Assembly: GCA_902596585.1 (NCBI GenBank)
Contig: CACJUL010000003.1
Location: 1-64,000 of the forward strand
Source of the DNA: an uncultured Prochlorococcus sp.
GTDB lineage: Bacteria; Cyanobacteriota; Cyanobacteriia; PCC-6307; Cyanobiaceae
Reading direction: 5' to 3'
Length of the DNA stretch: 64,000 nucleotides
Shown here: positions 1 to 64,000 of the stretch, piece by piece
How the letters are laid out: the number at the start of each line of letters is the position of its first letter
Numbering within the stretch: the stretch's first letter is position 1
Notes under the pieces: model-generated
Databases searched by the model: none
Seen by the model: only the letters and a program-made list of their open reading frames with translations
Told to the model about the DNA's origin: nothing
Program-made: the position numbers and the translations under genes

Positions 1-268
1 TTCCCTTGAGGGGACTGTTATGGGAAATATATCTGTTTGGGTTACTTTCAAATTTTGCCGCCAGCCTGAAAAGTTGCAGAAGACAATCTTTACTGAAGGG
101 GTCTATTGAAATTACATGTCTGTCCAATAACTCATATAGAAATTCCGCTCTTTCCTTTATTTCAGATAATAAATTCTGAGGATGAGTGAAGCCGTAAATA
201 TCAGGTCCGATTCTTGAAAAAGAAAATGATTTTTCCTTATGTAAGGTTTTTACTTTATATGATCCCAA
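1..268 (-). CDS. Aspartate/ornithine carbamoyltransferase-like protein, N-terminal part, runs off the left edge
   Basis: Reverse-strand reading frame ...GSYKVKTLHKEKSFSFSRIGPDIYGFTHPQNLLSEIKERAEFLYELLDRHVISIDPFSKDCLLQLFRLAAKFESNPNRYISHNSPLKG; resembles the N-terminal helix and LKGK region of the family. Start (TTG at 268) is a guess. Confidence 0.4.
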   Translation of the reverse strand, partial: MGSYKVKTLHKEKSFSFSRIGPDIYGFTHPQNLLSEIKERAEFLYELLDRHVISIDPFSKDCLLQLFRLAAKFESNPNRYISHNSPLKG

Positions 269-512
269 AATATTAAAGTTCTAAAATTTGTACCGATAAC
301 TACATTTTTATAAACAAAAACCAATAAAGACAACTAATTACAAAGAAAAATCTCAGAAAAAGTCCAATAATTATAAATTTCTGTATAGAACTAATACAGG
401 AAATAAATAAAATATTAAAAACTAGAGGTCCTATCCTCTGAAGTTTAGATCGACTATCAATCAAAAAAAGTTAGAACTAGAATTATTAGCTATTAATTAA
501 TAAAGAATATTA

Positions 513-662
513 ATGAACCTAAAAATCAATATAAATTTTTTAGAAAAATATTTAGCTAATTTTGTAAATGATATTGAATATAAAAGGATTACTAAAAAAT
601 TAAAAGAATATGATTTAATGGCGGACGTTGATGATCAAAGATTTCATCATTTTTGTTCTTAA
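513..662 (+). CDS. Small hypothetical protein (49 aa)
   Basis: ATG-to-stop ORF MNLKININ...FHHFCS; no family recognised. Confidence 0.25.
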   Translation: MNLKININFLEKYLANFVNDIEYKRITKKLKEYDLMADVDDQRFHHFCS

Positions 663-719
663 ACATAATTTATGGTCGAGATTGAAAAACATCATTATTT
701 ACGACCTTATTAAAATAGA

Positions 720-912
720 CACTAGGTCGTTGAGGGGAGCGCTAGGGGGAGCGCTAGGGGGAGCGCTAAGATCTAATATAAGCTTAGATAACCTTCGAAG
801 ATTACGCCATAGCTAGTCTCAAACTCGTTCCACTAACTATAATTAGTTAAGACTATAACTAGATTCTCAAGGTTTTCTTAAAAATAACGCCCAGTGCTTT
901 GGGAGCACTAGG
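720..912 (+). repeat. Junction unit 1, conserved segment upstream of the tRNA-Pro fragment, bounded by CACTAGGTCG direct repeats (720-729 and 906-915)
   Basis: Shared words with the 2292-2474, 6076-6245 and 6942-7125 copies: GGGGGAGC-type repeats, CTTCGAAGAT, GTCTCAAACTCGTTCCA, TCTCAAGGTTTTCTTAAAAATAA. Confidence 0.75.
734..769 (+). repeat. Three tandem 12-bp units GGGGAGCGCTAG
   Basis: Direct reading of the sequence. Confidence 0.9.
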
Positions 913-940
913 TCGCAGGTTCGAATCCTGTCGCCCCGAC
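887..940 (+). repeat. tRNA-Pro(UGG) 3' half, copy 1 (reference copy)
   Basis: acgcccAGTGCTTTGGGAGCACTaggtcGCAGGttcgaatCCTGTcgccccgac: anticodon stem-loop with TGG, T arm, acceptor 3' strand; no tRNA 5' half upstream. Confidence 0.9.
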
Positions 941-959
941 TTAATCAAAACCAAGTCAT

Positions 960-990
960 AGGCAGCCATCCCAAGGTTGCCTTTTTTATT
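960..990 (+). terminator. Rho-independent terminator behind tRNA-Pro fragment 1
   Basis: GGCAGCC-atcccaa-GGTTGCC followed by TTTTTT. Confidence 0.75.
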
Positions 991-1011
991 TCTCATTTGT
1001 CTTAAAAACTC

Positions 1012-1044
1012 AAATAGCGATTAAATAGCGATTAAATAGCGATT
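1012..1044 (+). repeat. Three tandem 11-bp units AAATAGCGATT
   Basis: Direct reading of the sequence. Confidence 0.9.
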
Positions 1045-1091
1045 ATTTGTATAGCTTTGATATACCTAGTAGGCTTAATCGCTTATTATCG

Positions 1092-1355
1092 CTACCATTT
1101 TGGCTCAGTAACTTGCCACCCCGCAGTAATTAATTGTTGATACTCTTTGCGAGCTTCATCTATTTTAATTTCTTTTCTAGTTTTCATAAGCGGTGGCGAT
1201 TCTCCGTTAGAACCAACAACAATTCCACTATCAACGAACATATATTCAAAAAACTTATCCTTATTTTTTTTATTCTTTGTAAAACGTCTTACCTCAGTCC
1301 AGTTTGGACATATTAACCATGCCTCTGCAGTAACTTTCCTGGAGTCTTTATCCAT
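1092..1355 (-). CDS. DUF1651-like small protein
   Basis: WLICPNW...F...EARKEYQQLITAGWQVTEPKW pattern. Confidence 0.6.
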   Translation of the reverse strand: MDKDSRKVTAEAWLICPNWTEVRRFTKNKKNKDKFFEYMFVDSGIVVGSNGESPPLMKTRKEIKIDEARKEYQQLITAGWQVTEPKW

Positions 1356-1365
1356 TTATTTCCCT

Positions 1366-1761
1366 TTATTTCTTGCTCCATTCACATTGATAGGCGTATT
1401 TCTTATATATTTTCCCATATCCTTTTTCAAGGATAAGTTCTTGAATATTAACTCCGTTTTTAAATAATTCACCAACAGTTCTTCCATATTTATCTTTAGT
1501 GATTCTTTTAATAGAAACTTTCTCATTAGACACTAATTTATTCACAAAATCTCTCGCCTCTCTAGCTGGAATAGGATCCGCCTGCGAACCTTTTAACTCT
1601 GGAGTATCTATACAAGCCAATCTTATCTTTTCTCCCTTTGAAGTAGTACAAGTATCTCCGTCATAGCAGTCTTTTATAAAAACAATTGGAAATGATGCAA
1701 ATACTGGTTCAGAAGTAGGTAAAGCGAGAGCAGCTAATAAAGGAATAAAAAATCTCTTCAA
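1366..1761 (-). CDS. Secreted staphylococcal-nuclease-like (SNase/thermonuclease) protein
   Basis: DCYDGDTCTTSKGEKIRLACIDTPE...YGRTVGELFKNGVNIQELILEKGYG is the SNase signature. TTG at 1761 gives MKRFFIPLLAALALPTSEPVFA, a signal peptide; the ORF track starts at 1782 (GTG). Confidence 0.85.
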   Translation of the reverse strand: MKRFFIPLLAALALPTSEPVFASFPIVFIKDCYDGDTCTTSKGEKIRLACIDTPELKGSQADPIPAREARDFVNKLVSNEKVSIKRITKDKYGRTVGELFKNGVNIQELILEKGYGKIYKKYAYQCEWSKK

Positions 1762-1784
1762 AAAAAAGGAGCTAATTGCCACTT

Positions 1785-1803
1785 ATTGTAGATCTACTAT
1801 CAA
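1785..1803 (-). promoter_or_regulatory. Promoter-like motif, TTGATAGTAGATCTACAAT on the minus strand
   Basis: Shared motif with -10-like TACAAT; copies at 442-460(-), 2235-2247(-), 6886-6903(-), 7226-7244(+), 7465-7483(+). Confidence 0.6.
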
Positions 1804-1824
1804 ATTCTCGCCAATATTTACTTG

Positions 1825-2214
1825 CTAATCCCATAATGACAAATCTGAATCTCCTGATGATCTATGCATCCAATGGATTTTCCAAATTCCATCAATCTTT
1901 TTGAAGATGGAGGTAACAGTTGGCAAATCATCATTAGGAGTTCCTTTGTAAGAGAATTTTGCCCCAAGTGTAAAAACACACATTGCCACATCAGCAGAAA
2001 GAAATTCAAACCTATGAATTTTTGTAATTTCTGCTTTTTCCTGAACCACATCACCCGAACTCATCATTTCCTCGAATCCCTTTGCACTTATTGGATTCCC
2101 ACTAGGTCTAATGAATAGAAAATCTGAAGTGGCGTTATTTACAAAAAATGAGCCCATTTTCTCAGGTGTTGCTAGCTCATACAACATTGATTCAATTGTT
2201 TCTCTATCTGTCAT
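1825..2214 (-). CDS. NTF2/SnoaL-like small protein
   Basis: LSADVAMCVFTLGAKFSYKGTPNDDLPTVTSIFKKIDGIWKIHWMHRSSG is typical of the NTF2-like fold. Confidence 0.55.
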   Translation of the reverse strand: MTDRETIESMLYELATPEKMGSFFVNNATSDFLFIRPSGNPISAKGFEEMMSSGDVVQEKAEITKIHRFEFLSADVAMCVFTLGAKFSYKGTPNDDLPTVTSIFKKIDGIWKIHWMHRSSGDSDLSLWD

Positions 2215-2234
2215 AAAAAAGTTTATTTGCCCTT

Positions 2235-2247
2235 ATTGTAGATTTAA
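2235..2247 (-). promoter_or_regulatory. Promoter-like motif (AAATCTACAAT) upstream of the 1825-2214 gene
   Basis: TACAAT -10-like box, then AAGGGCAAATAAACTTTTTT directly before ATG. Confidence 0.5.
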
Positions 2248-2291
2248 TTTTTTAAAAAAGCTTTTTTATTTACTAGCCTTGCAACCTTAAA

Positions 2292-2474
2292 CACCAGGTC
2301 AAAGAAGGGGCTTTAGAGGGGGCTCTAAGTTCTATAAACATCTTGTATGATCTTCGAAGATTTAGCAATAAGCTGTCTCAAACTCGTTCCACCATCTATA
2401 ATTAGTCTAGGCTATAACTAAAGTCTCAAGGTTTTCTTAAAAATAACGCCCAGTGCTTTGGGAGAACTAGGTCG
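2292..2474 (+). repeat. Junction unit 2, conserved upstream segment
   Basis: CACCAGGTCA...CTTCGAAGAT...GTCTCAAACTCGTTCCA...TCTCAAGGTTTTCTTAAAAATAACGCC...AACTAGGTCG. Confidence 0.75.
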
Positions 2475-2499
2475 CAGGTTCGAATCCTGTCGCTCCGAC
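2446..2499 (+). repeat. tRNA-Pro(UGG) 3' half, copy 2
   Basis: Near identical to copy 1 (about 2 differences). Confidence 0.9.
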
Positions 2500-2930
2500 T
2501 CTTAAAAACCAAGTTATACTTGTGAGTCTCCCATGCTCGCTTTTTTATTGTTTGATGTTTCATACCCCAAAGGGTAGCTGAAAGGGTAGCTAGAATCTTC
2601 GAAGATACCCAATAGATGCTTATTTACTTCCTGCAAATAGAGAAAGAATTTAAATATCAACAACTCTATAAGGATTACCCTCAAGTGCCTCTATTGATTT
2701 AAATAATTCTCTCATTTTTGCTTTATTCTCTCTATTCAATAACACCAGTTAGAAGAATAGAAAAGAATGCTTAGATCACAGATAGAATAATTTGGCCTAG
2801 AGTCTTACTGTGATATTTTTTTAATTTATTGGCAGACGTCTTAGAAACTTCTCCTCGTAATTCCTGTATATGATCTGAGAATAAAGTTAAATAATTTATT
2901 TAGCAGTTGTTATCATTAATTTTTTTTTAC

Positions 2931-2964
2931 AACTTACTCAGTTTTTTTTTTAAAGAAGTAAGTT
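2931..2964. promoter_or_regulatory. Inverted repeat upstream of the SPFH operon
   Basis: AACTTACT (2931-2938) / AGTAAGTT (2957-2964), T-rich loop, about 20 nt before the start codon. Confidence 0.45.
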
Positions 2965-2984
2965 AAGGTAAATTCATTAAGCTA

Positions 2985-3980
2985 GTGACAGAAATATTAA
3001 GATGTGACGTTGATCCAAAAGAATTCATTGTATGGAAACACCCTATAAATAAACCCGCTTATGGATCTCAAATATTAGTACAAGAATCTCAAGTTGGATT
3101 GCTTTTATCATCAGGTGAACTTGTAGGTACGCTTGAACCGGGATCTTATCCAATAGAATCTCCAAATATCCCCTTATTGAGAAGATTAATACCTGGTGGT
3201 GAGAACTCAATTCCCTACGACATTTGGTTTTCAACTTGTATAAATTCAACTGAATATACATGGGGGACTAGAGATCCTATTCAAGTATTTGATAATACAT
3301 ACAATGTTCTGGTGCCTATTGGCTGTTATGGTAGCTCTAGAATAAAAATAACAGACTTTCAAAGTTTTTTTCATCAAGTTGCTGGCACCTCTCGTTCATA
3401 CAAAACAAAAGATTTAAGAGACTTTATTCTTCCTTTTATTGAAAGAGAAATTGACCAATCGATATCAGAGGCAGCCCAAAATAATAACGTCTTTAATCTC
3501 AGCTCTTCTACAAAACGACTCTCAAACGAATGTGGAATTCGTTTGAAATCTTCCTTAAAAAAATTTGGTATTGAATTTGGCGAACTATTCATACAAGGTA
3601 TTTCAGTAATAAGTGACGACCCAACCTTTATTGAAATCAAGAAAGCATTAAGTACAGCTTCATCAATAAATATTAAAGGAGGGGCTATTTCAAATAATAA
3701 AGAAACTTATAGTCTTGAAAGGAGTTTTGATGTTCTTGAAAATGCCTCAAAAAATGATTCTGGCGTTGCTGGGTCATTCATCGGAGCAGGGGTTGGGCTG
3801 GGAGCAGGTTTAAATCTTGCCAATAATATGAGTCCTTTAGATAATCAAAATGCCAGCTCAGAAAATATAGGGAAATCGGTTGAAGAAAGATTAAAAAGTT
3901 TAAAATCTCTTCATGATCAAGGATTAATAAGTGATGATGAATACAATCAAAAACGTTCAAGCATTTTAAGTGAACTTTAA
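2985..3980 (+). CDS. SPFH-domain protein with C-terminal SHOCT motif (YdjI/virion-core-like)
   Basis: FIVWKHP...GSQILVQESQVGLLLSSGELVGTLEPGSYPI N-terminal SPFH pattern; C-terminal VEERLKSLKSLHDQGLISDDEYNQKRSSILSEL is SHOCT-like; GTG start. Confidence 0.75.
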   Translation: MTEILRCDVDPKEFIVWKHPINKPAYGSQILVQESQVGLLLSSGELVGTLEPGSYPIESPNIPLLRRLIPGGENSIPYDIWFSTCINSTEYTWGTRDPIQVFDNTYNVLVPIGCYGSSRIKITDFQSFFHQVAGTSRSYKTKDLRDFILPFIEREIDQSISEAAQNNNVFNLSSSTKRLSNECGIRLKSSLKKFGIEFGELFIQGISVISDDPTFIEIKKALSTASSINIKGGAISNNKETYSLERSFDVLENASKNDSGVAGSFIGAGVGLGAGLNLANNMSPLDNQNASSENIGKSVEERLKSLKSLHDQGLISDDEYNQKRSSILSEL

Positions 3981-3982
3981 AT

Positions 3983-4636
3983 ATGCGATATAATAGCCCC
4001 ATATTTTATTCCCTCCTTTTACTAGCATTTTGTTATGTATTGCTAGGAAAAATTGATATTTCCTTTATATTTTTTTCAATAGCCTTAATAGAAAACAGTC
4101 TAAGTCTAAGATTCTACCCAGTATCTAGAAGAGTTTCAGACCAGAATGATTTTAGATTTAGTTATGCAGAAGTCGCATCTAAAATTTATTATCCAATCTC
4201 ATTAATAATTAGTTATTTGATTTATGTTGTAGTAGCAAATTTTTATAATAACAGCGATGTAAAATTAATTTTTTTATTAGTTATCTTAGGGCTTTTCATT
4301 ATTTTTAGAATTACAGCAAATGAATTTTTAGATTATTTAGAGAAAAAGAATTTAGTTAAAAATAAAAACTTAACTAAGATTAAAGAAGCTAAAGATATCA
4401 TTACAAATAATAAGAATGATATTTTACACCAAATCAAACTAATTAAAAATTTTGATTTAGGAACTGAAGAGAAAATATTAATTAATGATATTTACGACCA
4501 AATAAAATACACCTCCAGAGAAATAGAAGACTCAATCCTAGATGATATGAAAGAGTTAAACCAAATAATTAGCTCAAATACAGAAGAAAATTCAATGATT
4601 GTGAGAATATTAAAAAAAATAAGTAACAAACTGTAA
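3983..4636 (+). CDS. Membrane protein of unknown function, SPFH operon
   Basis: Hydrophobic N-terminal half, charged coiled C-terminus; 2 bp after the SPFH gene. Confidence 0.6.
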   Translation: MRYNSPIFYSLLLLAFCYVLLGKIDISFIFFSIALIENSLSLRFYPVSRRVSDQNDFRFSYAEVASKIYYPISLIISYLIYVVVANFYNNSDVKLIFLLVILGLFIIFRITANEFLDYLEKKNLVKNKNLTKIKEAKDIITNNKNDILHQIKLIKNFDLGTEEKILINDIYDQIKYTSREIEDSILDDMKELNQIISSNTEENSMIVRILKKISNKL

Positions 4637-4706
4637 AATCATTATTTTTTTTCAAACGAGTTAAGCTTTGAAATTTATAAGATAAACGGAATTTATTTAA
4701 TTAACA

Positions 4707-5366
4707 ATGGCAAAAAAAAGCGATATAGCAAAATATTTTTCTAGAGAATTTTGGACTAAAACTGCTGCATGGTTAATTATTCCTGGCATAATATGTTTTC
4801 CTCTTGAAGCCGCAGGCCTAGGAGTTATTTTACTTGTTGGTGGAGGTTGGGTTGTGAATTCAAAATTACTTGGAGGCTTAACCGATAAAGATATAGAAGA
4901 TGAATACAAACATTTCGCTGAAAAAAATTTTGAAACTGCTCAAAAAGCATGCGGAATAGATGAACGAATGCTTGTACAAACTCAAGATTGGTTTTGGTTT
5001 ATCCCAAATGTGGAGATGGAAGGTAATGAGCCAAAATACAGAAAGGGAGATGATGGAATGGTTAGATCAAATACAAGAGGTATATGCATACTTAATTACG
5101 GAAAAGACCAAATCTTCTCTTGGGAACAATTAACTAATATTGAGACAGGACTTGTATCATATGTAGATACATCAGAATATTATTATAAAGACGTAATTGG
5201 CATGGAAATAGATCAAGGTACTACGCTTACTTTAAGAACTGCAGGAGGTCCAAAAAGCTATATGATTGCTGGAGGTAAAGATAATAAAGAATCAGGTGAC
5301 TCTGAAAGAGCGAGAACAGTTATTTCAGCTGTTAGACAAATGTTAAGAGAGAAGAAAAAGAGTTAA
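4707..5366 (+). CDS. Membrane-anchored protein of unknown function, SPFH operon
   Basis: Hydrophobic segment WLIIPGIICFPLEAAGLGVILLVGGGW, then a soluble domain possibly PH-like (IGMEIDQGTTLTLRTAGGPKSYMIAG). Confidence 0.6.
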   Translation: MAKKSDIAKYFSREFWTKTAAWLIIPGIICFPLEAAGLGVILLVGGGWVVNSKLLGGLTDKDIEDEYKHFAEKNFETAQKACGIDERMLVQTQDWFWFIPNVEMEGNEPKYRKGDDGMVRSNTRGICILNYGKDQIFSWEQLTNIETGLVSYVDTSEYYYKDVIGMEIDQGTTLTLRTAGGPKSYMIAGGKDNKESGDSERARTVISAVRQMLREKKKS

Positions 5367-5398
5367 TAAATAAAAAAAAATTTAATTCCAATTAAGAT

Positions 5399-5788
5399 AT
5401 GCCAACCTGTATATACTGCACTGCTCCATACAATACTGAAGAAACTATTTGTAAATATTGTGATGCACCCATCTTTAAAAATAAAAATATTAACGAGAGT
5501 CTCCTAAATAATTTAAGTACAATAGGTTTATCAGATGATGGGAAAGATATTCTTAAAACGATAGGTAATTATTCAAGGTCTATAAGGAAATTAAGATTCA
5601 GTCATTCTAATCTAAATGATTTAATAGATCTTGATGATGACATTGAATCTCTTGATAATAATGAATTAATCAAAAATAGATTTTCCGATTTATTAGCTCA
5701 CGTATCTGATCAATACATCTTAAAGAATTCAATTATTTTATTTGGAGAAACAAAACAACTATTCAGAAAATATAGAATTGAAAATTAG
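5399..5788 (+). CDS. Zinc-ribbon small protein, SPFH operon
   Basis: CIYCTAPYNTEETICKYCDAPI double CxxC. Confidence 0.65.
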   Translation: MPTCIYCTAPYNTEETICKYCDAPIFKNKNINESLLNNLSTIGLSDDGKDILKTIGNYSRSIRKLRFSHSNLNDLIDLDDDIESLDNNELIKNRFSDLLAHVSDQYILKNSIILFGETKQLFRKYRIEN

Positions 5789-6075
5789 TTTCTCGCTCTG
5801 GCTTTTCTAAAGTGCACATAATAAAAGCCAAAAATTCCAAGTAATTTTGAGCAGGTAATTCCCCTAAAATCATTAAATAGAGTGCAAATTTTTTGATATT
5901 TTATAAAATCAAGGCATATGGGATTGGATGCAGATTCATTTAAAAAATGAATTGGATTGCAGATCCCTCAAATTTACTCAAAAAGACTTGTACTCACTAC
6001 CATAATTACACTTTTCCATTAATAGGATTTTAATATTTTCCTAGCAAGATATTTTTTTTCAAGGCAGCTTGAAGG

Positions 6076-6270
6076 AATTAGGTAAAGAGAGTTCTTAGGT
6101 CTATTTACATCCTGTATGATCTTCTAAGATTATGCATTATAAGTTGTCTCAAACTCTTTCCAATATCAATTATTTGTTAAGACTAGGATAAGATTCTCAA
6201 GCAATTCTTAAAAATAAAGCCCATTGCTTTGGGGGCACTAGGTCGCAGGTTGAAATCCTGTCGCCATTAC
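6076..6270 (+). repeat. Junction unit 3 with tRNA-Pro(UGG) 3' half copy 3 (6217-6270)
   Basis: AATTAGGTAAAG...TCTTCTAAGATTATGC...GTTGTCTCAAACTCTTTCCA...CTTTGGGGGCACTAGGTCGCAGGTTGAAATCCTGTCGCC. Confidence 0.75.
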
Positions 6271-6466
6271 TCTATAGTCCAACTCATAAAAGCCTTTTTA
6301 AGCCTGTTTTTTTTGAATAGATTCCGTCTCCAGAGAGAGTGGACAAAAAATGAATTTATAAAAAATCTGGGATGTATTTATTTAAGGAAAGTACTCAATA
6401 AATAGAAAGATTAAAAAATCACAATTATGATTTATATTATTAGATGTTTAAGACTATTAAATTTTT

Positions 6467-6775
6467 ATGGTTAATGCTTCTTTAAATTGGGCTTCAATTG
6501 TAGGGATCATTTTGGCTTTAGCAGGTTTGTTTATTTTCTCCAATTTCTCTTCAAAACAATATAGTTGGGCTCCACTTATTGGAGCTATAAGTCTCCTATG
6601 TGGTGGGATACTATTTTTTCAAGGATGGAGATTAGATCCAATACTTCAGTTCTCGCAATTTCTACTTGCAGGTTCCAATGTCTTTCTAATCTACATCCTT
6701 TTCAATAAGGGGAAAGGATCAAATCACGATAGTTTAAAAAGAGTGAAAACACCTGCTCAGAAAATAATAAAGTAA
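6467..6775 (+). CDS. Small membrane protein
   Basis: 102 aa ORF with several hydrophobic segments. Confidence 0.5.
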   Translation: MVNASLNWASIVGIILALAGLFIFSNFSSKQYSWAPLIGAISLLCGGILFFQGWRLDPILQFSQFLLAGSNVFLIYILFNKGKGSNHDSLKRVKTPAQKIIK

Positions 6776-6885
6776 TTCTTTATATATTTCGTGAATATTA
6801 ATTCAGATTTTTACCAAAGGATAAATTAAAATTTTTAATAAACTTTTTAAAAGAAATTCACAAAAAAAGGAGATATTTGCGCCTT

Positions 6886-6903
6886 AATTTAGATCGACTT
6901 TCC
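6886..6903 (-). promoter_or_regulatory. Orphan copy of the promoter-like motif
   Basis: Reverse strand GGAAAGTCGATCTAAATT then AAGGCGCAAATATCTCCTTTTTTTGTG; ORF stops after a few codons. Confidence 0.45.
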
Positions 6904-6941
6904 AAATAAACCTTCAGATTACAAACCTAGTTAATACAGAA

Positions 6942-7146
6942 CACTAGATCATACAGGGGGTTAGCTGCAGGGGTAGCTAGAGTCTATAAACACCTTATAT
7001 AAACTTCGAAGATATACTCATATTTAGTCTAAGGCTTCTTACGTAATATGTAGACAATAAAGCCTATGACAAGGATTTAAAGAAATCTCATTTAATAGAT
7101 CGAGTCCTTTGGGAACACTAGGTGATGATCGAATACCGCCTCCAAC
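6942..7146 (+). repeat. Junction unit 4 with decayed tRNA-Pro 3' half copy 4 (7101-7146)
   Basis: CACTAGATCATACAGGGGG...CTATAAACACC...CTTCGAAGATAT...CCTTTGGGAACACTAGGTGATGATCGAAT. Confidence 0.6.
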
Positions 7147-7225
7147 TTATAGAGGTAAAAGAGGTGGAAGATATACTGAAGATAAGACTAAAGATGGCAG
7201 ACCTTTTAGGAGGTATTTTTAATAA

Positions 7226-7244
7226 TTGACAGTCGATCTAAACT
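7226..7244 (+). promoter_or_regulatory. Orphan copy of the promoter-like motif
   Basis: TTGACAGTCGATCTAAACT followed by AAAGAGCAATTAGCTACTTTTTTT, matching the leader of the SNase-like gene; no ORF follows closely. Confidence 0.5.
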
Positions 7245-7337
7245 AAAGAGCAATTAGCTACTTTTTTTAGATAAAGTACCTATATTTTATAAATTATTTA
7301 AAGGTTATTCTTTTGTGCAAATAACACTATTTTAAAA

Positions 7338-7460
7338 ATGATTAAACTTGCAATCGTTTTCTTACCAGTAGTCTTTGCACTTATATGGGTTCTTTTCATT
7401 GGGTTAAGAATAAATAAAGTAGAAACTAGAGATGGAAAAAGAAAATTAATTAATTACTAA
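7338..7460 (+). CDS. 40-aa single-span membrane peptide, possibly PsbY-like
   Basis: MIKLAIVFLPVVFALIWVLFIGLRINKVETRDGKRKLINY. Confidence 0.4.
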   Translation: MIKLAIVFLPVVFALIWVLFIGLRINKVETRDGKRKLINY

Positions 7461-7464
7461 TTGA

Positions 7465-7483
7465 TTGAGAGTCGATCTAACAT
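7465..7483 (+). promoter_or_regulatory. Promoter-like motif upstream of the DUF1330 gene
   Basis: TTGAGAGTCGATCTAACAT, same motif as 1785-1803(-). Confidence 0.55.
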
Positions 7484-7506
7484 AGAGGGATAAAACCCTC
7501 TTTTTT
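7484..7506 (+). terminator. Hairpin plus T-tract ending 1 nt before the DUF1330 start codon
   Basis: AGAGGG-ataaaa-CCCTCT-TTTTT, then aATG at 7508. Confidence 0.7.
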
Positions 7507-7507
7507 A

Positions 7508-7855
7508 ATGCGTAAATTATTAATACCTTTATTAGCCGCTTTTACTTTACCCACTGTTGTTAATGCTTCAGGCTTTTGGCTGTTAACTACCATAGTTAAA
7601 AAACCAGCAGCTTTTAAAGAATATGTTCAAGAATTTAAACCTTGGCTAAAGTCAGTAGGAGGATCTTTAGTTATGAAAGATTCTGATCCTCAAATTGTTG
7701 AAGGTAGAGGTGGAAAACTATCAGTCGTTATTTCATTCCCCTCAAAGCAAGCTGCGATAGATGCTTACAATAGTCCTGAATATCAAGAGCTAACTAAGAA
7801 ACGTTGGGCAAGCACAAAGAAAACAAACCTAATAATAATGGGATTAAATAAATAA
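7508..7855 (+). CDS. Secreted DUF1330-like protein
   Basis: Signal peptide MRKLLIPLLAAFTLPTVVNA, then DUF1330-like AFKEYVQEFKPWLKSVGGSLVMKDSDPQIVEG...VVISFPSKQAAIDAYNSPEYQEL. Confidence 0.75.
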   Translation: MRKLLIPLLAAFTLPTVVNASGFWLLTTIVKKPAAFKEYVQEFKPWLKSVGGSLVMKDSDPQIVEGRGGKLSVVISFPSKQAAIDAYNSPEYQELTKKRWASTKKTNLIIMGLNK

Positions 7856-7984
7856 AACGCTTACCACTTAAGACCGCATTAAATTCTCAATAAGAAAGAA
7901 TATCTAGGTTATTTTCTGGCGGCTAAAGGGAGTGATTTCAAGCCCTAAATTCTCACCAGCTATGACTTTTATCCTGTAAGCCGA

Positions 7985-8021
7985 CTTTTAAAACCTTATA
8001 GAGCACTAGGACAACTTTAGG
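7985..8021 (+). repeat. Truncated tRNA-Pro fragment, related to copy 7
   Basis: cttttaaaaccttatagAGCACTAGGaca, compare 10211-10240. Confidence 0.45.
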
Positions 8022-8061
8022 GAAAAATCCATTAAGCATTAGAAAGTCTTATAAGGTTTTA
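7989..8061. repeat. 12-bp perfect inverted repeat TAAAACCTTATA / TATAAGGTTTTA
   Basis: Arms at 7989-8000 and 8050-8061. Confidence 0.8.
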
Positions 8062-8120
8062 GAAGAAAAAGGGCTTATAACTGAAGTTATAGCCTATAAT
8101 TGTAGTTATAGCTCTTTCTG

Positions 8121-8172
8121 ACCTAGTGATTTGGGAGCACTAGGTCTAAGGTTCAAATCCTGTCGCCCCGAT
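8121..8172 (+). repeat. tRNA-Pro(UGG) 3' half, copy 5
   Basis: ctagtgaTTTGGGAGCACTAGGTCtaAGGTTCaAATCCTGTCGCCCCGA. Confidence 0.85.
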
Positions 8173-8204
8173 CAGTTATAGCAGTAAGTCTTAGCTAATA
8201 AGAA

Positions 8205-9035
8205 ATGCCACCCAAAGAAGCTTGCAACCTAAATGTTCCCGTGATGGATAAAAAAAATAAAATTTCAAAGCACATAGGTATCCTTTGTGCAATGCCTGAA
8301 GAAATTGGTTCTACTCTTGAAAATTTAGAAAATATTGAAACAAAAGCATATGGTGACTTAAAAATTCATTCCGGAGATTGGTGTTTTGCTAATTCCTCTT
8401 CCAAATCTTTTAAGATACAACTATCAATTGCTTGGAGTGGCTGGGGTAAGGTAAGTGCAGCAAGAGCAGCGACCAGATTAATTAGTCATCAATTTAACAA
8501 AGTTAAAGTTGATGCAATCTTTTTTACTGGTGTAGCAGGAGCAGTTAATTCAAAGCTAAAACAATGGGATATTATTATTCCTTATGAATTAATACAGCAT
8601 GATATGGATGCACGTCCACTTTTCAAAAAATATGAGATACCTGCCCTAAAGACTGTAAGAATAAAAAGCAATAAATCAATTAATGATTGGACGTTAAGTA
8701 CTTTAAAAAACTCAAAAAAAGATGGCTTATTGAAAAATTTTGGAAATATTTATGAAGGTCTAATTGCTACAGGAGATAAATTCATTAGTAATAAGAATGA
8801 CATTGAAAAAATATCAAAAGGAATGGAGGATCTATCTGCTGTAGAAATGGAAGGAGCCTCAGTTGCACAGGTAGCTAAACAGGAAAGAATTCCATTTCAG
8901 ATAATTAGAGTGATTTCCGATGAAGCCAATGAGAACTCATCTGGAGACTTTAGTAAATTCCTCATAAAATACAACCATCACTCCGCGAAATTAATTTCTG
9001 CTCTAATAGAAAATATAGACAGTTTGCCAAATTAG
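8205..9035 (+). CDS. MTA/SAH nucleosidase-like (PNP/UDP phosphorylase fold) protein
   Basis: HIGILCAMPEEIGSTLENLENIE...FFTGVAGAV...AVEMEGASVAQVAKQERIPFQIIRVISD; start may be ATG at 8244. Confidence 0.8.
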   Translation: MPPKEACNLNVPVMDKKNKISKHIGILCAMPEEIGSTLENLENIETKAYGDLKIHSGDWCFANSSSKSFKIQLSIAWSGWGKVSAARAATRLISHQFNKVKVDAIFFTGVAGAVNSKLKQWDIIIPYELIQHDMDARPLFKKYEIPALKTVRIKSNKSINDWTLSTLKNSKKDGLLKNFGNIYEGLIATGDKFISNKNDIEKISKGMEDLSAVEMEGASVAQVAKQERIPFQIIRVISDEANENSSGDFSKFLIKYNHHSAKLISALIENIDSLPN

Positions 9036-9080
9036 AAAAAAAAATTATTCCTATTTAATTTACAGTAAATGTAAGAAAAG

Positions 9081-9131
9081 CTGGGCGTTTTGGGAGCGCT
9101 AGGTCGCAGGTTGGAATTCCTAGGCCCCGAC
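9081..9131 (+). repeat. tRNA-Pro 3' half, copy 6
   Basis: gggcgtTTTGGGAGCGCTAGGTCGCAGGTTgGAATtCCTaGgCCCCGAC; anticodon stem still pairable. Confidence 0.8.
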
Positions 9132-9329
9132 TGTCTTTTCAGCGATTACCTAATTTGAATTACGGAAAAATTAGGGGGAATGACCTCCTTTTTAGGGGCT
9201 TTCTTATGGCTTTTCCCTAGATTGTATATAATTTTCTTGAATTTTTTAGGATATAAGTCTATCTTATATAGATAAATAGAGATGGTTGCTATCCTTATTG
9301 CCAGATAGCTATTTAAATATTGATATTTA

Positions 9330-9647
9330 ATGTTGCGACTTCTTCCGTTACCGATTTTTATTTGCATTTATCTATTCTCTTGGTGGAGATGTAAAAAAAA
9401 TATTATCGCTAGTGATAAGCAACTAAAACCATGCATTGATTGGGCATACATAAAAAATTTACCTCTCCCACCAAAACCTTCATTTGTCGAGTTTTATATT
9501 GTTTTTGTTTCTTCTTTTTTTAAATTTCCCCTTGGGATAATTATTCAACAACTACCTTTCGCAAAAAAAGTAAGATATTACGAAAGAGAAATGAAATTAA
9601 TATTTGATAAATGGAATTTAGAAAAAATAAAAAAAATAATTAACTAA
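9330..9647 (+). CDS. Hypothetical protein
   Basis: 105 aa ORF. Confidence 0.4.
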   Translation: MLRLLPLPIFICIYLFSWWRCKKNIIASDKQLKPCIDWAYIKNLPLPPKPSFVEFYIVFVSSFFKFPLGIIIQQLPFAKKVRYYEREMKLIFDKWNLEKIKKIIN

Positions 9648-9671
9648 ATTATCGATAAAAAGAAAAATCAT

Positions 9672-9728
9672 ATGGAAGAACTAGACAAAGACCTAGATGA
9701 GGATTTTGATATTGATTGGGAAGTTTAA
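9672..9728 (+). pseudogene. C-terminal remnant related to the 14469-14654 protein
   Basis: MEELDKDLDEDFDIDWEV* compared with ...QKGLDDDYDIDWEV*. Confidence 0.5.
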
Positions 9729-9736
9729 AACAAGAA

Positions 9737-9770
9737 ACCCTTTCAGAAATTCCAACTACTGAAAGGGTTA
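9737..9770. terminator. Inverted repeat ACCCTTTCAG / CTGAAAGGGT
   Basis: Perfect 10-bp stem downstream of the 9672-9728 ORF. Confidence 0.6.
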
Positions 9771-9869
9771 TTAAATCGACTCGCAACTATATAGAATCAA
9801 TTTATATCTTGCAGCAAATTTAGATTTTGCTGACGAGGTTTGGCCTCAATTAATTTATAGCAATAATTT

Positions 9870-10085
9870 TTATACTCCCGCTATTTTTTGTTTCTCTAGT
9901 CGTTTTTTTAGAATTGAATAATTTTGAGAAGCCCATTTTCGAGAAATATCTAATTCAGCATCCAAATTGTCCTTAAGTAATTTGCTAATTTTAAATACTT
10001 CTACGAAGCCTAGATAAATTATTACAAGCACCTTAATTATGTTTACTGTAACAGCTACTAACTTTTCAATTCTTTGATCTTGCAT
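9870..10085 (-). CDS. Small membrane protein
   Basis: 71 aa ORF with one hydrophobic segment. Confidence 0.4.
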   Translation of the reverse strand: MQDQRIEKLVAVTVNIIKVLVIIYLGFVEVFKISKLLKDNLDAELDISRKWASQNYSILKKRLEKQKIAGV

Positions 10086-10220
10086 TTGAACTTATTGAAG
10101 CCCACTAAAATTAACAGTTTTAAGAAATTATGCAAATGTTTTTTCAAATTAAAAATAACTTCTAAAAATTCTGGTTTACTTACTTGCTACGACCCAATCA
10201 TATAGACCAACTTTTAAAAC

Positions 10221-10263
10221 CTTATGGAGCACTAAGTCGAAGGTTCGAATCTTATCGCCCAGA
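10221..10263 (+). repeat. tRNA-Pro 3' half, copy 7
   Basis: cttatGGAGCACTAaGTCGaAGGTTCGAATCtTaTCGCCCaGA. Confidence 0.75.
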
Positions 10264-10393
10264 TTGACTTTTAGTATTCTCAATATTGCTTTTAGCGATA
10301 AAATAAAAATTATTTGTATAGCTTTGTATTGGAAGGACAGTTAATTGAATATTTAATTATAAATTTAAGTACAAAGATTTCCCCAAGACAAAT

Positions 10394-11044
10394 ATGATTT
10401 TCTATAAATTATCAAAAATATTTTCAAAGGTAATATTATTTCCCTTCATTTTCTTGGACAGACTGAAATGGATATCAGAATGGTATTTTTTCAAAAAATG
10501 TTCTCCTCCTGCTCCTCATTTCATTAAACAATCTCTTTTATTGCGTCATGGGATTAAAAATTCTGTTTGGGTTGAAACTGGAACTTATTTAGGTCAAACA
10601 ACAAAATTTTTGAGTGAAAATTTTAGTTTTGTTCATTCAATTGAGCCCTCAAAGAAATGTCTAAAAATAGCAAAAAGGAATTTAAAATTTTCAAAAAATA
10701 TAGCTCTTTATAATGGAACATCCGAACTATGTTTTGAAGAAATATGCTCTTCTCTAAATGGAGATATTTGCTTTTGGTTAGACGGACATTATTCTGAGGG
10801 TATAACTTTCAAAGGAGTTACCGATACTCCAATCTTATTTGAACTAGATACTATTAAAAAATATTTAGATAATTTCTCAAAAACTGTTATCTTGATCGAT
10901 GATATTAGAACTTCTCATATAGATAAAAAGAATTATCCTCCTCTAAATTTTTATGTAAATTGGGCAAATTCTGTGAACATGGATTGGATAATAGAGCTCG
11001 ACTTATTTATAATCAAATCAAAAGGGCTCCCCTTCTACAGATAA
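10394..11044 (+). CDS. Class I SAM-dependent methyltransferase-like protein
   Basis: VWVETGTYLGQTTKFLSENFSFVHSIEPSKKCLKIAKRNL and FWLDGHYSEG. Confidence 0.6.
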   Translation: MIFYKLSKIFSKVILFPFIFLDRLKWISEWYFFKKCSPPAPHFIKQSLLLRHGIKNSVWVETGTYLGQTTKFLSENFSFVHSIEPSKKCLKIAKRNLKFSKNIALYNGTSELCFEEICSSLNGDICFWLDGHYSEGITFKGVTDTPILFELDTIKKYLDNFSKTVILIDDIRTSHIDKKNYPPLNFYVNWANSVNMDWIIELDLFIIKSKGLPFYR

Positions 11045-11246
11045 TAAATTTACTAGTTTTCATTGTTTACTTTTTGTTCAATATTTAGAGCTGATAACTT
11101 TAGAAATTAATTAACAATTATTTGTATCGCAAAGTGTGATTTTGTATATTTGAACTATTTATAAAGCCAAATAATTCTATAAGTAGACCAACTAATAAGT
11201 CTTAGCTTCACTTGTTTATTTAATCTAATATCTCAAATTATAAAAA

Positions 11247-11295
11247 GGGTATTTTGGGAGCACTAGATAGCAGGTTCGAATACTATAGCAACTAC
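11247..11295 (+). repeat. tRNA-Pro 3' half, copy 8
   Basis: gtatTTTGGGAGCACTAGaTaGCAGGTTCGAATaCTaTaGCaac. Confidence 0.75.
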
Positions 11296-11380
11296 TCTTA
11301 AAAACTAATTAATACTAGTTAGCCATCAAACTCACTTTTTTATTTCTTACTTTCTTAAAAGAAAATATATGAAATCTTAT

Positions 11381-11779
11381 TTAAAAACCAAAATCTACTA
11401 ATGCCTTTTCAAACTTATTACTTGCTCTTTTACTTGAAAAAATAATTTTTCCAGTGGAAACTTTTGAATTTTCATCTTTATAAACGATATTAAAAATGTA
11501 ATAACTTGAAGAAAAAATAAAACCTTTATTAACCTCTCTGTAAATTTCTAATACTTGGTTTTTATTTATAAACCTACCATTACCAACTTGAATAGTTTTG
11601 ATATCTTCAGGGTAAGTTCTAAGGGTAATAACAGAATCGTTATATTTATCTTCCCACCAAATATCAAAGGAAACTTTTTCTATTAAATTTTTATCTTCTA
11701 CAATTTCTTGAGAGATTAAAGGCTCAAGAAAAAATAGATTTGATGAGACAATTAGTGCTAATATTAAAAATTTTTTCAT
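11381..11779 (-). CDS. Secreted hypothetical protein
   Basis: N-terminal signal peptide MKKFLILALIVSSNLFFLEPLISQE. Confidence 0.5.
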   Translation of the reverse strand: MKKFLILALIVSSNLFFLEPLISQEIVEDKNLIEKVSFDIWWEDKYNDSVITLRTYPEDIKTIQVGNGRFINKNQVLEIYREVNKGFIFSSSYYIFNIVYKDENSKVSTGKIIFSSKRASNKFEKALVDFGF

Positions 11780-11793
11780 TTAATAGTTTTCTC

Positions 11794-13239
11794 CTAATCT
11801 AAAAAATTATCAATATTTATTCCACTTGTACCTGTTTTTTCTAGACCTATAAGTTTGGGATCTTTTTCAATATCAGATATAACGAGGCTGTCTGATTCTT
11901 TATCATAGCTCCAATCTCTCATAGTATTTTTTAATCTGTTTTTCTTTCCGGTTTCTCTAAATTTATTAAACAACTCTATATTTTGTATATGCTCACCTAT
12001 AGCTTTAGCCCTCCTTTCATCGCTTGGATGAGTACTTAGTATTTCTAAAGTCTGTTCACTGATTCGCTCTCTATCTTTAGCTTTTCTTTTTTTTGCAATT
12101 AATCTACATTTTGTCTGTAATCTTTTATTCTTATTTACTTTAATTTTATTTTTACATTCTTTATCATCTAATAATTCAGGTTTTTGCTTATTTATGAATA
12201 TTTCAGGTTTCTTTTTACCTGGATCTGCTACTCCCTGAGGCAACAATCTTGCAATGATTTTATCTGTATCATGGGGCATAGTTTCTGTCCATAATTTAAG
12301 GCAAGCTTTTTCACTAAATCCCGCTGTCGCAGCATATTGAGTCCCTAGCAGATCTGCTTCGTATTCAAGACCTCTTCCAAAAGCGGTAAGCGACAATGCC
12401 GAATCTCTAAGATAATTATCAATATAACTAAATCCTTGCTTCATATATTCTGGACTTAATCCTTGCATTTGATTAATTGATTCAGCGATAACTGGTGAGT
12501 ATTCCATTGCCTTTTCAGTTATCTGTGGGGCCAACATTTGAGATGCAAGATTATTAAATGCAATTTGATTTGATAATTGATTGAGAGAAGTATTAGTACC
12601 TGAGTAACTATCAGAAATCCCACCTATCATAGCTGCCATAAAATAAGCACCCGCTTGAGCATTTTTCAGTTTAACTATTCTTTCTGAGATTCTTGTTGCA
12701 GCTATTGAATCATATTTCATCCTTGCTTTTCTTTTTTCATCATTATGATTTTGAGTAATGTGAGCCAACTCATGGGAAATTACGCATGCTAATTGTTGAG
12801 GTCTTCCCATCAATTCTTTCAGTAATGCTTTATTAACTAATAAAACTCCACTATCGCTACTAGCAAAAGCATTAGCTTGGCCTGCCATAGTGTTAATAAC
12901 TTGAGACGCCCAAATATCAAAATTTGTTGTTTTATCTATATCTGGTAACAACTGCGCTGCCTGACATTTACTACTAGATGGATCTAATCCGAGCGCACCT
13001 GAACAATCAACACCTTTCCTTACCGCAATTCTTATTGGTCTTTTAATATTATTTGCTTCCACAATCCTATCAGTAATCCTATAAGTCAGATAAAGATCAG
13101 GATTCATTATTTTCTTCGCTCTTTTGTAAGCAGTCGATTTGGCATTCCCAATATTTCCAGTTATGAGTAGAACACTGGGTACAGAAATCGCCGCTGCCAG
13201 TATTCCTACAAATAATATAAACTTCTTAGTTATCTTCAA
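11794..13239 (-). CDS. M48-family metallopeptidase
   Basis: CVISHELAHITQNHND (HExxH), GLEYEADLLGTQYAATAGF, STHPSDERR. Confidence 0.85.
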   Translation of the reverse strand: MKITKKFILFVGILAAAISVPSVLLITGNIGNAKSTAYKRAKKIMNPDLYLTYRITDRIVEANNIKRPIRIAVRKGVDCSGALGLDPSSSKCQAAQLLPDIDKTTNFDIWASQVINTMAGQANAFASSDSGVLLVNKALLKELMGRPQQLACVISHELAHITQNHNDEKRKARMKYDSIAATRISERIVKLKNAQAGAYFMAAMIGGISDSYSGTNTSLNQLSNQIAFNNLASQMLAPQITEKAMEYSPVIAESINQMQGLSPEYMKQGFSYIDNYLRDSALSLTAFGRGLEYEADLLGTQYAATAGFSEKACLKLWTETMPHDTDKIIARLLPQGVADPGKKKPEIFINKQKPELLDDKECKNKIKVNKNKRLQTKCRLIAKKRKAKDRERISEQTLEILSTHPSDERRAKAIGEHIQNIELFNKFRETGKKNRLKNTMRDWSYDKESDSLVISDIEKDPKLIGLEKTGTSGINIDNFLD

Positions 13240-13376
13240 TTTAAAAAAATATTTTTACAAATTTAACTGATATTTATTTTATTTGAGAAGTTTAATTTGA
13301 TTAGAAAATAAATTGAAATCTTAGATAAAAATATTTTTGTAAGATTAAATCAATAAATTTATTCGACCTAATTAAT

Positions 13377-13417
13377 TCTTAGCACTAGGTCCCAAGTTCG
13401 AATCTTGTAGCCCCGAC
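13377..13417 (+). repeat. tRNA-Pro 3' half, copy 9
   Basis: ttaGCACTAGGTCcCAaGTTCGAATCtTGTaGCCCCGAC. Confidence 0.75.
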
Positions 13418-13580
13418 TCTTTAAAACTAATTCATACTGTAGAGTTACCCAGGCTCCCTGTATTTCGAGCTCACAATCTCAAATAATAAAGGCGCGGTAA
13501 TAGGGAGTAATAAGTTATGGCTTTTCAACCTATTTAGCCTTTTTTGTTTTTAAGATATATAAAGTTCAAATATCTTAAAA

Positions 13581-13832
13581 ATGATTAAAAAAGAAGAAAA
13601 TATTCGAAGCGAAAGTTATTACCCAGATAGTACATATTATCTTGATCAGGATAATATTCATAAAGAGGATCCACTTTTAGAAGATCAAATATCTAATAAG
13701 ACTAAATTTGAATGGCCAAATAGCTATTGGTTTATTGCAGAAAGAACTAATGGAAGGCTTGCAATGATAGGTTTTATGGCTGTCATTCTTAACTACACTT
13801 TATTTGGTTGGATAGCATATCCAATCCTTTAA
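13581..13832 (+). CDS. hli: High-light-inducible (Hli) protein with long N-terminal extension
   Basis: WFIAERTNGRLAMIGFMAVILNYTLFGWI. Confidence 0.85.
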   Translation: MIKKEENIRSESYYPDSTYYLDQDNIHKEDPLLEDQISNKTKFEWPNSYWFIAERTNGRLAMIGFMAVILNYTLFGWIAYPIL

Positions 13833-14060
13833 ATGAGCAATTCTAATTTTGATAAAAATGGTATAGACAAGTCAGGTAAGCATTGGTTTCAGTATGCTTC
13901 ATTAGTTGTCACTGCATTTGGTATTTACTTTTGTTGGGCATTTTTCAATGATATAAGTTTCCACCATTTCGCTCTAAAGTTATTAAAATTTTGGAACTGT
14001 AATGGATACAACTCTCTAACATATTGCGTGAACCGTTGGAGAGTAGACTTTTATCCTTAA
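13833..14060 (+). CDS. Hypothetical protein, possibly truncated
   Basis: Starts directly after the hli stop codon; one hydrophobic segment. Confidence 0.35.
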   Translation: MSNSNFDKNGIDKSGKHWFQYASLVVTAFGIYFCWAFFNDISFHHFALKLLKFWNCNGYNSLTYCVNRWRVDFYP

Positions 14061-14468
14061 AAAGAAATTGATAGGTCTTATTGGTTGGTTAACTCAAATC
14101 GATCAAGAGTTAAAAAGTTTATTGAAAATACAAAAAATAAAGACCAATTTTTAAATAAATATCCATTGATTCTAGGAAGGTTACTTCCATATGGGGTGAA
14201 GAACCACCTGTTATGACATCTAGGAAAGAATAAAAGAAAAAAGCTGCTAGAGATGAATGGGAAAAATTGTTAGATAGTTAGATAGTTACTTTAAAAATAA
14301 GGAGTATAAGGTACTTCTTCTGTTTGCATTGATTCTCCATAGTAACTTTCAGCAGTCTTCATCAACAACCAGTAAAAGAAATTTGCAAGTGTTTTCTGCA
14401 TAAGAATCTATTTAGCTATATTAATTCAAATCAGAATTAGAAATTAAATCAAGGTAGAAAATACTTAT

Positions 14469-14654
14469 TTAAACTTCCCAATCTATGTCGTAATCATCAT
14501 CAAGACCTTTTTGCCAAACCCTAGCAAGTTCTCTTAGTAGAGTTTTTACTTCCATATCCGTAGCTCCAGATTCGTCTTGAAATTTGATACAAATGCTCTT
14601 AATTTCGTCATAAACTTGTTCTAGCAAAATTGTTTTTTGATCTGGATTTGACAT
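14469..14654 (-). CDS. Small conserved hypothetical protein
   Basis: 61 aa ORF; C-terminus duplicated at 9672-9728. Confidence 0.5.
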   Translation of the reverse strand: MSNPDQKTILLEQVYDEIKSICIKFQDESGATDMEVKTLLRELARVWQKGLDDDYDIDWEV

Positions 14655-15535
14655 TTAATTGTTATTTACGACTTCTCCTCCATACTCTCTTGCTATTACA
14701 TCTAAACACATGAGAATATCTTTATTTTTCAATAGATCTGTCTCACTCAAATATCTAAGAAGAGTTCTTATTTGATCAATAGTGTTTTCTTGTAATTCCT
14801 TCATTAGTACTTAAATGCAATATAACAATAAGGATAGCAACCATAATATTGTTCTTTCAAAAACTTTATTTTTTTGGAGTTTGTGATTTTATGAAAAACT
14901 TTAGAAGTAGCTTTGAAGATAATTGTTTTCTTCAAACCTTCATTTAATAAATGCTTATATTCTTTTCTCGCTTCCTTTATACCTTATGCTCTGCTCCCTT
15001 TATACCAGGTTTAATAATATTTTTATATAAACACTCATAACTAATCATAATTGCGTCAATGTTTTGATACATCCTCAAATAGTTCAAAAACTTTTACTCT
15101 ACTTCTGTCCTTATTTATTAAGAGTAAATTGTTCTATTTTCTCCATTAAATAAGTATTAAACAAATAATTGCTCCAATACTAAAAATTAAGCTCCAGCCT
15201 TGCGAATTTATCTGCATTAATAAATACTTGTTATTTATAAATTAATTATTTTCTTTAAAATATCAACAACTTAAGAAGATTATTTGTCTAGATTTTGGGT
15301 GAAATTTAATCTTTTATTAATATCCAATATTGTTTTTAGGGTTTGTTATAAAAATAATTAATTTTAGAACAAAATTTGCAGGTAAATTCAAAGGCCTTAG
15401 AAGTAGTAAAGCAATGCCCTGAGTTAAGTTAAACCCTTTATTTTCCAAAAGCTTGAACCCTAAGTGACATTTTTTTAGATTATTTAAACCAAAATAACAT
15501 TTTTATTGTTGATAGTCGAAAAAAATATAAGGATA

Positions 15536-16261
15536 TTAATTAGTAAATGTTTTTGATGAGTCTTTGAGCAATTCGTTTAATTGCAAGAGTTCTTCTTTGG
15601 TGAATTCGCGATATTTTCCTGTTGGTACGTCTAACTTAATATTCATAATCCTTACACGCTTCAATGAATTTACTCTATAGCCTAGAGAATCGCACATTCT
15701 CCGAATCTGACGATTAAGTCCTTGAGTAAGTATGATTTTAAATTTCCTAGGCCCTAGTTGTTTTACGAAACAATTCTTTGTTATGGTTCCTAATATCTCA
15801 ACTCCATTACTCATGCTTTGAATAAATTCTTTATTAATAGGACGATTAACACTAACAATGTATTCTTTTTCATGATTATTTCTTGCTCTCAGGATTTTAT
15901 TCACGATATCTCCATCATCAGTTAGAAAAATCAATCCCTCGCTGGGCTTGTCTAATCTTCCAATAGGGAAGATTCTCCTAGGATATTTAATAAAATCTAT
16001 TATGTTGTCAGGCTCTACTCTTCTATCGGTTGTACAAACAATTCCAACTGGTTTATTAAAGGCGAGATATATGTTTTTTTGTTTCTCAAGTTTATCTATT
16101 CTTTTCCCTTCAACTTCTACTTGATCGTCTAAATCTACCTTGGCGCCAATTTCTGAAGTTTTACCATTAATTGTTACTTTTCCTTCTTCAATTAATCTAT
16201 CCGCTCTTCTTCTGGAACAGTAACCGGCTTCACTTAAATATTTATTTATTCTAGTGGCCAT
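15536..16261 (-). CDS. rluF: 23S rRNA pseudouridine synthase, RluF-like
   Basis: S4 domain RINKYLSEAGYCSRRRADRLIEEGKV; GRLDKPSEGLIFLTDDGD; QGLNRQIRRMCDSLGY. Confidence 0.85.
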   Translation of the reverse strand: MATRINKYLSEAGYCSRRRADRLIEEGKVTINGKTSEIGAKVDLDDQVEVEGKRIDKLEKQKNIYLAFNKPVGIVCTTDRRVEPDNIIDFIKYPRRIFPIGRLDKPSEGLIFLTDDGDIVNKILRARNNHEKEYIVSVNRPINKEFIQSMSNGVEILGTITKNCFVKQLGPRKFKIILTQGLNRQIRRMCDSLGYRVNSLKRVRIMNIKLDVPTGKYREFTKEELLQLNELLKDSSKTFTN

Positions 16262-16632
16262 AATGCCAAAATTACCTTTATCTATTGTAAAAAATAATCA
16301 AAACTTTGCACTTAAATATTCTTAAACAGACGAGTTTTAAATAATTAAAATGAGAAAATGGCTCGCGGATAGAAAACCCCTTCATGCAAAATCTTTTATT
16401 CCAAAAACATTACTTTGAAAATCTAATTTAGATCTAAAATAATTTAAAAAAATATGCCCTAGAGTTTACTAAATTTATTTTTTAACTTTAGTTGTTAGTC
16501 TTCTTTCTGTAGTAATTTTTAGAGTAACTATCGAGGTTTACTCAATAATATATAAAGCAGCTATAGAATTTAGAGACTATATGAAAGCAAAAAATAGTTT
16601 CTTTAACTGATAATTAATCTAAATTTCCAAGG

Positions 16633-16676
16633 ATACCACTCTCTTTTTTTCGATATTAAAACGAGAGTGGTATTTT
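16633..16676 (+). terminator. Hairpin ATACCACTCTC / GAGAGTGGTAT
   Basis: 11-bp perfect stem, 19-nt loop, short T-run after; just upstream of the 16694 ORF. Confidence 0.6.
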
Positions 16677-16693
16677 AAATTTATGCAAGTAGT

Positions 16694-16981
16694 ATGTATA
16701 GATTACATACCTTACTTCTAATGGAAACTAAATTTTACAAATGGTGGAAGAATCACAGAAAATTAGTTACTACTGGTTTGTTCCTATCCATTTTTGCTTT
16801 TTATCTTAGAACTCCATTTGATCAGGAATCAAAAATAAAAGACACCTGCGCAAAACTAAACTCTAGCTACCAAATTACAGGTAATGAAGCAATGAAGAAG
16901 CTTAATCTAAAGGAAATAAAAAATTATAATAATCGCGAATTGGCAAACTTTTACTGCGAAAGATATTTAGGTATTAAATAA
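16694..16981 (+). CDS. Small hypothetical membrane/secreted protein
   Basis: 95 aa ORF; ATG at 16721 (METKFYKWWKNHRK) is a likely alternative start. Confidence 0.45.
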   Translation: MYRLHTLLLMETKFYKWWKNHRKLVTTGLFLSIFAFYLRTPFDQESKIKDTCAKLNSSYQITGNEAMKKLNLKEIKNYNNRELANFYCERYLGIK

Positions 16982-17251
16982 AAAAGCGTTAAGCTTCTTA
17001 ATATTAATACCTTAAAGTTTTCTATTTTGAATGCTTCCTGTAATCTAAATATTTTTGAAATTAGATGACAATAACTTTATAGAATTTATTCTTGTTGTAT
17101 TATTATTAACTTTTTAAAAAACGATTATTAAAACAAATCTAAAAAAAGCATATATTAATTACTTGAGTTAAATTCTAATAAACTTAACTTGAAAAAGTTA
17201 ATATTTTATTTTTTTTTATAGTGGTATATTTAACATCAATACAAATAATTT

Positions 17252-17971
17252 TTGAAAGTGTTTGGGTCATCCTCTAAGAATTTTAAATTTAACAAATTTG
17301 GATTTGCCAAGATCAAACCAGATATAGGTATCAAAAAAGATTTAGTTGATAAATTATCATTCAAAAATAAAAAAGATTTGCTCATAAAAGATAGAAAGGA
17401 TGCTGGAGCCTTAAAAGTAAAAAAAGAATATCTTCAAAAAAACTATAAACTATATGCTAATTTACTTTTGAAGAACGGATACGTAAAAATTGCTGAAGAA
17501 CTTGTTAAAGACAATATCTATCCTTATGTTGTAATGCATATTCTAAATAATAAAAAAACCAAGGAACTTATATGGCATAGAGACCAATATTTTCACGGCA
17601 GAAATTTTATTGGTCCAAAATTTAAACTTTATAAGTTAGCAATCTATTTACAGGATACAAATCAAAATAATGGAGTTACGGGCTTCATACCAAAACTCAT
17701 TTCTCCAAGATTTAGAAATAAATATTTAGACACTATATTTGCTTACTTATCATCTTTTTTGTCTATTCATCCAAGATTATCTATTGGAGAAGCTCTAATT
17801 TTTAGTGGTAAAGTTATGCATCATCGACCAAGACAAAAAAACGATGATTTTAGAGAGGCAATAATTTTTTCATGTACAAATAGCCCGAATAATTTGCCAA
17901 GTCTTAAAAATGATGAAAATGAGTTTTTAAATGTTTTTCTAAAGAGTAAAATTAAACTTGGGATTAATTAA
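17252..17971 (+). CDS. PhyH-like 2-oxoglutarate/Fe(II) dioxygenase
   Basis: WHRDQYFHGRNF...LYKLAIYLQDTNQNNGVTGFIP...IGEALIFSGKVMHHRPRQKNDDFREAIIFS; TTG start. Confidence 0.65.
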   Translation: MKVFGSSSKNFKFNKFGFAKIKPDIGIKKDLVDKLSFKNKKDLLIKDRKDAGALKVKKEYLQKNYKLYANLLLKNGYVKIAEELVKDNIYPYVVMHILNNKKTKELIWHRDQYFHGRNFIGPKFKLYKLAIYLQDTNQNNGVTGFIPKLISPRFRNKYLDTIFAYLSSFLSIHPRLSIGEALIFSGKVMHHRPRQKNDDFREAIIFSCTNSPNNLPSLKNDENEFLNVFLKSKIKLGIN

Positions 17972-18109
17972 TAAATGAATTTAAATACCTTTCTTTTAAT
18001 TCTGCTTGTAATTGCAGCATACACAAATTTGTATCTAACCCTAAAAAACCGGAGAAAGAAATAAATTTTTTATAGAGATTTTATTAATTAAATAAAAAAG
18101 AATTTAATT

Positions 18110-18727
18110 TTAGTATTCTTCATAGCTAAACTTCTGTCCTCCAATGCTTGCTTCATACATTAGCCCCCCTTTTGAGAATGTAAGAACAGCAACTCCGTCA
18201 CTATAATCAGAAGATGCATTTGCTCCCTCTGAAATCAAAGCTGCGCTGGCTGATGCACCAAATTCAAAGTTACCTTCAGTAAATCTTTCAAGGGATTTCT
18301 TATCTTTAAAAAAGATAATCTGACTAAATGCTTGTCCACCTAATTGAAAGCCAATAGATACCTGAGTTAAGGTAGTTGAACCAATAACTTTACCTTTTTC
18401 AAAAACCTCACCTTTTCCCCTTGCACCTCCTATACCAATTCCTCCTTTCCCTACATTTGGGAAAACAGCATATCCTCTAGCTTTTTTAAAGTAAGTTTTC
18501 AAAGAAGATATTTTTTTGAACTTATTTAATGCCTTTATAGTCTTATCGCTAGCTTTTTTATCTTTTCTATTTTTATCTGATGATGGTTTCCAACCAGAAA
18601 TTAATAATTGATCTGAAAGATCATTAAATTGAATTTCATTCAGATTAGATGATTTAACTGAAGCTAAATATTGTGGAAAAATTAATATTGTAATCAAAAT
18701 AGATTTCTTAATAATTTTTAAATTCAT
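18110..18727 (-). CDS. SYLF-domain (Ysc84-like) lipid-binding protein
   Basis: ARGYAVFPNVGKGGIGIGGARGKGEVFEKGKVIG...GVAVLTFSKGGLMYEASIGGQKFSY. Confidence 0.8.
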   Translation of the reverse strand: MNLKIIKKSILITILIFPQYLASVKSSNLNEIQFNDLSDQLLISGWKPSSDKNRKDKKASDKTIKALNKFKKISSLKTYFKKARGYAVFPNVGKGGIGIGGARGKGEVFEKGKVIGSTTLTQVSIGFQLGGQAFSQIIFFKDKKSLERFTEGNFEFGASASAALISEGANASSDYSDGVAVLTFSKGGLMYEASIGGQKFSYEEY

Positions 18728-18809
18728 AATTAATCGTTAATTAAACTATTAATATTACCTATCAATAATATTACAAAAAATCATTTTGCAACTATTCATT
18801 TTTTCTAGA

Positions 18810-18834
18810 TCGCTAGTTAGCAGATTCAAACTTT
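18810..18834 (+). repeat. Possible strongly decayed tRNA-Pro fragment
   Basis: tCGCTAGTTAGCAGATTCAAACTT; about 7 mismatches in 23 nt to the reference. Confidence 0.2.
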
Positions 18835-19155
18835 TTTCATTAAGTGGTAGTAACTAGCTGGTAATAAACAATTAAAAACCATATCGAGATGTAAAAGTTT
18901 AATGTTCGGCAGGAGAAATCTTTAAGATAAATGAGTTTTTTATAAAATCCCTTTTTGAATTAACAACCGAATTTAAAAATAATTTTTAGCCAATTTTTTA
19001 TAATCTCTTCTTATTTTAATATTTGCATTTTATCCATTTAAAGATTAAATTGTTGGTCCTCTTTCCGTATATATTTGTACCTCAAACCGTACATTTCTAT
19101 TAGTCAATTGATAAGCGTGTTTAGTTAGAACATAGTGGTATCGGAGATAAATTAA

Positions 19156-19341
19156 ATGCCTTCAACACCAATTAAATCTTGTAATAAATATGTGTTGAGT
19201 TACAAAGATTCAACAAATAAGACACATGAAGTTGGCTTCTACGCGCGCGATGCATACGATTGCCTAATGCTTGCAAGAGAATTCAACACTTACGTACATG
19301 ACAATCCAGGATCTGTATTCAGAATCCAACAAAAATTTTGA
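19156..19341 (+). CDS. Small conserved hypothetical protein
   Basis: 61 aa ORF. Confidence 0.5.
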   Translation: MPSTPIKSCNKYVLSYKDSTNKTHEVGFYARDAYDCLMLAREFNTYVHDNPGSVFRIQQKF

Positions 19342-19352
19342 GGAAATAAATT

Positions 19353-19517
19353 ATGAATTTAAAAAGATCACCATTCGCAATTCAAGATAAAAATGCAAGA
19401 GATCTTGATAATGCAAAGGATTATCCGACAATTGCAGATTTAATGAGAGAACAAAAAGTTCCACAAGATTGCGCAAATACAGTTCACCATCGTAGAGATT
19501 TAGACTCTCTCGGTTAG
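19353..19517 (+). CDS. Small hypothetical protein (54 aa)
   Basis: MNLKRSPFAIQDKNARDLDNAKDYPTIADLMREQKVPQDC...; follows the previous ORF with GAGGA upstream of ATG. Confidence 0.5.
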   Translation: MNLKRSPFAIQDKNARDLDNAKDYPTIADLMREQKVPQDCANTVHHRRDLDSLG

Positions 19518-19813
19518 TTTACGAGAATAGCTATTTACTAATTTTTAAAAATTAACGATTATAGTAGATGCGATTTGCGATTCATTCATAAGATAATATT
19601 CTCTTCCTCAAGTTTTTTTTTAAGCTCCAAAGGCATATATGCAATATCTCTTTTTATTGCATTAATGGCATCTCTATACTTTTCAGGTTCAGCTAAGAGC
19701 TTTTTTATTATATTGTATTGACTTTCAATTTCTTCAGAAGAAAATTTTCCCATAAAAAATATTTACTACCCTTTTATATTAAATCAACAGTCAAATACAC
19801 AAAAGATTAACTA

Positions 19814-20125
19814 TTAGTTAGGGGCTGCTGCAATTTCTTTATGAACGGAAAGAAATTCTTTATCCGTTAGAACTGGCGTAACTTCAATTTCTACGCCAAA
19901 ATTATCGACCCAGATACTACTCCATTTCCAAATGTTCTGATGGTTTGAAGATTCAACTATTGCCCATCCATTAGCTCCCTCAGGATTTACTACTCGATTA
20001 ATAACTTTAAACCCATCAAATTCATCACCTTCGCATCCTCCTTCCACAAAACCCGCAAAAGCTTCGGCCCCTTGCATATGACTTTCTTGATCTGGAAATT
20101 GCCAGTGTACGATGTAAGTTTGCAT
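19814..20125 (-). CDS. DUF3303-like protein
   Basis: MQTYIVHWQFPDQE...AFAGFVEGG...RVVNPEGANGWAIVESSNHQNIWKWSSIW. Confidence 0.65.
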   Translation of the reverse strand: MQTYIVHWQFPDQESHMQGAEAFAGFVEGGCEGDEFDGFKVINRVVNPEGANGWAIVESSNHQNIWKWSSIWVDNFGVEIEVTPVLTDKEFLSVHKEIAAAPN

Positions 20126-20256
20126 GAATAAATTTATTTTTTTTTAATTATTAATTATCGAATTTAAAAATTAAATAAAAAGTCTTTAAATACTAATTAA
20201 AAACTCATAAGCCTAAAAGGCAAACAAACAAAAAAAAAGACTCTTACGAGCCTAGG

Positions 20257-20418
20257 TGATGGGGACTTCTATAATGACAAATTAATCAGAAACAAACAAC
20301 CCCATCAATAGGTAATTTTTAATACTTACAAACACCATATGTAGTGCTAAGATTTTAAAAAGGTTGGGTGATGGGGATTATCCCGCTTTTTGATTAGGGC
20401 GAAGCTAACGCCCTTTTT
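20257..20418 (+). promoter_or_regulatory. Possible structured RNA leader with alternative pairing and terminal terminator hairpin
   Basis: TGATGGGG (20257-20264), CCCCATCA (20300-20307), TGATGGGG (20369-20376), then GGGCGaagctaaCGCCC-T7. Confidence 0.4.
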
Positions 20419-20420
20419 TT
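20397..20420 (+). terminator. Rho-independent terminator abutting an ATG
   Basis: GGGCG-aagctaa-CGCCC-TTTTTTT then ATG at 20421. Confidence 0.75.
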
Positions 20421-20679
20421 ATGGAAGAATTTACTTTAATCAATAAAGCCAGATGGAGGATAAAAGTATTTGAACCTTTTGATGATAGTTCTAAAAACCC
20501 TTTCATGATTAATGAAATTTTAATCTCTTATGGTTGTGTGCTTAAGCTATCAAGTAAGCCAGTTATGAAAGGCTCTAGAGTTGAATCCTATCAAAGAAGC
20601 GAGAAAAGAATATAAAAAACTATTAGAGGAAGGGCGGCAAAAACTTATGGATTCAACAGTTATTAAAAAAAAATGGTGA
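20421..20679 (+). pseudogene. Frameshifted DUF1651-like gene
   Basis: Frame 1 stops after ...RVESYQRSEKRI*; the neighbouring frame reads ELNPIKEARKEYKKLLEEGRQKLMDSTVIKKKW*, matching EARKEYQQLITAGW...PKW of the 1092-1355 protein. Confidence 0.65.
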
Positions 20680-20719
20680 ATAGGTACTTTACCTAATATT
20701 TGACAGCCCTAGAAGATAA

Positions 20720-20920
20720 TTGCTAGATAACTCCCAGTATGGAGACTTAGTTTTGAAAAAAGACATTTATTCAAACATTAAAAATTCAGATGCTTTGGAA
20801 AGTTTTTTTGAATGTATAACTTCTTGTAGCATCAATAGTGAGGGAGTAGATTGCACAACGGCATGTTATGTAAAACATTTAGAACCAAACAATATTGATT
20901 ACCCTTTAAATTTTTCATAA
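20720..20920 (+). CDS. Small Cys-containing hypothetical protein
   Basis: FFECITSCSINSEGVDCTTACYVKHL. Confidence 0.5.
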   Translation: MLDNSQYGDLVLKKDIYSNIKNSDALESFFECITSCSINSEGVDCTTACYVKHLEPNNIDYPLNFS

Positions 20921-20953
20921 GCAAAGCTTATTGATAATTGTTATATTTCATTG

Positions 20954-21067
20954 ATGTTATTTCCTCCTCCTCAAGTTATTTTCGGTCTATTGCTTTTATC
21001 TATAGTAGTAGTTCTTATCTGGGATATTAGATACAATCCTTTTGGAGAAGACGAAGACGGAATTTAA
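20954..21067 (+). CDS. 37-aa membrane peptide
   Basis: MLFPPPQVIFGLLLLSIVVVLIWDIRYNPFGEDEDGI. Confidence 0.4.
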   Translation: MLFPPPQVIFGLLLLSIVVVLIWDIRYNPFGEDEDGI

Positions 21068-21365
21068 TCTTCAACTAGGAAGCTGATTTGTAGGTGGTGC
21101 GTGAAATTGCCGTTTCTTTCTCTTGAGTCTTTTGTAAGCGACTAAAGAGCCTAATAATAACAATGTAATAGCAATTGAGTTAATCATATCAAGTAGTTTT
21201 ATATATATAAAAACAAATATGATCTAAATATCAATGACTAACGTTATTTTTTCAAAAAGTGATTAATTATGGACTAATTTTTAATATTAAGCTTTCTTAT
21301 TAGGTACCTAAAACAATCAAAAGAAAATGCTTATCTGAACAAAAGGAATTGCTTTGCAATAAGAA

Positions 21366-21470
21366 TCACTTTTTCTTATTTCTCATTTGATACTGCAAAA
21401 TAGCTTTTAGATGTTGTACTTCTTTTTCTAAAGTCTCAATTCTTTTTTCTAGTTCTTCATTAGTTGCCAT
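21366..21470 (-). CDS. Small coiled-coil peptide (34 aa)
   Basis: MATNEELEKRIETLEKEVQHLKAILQYQMRNKKK. Confidence 0.4.
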   Translation of the reverse strand: MATNEELEKRIETLEKEVQHLKAILQYQMRNKKK

Positions 21471-21612
21471 ATTTTGTAAGAAAATATCCTTAATGTTTAT
21501 ATTCTTGAGAAAAAAATTTGTTATTTGTGAAATAACCAATAAGTATTAGAGCCTATTGATAAGCATAATTTATCTAGATAAATTATGCAAAGTATAAATT
21601 CAGGGGAAATTT

Positions 21613-21756
21613 ATGAGTGGAGATTATGAGACACTAGAAATAAATCAACCAAAAATCTCATATTTCAAGAAAAGATCCGAAAACAACACAGAATGGTTAG
21701 ATGAATTAATCAACAAAATTGAGGATATGAAAAACAACATATCTAAGGCTGCCTGA
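21613..21756 (+). CDS. Small hypothetical protein (47 aa)
   Basis: MSGDYETLEINQPKISYFKKRSENNTEWLDELINKIEDMKNNISKAA. Confidence 0.4.
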   Translation: MSGDYETLEINQPKISYFKKRSENNTEWLDELINKIEDMKNNISKAA

Positions 21757-21872
21757 TGTCAGAAAAAGAGATAAAGGAACTAGATAAATTTGTAGAAGAA
21801 TATGGTTACAATGACGAATTAAAAGATATATATTTAAGAGAGGTTTTAGCTCAAAATAAAGAATACGAATGA
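21756..21872 (+). CDS. Small hypothetical protein (38 aa)
   Basis: MSEKEIKELDKFVEEYGYNDELKDIYLREVLAQNKEYE; overlaps both neighbours. Confidence 0.4.
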   Translation: MSEKEIKELDKFVEEYGYNDELKDIYLREVLAQNKEYE

Positions 21873-22099
21873 GATCAAATTTACGACCAAATATTCGAAT
21901 AGCTACTAACATTCTTTTAGTTATTGGTGCTTTTGCTATCGTTTCAAATATCAAACCAATAGCAGTTGTATATCAGGGAAAAAATCTATGTATTAAATAT
22001 TTAAAACATCAAATAGATCGAGATACACTCATCAAAAAACTAAAAATAGTTAAACAAGCAAATCCATCAAGTATTTGTGACTCTATCCTGAAAAGTTAA
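21869..22099 (+). CDS. Small secreted/membrane hypothetical protein
   Basis: ATGA overlap with the preceding ORF; hydrophobic N-terminus. Confidence 0.5.
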   Translation: MRSNLRPNIRIATNILLVIGAFAIVSNIKPIAVVYQGKNLCIKYLKHQIDRDTLIKKLKIVKQANPSSICDSILKS

Positions 22100-22101
22100 A
22101 A

Positions 22102-22554
22102 ATGAAGCTAAAGTCATATACCCCATTAATTGCAGTTTTTGGAACCTCATCGTTAATAACCATTGCATTGCTTAAAAATTTCCAAATTTTCATGGGGATA
22201 TCAATTTGTCTTTTAGCGATGCTTAAGCTAATGGATATTGAAGCTTTTGGAACAAGTTATAAGAAATATGATTTGATATCCTCTCGATTTAATAGCTGGA
22301 TATATATTTATCCTTTTTGCGAATTACTAATTGGAATAAGTTTTCTACTCTCTTCTCCACCCTCTTTAATTATCTTTATTGCTCTAATTTTAGGAATTTT
22401 TGGAATGCTTTCAGTATTCAAGGCCATTTATTTGGATAAATTAAAATTAAATTGTGCATGTATCGGTGGATATGCCAAAACTCCATTAGGAATTATTAGT
22501 TTTATAGAAAATCTTTTAATGTCAATTATGAGTGTCTTGATATTAATCAAATAG
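22102..22554 (+). CDS. MauE/DoxX-like membrane protein
   Basis: Four hydrophobic helices; LNCACIGG motif. Confidence 0.6.
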   Translation: MKLKSYTPLIAVFGTSSLITIALLKNFQIFMGISICLLAMLKLMDIEAFGTSYKKYDLISSRFNSWIYIYPFCELLIGISFLLSSPPSLIIFIALILGIFGMLSVFKAIYLDKLKLNCACIGGYAKTPLGIISFIENLLMSIMSVLILIK

Positions 22555-22601
22555 CAATTTAATTAATTTTCAATTATTGTTGGGATACATCTGTAGATTC
22601 A

Positions 22602-23135
22602 ATGGTTTTGATCAGTTTTGCTTCAAAGAAAATATTTACTAAGAGGAGCTTTTTAAATACCCTGTTTTTTTCTGGAATTCTTTTTGCAAATTCAATTAAC
22701 GCGAATAAGAGTATTGCTTTAACTAAAGAAAATATAGATATCCCAAAAATTGTTTCTTACAGATCGGCATCATGTGGTTGTTGCAAAAAATGGATCAATC
22801 ATTTAAGAGATAGTGGATTTCAAGTTATTGATAAAATAGTTGAAGATGTCTCAGTAATAAAAACCCAATATCAAATTCCCAATAATTTGAGATCTTGTCA
22901 CTCTGCTCAAATTGCTAATTATATGATTGAAGGACATGTCCCTATTGAATCAATCAACAAACTTTTTAGAGAAAAACCAAATATCAATGGGATAGCAGTT
23001 CCTGGCATGCCACTTGGCTCTCCAGGGATGGAAATGCATTCTCACGAATCGCACTCTCATGATTATGAGAACTACAAAGTAGTTTCATTTAGTAAAACTG
23101 GCGAAACAAAAATATTTGATAAAATCTCTCCTTGA
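22602..23135 (+). CDS. DUF411-like metal-binding protein
   Basis: YRSASCGCCKKWINHLRDSGFQV...LRSCHSAQIANYMIEGHVPIESINKLFREKPNINGIAVPGMPLGSPGMEMHSHESHSHDYE. Confidence 0.85.
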   Translation: MVLISFASKKIFTKRSFLNTLFFSGILFANSINANKSIALTKENIDIPKIVSYRSASCGCCKKWINHLRDSGFQVIDKIVEDVSVIKTQYQIPNNLRSCHSAQIANYMIEGHVPIESINKLFREKPNINGIAVPGMPLGSPGMEMHSHESHSHDYENYKVVSFSKTGETKIFDKISP

Positions 23136-23157
23136 TATAGATACTAAATTTGAAATA

Positions 23158-23379
23158 ATGCATATTTCCCTTAGAAATTTTAAATTTTTTATTTTTTTAT
23201 TTTCTTTATCTCTGAATTTCAATAGTTATTCGCATGCACATATGAGGGGTAAATTTCTTTCTGAAAAGGACGCCGAAAATAAAGCTTTAGAACTTGGTTG
23301 CAAAGGAATACATAAGAATCAAGATAAATGGATGCCATGCAAAAACGAAAAAGAATTACATATTTATTTGAGGAAATAA
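23158..23379 (+). CDS. DUF3721-like secreted small protein
   Basis: HMRGKFLSEKDAENKALELGCKGIHKNQDKWMPCKNEKELHIYL. Confidence 0.65.
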   Translation: MHISLRNFKFFIFLFSLSLNFNSYSHAHMRGKFLSEKDAENKALELGCKGIHKNQDKWMPCKNEKELHIYLRK

Positions 23380-23640
23380 ATGGAAAAATTAAAAACTGAT
23401 AAAAGAAAAATTCACAGAAAAATAACGGCACTTTCAGCAATCCCTTTATTAATTACTATTTTATCTGGGACTATTTATAGTATTCTTCAGCCATTAGGGA
23501 TAGATGCTTTTTGGTTAATCAAATGGCATACAGGCAATTTTGGGATTATTAATTTGCAACCTTTCTACTCGATATTTCTTGGTGTAGCATCAATAATCTC
23601 AATAATATCTGGCTTAAGACTATTTCAAAAAAGAACTTAG
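23380..23640 (+). CDS. Small PepSY-type membrane protein
   Basis: RKIHRKITALSAIPLLITILSGTIYSI...WHTGNF. Confidence 0.5.
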   Translation: MEKLKTDKRKIHRKITALSAIPLLITILSGTIYSILQPLGIDAFWLIKWHTGNFGIINLQPFYSIFLGVASIISIISGLRLFQKRT

Positions 23641-23673
23641 ATAAATTCTTAATAAGGCCAAAAATATAATTAA

Positions 23674-23874
23674 TTAATTAATACTATTTGCTCCGCCACT
23701 GACTAAGAAAATTATCGCTCCAAGTGCCATTGTTGCCACACCCATATAAGGGTATTTCTTAATTCTTGATTTAGTAATTGGAAGCCATGAAATGTATCTA
23801 TCAGATTTATTTAATTCAACTTTCTTTTTTCTAGGTGGCAATCCTAATTCTTCTCTTCTTTTAGCTTCACCCAT
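23674..23874 (-). CDS. DUF2839-like protein
   Basis: MGEAKRREELGLPPRKKK plus C-terminal helix. Confidence 0.6.
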   Translation of the reverse strand: MGEAKRREELGLPPRKKKVELNKSDRYISWLPITKSRIKKYPYMGVATMALGAIIFLVSGGANSIN

Positions 23875-24281
23875 AATCTTAAATTTATTTATATATCAAT
23901 ATTAAAAATTATGTTCTACACCTGCGAGTTAACTTTATTAAAAACAGAGGTCCTTTGTAGATAAACAAATTATTTAAAATTTATTTAGCCTTCTTTAAAT
24001 ATAGATTCTTTGTATTTGCCTGATCTGATGTAAATAACAAAATCAAGATAGTTCCAACTAGAAATGAAAAAATCATTGTCAAACCAACAACTTCAACCAT
24101 TTCACTAGGCAGATAATTTAGAAACATAATAAATAGATCTCTTATTTTAAACTTAGCAATTGTATTTTTAATGTAAAGTAAGTATTCCTCGCTAAATTTC
24201 GAAAAGAAATTTCAGAGACTTTTTAATCATTATTTATTTTTATTTGCGGGATAAATCTAGTTCTAGCCGATCACAATTTTC

Positions 24282-24572
24282 TTACTTAGATATTCCTATT
24301 TTCTTAAGCAATTTCAGGTAAGGCAAGGCCCAATTACCAAAGGTAAAAGAGATTGTCATATTTTTTGTAGTTGGGAATAATGTTTTAGAACGTGTAGAGG
24401 CTAATTTAGAAAACATCTTAATAGTCTCTACTTCTAGATTATCCATATACAATTTTTTTTGAACACCTCGATCTTTCTTTTGGGGCAAATAATTTTCTAT
24501 AAACCATAAAACTTGCTCTAAACTTGATTTATTGGATGCGGTTTTAATTTGTTTATTTTTCTTTTTAAACAT
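24282..24572 (-). CDS. Hypothetical protein
   Basis: 96 aa ORF. Confidence 0.4.
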   Translation of the reverse strand: MFKKKNKQIKTASNKSSLEQVLWFIENYLPQKKDRGVQKKLYMDNLEVETIKMFSKLASTRSKTLFPTTKNMTISFTFGNWALPYLKLLKKIGISK

Positions 24573-24766
24573 ATTTATTTACCTCTTAATTACTGAATTA
24601 AACTTGCCATTTATATAATTTAAATCAATAGTATAATCATCAAAATTATTTTCTTTTTAATAATCGATAATCGAAAAAATAAATTAATAATTGCGTTGTT
24701 TTTATAAAAATAAAAAAAAAGAGAGGGATAAAACCCCCTCTAAATTGATCAGTTTCAAAAAAGAAT

Positions 24767-24937
24767 TTAATTTTTTGAGTCTTTCAATTTCATTTCTTTT
24801 TGTGTTTTCCTGATTCTTTCTTCAAAGACGGATCTTCTGTAAGGAGTAACTTCTCCACTTTTAGTAGCCAAAAGTTGGGCTTCATATAGCCTATTGGCTC
24901 TTTTGATTTTTTCTCTTATTTGTAAGAGATTATTCAT
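24767..24937 (-). CDS. Small hypothetical protein (56 aa)
   Basis: MNNLLQIREKIKRANRLYEAQLLATKSGEVTPYRRSVFEERIRKTQKEMKLKDSKN. Confidence 0.45.
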   Translation of the reverse strand: MNNLLQIREKIKRANRLYEAQLLATKSGEVTPYRRSVFEERIRKTQKEMKLKDSKN

Positions 24938-25126
24938 GGTCTTTTGCAGTTAATGAGAATCCCGTTCCCTACTCCCATTTCATGCGTCCAGAGATATAAA
25001 CTTGGATGAACGTAAGTGAACAATAACATCTTTAAAAAAATTCTGCGAGAGTAATTTTTACTAAATTTTTCTAAAAAAAATAAATATTGAATAGATAGTA
25101 TAAACAAGGTTTTAATATTTCCTAAA

Positions 25127-25402
25127 TTAGGATAAGAAAATTGTTTGCGACCCATCATTATTATCCTGAATCACTATTTTTTTATTAGGAAAAATATCTG
25201 ATAATATTCTTTTCAAATTTGAATTATCTGAATGAATCATATTACTCATATTTTTTGAATTAATTTTCCAATTTTCATCTACAAATAGTTCATTATCATC
25301 GCCTTTTTCATTCTCCAGTGATGTCTTATTTAGAATCTTAAGTAACAGTTCTGAATCATAATCTTTAAATTCTTCAGGGCCCTCTTTTAATTTTTTAATC
25401 AT
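25127..25402 (-). CDS. Hypothetical protein
   Basis: 91 aa ORF, acidic. Confidence 0.4.
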   Translation of the reverse strand: MIKKLKEGPEEFKDYDSELLLKILNKTSLENEKGDDNELFVDENWKINSKNMSNMIHSDNSNLKRILSDIFPNKKIVIQDNNDGSQTIFLS

Positions 25403-25627
25403 TATTTAGAAATCTAATGTTTCTAAATCTTGCATAAGAAATTTGAAGAATACAAGGTATTAATTACCTAAAAATTTCTCTTAAGATGAAAAATCCAGAT
25501 GCAATTAAAATAATTTTCTTTAGAAAATTTAATTCCAAAATAGCTAAAGAATGATATTTAAAAAGATTAATTAATCATTTACACCATTTATTTACTTGTT
25601 AGGTTGCAATTAAGAGAATCAGAAAAG

Positions 25628-25759
25628 ATGCCAAGAGTAATTAACAAAAAACTTAGACTTTTAAGATGGTTAAACTCAGGCATGATACTACCATTTATCA
25701 TTATGGCTGCATCCTCATCAATCATTCTTTATGGTGTTTTATTTATCCTAATAAAATAG
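25628..25759 (+). CDS. 43-aa membrane peptide
   Basis: MPRVINKKLRLLRWLNSGMILPFIIMAASSSIILYGVLFILIK. Confidence 0.4.
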   Translation: MPRVINKKLRLLRWLNSGMILPFIIMAASSSIILYGVLFILIK

Positions 25760-25769
25760 TTTTTTTAAT

Positions 25770-25904
25770 TTAAGCAGCTAAGTTTTCCTCAGATTTAGAC
25801 ATAATTATTGCAGCTTTTTTTAATAAACTAACTACTTCTTTTCTTCCAACTGCATTATCAGCTTGACGCATTATTTCATAATATTTTTTATTTATTTTCT
25901 TCAT
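25770..25904 (-). CDS. Small hypothetical protein (44 aa)
   Basis: MKKINKKYYEIMRQADNAVGRKEVVSLLKKAAIIMSKSEENLAA. Confidence 0.4.
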   Translation of the reverse strand: MKKINKKYYEIMRQADNAVGRKEVVSLLKKAAIIMSKSEENLAA

Positions 25905-26084
25905 AAATAGTTTTAATTTAATCTAAAATTACAACACCATATGATGGTGTCAACTGTAAATAATTCTCATATATTATTTCTTTGATTATTTTTGCGCAAT
26001 AAAAATTGCTCATTTATTATCCTTCAAGTTTTTTAATTGATGATGCCAAAAAATCATAAATTTCAAAATTAATAATCCTTTTAA

Positions 26085-26300
26085 TTAAGCTATATTGAAG
26101 GATTTGAAAACATAAAATAAACCTCCTATTAGGATCAATATTGCCGCTCCATAAAAAAGAAAAGGGATAATTGGATATTTATACAATGTAGACCTTACTT
26201 TTTGTTGTATGGCTTTTTTATCAAGTTGAGGCAACTTTATATCTTCAGTTTTTTTTCTAGGCGGAATGCCTAAATTTTTTCTTCTCTTTGCCTCTCCCAT
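26085..26300 (-). CDS. DUF2839-like protein, paralog of 23674-23874
   Basis: MGEAKRRKNLGIPPRKK plus C-terminal helix; the ORF track adds 9 residues upstream. Confidence 0.6.
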   Translation of the reverse strand: MGEAKRRKNLGIPPRKKTEDIKLPQLDKKAIQQKVRSTLYKYPIIPFLFYGAAILILIGGLFYVFKSFNIA

Positions 26301-26302
26301 AA

Positions 26303-26533
26303 TTAATAATGAGGTATTCCCATACATTTAAAATAATTGTTATCAGCTAAATCTAAAATTTGATTCCATTCTTCATTAGATGTTTCCAAATTATTTTTGA
26401 AATCTTTTTCAAATTTAAGAATACACCTTTTTTCTATATTTTCTGGAGAATTATAATTTCTTAAAAAAGAGACACTCAAATACGATAATGATGAAAAAAC
26501 TATAATTATTTTAGCAATCCTAAAATTATTCAT
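26303..26533 (-). CDS. Hypothetical membrane-anchored protein
   Basis: 76 aa ORF. Confidence 0.4.
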   Translation of the reverse strand: MNNFRIAKIIIVFSSLSYLSVSFLRNYNSPENIEKRCILKFEKDFKNNLETSNEEWNQILDLADNNYFKCMGIPHY

Positions 26534-26615
26534 ACCTTAAATGATATTGCCTTATAAAAAAAAAAGGTACTTGTTGGTTTTATAATTAATTTAATCTATT
26601 AAAAAAAATTATCAA

Positions 26616-26813
26616 ATGATAAATTCGGTGAATTATAACCATTTACCTATTCAGGATTTGGTTGTTTCAGGGTTAATAATCTTTATAATGTCGACTATTA
26701 TTGCCAATATTTACGACCCATTATTAGGAATAACTTATGCATTTGGGAATATACTTACTCTTACCTTTTTGAGCTGGTTGTACAAAGAGACTTGGAGTGA
26801 TCCAAAGAAATAA
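26616..26813 (+). CDS. Small membrane protein
   Basis: 65 aa ORF. Confidence 0.4.
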   Translation: MINSVNYNHLPIQDLVVSGLIIFIMSTIIANIYDPLLGITYAFGNILTLTFLSWLYKETWSDPKK

Positions 26814-27202
26814 ATCTAATAAAGAAAAAAGATAAATAAAAAACTACTTCTCTATCTTTAATTTCGAAGAATACTTTAAATTAACTATGTGCGTTGCAAG
26901 AAGAGAGAGTATCAAAAAAAATAATAAGCTTTCCAAGGTAGATTGGGGCATAACCATTAGTAGTAGCAAAAATGATATATCTTTAAAGAAACGAATTCCG
27001 AAAAAAAATCAACCCTTACATCATTTTTTATTCTCAAACTTATAAATTGAATTTATCTTATAAAATCTCTGAGATTTAGATTGATTTTAATTTGAAAAAT
27101 ATTTTTCTGACCTCCTAAAGGCTTTTACTGCTCCTTTATAATCAAGATTTTTTAATTTTAACTTACTTTTTAGTTCTAGGATTTTTACTATTTGATTTCT
27201 CT

Positions 27203-27442
27203 TTATTCCTCAATTTTCAGCTTATGATCGAAAATAAGATCAAATTTTGAGGAATACAATCTAGATAATTCTTCTCTATATTTTTCAATAATTTTTTCAT
27301 TACAAGATTTCGATTTCAAAATTGCATTAGCCTTCATTTTGTCATCTATTGCCCCTTTAAAATTTCCTTGTTTAAATTTCTTTTCACTTGATCTAGTTAG
27401 CTTAATAATATTTCCCAATATCAATTCATTAGAATCTTTCAT
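27203..27442 (-). CDS. Small hypothetical protein
   Basis: KFKQGNFKGAIDDKMKANAI, TPR-like helix. Confidence 0.4.
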   Translation of the reverse strand: MKDSNELILGNIIKLTRSSEKKFKQGNFKGAIDDKMKANAILKSKSCNEKIIEKYREELSRLYSSKFDLIFDHKLKIEE

Positions 27443-27522
27443 TTATTCATCAGAGCCTAGGTTAATGCTATCAGAATAAAGAAAAAACAACTTATTTTTT
27501 TAATACTCAAATAATTAAACAA

Positions 27523-27825
27523 TTAACCAATAACAAGTCCTTTTTCAAGAAGTAAATCGAAAACCTCCACACTTTTCATTTTCCCAAATTGGGGGGGGGA
27601 TTTATGTAAATCTAATATTTCAGCAAGGCACATAATCCAATACGTATCTTTTTTTAAATTTAGACCTTCACAAATATGGGTGGGGGCCGATTTAAAACAG
27701 CCAAAATTTGTTGATATATTAATATTCATGATTTGAGTTTCAAGTTCCAGAGTTAAAAGTTCTATTTCTTGCTCAGAAAGGGCAGTCCCAAAAGAATATG
27801 ATTCAAATAAAAGTTGATAATTCAT
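27523..27825 (-). CDS. Hypothetical protein containing a 9-nt homopolymer
   Basis: 100 aa ORF; G9 on + strand at 27591-27599. Confidence 0.45.
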   Translation of the reverse strand: MNYQLLFESYSFGTALSEQEIELLTLELETQIMNINISTNFGCFKSAPTHICEGLNLKKDTYWIMCLAEILDLHKSPPQFGKMKSVEVFDLLLEKGLVIG

Positions 27826-27840
27826 AAAAGATTTATTTTT

Positions 27841-28119
27841 TCAAGAAATCCATCGAGTTATTTTTGTACCCTCATAAATATGCCCTGAAGCTTCAACAAT
27901 AGGTTTTGTTTCAGGATTCATAAAAATATCGTATAGAACATTTTCTGGTCCTTGAAAAATTACAGTTGCCCTTTTAAGATCATCTATTGATTTACCAATA
28001 TAAAATGTTTTTACACCCATTTCTTTAAACATAGACTGCTGTTCCTCAGCATTCATATGAGATTCATATTGTTCAAACGTATTACTTAGTTGAAAATCTA
28101 GAATAGTAGTTTCAATGGT
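27841..28119 (-). CDS. DUF3764-like protein
   Basis: MTIETTILDFQLSNTFEQYESHMNAEEQQSMFKEMGVKTFYIGKS; ATG at 28119 preferred over 28164. Confidence 0.6.
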   Translation of the reverse strand, partial: TIETTILDFQLSNTFEQYESHMNAEEQQSMFKEMGVKTFYIGKSIDDLKRATVIFQGPENVLYDIFMNPETKPIVEASGHIYEGTKITRWIS

Positions 28120-28258
28120 CATGGTAGTTATAAGATGTTTTTTAGATTTTAAATCTTTTTGCAAAAAATAATTGAATAAAGATTAGTTTTTATTAAGCAA
28201 GGTATTAACTAATTTTTATTTATGAGTTATAAATCAACTATAAAAATCGGTTTTAATT

Positions 28259-29602
28259 TTGAACTCAAAAATTTCTAAGAGAGAACAATGGACTAGCAAG
28301 CTGGGATTTATTCTTGCAGCCGCGGGAAGTGCAGTAGGTCTTGGCAACCTTTGGGGTTTCGCCTACAGAGCCTCTCAAGGCGGCGGAGCTGCTTTTGTAC
28401 TTTTGTATGTATTGATCGTTTTGATTGTATGTATTCCAGTCTTTGTGGCTGAGATGGCTTTAGGAAGAAATGCTATGGCAAGTACATTACTTGCACCTAT
28501 AAAGTTAGCAGGGAAGAATTGGTATCCATTAGGGATTTTGTTCTTTATAGCTCCTTTGGGTATAGCATCATATTATTCAGTGATAATGGGTTGGACTGCA
28601 GATACCTTGTTCCATTCTTTATTTTTTGGATTACCAAAAAATTTAACTGAAGCAGAAACTTTCTTTGGCTCAATTAGTAGCGGAAGCAGTGTTTTATTGG
28701 GACATCTATTAAGTCTTCTACTTACAGCCATAATTGTTTCATCAGGAATTAAAAAAGGTATAGAAAAGGTTACTAGATATTTCATGCCAATCCTTTTCGT
28801 AATTATTGTAATACTTGCTATTTGGGCTGCTTCACTTTCCGGAGCTTGGGACGGATATAAAACATTTTTATTTAAGTTTGATTTTAATGAATTAAGAAAT
28901 CCTCAAACAATAAGAAACGCCTTTACACAGGCATTCTTTTCATTAAGTTTGGGGATTGGAATAATGGTTACATATGCTTCTTATCTAAATAAGAAAAGTA
29001 ATCTACCAAAACTAAGTATTAGTGTCGCATCATTAGATACCTTAGTTGGACTAATGGCTGGCCTAATAACTTTCCCAATAGTACTAACATTCGGTTTAAG
29101 TGACGCTATTTCTGAATCCACAGTTGGGGCTTTATTTATATCAATTCCAACAGGACTAGGTTCATATGGCGCAGCAGGTAGAGTTGTAGCTGTTGCATTT
29201 TTTTCATTAGCTTATATTGCAGCTATAACTTCTTCTGTTTCATTATTGGAAGTTCCAGTTTCCTCCTTAATGGATAAATTTGGTTTTAAAAGAGAAAAAT
29301 CGGTTTGGCTGATAACTCTATTCTTATTCTTAGCTGGTATTCCTTCTGCCTTGAATTTAAACATTCTTGGAACAGTTGATTCGATCTTTGGAGGCGTATT
29401 ACTTATATTTGGTGGCTTCTTGGTAACTTTCTTTATGGGATGGGTAGTCCCTGGAAAGTTCAATGAAGAGCTCAGTGACTCAAAAGTAGGAGTCAAAACG
29501 ACCCGTTATTTAAAATTCATGACAAGATGGGTAGCTCCTCCAATAATTGGTTTTGGACTATTTATTAGTTTGTTTGATTTGCTGAACAGCTGGGTAAGTT
29601 AG
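28259..29602 (+). CDS. Sodium-dependent transporter, neurotransmitter:sodium symporter family
   Basis: REQWTSKLGFILAAAGSAVGLGNLWGFAYRASQGGGAAFVLLY; TTG start. Confidence 0.9.
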   Translation: MNSKISKREQWTSKLGFILAAAGSAVGLGNLWGFAYRASQGGGAAFVLLYVLIVLIVCIPVFVAEMALGRNAMASTLLAPIKLAGKNWYPLGILFFIAPLGIASYYSVIMGWTADTLFHSLFFGLPKNLTEAETFFGSISSGSSVLLGHLLSLLLTAIIVSSGIKKGIEKVTRYFMPILFVIIVILAIWAASLSGAWDGYKTFLFKFDFNELRNPQTIRNAFTQAFFSLSLGIGIMVTYASYLNKKSNLPKLSISVASLDTLVGLMAGLITFPIVLTFGLSDAISESTVGALFISIPTGLGSYGAAGRVVAVAFFSLAYIAAITSSVSLLEVPVSSLMDKFGFKREKSVWLITLFLFLAGIPSALNLNILGTVDSIFGGVLLIFGGFLVTFFMGWVVPGKFNEELSDSKVGVKTTRYLKFMTRWVAPPIIGFGLFISLFDLLNSWVS

Positions 29603-29769
29603 ACAATATTTTGATGCCGAACCTTTTTTTAAGTAAATATTAAATTTTAAGTTCTATTAAATTTTAAAAGTAAAAGCATAAACCATTCCTGATAAGAAAA
29701 TATATAAGATATATCTAGATGTTGAATTTAAAGAAATTACAACGCAATCAACAATAGATTACAAATTTA

Positions 29770-31473
29770 ATGTCAACCAAGTCTAATTCATTAAAAGAAA
29801 AGCTTACGAAAAATTTTTCTGAATTTTCTCAGTTATCTGACTATTCTTTCATGAATTGTCTCAAAGCAGATCCTCAATCAACTAAAGATGGGAATGATCA
29901 TAAGCCGCGATCAGTATATTCAGGTCATTATGTACCAGTTGTTCCAACAGCATTACCAGATCCAGAATACATTTCACATAGCAACAAACTTTTTAAAGAA
30001 CTAGGATTAAGCCCAGATCTCACAAAAGACAAGAATTTTTGTAGTTTTTTCTCTGGAGATATTTCTGTTGCTGATTATCCAATGAGTCCTGTTGGTTGGG
30101 CAACAGGTTATGCATTATCAATTTACGGTACTGAATATACCCAACAATGTCCCTTTGGCACCGGCAATGGTTATGGCGATGGCAGAGCAATTTCTGTTTT
30201 TGAAGGTATATTCAATGGAAAAAGAATGGAGATGCAACTTAAAGGGGGGGGTCCAACCCCCTACTGTCGTGGAGCAGATGGTAGAACTGTCTTAAGGTCT
30301 AGCGTAAGAGAATTTCTTGCACAGGAATTAATGGATGCCTTTGGAATCCCTACCTCAAGATCTTTAACACTTTATGTTTCACGATCAGAAATAGTTAGAA
30401 GGCCATGGTATTCAAAAGGCTCCAGATATTTTGAACCTGACATCATGATTGATACTCAAGCTGCAATTACTACGAGAGTCGCTCCATCTTTTGTACGTAT
30501 TGGACAGCTTGAACTTTTTGCAAGACGAGTTCGGAATAATGCTCATGATGAAGCCCTTAAAGAGCTAAAGATGATAGTTCAACATCTAATAGATAGAAAC
30601 TATCAAGTTGAAATTGAATATGGGACTTCATTTAAAAGTAAGGTTCTTAAACTGGCTTATTTATATAGATCGAGACTTATATCTCTTGTAGTTAACTGGA
30701 TGCGAGTTGGTTATTGTCAGGGCAATTTTAATAGTGATAATTGTGCTGCTGGAGGCTTTACCTTGGACTATGGACCTTTTGGATTCTGTGAATTATTTGA
30801 TCCAAGGTTTCAACCATGGATAGGTGGAGGTGAACATTTCTCATTTTTCAACCAACCATCAGCTGCTGAGATCAACTTTAAAACATTTTGCTCCTCTCTA
30901 AAACCATTACTCTCAGAAAGCGAGGAAGATATTGAATTAATAGAACAAATCGAAAATGATTTTTCAAAATTAATGAACCAGGAGTTAAAGAAAATGTGGG
31001 CAAATAAGCTTGGTTTAGAACATTACCACGAAACTATTATTAATGATTTTTTTAATCTAATGCTCATTTCAAAAGCTGACTATACAATCTTGTTCCGTAA
31101 ACTCTCTGATATACCTGATAATATTGTTTCTTTAAAAGAAAGCTTTTATTTACCAATTAATGAAGAGCTCAAGAATAAGTGGGAAGTCTGGATTCAAAAC
31201 TGGCAATCAATTTTGAAAAAAGAGGCAAATATTAAAGAAAAATCGGCATTAATGAAATCCCTTAACCCAGTCTACACATGGCGTGAATGGACAGTCCTTC
31301 CAGCATATGAGGAGGCTGAGAAAGGTAATTACAGCAAAATAAAGGAGTTGCAGGCTGTTTTTAGCAATCCCTACAAAGAGCAACCAACAGAGATAGATCA
31401 AAAATATAATCGACTAAAGCCAAGACAATATTTTAACCATGGAGGAGTTTCACATTGCAGTTGTTCTTCGTAA
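29770..31473 (+). CDS. selO: Protein adenylyltransferase SelO (YdiU/UPF0061 family)
   Basis: MQLKGGGPTPYCRGADGRTVLRSSVREFLAQELMDAFGIPTSRSL; C-terminal CSCSS. Confidence 0.9.
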   Translation: MSTKSNSLKEKLTKNFSEFSQLSDYSFMNCLKADPQSTKDGNDHKPRSVYSGHYVPVVPTALPDPEYISHSNKLFKELGLSPDLTKDKNFCSFFSGDISVADYPMSPVGWATGYALSIYGTEYTQQCPFGTGNGYGDGRAISVFEGIFNGKRMEMQLKGGGPTPYCRGADGRTVLRSSVREFLAQELMDAFGIPTSRSLTLYVSRSEIVRRPWYSKGSRYFEPDIMIDTQAAITTRVAPSFVRIGQLELFARRVRNNAHDEALKELKMIVQHLIDRNYQVEIEYGTSFKSKVLKLAYLYRSRLISLVVNWMRVGYCQGNFNSDNCAAGGFTLDYGPFGFCELFDPRFQPWIGGGEHFSFFNQPSAAEINFKTFCSSLKPLLSESEEDIELIEQIENDFSKLMNQELKKMWANKLGLEHYHETIINDFFNLMLISKADYTILFRKLSDIPDNIVSLKESFYLPINEELKNKWEVWIQNWQSILKKEANIKEKSALMKSLNPVYTWREWTVLPAYEEAEKGNYSKIKELQAVFSNPYKEQPTEIDQKYNRLKPRQYFNHGGVSHCSCSS

Positions 31474-31516
31474 AAAGTGAATCCTAAAAATATGGATTAA
31501 ATAACTTTGAAAAATT

Positions 31517-31957
31517 TTATTCATTTATGGCCGTAGGCATACCAACTACTGATACAACTCCCACATGAAGTATGGCTGGCTTCTTCCCAACATTTTTCAC
31601 ATAGTGGCTCCCCCCATTATTACTCTCTATAAATGCATCACCCGCTTTAAAGAAATTAATTTCTTCACCCCTTACATGTTTTAATCTTCCTCTGGTGACA
31701 TGAATCAACATGGGGGAAGGATGAGTATGAATTGGAGTTTTCGAACCAACCGGAATCTTTACTTTTAAGAGTCTTAATTCAGGCTTACCCTCGAGATAAT
31801 TAAATTTTTTACCACTAAGTCCTTTTGAACTTTGAATAATAGGTATAACTTCAATCTTTTCTTCAGCAAAAGAGGTTTGTGGTAAGGCTAAAGTCCCAAT
31901 AAAAAGGAAGCAAAATGGAATAAATTTTTTTAATTTCATTAGATATTTGATTTTCAC
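31517..31957 (-). CDS. Secreted cupin-domain protein
   Basis: PIHTHPSPMLIHVTRGRLKHVRG...FKAGDAFIES. Confidence 0.75.
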   Translation of the reverse strand: MKIKYLMKLKKFIPFCFLFIGTLALPQTSFAEEKIEVIPIIQSSKGLSGKKFNYLEGKPELRLLKVKIPVGSKTPIHTHPSPMLIHVTRGRLKHVRGEEINFFKAGDAFIESNNGGSHYVKNVGKKPAILHVGVVSVVGMPTAINE

Positions 31958-32225
31958 TAATAATAAGTATTTTGCAAAATAATAACTAATTTATTTTTTA
32001 TATAACTTTTCTAATTGCTTAATTTCCTCTCTTAAATCCTTACCTCTCTCATTTAATTTATTATTTTTAATAACTATTGGGATAATCCACCAGGCTTGAA
32101 GACCTAAAAAGATAAATACTAGAATCAATAATTCAAAAGTTCCAGGCTGCATTTGATAAATAAACCTTCTTTGTAAATACTAATATTCTAAAAGCTATTA
32201 AATATTCATGAGATTTACAATATTT

Positions 32226-32444
32226 CTAGGCTGCCTCTAATTCAATATTAAGTTCAATACCTTTTGATATTATTGCTTCTTTAAAGTCAATTAGTTTACC
32301 AATAATTTTTTGCTTCTCCTGTTCAGTTTTATAGACATCCTCAACAACCTCCTGCATTGCAAGTGTTACTTTTTGTAGTTTGATTTCTAAATCTTCCCTG
32401 TAATTCATAAGCTCAACTAAATTATCTTTTTTATTAAAAAACAA
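32226..32444 (-). CDS. Small hypothetical protein
   Basis: 72 aa coiled-coil-like ORF. Confidence 0.35.
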   Translation of the reverse strand: MFFNKKDNLVELMNYREDLEIKLQKVTLAMQEVVEDVYKTEQEKQKIIGKLIDFKEAIISKGIELNIELEAA

Positions 32445-32557
32445 AATTATTATTAGTAAATGAGTACATTACCCTAAAAGGATTGACAGAAAAACATAAT
32501 GAATATAATTTATAGTACAAATGTATTAAAATTCAAATAGCCTTTTAAGGTGAAATT

Positions 32558-32923
32558 ATGAAGCCTAATTACTCATTTGGTTGTAGCACTTGTAAGCCAA
32601 GCGGATGTTTACTAAATCCCGAAGGCAGCAGAATGATCTTTTTCGAAGAATGCAAAAATATCCCTAAACCTAACCTAAAAATTCATACTCATCTTTTTTA
32701 TGCAAATCACCTTGGAGAGCCTGCAGGTTACAAATCCTCAGAAAAACTAAAAATAGATGCAGCCTGGGAAAAGTGGCACGAACTTCGTAAAAAGGCTGGA
32801 CAGAGGTCAATTACCATTACGGATAAAGATTCTCCGTCAAAAAAATACTCAAAAAAACAATTATTAATCGATATGACACATAATTGCTACATATATGTAA
32901 TTTTTATCTTGAAAATAAGTTAA
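32558..32923 (+). CDS. DUF1651-related small protein
   Basis: KLKIDAAWEKWHELRKKAGQ pattern. Confidence 0.4.
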   Translation: MKPNYSFGCSTCKPSGCLLNPEGSRMIFFEECKNIPKPNLKIHTHLFYANHLGEPAGYKSSEKLKIDAAWEKWHELRKKAGQRSITITDKDSPSKKYSKKQLLIDMTHNCYIYVIFILKIS

Positions 32924-32988
32924 TTTTGAACTAGCTCTTTACATTAATTAATATTAGTGTTACATTAGTTAACAATTACATAACTTAA

Positions 32989-33195
32989 ATGGCTAATTCA
33001 AACGTTACTACTGAATCAGGCGGCAGACAGAATATGTTTCCAACTGAGACACGTCCTTACATAGATGAGTCTGTTTCATATGACAGCTACCCACAAAATG
33101 CAGAAAAAGTTAACGGTCGTTGGGCAATGATTGGGCTTGTTGCATTAGTAGGTGCTTACGTTTCAACTGGACAAATTATTCCTGGCATTTTTTAA
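32989..33195 (+). CDS. hli: High-light-inducible (Hli) protein
   Basis: AEKVNGRWAMIGLVALVGAYVSTGQIIPGIF. Confidence 0.9.
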   Translation: MANSNVTTESGGRQNMFPTETRPYIDESVSYDSYPQNAEKVNGRWAMIGLVALVGAYVSTGQIIPGIF

Positions 33196-33455
33196 TGAGT
33201 CCACTTTCAGGTTTCTTAGCGGTAATTGTATTCTTTACAGCCATACTCGTTGCTTATCTAACCAAGCAATTTCAAAACGAAAATTCAAACTATTCATCTT
33301 TTAATCAAATGAAAAAAACAAACACAAAAGTCAAAACAATCGAGAAAGAAAAAGTAGTTGCAGAAACTCTTAACGGAAGATTCGCAATGCTTGGACTAAT
33401 TGCTGCTATGGGGGCATATCTAACAACAGGTCAAATTATTCCTGGTTTCGTTTAA
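33195..33455 (+). CDS. hli: High-light-inducible (Hli) protein
   Basis: AETLNGRFAMLGLIAAMGAYLTTGQIIPGFV; ATG overlaps the previous stop. Confidence 0.85.
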   Translation: MSPLSGFLAVIVFFTAILVAYLTKQFQNENSNYSSFNQMKKTNTKVKTIEKEKVVAETLNGRFAMLGLIAAMGAYLTTGQIIPGFV

Positions 33456-33482
33456 AATTTACTATTTAATAAACATAGAAAA

Positions 33483-33611
33483 ATGGAAAATTCAAAACCA
33501 ACTTATTGGCAAAACGCCGAGAGAACTAATGGAAGAATGGCAATGATGGGTTTATTTGCATTAGTTGTAAATTACGGCTTATTCGGCTGGATTATCCCAG
33601 GAATTTTTTAA
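33483..33611 (+). CDS. hli: High-light-inducible (Hli) protein, 42 aa
   Basis: MENSKPTYWQNAERTNGRMAMMGLFALVVNYGLFGWIIPGIF; below the ORF-track cutoff. Confidence 0.9.
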   Translation: MENSKPTYWQNAERTNGRMAMMGLFALVVNYGLFGWIIPGIF

Positions 33612-33612
33612 A

Positions 33613-33792
33613 ATGAATTTAGGATTACTTTTTCTTAAAGTTAATACTCTAGGCGTTATAACTCTTTCCGAACTTGATTGGATAACTAATCATCAATCTG
33701 AATTTTCGAGGTTAGATATGTCTTTAGTTATCAAAATCGGCCGTCTTATGGATTCTGGAGTTGTCGAAATCGATAATAGATTGCCTGTTTAA
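33613..33792 (+). CDS. Small protein linked to the hli cluster (59 aa)
   Basis: MNLGLLFLKVNTLGVITLSELDWITNHQSEFSRLDMSLVIKIGRLMDSGVVEIDNRLPV. Confidence 0.6.
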   Translation: MNLGLLFLKVNTLGVITLSELDWITNHQSEFSRLDMSLVIKIGRLMDSGVVEIDNRLPV

Positions 33793-33817
33793 TTTATAAA
33801 AAATTTGATCGTCATGA

Positions 33818-33855
33818 GTGTTTGTCATTAGGGATACTGACAAGCACTTTTTTTT
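33818..33855 (+). terminator. Rho-independent terminator after the hli cluster
   Basis: TTTGTCA-ttagggatac-TGACAAG followed by T8. Confidence 0.65.
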
Positions 33856-33993
33856 ACAAAAAATAAAAAAAGAGATTGTTTCTTAGCTAAAAACAATCTC
33901 TATTTACCTAATTCTTACATGAAAATTTCAAGTAAGCTTTCAGATATTAACTAATTTTTTTTTATAGTAAATACTTAAAAATGCTTTTGTTAT

Positions 33994-34209
33994 TTATCTT
34001 TTTAAACCACCTCTTTTTATCCATAGAAACCATGTAACCCAAATAGGAGGAAGAAATCTGATTAAAAAAGAAATTTTGTATATATAAAATGGTGCATTTT
34101 CACTTTGAAATAAATTTATCAAAAAAGTAGATATAGTTACCCAGAGTAAAATTATTAATATATTAGCTCCCAACAAAGCGAACTTATTTTGTTTGAATAT
34201 TTTTGGCAT
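33994..34209 (-). CDS. Small membrane protein
   Basis: 71 aa ORF. Confidence 0.4.
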   Translation of the reverse strand: MPKIFKQNKFALLGANILIILLWVTISTFLINLFQSENAPFYIYKISFLIRFLPPIWVTWFLWIKRGGLKR

Positions 34210-34264
34210 AAGAGAAATCTATATTCTTTAATCTTAAATAATCTCAGGAAATTATTATACATTT

Positions 34265-34516
34265 TCAAAAAAACTTTAAGTTTAGAATCCATATCCAAAT
34301 AAAAAAAATACTAAACTTTAATCCTTCTCCAAATACTATTCCAAAAACAACAGGAGGTAAAAATATTAAAAAAAGAATAGAAAATAAACTAAATAAAGCA
34401 AATGATCCTCTTAGAAAAAAATTCTTTCTTTTTGCTCCTCTTAGATTTTTCAGGGTATTCCACTCCCATTCAATAAACCTGTAGAACTTTTCTGATAATA
34501 AAAACAAATACTTCAT
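34265..34516 (-). CDS. Small membrane protein
   Basis: 83 aa ORF. Confidence 0.4.
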   Translation of the reverse strand: MKYLFLLSEKFYRFIEWEWNTLKNLRGAKRKNFFLRGSFALFSLFSILFLIFLPPVVFGIVFGEGLKFSIFFIWIWILNLKFF

Positions 34517-34569
34517 TAAAATTATTAATTTTTATCTGCTTTTCTTATTTATAAAATTTATTTCCACTG

Positions 34570-34860
34570 TTAGCAATAAACTTTATCCCCTTCTTCAGAA
34601 AGATAGTAAATTCTATTTTCTGAACTTACGAAGAAAGTTAATCCCTTATATTGTGATCTTTTAAATTTATCTAATCTAAGTTTGTGTAAATCCCAATTAT
34701 CAGTACTTATATCAGGATTAAATTCTTGTTCTTTTAAGAAAGGTACATAAGTTGGAATAATTGTTGTTTTCTGGGCAAACCCTCTATCTCGTTTTAAATA
34801 AAAAAATAATAAAAATAAAAGTACAAAAAAAAGAATTAATAATATATTTGTCATTGTCAA
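34570..34860 (-). CDS. Small membrane-anchored hypothetical protein
   Basis: 96 aa ORF. Confidence 0.45.
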   Translation of the reverse strand: MTMTNILLILFFVLLFLLFFYLKRDRGFAQKTTIIPTYVPFLKEQEFNPDISTDNWDLHKLRLDKFKRSQYKGLTFFVSSENRIYYLSEEGDKVYC

Positions 34861-35016
34861 TTTTTCTAATTTGAAAAAACTTTATTTTGGAGAATCAAGA
34901 ACTTCTTACAATAAATTATTTAATAAGTAAAAAATCCTATTTTTATATTCTTGTATTTTTAAATACTTATCAAGGGGTTACCTAAATCTGATTATAAAGT
35001 GAGTCGCATTTTCAAC

Positions 35017-35160
35017 ATGACTCAAAATTCCATGAACACTCCTTATGCAAAAAGAGTAGCTGAAAAATTTAGAGAGGCTCAAAACTATTTAAAAACGAAT
35101 GGTTTTGGTAGATCAACTAAACATTTACTTGAAGATATTGAAAATTCTATTGAAAAATAA
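35017..35160 (+). CDS. Small hypothetical protein (47 aa)
   Basis: MTQNSMNTPYAKRVAEKFREAQNYLKTNGFGRSTKHLLEDIENSIEK. Confidence 0.45.
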   Translation: MTQNSMNTPYAKRVAEKFREAQNYLKTNGFGRSTKHLLEDIENSIEK

Positions 35161-35318
35161 TGCCAATACCCCCTCACTTACCACAATTACAATATGGCTA
35201 CGATGATGGCTTTACAACCATTTTTTTTGGGTTAATAGGAAGTTGCTTAGGATGTATCTTAATTTTATTAATTTCATTTTTTGAATTTAAATTCAAAAAG
35301 CAAAATAGTAAGTCTTAA
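35160..35318 (+). CDS. Small membrane protein (52 aa)
   Basis: MPIPPHLPQLQYGYDDGFTTIFFGLIGSCLGCILILLISFFEFKFKKQNSKS; TAATG overlap. Confidence 0.45.
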   Translation: MPIPPHLPQLQYGYDDGFTTIFFGLIGSCLGCILILLISFFEFKFKKQNSKS

Positions 35319-35326
35319 GAGACTTA

Positions 35327-36418
35327 CTAAACATTAAATAAGAACTCCATTATATCACCCTCGTTAACAATATATTCCTTGCCTTCACTTCTTAAAAGAC
35401 CTTTGGTTTTTGCATTAGCAATTGAACCTGAATCAATTAAATTTTGATATGAAATAGTCTGAGCTCTTATAAATCCTTTTTCAAAATCAGTATGAATTAC
35501 TCCTGCTGCCTGTGGCGCAGTCATACCATCTTTTATGGTCCATGCTTTTGTCTCCTTTTCTCCGGTAGTGAAATAAGTTTTTAATCCCAATAGTTTATAT
35601 GTTGATCTAATTAAAGAACTTAATCCCCCTTCTTCTACTCCTAAACCCATAAGGTAGTCTTTTTTATCTTCGGGATCTAACTCTATTAATTCAGATTCGA
35701 CTTGCGCTGATATTTTTATACACTCTGTATTTTCATTGTTTGCAAAACTCTGAACTCTTGATGAGAAATCATTACCTTCAGCTAAATCATTTTCATTCAA
35801 ATTTGTTGCGTAAATAATTGGTTTAGCAGTAAGGAAGCCTAGTTGCTTAATTATTAAATTTTCTTCTTCACTCAAAGATATTGATCTAACTGAAAGGCCT
35901 TTCTCTAGCTCTTCTTCAATTTTTTCTAATAAGGTGTCTTCTTTTGCTGCCTCTTTACTAGTTCTAACCTGTTTTTTAATTCTTTCTCTTCTTTTTTGGA
36001 GTTGAGATAAATCAGCTAAATTCAATTCCAGATTAATTATCTCAATGTCATCCAAAGGATCCACCTTTCCAGAAACATGAATTACATCACTATCTTCAAA
36101 GCACCTTACAACATGAACTATTGCATCAACCTCTCTAATGTTTGATAAAAATTTATTTCCCAAACCTTCGCCTTTACTAGCTCCTTTTACTAGTCCTGCG
36201 ATATCTACAAATTCAATTTTTGTTGGGATAATATTTTGGCTAGAACTTAAATTACCTAACTCTTGCAACCTTTGATCTGGGACTGAAACTATGCCTTTAT
36301 TAGGTTCTATAGTACAAAAGGGAAAATTGGCCGCTTGTGCCTTAGCATTTTCTACAAGTGCATTAAATAGAGTTGATTTTCCAACATTTGGTAATCCAAT
36401 AATACCTGCTTTTAACAT
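35327..36418 (-). CDS. ychF: Redox-regulated ATPase/GTPase YchF
   Basis: GIIGLPNVGKSTLFNALVENAKAQAANFPFCTIEPNKGIV. Confidence 0.95.
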   Translation of the reverse strand: MLKAGIIGLPNVGKSTLFNALVENAKAQAANFPFCTIEPNKGIVSVPDQRLQELGNLSSSQNIIPTKIEFVDIAGLVKGASKGEGLGNKFLSNIREVDAIVHVVRCFEDSDVIHVSGKVDPLDDIEIINLELNLADLSQLQKRRERIKKQVRTSKEAAKEDTLLEKIEEELEKGLSVRSISLSEEENLIIKQLGFLTAKPIIYATNLNENDLAEGNDFSSRVQSFANNENTECIKISAQVESELIELDPEDKKDYLMGLGVEEGGLSSLIRSTYKLLGLKTYFTTGEKETKAWTIKDGMTAPQAAGVIHTDFEKGFIRAQTISYQNLIDSGSIANAKTKGLLRSEGKEYIVNEGDIMEFLFNV

Positions 36419-36562
36419 TTGAAAAAAATTATGGAAAAATTATCAAGAAAACATCTTCTAGTAATATAGTATTTACTTAACCAATCTTGGATAAGTTATT
36501 TATAATCGTTTTGATTATTTATTTAGTTCCTAAATATTCTCTAATTCTGCTTTTAAAAAGAA

Positions 36563-37624
36563 ATGTTTGATTTAATAAAAAAAAATATAAATTTAAGAAG
36601 TGGAATTATATTGCTTTCTTTAGCTATATTTTTCGTTTTTATAACCAATCCCTTAAAGAAAAATAAGTCAAAAGATATTTCTGATTTTGTGGTTCAAGTT
36701 AAAAAAGGAATCCTATCAGATTCAATTAATACTAGTGGGGAAGTAAAAGCAATCAGGACAAGCAATATTGGCCCCAGGAAGCAAGGTGTAATTAAAGAAA
36801 TCAAAGTAGAGGAAGGCGATCTTGTAACAAAAGATCAGGTTTTAGCTTCTCTTGATGATGAAGACTTCATCTATAAAATTGAAGAACTTGAATTAAATGT
36901 AGAAAAACAAAAATCTGAATTTTTAAGAAGGGAATATTTATATCAAGAAGGCGCAGTAAGCAGAGAGGATTATGAAAGTTATAAAAATAACTACAAGATT
37001 AGTAGCGCTAAACTTAATGATGCAAAAGCTGAAAAAAGTTTCTATTTGATAAAAGCTCCTTATGGAGGAAAGATAACTGCAAAATATGCGGAGATAGGAT
37101 CTTATGTCACCCCAAGTACAAATTTAAGTTCAGACCCTAAAACCAAAAACTTTATATTTGAACTATCAGAGGGGCTAGAAATTGTTGCCAAAGTTCCCGA
37201 GAGTGACATTGGCAGAATAAAAATAGGTCAAGAAGCATCAGTAAGAATTGAGGCTTATCCCTCAAAAAAATATATTGCTGTAGTTAAAAAAATAGCTACA
37301 AGAGCTGTAAAAGATAATAATGTAACCTCATTCGAAGTGACTTTAAATTTTAAAGATATTTCTGAAGAAATTAAAATTGGAATGACTGCAGATCTTGAAT
37401 TTAGAGTCGAAGGTAACGAAGAAAAAATCTTAGTTCCAACAGTTTCTATCGTTACTGAGAATGGTGAAAAAGGAATCTTGAAAGTTGATAAAAACAATTC
37501 TCCAAAGTTTGAAAAAATCGAGATTGGTATTAGTAGTGGAAATAAAACTTCAGTAATTGATGGATTAGAACCTGGAGAGCAAATCTTTATTGATATTCCA
37601 CCTTGGGCTAAGAAGAGAAAATGA
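36563..37624 (+). CDS. HlyD-family periplasmic adaptor/efflux subunit
   Basis: GVIKEIKVEEGDLVTKDQVLASLDDEDF; coiled coil; KAPYGGKITAKYAEIGSYV. Confidence 0.85.
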   Translation: MFDLIKKNINLRSGIILLSLAIFFVFITNPLKKNKSKDISDFVVQVKKGILSDSINTSGEVKAIRTSNIGPRKQGVIKEIKVEEGDLVTKDQVLASLDDEDFIYKIEELELNVEKQKSEFLRREYLYQEGAVSREDYESYKNNYKISSAKLNDAKAEKSFYLIKAPYGGKITAKYAEIGSYVTPSTNLSSDPKTKNFIFELSEGLEIVAKVPESDIGRIKIGQEASVRIEAYPSKKYIAVVKKIATRAVKDNNVTSFEVTLNFKDISEEIKIGMTADLEFRVEGNEEKILVPTVSIVTENGEKGILKVDKNNSPKFEKIEIGISSGNKTSVIDGLEPGEQIFIDIPPWAKKRK

Positions 37625-40551
37625 GTTTAAAATCTGAAAACTCTAAAAAACCAATTTTACTTTTAGTCGATGGCCATTCACTTGCTTTTAGAAGTTTCTA
37701 TGCATTTAGCAAAGGTATTGATGGAGGTTTAACAACCAAAGAGGGATTTCCAACAAGTGTGACTTATGGATTTCTAAAAAGCCTTCTTGATAATTGCAAA
37801 AATATTAGTCCTGAAGGTGTTTGTATTACTTTTGATACCGAAAAACCTACTTTCAGACATGAATTAGATCCAAATTATAAGGCTAATAGAGATGTAGCAC
37901 CAGATGTTTTTTTTCAGGATATTGAACAACTAGAAATCATTTTAGAGAAAAGCCTTAATTTACCAATTTTTAAATCTCCTGGTTACGAAGCAGATGATCT
38001 CCTAGGCACAATTGCAAATGATGCTTCTTCTAAAGGATGGTGCGTAAATATTCTTTCTGGGGATCGGGACTTATTTCAATTAGTAGATGATCAAAAAGAT
38101 ATTTATGTACTTTATATGGGTGGTGGTCCATATGCAAAAAGCGGAAATCCAACTCTTATGAATGAAAATGGAGTAAAAGAAAAATTAGGTGTTGCGCCAG
38201 AAAGAGTAGTTGATCTTAAAGCTCTAACTGGTGATAGTTCTGATAATATTCCTGGTATTAAAGGGGTAGGTCCAAAAACTGCAATTAATCTACTAAAAGA
38301 AAACGATACACTTGATGGGATATATAAGGCTTTGGACAAGATTCAGCAGAACAATGATAAAAAATATAAAGGATTCATCAAAGGTTCGATTATAGAAAAG
38401 CTTAGAAACGATAAGCATAATGCTTTTCTTTCTAGAGATTTAGCAAAAATAAATACTGAAGTGCCTTTGATATTAAGTGATGGTTATGAATTAAAAAATA
38501 TAAATCAAGAACTTCTCTCAGAGTCACTGAAAAAACTTGAATTATCAACACTACTTCGGCAAATTCAAATTTTTAATTCAACTTTTAGCAAAGGTGGTTT
38601 TGACAAAAATAATGTAGCTAAAGAGGAGGAGAAGGCACCAAAAGTCGCAGGCAATAATGAATTAGAAAATAGTGAAAATAAAATCCCTAAAATCAACGTA
38701 ACTGTTGTAAATGATTTCGAATTACTTGATAAATTAATTCAAAGATTAGATAAGACTAATCAAATAGTTTCTTTAGATACAGAGACCAATAGTTTAAATC
38801 CAATCGATGCGGAACTTGTTGGGATAGGGTTATGTCTTGGAGAAGAAAATGATGATTTATTTTATATACCTCTTGGTCATCAAACAAAAAAGGAGATCCC
38901 CAATCAATTATCAATTGAAGATGTTTTCTCAAAGCTAAGAAATTGGATAGAAGATCCAAAAAAAGAAAAGGCACTCCAAAATTCTAAATTTGATAGGCAA
39001 ATATTTTTTAATCATGGACTTGATCTTAAAGGCGTAACCTTTGACACCTTGTTAGCAGACTACCTTCTTAATAATCAGGAGAAACATGGGTTAAGTGAAA
39101 TTAGTTTAAGATTATTTGGATTTAAGCCTCCTTCATTTAAGGAGACAGTTGGAAAAAATAAAGACTTTTCATTTGTTGATATTGATGAAGCAAGTATTTA
39201 CTGCGGTTATGATGTTTTTCTAACTTTTAAGATTGTCAAAATTTTTAAAGAAAGTTTTTCAAAGGAAAAAGATGAATTAATCAAATTGTTCGAAGAAATC
39301 GAGCTACCCTTAGAGCCGGTATTGTCACAAATGGAAATGAATGGCATAACTATCGACATCCCTTATTTGGATAAACTCTCCAAAGAATTAAAGAGTACCT
39401 TAGAAGATATTGAAAGTAAAGTTTATGAGTTAGCAGAGGAAAGTTTCAATCTATCTTCACCTAAACAACTTGGTGAGATCTTGTTTGAAAAATTAAATTT
39501 GGATAAGAAAAAATCAAGGAAAACAAAAACAGGATGGAGCACCGATGCAGTAGTTCTGGAAAGATTAGTCGACGAACATGAAATAATCCAACATTTAATA
39601 AAACATAGAACTCTTAGCAAATTACTTAGCACCTATATTGATGCTCTCCCAAATCTTATTAACGAAAAAACAGGGAGAGTTCATACAAACTTTAATCAAG
39701 CTGCTACAGCGACTGGGAGACTAAGTAGTAGCAATCCTAATCTTCAAAATATCCCTGTTAGGACTGAATTTAGTAGGAGAATCAGAAAAGCATTCTTGCC
39801 TGAAAAAAATTGGAAACTTTTATCAGCTGATTATTCTCAGATCGAATTAAGAATACTCGCTCACTTAGCAGATGAAGAAATACTAATAAATGCATTTCAT
39901 AAAAATGATGACATTCATTCTTTGACTGCAAGATTAATTTTTGAGAAAGAAGAAATTTCTTCTGATGAGAGGAGAGTTGGGAAAACTATAAATTTCGGAG
40001 TTATCTATGGTATGGGAATTAAAAAGTTTGCACGTTCTACAGGAGTAAGTACTCCTGAAGCAAAAGAATTCCTAATAAAATACAAAGAAAGATATTCAAA
40101 AATTTTCAAATTTCTTGAACTTCAAGAAAGGCTTGCCTTATCAAAAGGTTATGTAAAAACAATTTTTGGTAGAAAGAGAGAATTTAAGTTTGATAAAAAT
40201 GGACTTGGAAGATTACTAGGAAAAGATCCTTACGAAATTGATTTGCAAGCCGCAAGAAGAGCTGGCATGGAAGCACAGTCACTTAGAGCCGCAGCCAATG
40301 CCCCAATTCAGGGTTCAAGTGCAGATATTATTAAAATTGCAATGGTTCAACTAAATAAAAAATTCATAGAAATGAATGTTCCAGCAAAAATGCTTTTACA
40401 AGTACATGATGAATTATTGTTTGAAGTTGAACCAGATTCTTTGGAAATTACGACGAAATTAGTAAAGAAGACTATGGAAGATTGTGTAAAATTAAATGTG
40501 CCTCTTTTAGTTGATGTTGGAATTGGAGACAATTGGATGGAGACAAAATAA
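37621..40551 (+). CDS. polA: DNA polymerase I
   Basis: 5' nuclease, 3' exonuclease-like and family A polymerase motifs (SADYSQIELRILAHLADE, LLQVHDELLFEVE). Confidence 0.97.
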   Translation: MSLKSENSKKPILLLVDGHSLAFRSFYAFSKGIDGGLTTKEGFPTSVTYGFLKSLLDNCKNISPEGVCITFDTEKPTFRHELDPNYKANRDVAPDVFFQDIEQLEIILEKSLNLPIFKSPGYEADDLLGTIANDASSKGWCVNILSGDRDLFQLVDDQKDIYVLYMGGGPYAKSGNPTLMNENGVKEKLGVAPERVVDLKALTGDSSDNIPGIKGVGPKTAINLLKENDTLDGIYKALDKIQQNNDKKYKGFIKGSIIEKLRNDKHNAFLSRDLAKINTEVPLILSDGYELKNINQELLSESLKKLELSTLLRQIQIFNSTFSKGGFDKNNVAKEEEKAPKVAGNNELENSENKIPKINVTVVNDFELLDKLIQRLDKTNQIVSLDTETNSLNPIDAELVGIGLCLGEENDDLFYIPLGHQTKKEIPNQLSIEDVFSKLRNWIEDPKKEKALQNSKFDRQIFFNHGLDLKGVTFDTLLADYLLNNQEKHGLSEISLRLFGFKPPSFKETVGKNKDFSFVDIDEASIYCGYDVFLTFKIVKIFKESFSKEKDELIKLFEEIELPLEPVLSQMEMNGITIDIPYLDKLSKELKSTLEDIESKVYELAEESFNLSSPKQLGEILFEKLNLDKKKSRKTKTGWSTDAVVLERLVDEHEIIQHLIKHRTLSKLLSTYIDALPNLINEKTGRVHTNFNQAATATGRLSSSNPNLQNIPVRTEFSRRIRKAFLPEKNWKLLSADYSQIELRILAHLADEEILINAFHKNDDIHSLTARLIFEKEEISSDERRVGKTINFGVIYGMGIKKFARSTGVSTPEAKEFLIKYKERYSKIFKFLELQERLALSKGYVKTIFGRKREFKFDKNGLGRLLGKDPYEIDLQAARRAGMEAQSLRAAANAPIQGSSADIIKIAMVQLNKKFIEMNVPAKMLLQVHDELLFEVEPDSLEITTKLVKKTMEDCVKLNVPLLVDVGIGDNWMETK

Positions 40552-40575
40552 ACCTTATGAAATACTTATTTTAAG

Positions 40576-42045
40576 ATGATCAAACTTTTTAATACTTTAA
40601 GCAAAAAAGTTGAGGTTTTCAAACCTATTGATGATGTAGTAAAAATTTATTGTTGTGGGGTAACTGTTTATGATTTATGTCATCTTGGTCATGCCAGAAG
40701 TTATATCGCTTGGGATGTATTGAGAAGATTTTTAATTTACAGTGATTTCAAAGTGAAGTATGTTCAAAATTTTACAGATATTGATGACAAGATCTTAAAA
40801 AGAGCGAAAGAAGAAAGCAGTTCAATGAAGGAAGTATCTGAAAAGAATATCATTGAATTTCACAAAGATATGGATTCTTTAGGGATAATGCGTCCGGATA
40901 GCATGCCAAGAGCAACGAATCATATATGCAATATCTGTTCCTTCATAACAATCCTTGAGGACAAAGGTTATGCATACTCTAGGGATGGAGACGTTTATTA
41001 TTCTGTTTTCAAAAATAAAAATTATGGAAAGCTAAGTAATCAAAATTTACAAGAACAAAATATCAATCAGCAAGGAAGAATGGTTAATGAGGAAAATAGT
41101 AAAAAACTTAATCCGCAAGACTTTGCGCTATGGAAAAAAGCCAAAGATGATGAACCATTTTTTGATTCGCCATGGGGTAAAGGTAGGCCAGGATGGCATA
41201 TTGAATGTTCTGCGATGGTTAAAAATGAATTAGGAGATACTATCGATATCCATTTAGGTGGTTCTGATTTGATTTTTCCACATCATGAGAATGAAATCGC
41301 CCAATCAGAAGCAGCCAATGGCAAAAAGCTAGCGAACTATTGGTTACACAATGGGATGGTCAATGTAAATGGACAAAAGATGAGTAAATCCCTTAAAAAT
41401 TTTAAAACTATCAGAGAGCTAATTAAGTCAGGTATAAGCCCTATGACTTTGCGATATTTTGTTATGACCGTGAATTATAGAAAACCACTTGATTTTACTG
41501 AAGAAGCTTTAAGGAGTGCTTCAGAAGCTTGGAAAAATATTAATGTAGCCCTTTCTTTTATGGATCTTACAAAAGGTGTTTTTAGATCTATTGATAAAGA
41601 TGAATTTATCGAAGAAGAATATAAAGAGAAAATAAGTTTTGAATTATCTCAAAAAACGCTTAAATTTTCTGAGGCTCTGGGAAATGACCTCAATACAGCA
41701 GGTGCTATTGCAGTTATTTACGATTTAGCGAAGCCATTAAAAAACTTTTTAAACCAATTTCAAAGGGTTGAAGGTTTTAAAATAGACCTAAATCAAAAAT
41801 TCTTTCTACTTGAAAATTTTAAAACTCTTGCAAAGTTGACTGAGGTACTTGGTCTTAAAAAAGAAGTTTTAGTAAAAGAAAATAAAATATCAGAAGAAGA
41901 AATATCATCTCTTATTAATGAAAGATTGAAAGCAAAAATGGAAAAGAATTATGCGAAGGCCGATGAAATAAGAAATTTGTTAAAAGAAAAAGGTATTGAA
42001 CTTATTGATCAATCAAAGGAAATAACAACATGGATAAGGGTCTAA
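40576..42045 (+). CDS. cysS: Cysteinyl-tRNA synthetase
   Basis: CCGVTVYDLCHLGHARSYIAWD; GWHIECSAM; KMSKSLKNF. Confidence 0.97.
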   Translation: MIKLFNTLSKKVEVFKPIDDVVKIYCCGVTVYDLCHLGHARSYIAWDVLRRFLIYSDFKVKYVQNFTDIDDKILKRAKEESSSMKEVSEKNIIEFHKDMDSLGIMRPDSMPRATNHICNICSFITILEDKGYAYSRDGDVYYSVFKNKNYGKLSNQNLQEQNINQQGRMVNEENSKKLNPQDFALWKKAKDDEPFFDSPWGKGRPGWHIECSAMVKNELGDTIDIHLGGSDLIFPHHENEIAQSEAANGKKLANYWLHNGMVNVNGQKMSKSLKNFKTIRELIKSGISPMTLRYFVMTVNYRKPLDFTEEALRSASEAWKNINVALSFMDLTKGVFRSIDKDEFIEEEYKEKISFELSQKTLKFSEALGNDLNTAGAIAVIYDLAKPLKNFLNQFQRVEGFKIDLNQKFFLLENFKTLAKLTEVLGLKKEVLVKENKISEEEISSLINERLKAKMEKNYAKADEIRNLLKEKGIELIDQSKEITTWIRV

Positions 42046-42127
42046 ATTTTAAGAAAAAAACCAATTTGAAATTTTTGTTTTTTAAATACACCTTTAAATG
42101 GGAAGATATTAGAAATATCAGAGAAAA

Positions 42128-43357
42128 TTGAAATACATTACTGTGCTCGGTTCTACTGGTTCAATAGGGACTCAAACTCTCGAAATAGCTAGTGAGCAGC
42201 CTGATAAGTTTAAAGCCGTAGCTCTTTCTGCAGGAAGAAATATTAATTTATTAACTCAACAAGTTAAAACACATAAACCAGAGGTAGTTGCAATTGAGGA
42301 TGAAAGTCTTATAGAAGATTTAAAAGATAATATTAATAACTTAGATTTAGATGATGCTCCCTTGGTTTTAGGTGGAAAGCAGGGGATTAACGCAGTTGCA
42401 GCATGGGATAAGGCAGATACTGTGGTAACAGGGATAGTAGGTTGTGCAGGCTTAATTCCAACAATGTCAGCAATTAATGCGGGGAAAAATATTGCACTTG
42501 CTAACAAAGAAACTTTAATTGCGGCAGGACCAATTGTTATTCCTGCATTAAAGAAAAATAATAGTAGGCTATTACCTGCTGATTCAGAACACTCTGCTAT
42601 CTTTCAATGTTTACAAGGATTACCTAATTATGAAAATGCAGATTTTTCAACAGGAGTGATGCCTAAGGGATTAAAAGCCATACATTTAACAGCTTCTGGT
42701 GGTGCTTTCAGAGATTGGGCCGTTGAGGATTTAAAGCATGTCACGGTGGAAGATGCGACTTCACATCCTAATTGGGATATGGGTAAAAAAATAACTGTAG
42801 ATTCTGCAACTCTTATGAATAAAGGATTAGAAGTTATAGAAGCTCATTATTTATTTGGGACCTCTTACGAAAATATCGAAATAGTTATCCACCCTCAAAG
42901 TATTATTCATTCAATGATTGAGATGGAAGATTCTTCAGTATTAGCTCAATTAGGTTGGCCAGATATGAAGCTACCTATTTTATATGCGATGAGTTGGCCT
43001 GAAAGATTTAAAACAAATTGGAAAAGATTAAACCTAAGTGAAATTGGGAAATTAACTTTTAAAGAGCCAGACGAGTTTAAATATCCATGCATGGGACTTG
43101 CCTATGCTGCAGGAAAATCTTCTGGGACTATGCCTGCAGTCTTAAATGCTGCTAATGAAATGGCTGTTGAACAATTCCTCAAAGAAAAAATTTCTTTTCA
43201 AGAAATTCCAATATTTATAAGTAAAGCTTGTGAATCACATATGAAGAATTTGAATTTGAGTCCCGAATTGGAGGATATTCTTGAGGTAGACAATTGGGCC
43301 AGACTTTTTGTTAAGCAAGAAATTAAAAAAGGGAAAAAATACGTAAGTATTGGATAA
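42128..43357 (+). CDS. dxr: 1-deoxy-D-xylulose-5-phosphate reductoisomerase
   Basis: [48 protein letters not shown]. Confidence 0.97.
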
Positions 43358-43359
43358 AA

Positions 43360-43701
43360 GTGAATATTAAAAAACATCTTCTACTATGCGCAACACCCAC
43401 AAAACAGAAATGCTTTAAAGGCAATGAAGGTCAAAAAGCATGGGAATGTCTGAAAAAGACTTTAAAAAAATTTGAGAATGATCCCTCTACCAAAAACGTT
43501 CATATATTAAGATCAAAAGCTGACTGTTTAAGAGTATGTAAGAACGGCCCAATTCTTCTTGTCTGGCCTGATGGTATTTGGTATGAGAAAGTTTCTCCAG
43601 AAAAAATTTCAGAGATTTTTACCTCACATATTATTAACGGTAAGCCAATAGAAAAATGGATTTTTAAAAAAACACCATTTTTAAATAATCCTAGATACTA
43701 A
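43360..43701 (+). CDS. (2Fe-2S) thioredoxin-like ferredoxin
   Basis: LLCATPTKQKC...WECLKKTL...SKADCLRVCKNGPILLVWPDGIWY. Confidence 0.8.
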   Translation: MNIKKHLLLCATPTKQKCFKGNEGQKAWECLKKTLKKFENDPSTKNVHILRSKADCLRVCKNGPILLVWPDGIWYEKVSPEKISEIFTSHIINGKPIEKWIFKKTPFLNNPRY

Positions 43702-44776
43702 TTAACCAGTTCTTTACGACTTCGTCTGACCAGCAGCCATTAATCGAGTGAAAACCATTATGACCTCCTTTTTCGGTTATAAAAATAGTGACTTTATCAA
43801 TAGATTCTTTTCTTAAATTCAAAGTATCCTTATATGGAACCCAGGGATCATCCTTGGCATGAATAAAAAGCATTGGAGGTAATTTTTTTATTGAGTTTTT
43901 GATTCTAAATATTGGAGAAGCTTTAATATAATAATCCTCTAAAGAATTAAATCCCCAACTAGGAGCTGTAAATTTCTGATCAAATTCTCTTATACTTTTT
44001 AAATTTCTAATTTTTATTCTTAATTTCTCGTTATCAAGGAGTTTGCCTTCATCATTAAATCCCTCCCATAACTGATTTTTTAAGCGGTGAAGTAACCATT
44101 TTTGGTAGATAGAATTTCTAGGTTTTTCAATACAGAGACTGCATGAAGATAAATCTAAAGGGCTACTAACGGAGGCAAGGCCATCTAAAAGTTTTTCTCC
44201 TTTGTCTTCATCGTAATCTAGGCAGGCATTTAAAAGAATTGTTCCGCCTAAAGATAATCCAACTCCGTAAATTGGAAGATTATTCATCTTAATGAGATCT
44301 TTAAACTCTAAATTAATGAATTTCTTAAAATAATTAATTGCTGAAATAACATCACTGGAACATCTAGCACAATAATTTCCTTTAGCTAAATATCTCGCTG
44401 ATCCAGATCCTCTTAGATTTAATTTAAGAACTCCAAAACCATTATTTGCTAATTTCCTAGATATTCTTCTTAAACCAAACCGTTTAGTTGAGCCCCCTAA
44501 ACCATGTGTAACGATTACAAAACCCCTAAGTGATTTTAAATTTTCAGGTAATTCTAAAAAACCTAAAAGATAATCACATTCAAATTTTTTAGAAAGAATT
44601 TTATTAATCGGAAAGAATATTTTTTTATTTGTTATTGATTTACCAAAATCAATAACAAAAGTATCTCTCAAAGTTTGTAAGTCGCCACCTATCCAAGGTA
44701 AGACTTCTCGAAATGGCTTATTTTTTACGTAATCTGAAAAACTAAAAGATATACTATTGTTTCTCCCCAACTCCAA
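43691..44776 (-). CDS. YheT-family alpha/beta hydrolase
   Basis: VIVTHGLGGSTKRFGLRRISRKLANNGFGVLKLNLRGSGSA; GVGLSLGGTILLNACLDYD. Confidence 0.85.
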   Translation of the reverse strand: MELGRNNSISFSFSDYVKNKPFREVLPWIGGDLQTLRDTFVIDFGKSITNKKIFFPINKILSKKFECDYLLGFLELPENLKSLRGFVIVTHGLGGSTKRFGLRRISRKLANNGFGVLKLNLRGSGSARYLAKGNYCARCSSDVISAINYFKKFINLEFKDLIKMNNLPIYGVGLSLGGTILLNACLDYDEDKGEKLLDGLASVSSPLDLSSCSLCIEKPRNSIYQKWLLHRLKNQLWEGFNDEGKLLDNEKLRIKIRNLKSIREFDQKFTAPSWGFNSLEDYYIKASPIFRIKNSIKKLPPMLFIHAKDDPWVPYKDTLNLRKESIDKVTIFITEKGGHNGFHSINGCWSDEVVKNWLISI

Positions 44777-46178
44777 GATCCTTTAATTCTCCAATCAAAT
44801 CATTCAGTACCTTTTTTGCATCACCAAAGACCATTGAGGTATTAGGCAGATCAAATAAATCATTTTTTATTCCGGAGTAACCTGCACTCATACCGCGCTT
44901 AATTACAAATACCGTTCTTGCTTCCTGCACATCAAGAACTGGCATGCCATATAAAGGAGAAGAGCTATCATTTTTAGCTTGAGGATTAACCACATCATTT
45001 GCTCCTAAAACTAAAACAACATCCGTTGCTGGAAAATCAGGATTTACAACGTCCATCTCTTTAAGTTGTTCGTAAGGAACATCTGCTTCTGCTAAAAGTA
45101 CATTCATATGTCCAGGCATCCTCCCTGCTACAGGATGAATTGCGTAAACAACTTCAATACCATTTTGCTCTAGTTTTTTTGTCACTTCTCTTAAAGTATG
45201 TTGAGCTTGAGCTACTGCCAGACCATAACCAGGAACAATAATTACCTTGTTGGCTGCTTCTAAAGTCAATGCACATTCTTCAACACTGCAAGAAGTTATA
45301 TTTGTATATTCTCCTGAACCAGAAGAGGCCGTACTTTGAGCAGATAAAGATCCTCCAAAAAGAACTGAGACCAATGATCTATTCATACCCTTGCACATTA
45401 CTTGAGTAAGTATTAGACCTGCCGCTCCAACCATTGCTCCTGCTATTATCAAAAGCTGACTATTTACAACGAAACCTGCCGCTGCTGCTGCAATCCCTGA
45501 ATAGCTATTTAATAAAGAAATAACAACTGGCATATCAGCTCCACCAATTGGCAAAGTAACTCCAATACCTAATAGAGAAGAAACTATAACTAAAAGCCAA
45601 ATTGAACTGGTATTACCGTTTATCAAATCAAAAAAGGCTATTAAAGAAGCAACTGCAAAAACAATATTTACAAAATGTCTAACTTTGCTCTGCGTCCATC
45701 CTGGGGTTGACAACCAACCCTGTAGCTTTGCCATTGCCACAATTGAACCTGTGAAAGTTATGGCACCAACAAATATTGAAACAGATATAGAAACTTGGTT
45801 AATAAGTGAACTACTAGATATAGGGAAAATAGCTACTCCCAAGGCCACTAAAAGTGATGACATTCCTCCACAACCATTGAACAATGCCACTGTTTCAGGC
45901 ATAGAGGTCATAGGTACTTTTTTTGCAAGTATTGCTCCGAATAAACTTCCTGTGATTGATCCGATTATTATCCAAATCCAAGACTGAATAGCAATTCCAG
46001 ATGTTCCCAAATAATAAGAAAGTAATCCAACTACTGATAGCGACATTGCAAATGCAGCTAATCTATTGGCATCCCTTGCTGATTTTACTTTTGACAATCC
46101 TTTTATTCCCAAAGCCAGCAAAAGTACGGCTAGAAGGTCAATTACGAATTGAATGATTTCAGGTAGAGTCATGTTCAA
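44754..46178 (-). CDS. pntB: NAD(P) transhydrogenase subunit beta
   Basis: GYGLAVAQAQHTLREVTKKLEQNGIEVVYAIHPVAGRMPGHMNVLLAEADVPYEQL. Confidence 0.95.
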   Translation of the reverse strand: MNMTLPEIIQFVIDLLAVLLLALGIKGLSKVKSARDANRLAAFAMSLSVVGLLSYYLGTSGIAIQSWIWIIIGSITGSLFGAILAKKVPMTSMPETVALFNGCGGMSSLLVALGVAIFPISSSSLINQVSISVSIFVGAITFTGSIVAMAKLQGWLSTPGWTQSKVRHFVNIVFAVASLIAFFDLINGNTSSIWLLVIVSSLLGIGVTLPIGGADMPVVISLLNSYSGIAAAAAGFVVNSQLLIIAGAMVGAAGLILTQVMCKGMNRSLVSVLFGGSLSAQSTASSGSGEYTNITSCSVEECALTLEAANKVIIVPGYGLAVAQAQHTLREVTKKLEQNGIEVVYAIHPVAGRMPGHMNVLLAEADVPYEQLKEMDVVNPDFPATDVVLVLGANDVVNPQAKNDSSSPLYGMPVLDVQEARTVFVIKRGMSAGYSGIKNDLFDLPNTSMVFGDAKKVLNDLIGELKDLGVGEKQ

Positions 46179-46180
46179 AA

Positions 46181-46474
46181 TTACTTCTTATTTGATGGTT
46201 TACGACTAAACATCGCAAGCATTCGATCAGTTACAAAGAAACCGCCTACAACGTTGAAAAGAGCAAATCCAAGAGAAACTGAACCAATGATTAAAAGTGG
46301 GACGTTACCTTCTGCTTTTACGATACAAGTTAATGCTGCAAGCATTGTTATTCCTGAAATTGCATTTGCTCCACTCATTAGGGGTGTGTGAAGAGTAGGA
46401 GGAACTTTTCCAATTAACTCGAGGCCTAATAAACTACCAAGTAAAAGAACCCAAAGAAGATTTATAAAAGACAT
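46181..46474 (-). CDS. pntA2: NAD(P) transhydrogenase alpha subunit, membrane part
   Basis: VPPTLHTPLMSGANAISGITMLAAL. Confidence 0.9.
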   Translation of the reverse strand: MSFINLLWVLLLGSLLGLELIGKVPPTLHTPLMSGANAISGITMLAALTCIVKAEGNVPLLIIGSVSLGFALFNVVGGFFVTDRMLAMFSRKPSNKK

Positions 46475-46486
46475 AATTTTAAAACC

Positions 46487-47617
46487 TCAATTTTCAAAAA
46501 CTTTATTTTGAAGAACAACTCCTTCATCGCTTAATAAACATCCAGAAATGAGTTCATCCTCTTTATCTAATTTAATTACACCATCTTTTATAAATGGTGT
46601 AATCAAAGATGTTAAGTTCTTAGCATAAAGTGAACTTGCATCGTAAGGGACTGAAGAGGGTAATTCGCCCGCTCCTATAAGTTTTACCCCATCTTTGATA
46701 ATAGTTTCATTTGATTTTGTTCCTTCGCAGTTCCCTCCCTGAGAAACTGCTAAATCAATAACTACTGCTCCGGGCCTCATTTTTTCAATCATGAGGGAGT
46801 CTATTAAAACAGGGGCCTTTTTACCTAAAACTTGCGCAGTACATATAGCAACATCAGCTTCAGATAAATATTTAGTTAAAGTTGCCTTCTGTTTTGAGAG
46901 GAATGCAGGTGTTACAGCTTTTGCATAACCTCCTGCCTCTCCAGGTTTTTCCTCAACTTCAGGAAGTTCTATAAATCTTGCTCCGAGGGACTCTACTTGT
47001 TCTTTAACAGCAGGTCTAATATCAGATACAAATACTATTGCTCCAAGTCTTTTTGCTGTCGCAACTGCCTGTAATCCTGCAACGCCTCCACCAAGAACCA
47101 CTACTTTGGCAGGTTGGACTGTCCCTGCAGCAGTCATAAGCATTGGGAAATATCTATCTAATTCACTTGCAGCCAAAAGAACTGCTTTATATCCAGCAAT
47201 ATTGGCCTGAGAAGAAAGAACATCAGAAGATTGAGCTCTACTAATCCTCGGAAGCAACTCTAGTGATAAAGCTGAAATCCTATTACTATTAATAATCCTT
47301 AGAAGCTCCTTATTACCATATGGGTTAAGAAGACCAAGAAGAACAGCGCCTTTCTTTAACTTAATTAAATTATCCTCTGTTGGAGTTTGAACACAAAATA
47401 TTAAGTCCGCTTCACCCCAAATTTTTTGATCTAAGTTGTTTATTATTGTTCCGCCAGATTCTTTATATGATAAGTCACTAAATCCTGATAATTTTCCTGC
47501 TGAACTTTCAATATAAACATCACATCCAAGGCTTTTTAATTTCTTTACCGCTTCTGGTGTAGCTGAAACTCTCCTTTCACCAGAGCTTGTTTCGGAAGGA
47601 ATAAGTATCTTTGTCAA
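46487..47617 (-). CDS. pntA1: NAD(P) transhydrogenase alpha subunit, soluble part
   Basis: GERRVSATPEAVKKLKSLG; VVLGGGVAGLQAVATAKRLGAIVFVSDIRPAVKEQVESLGARF. Confidence 0.95.
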   Translation of the reverse strand: MTKILIPSETSSGERRVSATPEAVKKLKSLGCDVYIESSAGKLSGFSDLSYKESGGTIINNLDQKIWGEADLIFCVQTPTEDNLIKLKKGAVLLGLLNPYGNKELLRIINSNRISALSLELLPRISRAQSSDVLSSQANIAGYKAVLLAASELDRYFPMLMTAAGTVQPAKVVVLGGGVAGLQAVATAKRLGAIVFVSDIRPAVKEQVESLGARFIELPEVEEKPGEAGGYAKAVTPAFLSKQKATLTKYLSEADVAICTAQVLGKKAPVLIDSLMIEKMRPGAVVIDLAVSQGGNCEGTKSNETIIKDGVKLIGAGELPSSVPYDASSLYAKNLTSLITPFIKDGVIKLDKEDELISGCLLSDEGVVLQNKVFEN

Positions 47618-47744
47618 TTTATTTATTTTTTTAACATACTAAATATAAATTGAAGAAAGTCAAAAGTCTTGGATTTTTGTTAAAAATATATTTTCTTTTC
47701 TTCAAAAAATAGCTATTTAGAATATATGAGTACTAAAAAATCAA

Positions 47745-48323
47745 ATGAGTATAAAAGCAATCGAATGTCCTGATGGAGTATGCCACAGCCATCATGGTGG
47801 TCATGCTGTTCCAAGGCAAGCTATGCAGAAAAATCTAGAAAAGCATGGTAAGGACTGGTGCGAGAAATTAGCAGAGAGAATTTATGAAATGTCAGTTGAT
47901 ACTTATTCACAAACAGTCATGCCAAGTCTCCACTCGGCAGGTTGGCAAAGAAGACATTTAGATTGGGAATTTAAGCTTGCAGAAAATGATTCTGAACCTG
48001 ATGAAGCTCTTGTTGAAGGAATTATCAATGCAACAGAAAGCTTTCTAAGGAGTAGTGAGGTGCATCGATTATTTATTCAGGAATTAGTTCAGGGGACATT
48101 TGAGGAAGCAAATGACAAAAAAATAATTTCTAAGGCAATAAAATCAATTATTGAAGAGGAAATTGTTAGTTCACTAAGAGAAAAGAAAGAAACTCTTTTA
48201 AAGAAAATTTCTGCAAAATTAATAGCAGAAGAAAAAGTTAGCGAAGAACTTGCAATAAATTCGGCTAAAGAGGGTTTTGAAGAAGTTGAAAGGCTACTTG
48301 CAAATCACAGCGAGGCAGTTTAA
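47745..48323 (+). CDS. Conserved cyanobacterial hypothetical protein
   Basis: 192 aa ORF with CPDGVCHSHHGGHA N-terminus. Confidence 0.65.
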   Translation: MSIKAIECPDGVCHSHHGGHAVPRQAMQKNLEKHGKDWCEKLAERIYEMSVDTYSQTVMPSLHSAGWQRRHLDWEFKLAENDSEPDEALVEGIINATESFLRSSEVHRLFIQELVQGTFEEANDKKIISKAIKSIIEEEIVSSLREKKETLLKKISAKLIAEEKVSEELAINSAKEGFEEVERLLANHSEAV

Positions 48324-48478
48324 CCATATTCCTTTATATTTTCTTTATATTTAAGGCGAAAATTGATTCAAATATAAATTAAAGATTAAATTATTGTTTG
48401 GAAGTACAAAGTTGTAACTAATTAGACAATAGAACTGTTGTTTGATGTGTTTATCTATATACAACTTTTTAAGTTTCA

Positions 48479-48703
48479 ATGGAAAATTTCATTAGAAAAA
48501 GAATTGATATTGCGACCTGTTGGGCTACCAACAGAATATCTGTTATGGATACTCTAGAAAGATATGAAGACAGCTATGCAATAGCAGAAGAATTTAGAGA
48601 GTGGATATTGCATATCGGAGAAAAGAATGAAAATTTAAGAGATTCTGTTTTAAACTTTCCTAAGGAACTAAAAGAATTATTAGAGCAAGAAGTCAACGAT
48701 TAA
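48479..48703 (+). CDS. Small hypothetical protein
   Basis: 74 aa ORF. Confidence 0.45.
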   Translation: MENFIRKRIDIATCWATNRISVMDTLERYEDSYAIAEEFREWILHIGEKNENLRDSVLNFPKELKELLEQEVND

Positions 48704-48782
48704 TTAATAAATTCATTACTTGAAACCCGCCCTTCATTAGTTGAGTTTATTTATTATTATTAAGAGTGAATTTAGCAAATAA

Positions 48783-50159
48783 ATGGAAAATAAAGAGACA
48801 AATTCAAATGTAGAAAATGTCGTAATAATTGGCTCGGGGCCTGCAGGTTACACTGCTGCAATATATGCTGCACGAGCAAATCTTCAACCATTACTTGTAA
48901 CAGGATTTAATTCTGGTGGAATTCCAGGTGGTCAATTAATGACTACAACATTTGTTGAAAATTATCCAGGTTTCCCAGATGGAGTACTGGGTCCTGAATT
49001 GATGGATCTAATGAAGGCTCAAGCAGAAAGATGGGGCACTAATTTATACGAAAGTGATGTAGTCTCAATTAATACCGATTCACATCCCTTTGAATTAAAA
49101 ACTTTAGAAGGAACTATAAAATCTAACTCAATTATTATTGCAACTGGAGCGAGTGCAAATAGATTAGGCGTGATAAATGAAGATAAATTCTGGAGTAAAG
49201 GAATAAGTGCTTGTGCAATATGTGATGGAGCCACCCCGCAATTTAGAGATGAAGAATTAGCTGTTATTGGAGGGGGCGATTCTGCATGTGAAGAAGCAGC
49301 ATATCTCACAAAGTATGGAAGCAAAGTGCATTTAATTGTTAGATCAGATAAATTAAGGGCTAGCGCAGCAATGGTTGATAGAGTAAAAGCTAATCCAAAA
49401 ATAGAAATTCATTGGAACACAAAAGTTGATAAAGCGAATGGTTCTGAATGGCTTGAGAGAATAGAAACTATTCACTCTCAAGAAGGTAAAGGGGAAATCA
49501 ATATAAAAGGTCTTTTTTATGCTATAGGGCACACACCTAATACGAAGTTCTTAGGCAACAAAATTGATTTAGATGATAAAGGCTATATTGCTTGCAAATC
49601 AGGAAGGCCAGAAACATCTATTGAAGGCATCTTTGCAGCAGGTGATGTTGTAGATTCTGAGTGGAGACAAGGAGTTACTGCTGCAGGAACTGGATGCATG
49701 GCAGCATTAGCTACTGAAAGATGGTTAGCCGAGAAAAATTTAGCAAAAACTGTAGTCAGAGAAAATCCCGAACCAGAAAAAAAACTTAATTCATCAGATT
49801 TTAATGAAGAAGAAGTTAATGAAGATACATTCGATTCAAACTCTGAATGGCAAAAAGGCAGTTATGCATTAAGGAAACTTTATCACGAGAGTAAAAAACC
49901 TATCTTAGTAATATTTAGTTCCCCAAGCTGCGGCCCATGTCATGTCTTGAAACCTCAGTTAAAAAGGGTAATTAAAGAACTTGATGGTGCAGTGCTGGGC
50001 ATTGAAATAGATATTGATAAAGATCAAGAGATTGCAAAACAAGCTGGTATTAATGGTACGCCAACTGTTCAACTTTTTAAAGAAAAACTATTAAAGAAAC
50101 AATGGCAGGGTGTTAAACAAAGAAGTGAATTTAAAGACGCGATAAAAAATATTATCTAA
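48783..50159 (+). CDS. trxB: Thioredoxin-disulfide reductase with C-terminal thioredoxin domain (NTRC-type fusion)
   Basis: IIGSGPAGYTAAIYAARANL; CAICDGA; C-terminal SSPSCGPCHVLKPQL. Confidence 0.92.
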   Translation: MENKETNSNVENVVIIGSGPAGYTAAIYAARANLQPLLVTGFNSGGIPGGQLMTTTFVENYPGFPDGVLGPELMDLMKAQAERWGTNLYESDVVSINTDSHPFELKTLEGTIKSNSIIIATGASANRLGVINEDKFWSKGISACAICDGATPQFRDEELAVIGGGDSACEEAAYLTKYGSKVHLIVRSDKLRASAAMVDRVKANPKIEIHWNTKVDKANGSEWLERIETIHSQEGKGEINIKGLFYAIGHTPNTKFLGNKIDLDDKGYIACKSGRPETSIEGIFAAGDVVDSEWRQGVTAAGTGCMAALATERWLAEKNLAKTVVRENPEPEKKLNSSDFNEEEVNEDTFDSNSEWQKGSYALRKLYHESKKPILVIFSSPSCGPCHVLKPQLKRVIKELDGAVLGIEIDIDKDQEIAKQAGINGTPTVQLFKEKLLKKQWQGVKQRSEFKDAIKNII

Positions 50160-50174
50160 ACTAATTGTAATTGT

Positions 50175-50441
50175 TTACTTATTATTCCTCTTAGGATTAT
50201 TTTTATTAGTTGTAGGTTTGCCTCCACCTGAATTTCTCTCTCGATAAGTAATCCTCCCTCTAGAAAGATCATATGGGCTTATCTCTACTAACACCTTGTC
50301 ACCAGCTAGCAATTTAATTCTAAATTTCGTAAGCTTACCAGCAGCTCTGCATAAACATTGATGTCCTTCAGGTTGTTCTAAGGTAACCAAATAAAATCCA
50401 TTCCCCTGCTCTTTTTCTATTACACCTGAAGTTTCAATCAT
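50175..50441 (-). CDS. infA: Translation initiation factor IF-1
   Basis: MIETSGVIEKEQGNGFYLVTLEQPEGHQCLCRAAGKLTKFRIKLLAGDKVLVEISPYDLSRGRITYRER. Confidence 0.92.
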   Translation of the reverse strand: MIETSGVIEKEQGNGFYLVTLEQPEGHQCLCRAAGKLTKFRIKLLAGDKVLVEISPYDLSRGRITYRERNSGGGKPTTNKNNPKRNNK

Positions 50442-50533
50442 TAAATAATTTTTTTTCTAAAATTATATTATCAGAAAAAGATTGGCCAAAATTAATTTAA
50501 GAAAAATTAAACGCCTAAAATTTAAAATTTATT

Positions 50534-50746
50534 TTAAATTGAAAATTTAATTTCATTAATTATTTGAAGTTGACCATAGTAAAAATTGGCCTTCGCAATT
50601 TTTTCAGAATCTTCTAATTGATCAAAAAAAACAAATCCAAGGCTTTCCCATAATGAAGATCCGCAAACATTATTTAATTCATTTTTTGCCTCTTTTGCGA
50701 AATTATCAAGTTTTCGTTCAAGATTTTTGGACTTAGAAAGAGACAT
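50534..50746 (-). CDS. Small hypothetical protein
   Basis: 70 aa ORF. Confidence 0.45.
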   Translation of the reverse strand: MSLSKSKNLERKLDNFAKEAKNELNNVCGSSLWESLGFVFFDQLEDSEKIAKANFYYGQLQIINEIKFSI

Positions 50747-50801
50747 AAATCAAACAAATTAATTTAGTACAAATATACTATATAAGTTTAAAATTGCAAT
50801 A

Positions 50802-51764
50802 TTAAAAAGGCAATCTCTTTTTTTCTTCAATATTTAGATCAGCTTCCATCTCCCTTAATCTCTTAAGTATTTGTTGGTAGTACTCTTTTATATAACTCTC
50901 TAAAGAAGTCATATCTTCTTTTTTTAGATCCAATATTTCATAGGTTTTGCTCATATCAGCATCTAATGACTCTCCACTACTTGTTACTTCAGCAAAAGCC
51001 AATCTTTCAGCAACGTTTAAAGAATCTTGAAAGAAAGAAACTGCTTTCTGAGTGACATTAATCAGAAATGGGGAAACTCTAAAAATTTTAGCCTTCTTTT
51101 CGCTAAATTTTTCACATAAGGATATGACTTCGTTTGAATCCCATGCTTTAGGGCCAACCAATGGCAATGTTGTTCTATGGGTTTTTGGATTATTAACTGC
51201 TGAGACAATAACTTTTGCCATGTCTTGAGTATTCATGTAGGCAATTTTAGTTGGAGTTCCACTCATCCATACTGCTTGACTATCTAATATTGGGATAGCA
51301 AATTGACCAATAACTCCTTGCATAAAAGCTGCACATTTGAAAATTGTATATTCTAGATCAGACTTCTCAAGTAGTTTTTCGGTACAAAACTTAATGTCCA
51401 TTAATGGGACATTTCTAAACTTCTCTGTATGTAGTATTGAGAGGAATATTACCCTTTTTACCTTTAAAGATTCACAAGCATTAAATAAGTTGAGTTTTCC
51501 ATCCCAATCTATTTCATAAATACTTTTAGGATCATCTGGCTTGCTGGTCGCCGCATCAATAACAACTTCAATATCTTGCAATGAATATTCAATATCAGAT
51601 GAATTTAATAAATTACCTTTCGTCAGCTCACAACCCCATTCTTGTAGAAAAGAAGCCTTCCTTGGGTTTCTAACAAAGCATCTTACGTCATGTCCATCTT
51701 CTATAGCCTGCTTTGCTATTTGCCTTCCAAGTGTCCCTGTTGCTCCTACTAAAAGAATCTTCAT
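50802..51764 (-). CDS. ycf39: Ycf39/NmrA-type SDR protein (photosystem II assembly)
   Basis: MKILLVGATGTLGRQIAKQAIEDGHDVRCFVRNPRKASFLQEWGCELTKGNL. Confidence 0.9.
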   Translation of the reverse strand: MKILLVGATGTLGRQIAKQAIEDGHDVRCFVRNPRKASFLQEWGCELTKGNLLNSSDIEYSLQDIEVVIDAATSKPDDPKSIYEIDWDGKLNLFNACESLKVKRVIFLSILHTEKFRNVPLMDIKFCTEKLLEKSDLEYTIFKCAAFMQGVIGQFAIPILDSQAVWMSGTPTKIAYMNTQDMAKVIVSAVNNPKTHRTTLPLVGPKAWDSNEVISLCEKFSEKKAKIFRVSPFLINVTQKAVSFFQDSLNVAERLAFAEVTSSGESLDADMSKTYEILDLKKEDMTSLESYIKEYYQQILKRLREMEADLNIEEKKRLPF

Positions 51765-51821
51765 ATTTAAGATTTACTTAACTTGTAGACCATAACTCAA
51801 TTTGTTATCTAATCGTGAGAA

Positions 51822-51920
51822 TCAATCTCCCTGAAACTTTAATAATAATGCACCACCAACTAAACCTATTGGAATCAGGATCCAAAAAACAGCCGCAATA
51901 CTAAAAATTTCTTTAGCCAT
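51822..51920 (-). CDS. petM: Cytochrome b6f subunit PetM
   Basis: [32 protein letters not shown] (32 aa, below the ORF-track cutoff). Confidence 0.9.
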
Positions 51921-52014
51921 AGTAAAAATAAATGATTACTATAATTTACATTCAATATACATTTATTTGTTAAAAAAGTAGATAATGCAAATATCTTGAA
52001 AATTTTTTTTATAA

Positions 52015-52956
52015 ATGAATGATAATTTAAAAAAAGAAAATATTAACTTCCCTAATTACTGGAATTGGAATGGTTTTAAAATTTGTTGGAGTGTAATTGG
52101 CGAAGATAATGAAATTCCAATTATCTTTCTCCACGGATTTGGCGCTAGTCGAAAACATTGGAGAAGTAATTTGGAATATTTTGCAAAAAGGAATTGTGCC
52201 TCGTATTCTTTGGATTTGATAGGATTTGGCGATTCAGATCAACCTGGAATAAAACAAATTGAAAAACTAAACAATGAGATCTGGTGCAGTCAAGTAAAGG
52301 ACTTTATTGACCAGGTGATAAGACCAAAAAATTCTGAGAAAGTTGTTCTTATAGGCAATTCCCTTGGATCATTGGTCGCTTTGACTTGCGCTGTTTCATT
52401 AGAGCCCCAGATTGCAACAGTTATTGCGTCGCCCTTGCCAGATCAAATTCATAAAGTAAAAAAGAAAATAACAAACAAAACATTATTTAAAAAAATTAAA
52501 GATATATTTACAAAAATATTTTTTATATTTTTTCCTTTGGAGATTATTTTATTTTTAATAACCAAGTTAGGGGTTATAAAAGTTGGTCTAAATTCTGCCT
52601 ATTTTAAAAAAGATAAAATAGATAAAGAACTAGTAGATTTAGTAACAAAACCAGTGCTAAAAAAAACCTCAGCTAGATCACTAAGAGCAATGTGTATTGG
52701 AATGGCTACAAGAGATGAAAATTTACAAGCCTCTTATCTTTTACGTAAACTAAATTCCTCAAAAAAAGTTCCTTTTTTATTAATTTGGGGTGATAAAGAT
52801 AATTTCATACCTTTATTTCTTGGTAAAAAGATTGCAAATTTCTACAGATGGGTAAAATTAAAAATAGTATCCAATTCAGGACATTGTGTACATGATGAAG
52901 ATCCTTCTGTTTTCAACAGAATCTCTTATGAATGGATTAGAGATTTAAAAACCTAA
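52015..52956 (+). CDS. Alpha/beta-fold hydrolase
   Basis: IIFLHGFGASRKHWRSN; LIGNSLGSLVAL; SNSGHCVHDEDP. Confidence 0.85.
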   Translation: MNDNLKKENINFPNYWNWNGFKICWSVIGEDNEIPIIFLHGFGASRKHWRSNLEYFAKRNCASYSLDLIGFGDSDQPGIKQIEKLNNEIWCSQVKDFIDQVIRPKNSEKVVLIGNSLGSLVALTCAVSLEPQIATVIASPLPDQIHKVKKKITNKTLFKKIKDIFTKIFFIFFPLEIILFLITKLGVIKVGLNSAYFKKDKIDKELVDLVTKPVLKKTSARSLRAMCIGMATRDENLQASYLLRKLNSSKKVPFLLIWGDKDNFIPLFLGKKIANFYRWVKLKIVSNSGHCVHDEDPSVFNRISYEWIRDLKT

Positions 52957-52963
52957 TTAAAAT

Positions 52964-53488
52964 ATGAAACATACATTATCAGTTCTTGTAGAAGACGAAT
53001 CTGGAGCTTTGAGTCGAATCTCAGGTCTTTTTGCAAGAAGGGGATTTAATATAGACAGCCTCGCAGTGGGGCCTGCAGAATCCAAGGGGATTTCAAGGTT
53101 AACAATGGTTGTAGAAGGTGACGATGAAACTCTTCAACAAATGACTAAACAACTAAATAAGTTATTTAATGTTCTAGGAGTTGTGGATTTTACTAATCTC
53201 GCAGCTGTTGAGAGGGAATTAATGTTACTAAAAGTTTCATCAAAAGAAGATACCAGAAGTAATATCTTAGATATAGTTCAGATATTCCGTGCAAAAGTCG
53301 TTGACGTCTCTGATATAGCCTTAACGCTTGAAGTGGTTGGAGATCCTGGAAAGTTAGTTGCTCTAGAAAAATTACTTGAACCTTACGGCATTCTTGAAAT
53401 AGCAAGAACTGGTAAGGTAGCTCTAAAACGTTCTTCAGGAGTTAATACAGAAATGTTGAAAATCAACAAATATTCTTTAGAAATCTAA
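52964..53488 (+). CDS. ilvN: Acetolactate synthase small subunit
   Basis: [39 protein letters not shown]. Confidence 0.95.
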
Positions 53489-54108
53489 TTAGATATTCTA
53501 ACCTGCTTGATATAATCTTCTTTACTAATTTTTTCTAGTACATCAAGTCCTTCTATAATTTTCCCAAAAATCGAATACCTTCCGTCTAGTTCTGGAATTT
53601 TATTAGTTACAAAAAAAAATTCAGTAGATGAAGAGTTGTTTTTACCACTCTTAACCATAGCAATTGTCCCTTTCTCAAAATTATAAATTAAATCTTCAGT
53701 TTCACTAGAATTTTTTATCTGATAATTATATCTTGGCTTTATTTCTTCTTTAAATTTAATCTCTAAAGGTATTAGAGGGACTGTTTTTTTCAAATTTTGA
53801 TTTCTTTCGGTATAAAATTGAGTGTCTGGATTAACGCCTCCATGTATTAACTTGTTTTGAGGATAATTTATTATCTTATAAAACTTTTGATTTACATAAA
53901 TATCATTATTTATATTCTCTAAAAAGTTTGATACTGTAACTGGATTGTCTTTACCAAACAATTTAACTTTAAAATTTCCTCTTGAAGTTTCAAAAGAAAC
54001 TACTTTATTGTTTCGTATACAACTAAATTTGAGTTTTTGGCAATAATAATTTGGATCGATACTTTTATTGAAACTACAAGCAGGCACCAAAAATATTAAA
54101 GAGATCAA
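53485..54108 (-). CDS. Cyclophilin-type peptidyl-prolyl cis-trans isomerase
   Basis: [55 protein letters not shown]. Confidence 0.85.
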
Positions 54109-54137
54109 ATATGTAACTCTTAAAAGATTTTTTTTCT

Positions 54138-54695
54138 TTATTTTAAACCCTCCAAATTAACATCTAAAAATTTAGCTAACCGCGCTCCCTCTTCTTCTAC
54201 TTGAAGAAGTGGTTTAAGTTCGCCTGCTCCTGTAAGAGGAAGGGGTTTTTTTCTACCTTTAAGTACCAAAGCAATCCTTCTCCTAGGATTAAATCCCTCG
54301 CTTATATCTAATTTAACTGATTTAATTTCATCGAATTTTAATTTAACTTCAATATCCTTAAATAAACCTTTTCTTTTTATCTCTACAGATTTAGTTGATT
54401 TATCGAACAAATTACTTCCTGAACCAAAATTTATATAGACCAAATACCATAAATAAAAATTTAATAAATTAGCTATTACACCATAAGCTCCCATTATTAT
54501 TCCTTGAGGTATGAACAATAAAGTTGAAGGATTCCCTAAGGGTAATAAATCCCTTCCCGTGTAGCTTGATAAAGAAGCCAAGAGAAAACCAATTCCCCCA
54601 ATTGTAAGCATCCCACCAATAATGTAATTCGAAATCTTTCTTGATCCCCCAATTTTTTGTTCGATTTTATCGAAAGTAGAAAGGTCAGAATTCAT
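54138..54695 (-). CDS. ycf4: Photosystem I assembly protein Ycf4
   Basis: GSRKISNYIIGGMLTIGGIGFLLASLSSYTGRDLLPLGNPSTLLFIPQGIIMGAYG. Confidence 0.93.
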   Translation of the reverse strand: MNSDLSTFDKIEQKIGGSRKISNYIIGGMLTIGGIGFLLASLSSYTGRDLLPLGNPSTLLFIPQGIIMGAYGVIANLLNFYLWYLVYINFGSGSNLFDKSTKSVEIKRKGLFKDIEVKLKFDEIKSVKLDISEGFNPRRRIALVLKGRKKPLPLTGAGELKPLLQVEEEGARLAKFLDVNLEGLK

Positions 54696-54877
54696 TTTTA
54701 TCTTTTTTTAGAGCTTAGTTCAGATAATTTAACAAACTAAGGGAGTATTCTTACCTATTTTTTAATAAAAAAGTCAGGAAAGCTTTACAAGGCATTTCAG
54801 ATATACAAAAATTTCCCCACATTACTCTCAATCTTTGTTACAGTCACTGCGTATCCCGAAGCTAAAAACGATTTCTC

Positions 54878-55954
54878 ATGACGATCGCAGTTGGTAGCGC
54901 CCCACAAAGAGGATGGTTTGATGTCCTTGATGATTGGTTGAAGCGCGACCGCTTTGTATTTATTGGTTGGTCCGGACTACTTCTACTTCCTTGTGCATAT
55001 CTTGCTATTGGAGGTTGGTTTGTCGGAACAACATTTGTTACCTCTTGGTACACACATGGAGTTGCAAGCTCATACCTTGAAGGTTGTAACTTTTTAACAG
55101 CAGCTGTAAGTACCCCTGGTGATGCCATGGGACACAGTCTTCTATTTTTATGGGGTCCTGAGGCCCAAGGTAGTTTCGTTAGATGGCTACAACTTGGTGG
55201 TCTTTGGAACTTTGTTGCATTACATGGAGTATTTGGCCTAATTGGTTTTATGCTTCGTCAGTTTGAAATTGCTGGCCTTGTTGGGATTAGACCATACAAT
55301 GCTTTAGCTTTCTCAGCAGTTATTGCAGTTTTCACAAGTATCTTCCTTATTTACCCTTTAGGACAGCATAGTTGGTTCTTCGCACCTTCATTTGGTGTCG
55401 CAGCAATCTTCCGCTACATACTTTTCATTCAAGGTTTTCACAACATTACCTTAAATCCTTTCCACATGATGGGTGTTGCTGGAATTCTTGGTGGTGCTTT
55501 ACTTTGCGCTATCCATGGAGCTACAGTTCAAAACACTTTATATGAAGATACAAGTATCTACACAGATGGTAAGGTTCAAAGTTCAACATTTAGAGCTTTC
55601 GACCCAACACAAGAAGAAGAAACCTATTCAATGATTACAGCGAATAGATTCTGGAGTCAAATCTTCGGTATCGCTTTCTCTAACAAGCGTTTCTTACACT
55701 TTTTGATGCTATTTGTACCTGTAATGGGTATGTGGACATCTTCAATTGGTATTGTCGGATTAGCATTGAATTTAAGAGCTTATGATTTTGTAAGCCAAGA
55801 AATCCGTGCAGCAGAAGATCCAGAATTTGAAACTTTCTATACAAAAAATATACTTTTGAACGAAGGTATGCGAGCATGGATGTCTTCTGTGGATCAACCA
55901 CACGAAAACTTTGTATTCCCTGAGGAGGTTCTTCCACGTGGAAACGCCCTTTAA
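54878..55954 (+). CDS. psbD: Photosystem II D2 protein
   Basis: [43 protein letters not shown]... Confidence 0.99.
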
Positions 55955-57320
55955 TAACTTATTAAGAGCTCCAAACCAAAGTATTGAGGAAACTGGCTAT
56001 GCCTGGTATGTAGGCAATGCTAGATTAATCAATTTATCTGGACGTTTATTAGGAGCTCACATTGCTCACTCTGGACTTATTGTCTTTTGGGCGGGAGCAA
56101 TGATGCTCTTCGAGGTTAATCATTTTACTTTTGATAAACCAATGTGGGAGCAAGGTCTAATCTGTATGCCACACGTTGCTATGTTTGGTTACGGAATAGG
56201 TCCTGGTGGTGAAGTTACTGATATCATGCCTTTCTTCCAGGCAGGTGTGGTTCATTTAATAGCTTCAGCTGTTCTTGGTTTTGGTGGTATTTACCATTCA
56301 TTAGCAGGTCCAGAAAAACTTGAAGAAGATTTTCCATTTTTCTCCACAGATTGGAGAGACAAAAATCAAATGACCAATATTCTTGGATATCATTTGATTG
56401 TTCTAGGTGTAGGTGCTCTAGCATGGTCAGTAAACTGGTGTTTTATTGGCGGTGCATATGATACATGGGCACCTGGTGGTGGTGAAGTTAGACTTGTAAA
56501 TCCAACGTTAGATCCAAGAGTTATTCTTGGTTATCTATTTAGATCTCCTTGGGGAGGAGCTGGTTCAATAATCGGTGTTAACTCCATTGAAGATATTGTT
56601 GGTGGACATGTTTACGTGGGTATTACTGCAATTATTGGAGGAATATTCCATATCTTTACTAAACCCTTTGGATGGGCAAGAAGAGCATTCATCTGGAATG
56701 GTGAAGGACTATTAAGTTATGCTCTTGGTGGAATATGTGTTGCAAGTTTTATTGCTTCAACATTCATCTGGTTTAACAACACTGCTTACCCTTCTGAGTT
56801 TTATGGTCCAACAAACGCTGAAGCTTCACAGGCACAAAGCTTTACTTTCCTTGTGAGAGACCAAAGAATTGGAGCTAACGTAGGTTCAACAATGGGACCA
56901 ACTGGTTTAGGTAAGTATCTCATGAGATCTCCTACTGGTGAAATTATATTTGGTGGTGAAACAATGAGATTTTGGGATTTCAGAGGTCCATGGTTAGAGC
57001 CTTTAAGAGGACCTAACGGATTGAGCCTTGAAAAAATCCAGAATGATATTCAGCCTTGGCAGGTAAGAAGAGCTGCTGAATATATGACTCATGCTCCTAA
57101 CGCTTCTATCAACTCCGTTGGTGGAATCATTACAGAGCCTAATGCTGTTAACTTCGTTAACTTAAGACAGTGGTTAGCTGCAGCTCAATTCTTCCTAGGA
57201 TGGTTTACATTTATTGGTCATCTTTGGCATGCTGGTCGTGCTAGAGCAGCCGCTGCTGGTTTCGAAAAAGGAATCGACAGAAAGAGTGAACCAGCTCTAG
57301 AAATGCCTGATTTAGATTAA
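55938..57320 (+). CDS. psbC: Photosystem II CP43
   Basis: GTG start [47 protein letters not shown]; overlaps psbD by 17 bp. Confidence 0.98.
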
Positions 57321-57334
57321 ATTCTATCTCAACT

Positions 57335-57367
57335 AAAAAGCCCTATCTTTTGATAGGGTTTTTTTTT
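57335..57367 (+). terminator. Terminator after psbDC
   Basis: AAAAAGCCCTATCttttGATAGGGTTTTTTTTT. Confidence 0.85.
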
Positions 57368-57378
57368 GCTCGATTTTA

Positions 57379-57990
57379 TTATCTGTATAAATTTTCTCTG
57401 AGCCATGGCAGGCTTAAACCCATTACATTACTGAAACAACCCTCTATTTTTTCTATATATTTACCACCTATACCTTCCAAGGCGAATCCCCCGGCGCAGT
57501 ATAAAGGTTCATTTGTATCTACATAACTCTTGATTTCCCAATCTCCCAACTTAGAAAAATAAACTTTTGAACTTACTGTTTTTTTTATTATTTCAGTGAT
57601 TTTAAAATTTTTGGAAGTTGAATCAAAATTCCCAATTATTAGAGTATGACCAGTATGTAAAAATCCAAATTCTCCAGACATTTTTTTCCATCTAATAAAT
57701 GCCTCCTCTTTATTAGATGGTTTTCCATAAGCTTCTCCTTTAAATTCAAAAATTGAATCGCACCCAAGTATTTCCAATGGACCATAATTAAATTCTTCGG
57801 GCAATGATAAGTTTTGAATATTTTCAGATAAATTATTAGCCTTTTGAAAAGATAATTCCAAAGCTAAATTAAATATATTCTTTTCTTGAATAGTAGTTTC
57901 ATCAAAGTCACTTGATTTTTGGATAAATTCAATTTGACAATTTTCTAGTAATTTCTTTCTAGATTGAGAAGCAGAGGCTAGAATTAACAC
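57379..57990 (-). CDS. maf: Maf-like nucleotide pyrophosphatase
   Basis: [54 protein letters not shown]. Confidence 0.92.
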
Positions 57991-58056
57991 AAATTTTTTT
58001 CCAAATTATAATTCAAATTACTAATTAATAAATTTCAAAATTAATATAAATTACTA

Positions 58057-59586
58057 ATGGATTTAGAAGGCAAATTATATGAAATAAAGAAACCAATAAT
58101 GGTCCTAGGCACTTCCAGTGGAGCAGGGAAATCTTTAACGGTTACTGCTATTTGCAGGATTCTTAAAAATTTAGGAGAAGAACCAATACCTTTTAAAGGA
58201 CAAAATATGAGTAACAACGCTTGGGTTGATTGGGAAGGTGGAGAGATGGCATATTCACAAGCTCTTCAAGCTTTTGCTTGTGGTGTTAATCCATCTGCTG
58301 AGATGAATCCCATTTTATTAAAGCCACAGGGAAATTCAACAAGCGAGGTCATTCACCTTGGTAAAAGTATAGGAATAACAACCGCCAAAAATTACTACCA
58401 AGATTGGTTTATTCCTGGCTGGGAAGTAATTAAAAAAAGTCTTAATTCTATTTATAAAAAAAAACCAAATTGCCGTTTAATTATCGAAGGAGCTGGAAGT
58501 CCAGTAGAGATGAATTTGATTCATAGAGACCTCACAAATTTAAGAGTTGCTAAGTATTTAAATGCAAATTGCATTTTGGTTACTGATATTGAAAGAGGAG
58601 GAGTATTTGCACAAATAATCGGAACCCTTGAATTAATGAAACCTGAAGAAAAAAAACTTATTAAGGGAATAATTATAAATAGATTCAGAGGAGACCTTTC
58701 ATTATTTGAAGAAGGGAAAAAATGGATAGAAGATAAAACTCAAATACCAGTTATCGGAATTATCCCATGGTTAAATGATTCATTCCCCCCAGAAGACTCT
58801 TTAGATTTACTAGAAAAAAAATCACGTTTCACAAATCCTGATATCAAAGTTGGAATAATAAAATTACCATCCATAAGTAACTTCTCAGATTTTGATCCAT
58901 TAGAAAATGAAGAATCAATATTAATTGAATGGATTAGAGAATCGCAAAACTTGAGAAAGTATGACTTTATTATTCTGCCTGGGAGTAAACAAACTATTAA
59001 AGATCAGATTTTTCTTGAAAATTCTGGTTTAGCTCAAGATATAAGGGAATATTCCAATGACAAAGGAAATATTATTGGCATTTGTGGAGGTTTACAAATG
59101 TTAGGAATAACACTTGACGATCCTTATTTTAAAGAGGGTTCCAAAAATCTTTCTGAACAAAAAATTAAAGGTATTGGATTACTACCATTAAAAACAACTT
59201 TCTTTGAAAAAAAATTAACACGTCAGATTAACTCTGAATCTGTATGGCCATGCAAATCAAAAATTAATGGATTTGAAATTCACAATGGGCAGACAAAATT
59301 AGATAAAACTCAAAACTTATCAAAGATTAAACCTATCTTCAAAGACTTAGATCTAGGCTGGTATAAAGAAAATAATGGTGGTGGAACTATTGCAGGAACA
59401 TATATACATGGAATTTTTGAAAATGATAGTTGGAGAGATCAATACATTAATTTAATAAGAAAAAGTAAAAATCTGCCAACAAAAGCTAAAAAATCAATAT
59501 CTTATAAAATAAAAAGAGAATCTATTATTGATAAACTTGCTAGTGAATTTGATAGACATTTAAATATCACATCAATATTAAGTTGA
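58057..59586 (+). CDS. cobQ: Cobyric acid synthase
   Basis: IMVLGTSSGAGKSLTVTAICRIL; FKGQNMSNNAWV; GICGGLQMLG. Confidence 0.95.
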   Translation: MDLEGKLYEIKKPIMVLGTSSGAGKSLTVTAICRILKNLGEEPIPFKGQNMSNNAWVDWEGGEMAYSQALQAFACGVNPSAEMNPILLKPQGNSTSEVIHLGKSIGITTAKNYYQDWFIPGWEVIKKSLNSIYKKKPNCRLIIEGAGSPVEMNLIHRDLTNLRVAKYLNANCILVTDIERGGVFAQIIGTLELMKPEEKKLIKGIIINRFRGDLSLFEEGKKWIEDKTQIPVIGIIPWLNDSFPPEDSLDLLEKKSRFTNPDIKVGIIKLPSISNFSDFDPLENEESILIEWIRESQNLRKYDFIILPGSKQTIKDQIFLENSGLAQDIREYSNDKGNIIGICGGLQMLGITLDDPYFKEGSKNLSEQKIKGIGLLPLKTTFFEKKLTRQINSESVWPCKSKINGFEIHNGQTKLDKTQNLSKIKPIFKDLDLGWYKENNGGGTIAGTYIHGIFENDSWRDQYINLIRKSKNLPTKAKKSISYKIKRESIIDKLASEFDRHLNITSILS

Positions 59587-59834
59587 AAGAAAAAAGCATA
59601 AAAATTATATGGCCAAATAATAATGAAACATTTGTTTCAGAGGGTGATGATTGGTTTTCTTCTGCGGAAAAAGCAGGTTTAGAAATCCCTACTGGATGCC
59701 TTACAGGAAGTTGCGGAGCCTGTGAAATAGATGTAAATGGTGAAACTGTAAGGGCTTGTATCAGTGATATTAAAAATAAAAAAAAATGCACGTTAAAGGT
59801 TTCTTTAACTACAGACCCCTTTTGGGAAAAATAA
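59583..59834 (+). CDS. 2Fe-2S plant-type ferredoxin
   Basis: AGLEIPTGCLTGSCGACEIDVNGETVRACI. Confidence 0.85.
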   Translation: MKEKSIKIIWPNNNETFVSEGDDWFSSAEKAGLEIPTGCLTGSCGACEIDVNGETVRACISDIKNKKKCTLKVSLTTDPFWEK

Positions 59835-59840
59835 ATTTAA

Positions 59841-60374
59841 CTAAACAATTCTAATTATTGTGAAAAGAAAAATATAATAAAAAAATGATCCTAAAAATGT
59901 GTTTATTAGAATAGCCTTCTTTTTGATTTTTGAAGAGGCAATAATATAACTTCCCAAAATATGAGGAATTATTGGGAAAGATCTAATTATTAAAATATAG
60001 GGTGATCTAAAAGTAATCTTTTCTAGGTATTTATAAAGATTATTTTTTTCTGTTCCTTTTAAAAACAATATATTTCTAGAAAATTTGAATTTTATTTTTC
60101 TCAAAATAAGAACTTGAATAACACTTAAAATAGTTAAAGCAGGAGAAAAACATAAAACATAATATATTCCAAAAAGTTTTATTAGTACAAAGTCAAAAAC
60201 AATTGATAAGGGAAGACCTAAAAAAATAGAAATAATATTTAGGGCTATTAAATATTGGTATTGAATATTTTTAAATAGAGGTTCGAGGTCATAAGTATAT
60301 TTAAATATTAATGCCAAAAAATAAACCCCTAAATAAGTAAAAAATACTTTAAAAATTACTGATTTATATTTCAT
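59841..60374 (-). CDS. Integral membrane protein, possibly VTT/TVP38-like
   Basis: Multiple hydrophobic helices; RSPYILIIRSFPIIPHILGSYIIASSKIKKKAILINTFLGSFFYY. Confidence 0.5.
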   Translation of the reverse strand: MKYKSVIFKVFFTYLGVYFLALIFKYTYDLEPLFKNIQYQYLIALNIISIFLGLPLSIVFDFVLIKLFGIYYVLCFSPALTILSVIQVLILRKIKFKFSRNILFLKGTEKNNLYKYLEKITFRSPYILIIRSFPIIPHILGSYIIASSKIKKKAILINTFLGSFFYYIFLFTIIRIV

Positions 60375-60691
60375 ATTTTTTTCTAAATATGCAAAAGGCA
60401 AGAATTAAGAATAATAATGTAAAAACTGAACTCAGAAGTTTCTTTTTAAAGTTATCATTAGTCAAAACATCAATTACTAAGATATCATTTTTTTTATTTT
60501 TCTCTGAAAATATATATCTAACAATTTTTGATACAGTTACATATCACAGTCCCTAGCCTGCTTTATTAATTGAAATGGAGGCCTAACAGTTCCACCCTAG
60601 AGAATAATTTAGAACTATCCTGAAAAGTTTTTCATGTCGACAATCTATTTCCCTCCAAAAAATCAACTAAGCAAACTTTTTATGTTTTCCC

Positions 60692-61303
60692 TCACCTAAA
60701 TAAAATATAATTGAAAGACAAACTAATTCGTTCCTCATCTATATCATTAGGTTCAACGGAATGAGGTAACCAAGAAGGAAAAACAATTAGTAACTTTTCT
60801 TCAGGCTTTACTGGAATTTTTGGTAAGTCATTTGGAAGGAATTTATAACCCTGTTTAAAAAATCCCATATTCTCCTCAGATTGCAAAAATCTCTCGTTAT
60901 AATCTTTTAAAAAAAGAAGATTTCCTCCTTTCATTTCTTGAGGAACTTTAATATAAAAAACACCTGAATATTTAGCACCAGGATGCGTATGTGGGACATT
61001 AGACCCTCCTTTACCATTAATATTTATCCAAAAATCTACTAATCGAACATTTTCTCTTCTAGACTCTTGATGTATAGCCTGAATACGTTTAGTAATTTGT
61101 TTCATTAATTTCAAGATCTCAGGCGGATTCTTAAAATTACATAAGTTGGGAGAATGATATGAGTTTTGACCTAAATTACTTTTGTTTTTAGAAGGGATAT
61201 TTTTTCTAATTTCGTAACATTCTTTTTGCAAGTTGCTAATATTTACCTCTATAAGAGAATTCCAAAAAGGTTTTGGAAATATATAGAATTTTTTTATTTC
61301 CAA
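60692..61303 (-). CDS. TIGR02466-like putative 2OG-Fe(II) oxygenase
   Basis: FWININGKGGSNVPHTHPGAKYSGVFYIKVPQEMKGGNLLFLKD...IVFPSWLPHSVEPN...RISLSFNY. Confidence 0.75.
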   Translation of the reverse strand: MEIKKFYIFPKPFWNSLIEVNISNLQKECYEIRKNIPSKNKSNLGQNSYHSPNLCNFKNPPEILKLMKQITKRIQAIHQESRRENVRLVDFWININGKGGSNVPHTHPGAKYSGVFYIKVPQEMKGGNLLFLKDYNERFLQSEENMGFFKQGYKFLPNDLPKIPVKPEEKLLIVFPSWLPHSVEPNDIDEERISLSFNYILFR

Positions 61304-61417
61304 ATTTTTTATTCAAATATGTAAATCATATCATGATGCAATATCCGAAGAACACAGACATCCCCGCTAACAAAAGTGTCAAAAAAACTTCTCTTTAAAC
61401 CAAAAGATAAACTTTAT

Positions 61418-61447
61418 ATTGAATATTGAATATTGAAAATTGAAAAT
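61418..61447 (+). repeat. Short tandem ATTGAATA/ATTGAAAA units
   Basis: attgaatattgaatattgaaaattgaaaat. Confidence 0.7.
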
Positions 61448-61535
61448 CTGAAATTAAATTAGAGTGATGATTTCTCAGGATCTTAAATAATTATTAGTCC
61501 ATGAAATAGAAAGATTAGAAATATTACTGAGAGGG

Positions 61536-61940
61536 TGTCAGTTGAGATGGATACATGGGACACGCTCAGATACTTGCTTACACAGGTATTCTCGTAAATA
61601 AGTAAAATTACACCAACATTTCCACCAACATTTTCTTTTAAAAAGGTCCTACATTGTCTGAATTCACCTGATATGATCAGACACCGTTTTAAGAATAAAA
61701 TACAATAATTGTTGTTATAACAGGTCTTTACAAAGATTTTGAATCTAAGGGAACACCTCTGACACGGTCAGACAATAAAAAAATCCGGAGAGGGTGAAAT
61801 TCACTTTCAACATACATAGGCAGATACTGGAATATATAGGACTTATTTTTGAGTGGTTAAGGACATATCCACCAACACATCCACCAACACCAAATACTTG
61901 CCGATATTGGACGACACTGTACTGAAGAAAAATTAAGACG
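61536..61940. repeat. Iteron-like cluster of GACACGNTCAGAYA words and CCACCAACA repeats
   Basis: gacacgctcagatac (about 61559), gatatgatcagacac (about 61669), gacacggtcagacaa (about 61760); ccaacatttccaccaacattt (about 61613) and ccaccaacacatccaccaacacc (about 61869). Confidence 0.45.
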
Positions 61941-62034
61941 AAAAATTTATTGACCTCACATTTATAAAGTTTCTCAAAGAAACTTTGCATTAAATTTTAT
62001 GTTTGCTTATATAAGTTTCCATCGAAAATTTAAC

Positions 62035-62958
62035 ATGAGTAATTCAAAAGAAAAACAATTAAAACTTAAAGGCATTCGTTTAAGAAAAAATTCTGAGGAT
62101 ATGAAAAACTTAGCGAGCATAATGCCAAAAACTTTTGAAAATATAGAAAAAAGTTCATATGGCAAATATTCAACAGGTGTACCTGTAAGTTTTCATGATT
62201 TAGATGCAATGACACAAGGTCTTCAAAGAGGTTCATTAGTTGTTGTAGCGGGCAGACCTTCAATGGGTAAAACTTCTTTTGCTATGAACCTTGCAAAAAA
62301 TGTTGCCAAAACAAATAAACTACCAGTTTGTTATTTCAGTTTGGAACAAAGTAAGGAGCAATTGAGTTATAGATTCCTTTCTATGGAACTTGGTATCGAA
62401 TCAGGGAGATTGAGAACTGGAAGATTACAACAAGATGAATGGGGTCTACTTGGTTCTGAGATAGAAGGCATCGGAGAAGTGCCTGTATTTGTTTGTGATA
62501 AAGGTTCTATCAAAGTTAAAGAAATGCTTTCAAAAAGTAGAAAAATTAAAGAAAAAGAAGGACTAGGAGAACTTGGATTAGTGGTAGTCGATTACATACA
62601 AATGATGGATGGTCCAAATAAAGAATCTAGAGATAAAGAGTTATCCAAAATTGTCCTTGATCTTAAAGAAATGGCAAAAGCATTGGATGTACCTGTAGTG
62701 CTTATGTCACAACTTTCTAGAGATATTGAAAAGAGAGCAAACTGTCGTCCAATGTTATGTGATTTAAGAGAAACACAAGGTTTAGAAGCACATGCAGATG
62801 TAGTAATTATGCTTTATAGAGATGAGTTTTATCATCCAGAGACTGAAGAACGAGGCATAGCAGAATTAATAGTCACCAAACACAGGAATGGTCCGGTTGG
62901 AACAGTGAAGTTACTTTTTGAACCGCAATTTACTAGATATAGAAATCTTGCTTCTTAA
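62035..62958 (+). CDS. Stand-alone DnaB-type helicase, RecA-like C-terminal domain only
   Basis: STGVPVSFHDLDAMTQGLQRGSLVVVAGRPSMGKTSFAMNLAKNVA; VVVDYIQMM; VVLMSQLSRDIEKRANCRPMLCDLRETQGLEAHADVVIMLYRDEFY. The N-terminal primase-binding domain is absent; the ORF track start is 61999. Confidence 0.88.
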   Translation: MSNSKEKQLKLKGIRLRKNSEDMKNLASIMPKTFENIEKSSYGKYSTGVPVSFHDLDAMTQGLQRGSLVVVAGRPSMGKTSFAMNLAKNVAKTNKLPVCYFSLEQSKEQLSYRFLSMELGIESGRLRTGRLQQDEWGLLGSEIEGIGEVPVFVCDKGSIKVKEMLSKSRKIKEKEGLGELGLVVVDYIQMMDGPNKESRDKELSKIVLDLKEMAKALDVPVVLMSQLSRDIEKRANCRPMLCDLRETQGLEAHADVVIMLYRDEFYHPETEERGIAELIVTKHRNGPVGTVKLLFEPQFTRYRNLAS

Positions 62959-63061
62959 ACAGATTAAATTCTCTTTAAATTAAGTTTTTTTAAAAGTTTA
63001 TATTTTTTTAGTTCATTAATGTCATATTGCAAATTCAATAATTTTTAAAATCTTATTAATA

Positions 63062-64000
63062 ATGCCTAAATCTAAGATGAATGAATTTATTGAAAAAGGT
63101 AATTATAAGCAATACACGGAAAGAGATATTGATGGTGCGTATGAAGAATATTCAAAACTTGTAAAAAATTACCCAAATCATGTTGAAGGATTCTTATTAA
63201 GAGGTCAGATAAAAGCGCATTATCGATATGAATATGTTGATGCAAAGAATGATTTTAAAAAAGCAGTAGAGATTGATCCTAATCATAGTGATGCTTGTTA
63301 TGAATATGGATCACTTCTTTGTAGACTTGGTGACAAAAATGAAGGGATTAAATATCTCGAGCATTCTGTTGAAGTAAAACCTAATGGATGTATATATGAT
63401 GAAATTGGAGAGAATAAATTATTACTTAAAGAATATGAAGAGGCGTTAGAAGCATTTATTAATGCTGCAGAGATCGAACTAAAGGATGAATATTGTTGGT
63501 ATGAAAATGTTATTAAAAGTTTTGATAAAGCGGTTAAACTGTTTCTTCAAAAAAAAGAATATCAAGATGCAATAAAATACTTGAACAAAATTATAGAAAT
63601 TAGGAATATTGCTGAAAGAGAAGATTATGAACCTAATGATTTTGATGAAGATGAATGTAAGGATTTTTATGATCCGTGTGTCGAGATAAAATTAATTGCT
63701 TTTTGTTTATATCTAGTTGGAGATTTTGAGGCATCTATTAATAAGTTGAATGAGGTTATAGAAAAGTTTTCGAATACAAAAAAAGAAAACTATCTATTTA
63801 AATCTAGTCTTATTTTAAGAGGTCAAGCATTTATTAAATGCAATAAAATTAAAGATGCTTATTCAGATTGGGATAAAGTAAGTTTCTCAAAGGTCTTCGG
63901 AAACCAAATTGCTTATTTGGAAACTTTTGAACAAGATGTTTTTGATAATTATGCTGTAAGAATAGAATTTAAAGAATGTAGAAAATATTTTTCTAAGAAA
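63062..64000 (+). CDS. TPR-repeat protein, runs off the right edge
   Basis: Open frame MPKSKMNEFIEKGNYKQYTERDIDGAYEEYSKLVKNYPNHVEGFLLRGQIKAHYRYEYVDAKNDFKKAVEIDPNHSDACYEYGSLLCRLGDKNEGIKYLEHSVEVKPN... to the window end. Confidence 0.8.
   Translation, partial: MPKSKMNEFIEKGNYKQYTERDIDGAYEEYSKLVKNYPNHVEGFLLRGQIKAHYRYEYVDAKNDFKKAVEIDPNHSDACYEYGSLLCRLGDKNEGIKYLEHSVEVKPNGCIYDEIGENKLLLKEYEEALEAFINAAEIELKDEYCWYENVIKSFDKAVKLFLQKKEYQDAIKYLNKIIEIRNIAEREDYEPNDFDEDECKDFYDPCVEIKLIAFCLYLVGDFEASINKLNEVIEKFSNTKKENYLFKSSLILRGQAFIKCNKIKDAYSDWDKVSFSKVFGNQIAYLETFEQDVFDNYAVRIEFKECRKYFSKK

Follow-up and report, generated by a model that had tools for sequence, protein, structure and literature searches.

The window, the whole 64,000-nucleotide stretch analysed here (positions 1-64000 of its contig, in a 72% complete genome of the ocean cyanobacterium Prochlorococcus), contains in a hypervariable region four genes that form one conserved module: an SPFH-SHOCT protein, a membrane protein, a membrane-anchored protein and a zinc-ribbon protein, encoded in the same order and on the same strand in two further genomes. 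The sequence-only reading had described these genes as an operon, and the comparison supports it. Our leading reading, to which we give slightly less than an even chance, is that the four proteins build a scaffold under the membrane which is of the YdjI-like SPFH type and independent of PspA; its probable job is the maintenance of the membrane or of membrane complexes. This proposal builds on directly observed gene content, conserved order, hydropathy topology, absence of PspA and recurrence of the components across phyla.

The four ORFs are intact, all on the + strand and tightly packed, with gaps of 2, 70 and 32 nt (genes 1-2, 2-3 and 3-4), and the closely spaced co-directional genes proposed at 2985, 3983, 4707 and 5399 are borne out at those coordinates. 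Gene 1 (2985-3980, + strand; GTG start, 331 aa) joins an SPFH/Band_7_1 domain (Pfam PF13421, E 3e-24) through a Gly-rich linker to a C-terminal SHOCT (PF09851, E 1e-7), and is a soluble protein with zero TM segments by hydropathy. The PF13421 family is also matched in B. subtilis. A solved-structure search by sequence returned nothing credible for gene 1, and the plasmid matches of the SPFH protein (Butyrivibrio, Paracoccus) had uninformative neighbours. Gene 2 (3983-4636, + strand; 217 aa) is a membrane protein with about 3 TM segments by hydropathy in its N-terminal half and a helical C-terminal half; neither it nor gene 3 matches any Pfam family.

Gene 3 (4707-5366, + strand; 219 aa) starts with one N-terminal TM segment followed by a mainly beta domain, for which Pfam, NCBIfam, PHROGs and PADLOC hold no family. 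It carries the motifs EY(F/Y)YxD and RE(K/R)K, and its residues invariant across six sequences include E157, Y158, Y160, D162, R214, E215 and K217. A model predicts 8 strands and a C-terminal helix but is unusable at pLDDT 41; the PH-like bPH reference is a seven-strand barrel capped by a C-terminal helix, and sequence searches with gene 3 gave no match to such a domain. We infer that gene 3 may adopt a PH-like fold. Gene 4 (5399-5788, + strand; 129 aa) opens with a CxxC-N10-CxxC zinc ribbon, whose four Cys are invariant in three homologues, and continues into a helical domain; a weak model (pLDDT 57) shows the ribbon and 4 helices. Solved-structure searches by sequence with genes 3 and 4 yielded nothing credible. 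Genes 2 and 4 were also considered as relatives of each other, an idea rejected on comparison.

The two further copies of the block, identical in order and strand and beyond chance expectation, lie in AG-402-K21 (L025/L036; G204), of the same genus as the window genome, and in G258, a complete genome of another picocyanobacterial genus; the co-occurrence elsewhere on which the earlier reading had staked its claim was thus found. By BLAST against the window proteins, the AG-402-K21 and G258 homologues are, respectively, 52% and 59% identical for gene 1, 31% and 35% for gene 2, 47% and 43% for gene 3 (about 50% in alignment), and 35% and 34% for gene 4. Because order is kept at only 31-59% protein identity, selection holds the block together. 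Its distribution is sparse: within the genus, gene 3 turned up in 2 genomes out of 249, within the family in 3 out of 400, and contig scans of genomes matched AG-402-K21 only. Set against the operon identities, SecA is 93% identical to that of the window genome in AG-402-K21 and 77% in G258, and the history of the operon thus departs from that of the species. An SPFH tree groups the proteins of the window, AG-402-K21 and G258 in one clade (100/98), within which AG-402-K21 is nearer to G258 than to the window (94/88).

Like B. subtilis pspA-ydjGHI, the operon combines a soluble band-7/SPFH protein that has no TM segment with integral membrane partner(s) and a zinc ribbon (PMC8581546, PMC11237479), and the soluble band-7 protein YdjI requires two membrane proteins for its membrane localisation (PMC8581546). 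The likeness to YdjGHI drawn earlier therefore stands for the PF13421 SPFH domain, the zinc ribbon and the integral membrane partner, but fails for the PspA, TPM and YpeB-like parts: in Pfam, genes 2 and 3 carry neither the TPM domain of YdjH nor the YpeB-like domain of YdjG, gene 1 ends in SHOCT and not in the zinc ribbon of YdjI (which its G725 relative, described below, does carry), gene 3 is an extra family, and both the operon and the genome lack PspA. The PSP-linked contexts in the available parts of Ravi et al. 2024 likewise combine Band-7 with SHOCT, a zinc ribbon and membrane partners, and the ones described there go along with PspA, CesT/Tir or polyamine genes; the Band-7-SHOCT proteins in those parts have 2 TM fused, unlike gene 1, and gene 3 is in none of the contexts given there (PMC11237479). 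The SPFH-membrane-zinc-ribbon theme itself is already known, and the literature search returned neither a published operon that combines these four components nor a homologue of the operon to which a role has been assigned, in keeping with the earlier view of it as a candidate undescribed system. Flotillin/NfeD and HflK/C-FtsH are alike in their SPFH domain and membrane-linked assembly. In flotillin/stomatin and HflK/C, the SPFH protein has a membrane anchor of its own, whereas gene 1 has no N-terminal anchor and the operon includes neither an NfeD nor an FtsH gene.

PspA/Vipp1 (PF04012) was matched in 0 of 14 genomes of g1 and g11, which are Prochlorococcus-type (several complete, the window's own 72% complete), as against 90 of 91 other family members, nearly all with a best E below 1e-47. 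The ESCRT-III-like PspA/Vipp1 has apparently been lost in Prochlorococcus-type lineages; papers naming both Vipp1 and Prochlorococcus do not state this loss in the parts available, and it may still be reported elsewhere. The earlier remark that no PspA is seen thus holds both near the operon and across all 14 genomes. Since PspA/Vipp1 is absent from the tested g1/g11 genomes, the operon cannot act through PspA recruitment as YdjI does, and the PspA-type mechanism to which it had been likened finds no support.

In the scaffold that we propose, the soluble SPFH protein encoded by gene 1 would oligomerise, with gene 2 as a putative multi-pass anchor whose cytoplasmic helical arm would tether gene 1 to the membrane, and gene 3 as a single-pass anchor whose cytoplasmic beta domain would tether it as well. 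Gene 4, a candidate cytoplasmic zinc-ribbon adaptor, and the SHOCT tail of gene 1 would join the assembly in a presumed physical complex. Lining the membrane from the inside, the scaffold would stabilise or give order to membrane or membrane-protein complexes under stress. This function would carry over by analogy from SPFH relatives that are known to work with PspA, a partner that these cells lack. YdjI-type SPFH proteins have so far been studied as PspA partners; if the scaffold reading is true, an SPFH module can act alone, and its own function becomes testable without PspA.

A gene 3 profile, used without regard to neighbouring genes, picks up a relative in G725, which belongs to another class of the same phylum (E 2e-4; hhalign 96%, E 4e-9) and where the gene run is zinc ribbon-TPR, gene-3-like, SPFH-double zinc ribbon (PF13421, 6e-34) and 3-TM protein. 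The G725 gene-3-like protein matches in turn a protein of the gut bacterium Bacteroides finegoldii (36% over 150 aa, E 5e-13), in a run of gene-3-like, YidD, SPFH-GYF, multi-TM protein and zinc ribbon-TPR. The SPFH tail varies (SHOCT, zinc ribbon, GYF) while the partner set stays, and the gene 3 family, which has no entry in the libraries searched, stands beside SPFH in Prochlorococcus, G725 and Bacteroides. Gene 2 matches the distant membrane partners weakly by profile (E 0.007, probability 5%), their likeness resting on position and topology. A broader claim would be that of a cross-phylum four-component SPFH machine, with an exchangeable SHOCT, zinc-ribbon or GYF tail, a multi-pass anchor, a new single-pass mostly-beta family and a zinc-ribbon adaptor, which is undescribed in the literature searched and which, in Prochlorococcus cells lacking PspA/Vipp1, partly takes over membrane protection; with few loci behind its cross-phylum part, we hold this claim to be doubtful.

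SPFH matches occur in 13 of 249 genomes of the genus, two of them short and weak. At the nine full-length SPFH loci of this sample that lack gene 3, the next gene always encodes a gene-2-type membrane protein (9/9), most of these proteins have a common C-terminal YSS..R-like motif, and most of the loci have a zinc-ribbon gene either directly beside the SPFH-membrane pair or no more than about 3 kb away. At least 4 loci of other picocyanobacterial genera have SPFH, membrane protein and zinc ribbon in an uninterrupted run; often a TPR gene precedes such a run and a zinc metallopeptidase gene lies close to it. A membrane partner comes after SPFH in every picocyanobacterial locus read. Across locus types, BLAST supports gene 2 homology for the nearest only (E 8e-4); place, topology and motif suggest that the remaining gene-2-type proteins are probably homologous too.

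The metallopeptidases in these loci point to another reading, in which the SPFH assembly would hold or gate a membrane metalloprotease, making the operon an accessory of membrane-protein quality control, for which HflK/C, holding or gating FtsH, is a precedent. SPFH pairs of other picocyanobacteria adjoin zinc metallopeptidases, including a zinc-ribbon-M48 fusion in G104 (L034 1518-3212), and the island that carries the operon contains an M48 metallopeptidase gene (11794-13239, - strand, TTG start) whose product is 76% identical to the protease part of that fusion. This gene, however, lies 6 kb off on the opposite strand, and the ORFs around the AG-402-K21 and G258 operons include none recognised as a metallopeptidase, so that we would bet against a protease scaffold.

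Less probable still is a conflict or anti-phage system, in which a membrane scaffold would sense infection and trigger an effector, as island location and patchy distribution could suggest; the G725 set also adjoins a tyrosine recombinase-like gene. Two weaker gene-3-like relatives, in G629 and G887, lie beside CHAT (PF12770) and caspase-type (PF00656) protease genes, neighbours that possibly tie the gene-3 domain family to conflict systems but are a lead and no evidence. The gene-3-like domains recorded beside a caspase-type and a CHAT protease gene lie at L098 3839-6769 and L099 4427-6817, one of them fused to FHA and TM. The four genes of the operon, however, have no effector domain and no defence genes recognised adjacent to them, the Bacteroides set sits among pgeF, obgE and adenylate kinase, and no PADLOC-DB match falls below E 0.06. 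PHROGs gave no functional match for the operon proteins, and no relatives were found in viral contigs (queries SPFH and gene 3) or in phages (queries SPFH and a gene-3 relative). The role in phage infection that had been entertained from the sequence is not borne out by these searches, and we regard it as unlikely.

The operon is cargo of a tRNA-Pro island. Eight tRNA-Pro(TGG) 3' fragments on the + strand fall within 13 kb (893-13417), beginning at 893, 2452, 6225, 8125, 9089, 10226, 11253 and 13381, and the fragment pattern gives 4 matches in the window against 0 expected. The cargo is bordered on the left by the scar at 2452-2499 (+ strand), with 96% identity over 48 nt to the intact tRNA-Pro of AG-402-K21, and on the right by a degenerate scar at 6225-6265 (+ strand), with 93% identity over 41 nt; a further scar of the same island lies at 893-940 (+ strand). 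Copies 2 and 3 are therefore confirmed as the borders they had been taken for, as 3' fragments of 41-48 nt and not as whole tRNA copies, and the four operon genes are the sole recognisable coding sequence between them. About 150 nt upstream of the 2452-2499 scar is repeated at 748-941 and 6078-6271, this upstream sequence being common to copies 1 to 3 and about 80% alike. ARAGORN reports no tRNA gene anywhere in the window, and an intact tRNA-Pro was not found in the stretches read of the window's incomplete genome. AG-402-K21 has an intact tRNA-Pro and five fragments, with its operon copy within the same island; the G258 operon lies near tRNA-Asn, with no tRNA-Pro scars around it. We infer that the fragment array, whose form fits such a process, arose by sequential integration at the tRNA 3' end.

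Prochlorococcus tycheposons and tRNA-linked islands likewise carry cargo between tRNA 3' fragments; unlike tycheposons, the element here holds no tyrosine recombinase and its scars are degenerate. The mobile system proposed earlier is upheld in its tRNA-Pro island location but not in present mobility, since no tyrosine recombinase scores over the cut-off in the 72% complete genome; one sub-cut-off PF00589 match lies on another contig, and the four-gene segment contains no recombinase. The mobility of the operon is historical. That the four are unrelated accessory genes, together only through a common island ride, could be read from their rarity, island location and fast divergence, but it is very improbable and largely refuted: three genomes, of which G258 has no flanking tRNA-Pro scars, preserve the order and strand at a protein identity of 31-59%, and the component set recurs in other phyla. 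An SNase-type nuclease gene lies at 1366-1782 (- strand), and look-alikes adjoin the SPFH loci of G101 and G079 (L029, L030) and of G299 (L074); the SNase-type gene may be recurrent cargo.

The inverted repeat AACTTACT/AGTAAGTT, noted earlier just before the first start codon, is present at 2931. Its significance is not supported: it is at chance level, perfect 8-bp inverted repeats with a spacer of 3-30 numbering 170 in the window (2.7 per kb), and it is not kept upstream of the two homologous operons, so it was rejected as a regulator. A scan for sigma-70-like promoters gave fewer matches than in shuffles. A dispersed repeat of 35-50 nt occurs in both orientations at 436-469, 1753-1804, 2203-2246, 6854-6905, 7217-7283 and 7461-7506, several copies carrying the core AGATCGAC/GTCGATCT and some lying directly upstream of the SNase and DUF1330 genes. 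These two genes have a similar signal-peptide start, within an inverted repeat at 1714-1771 / 7498-7555.
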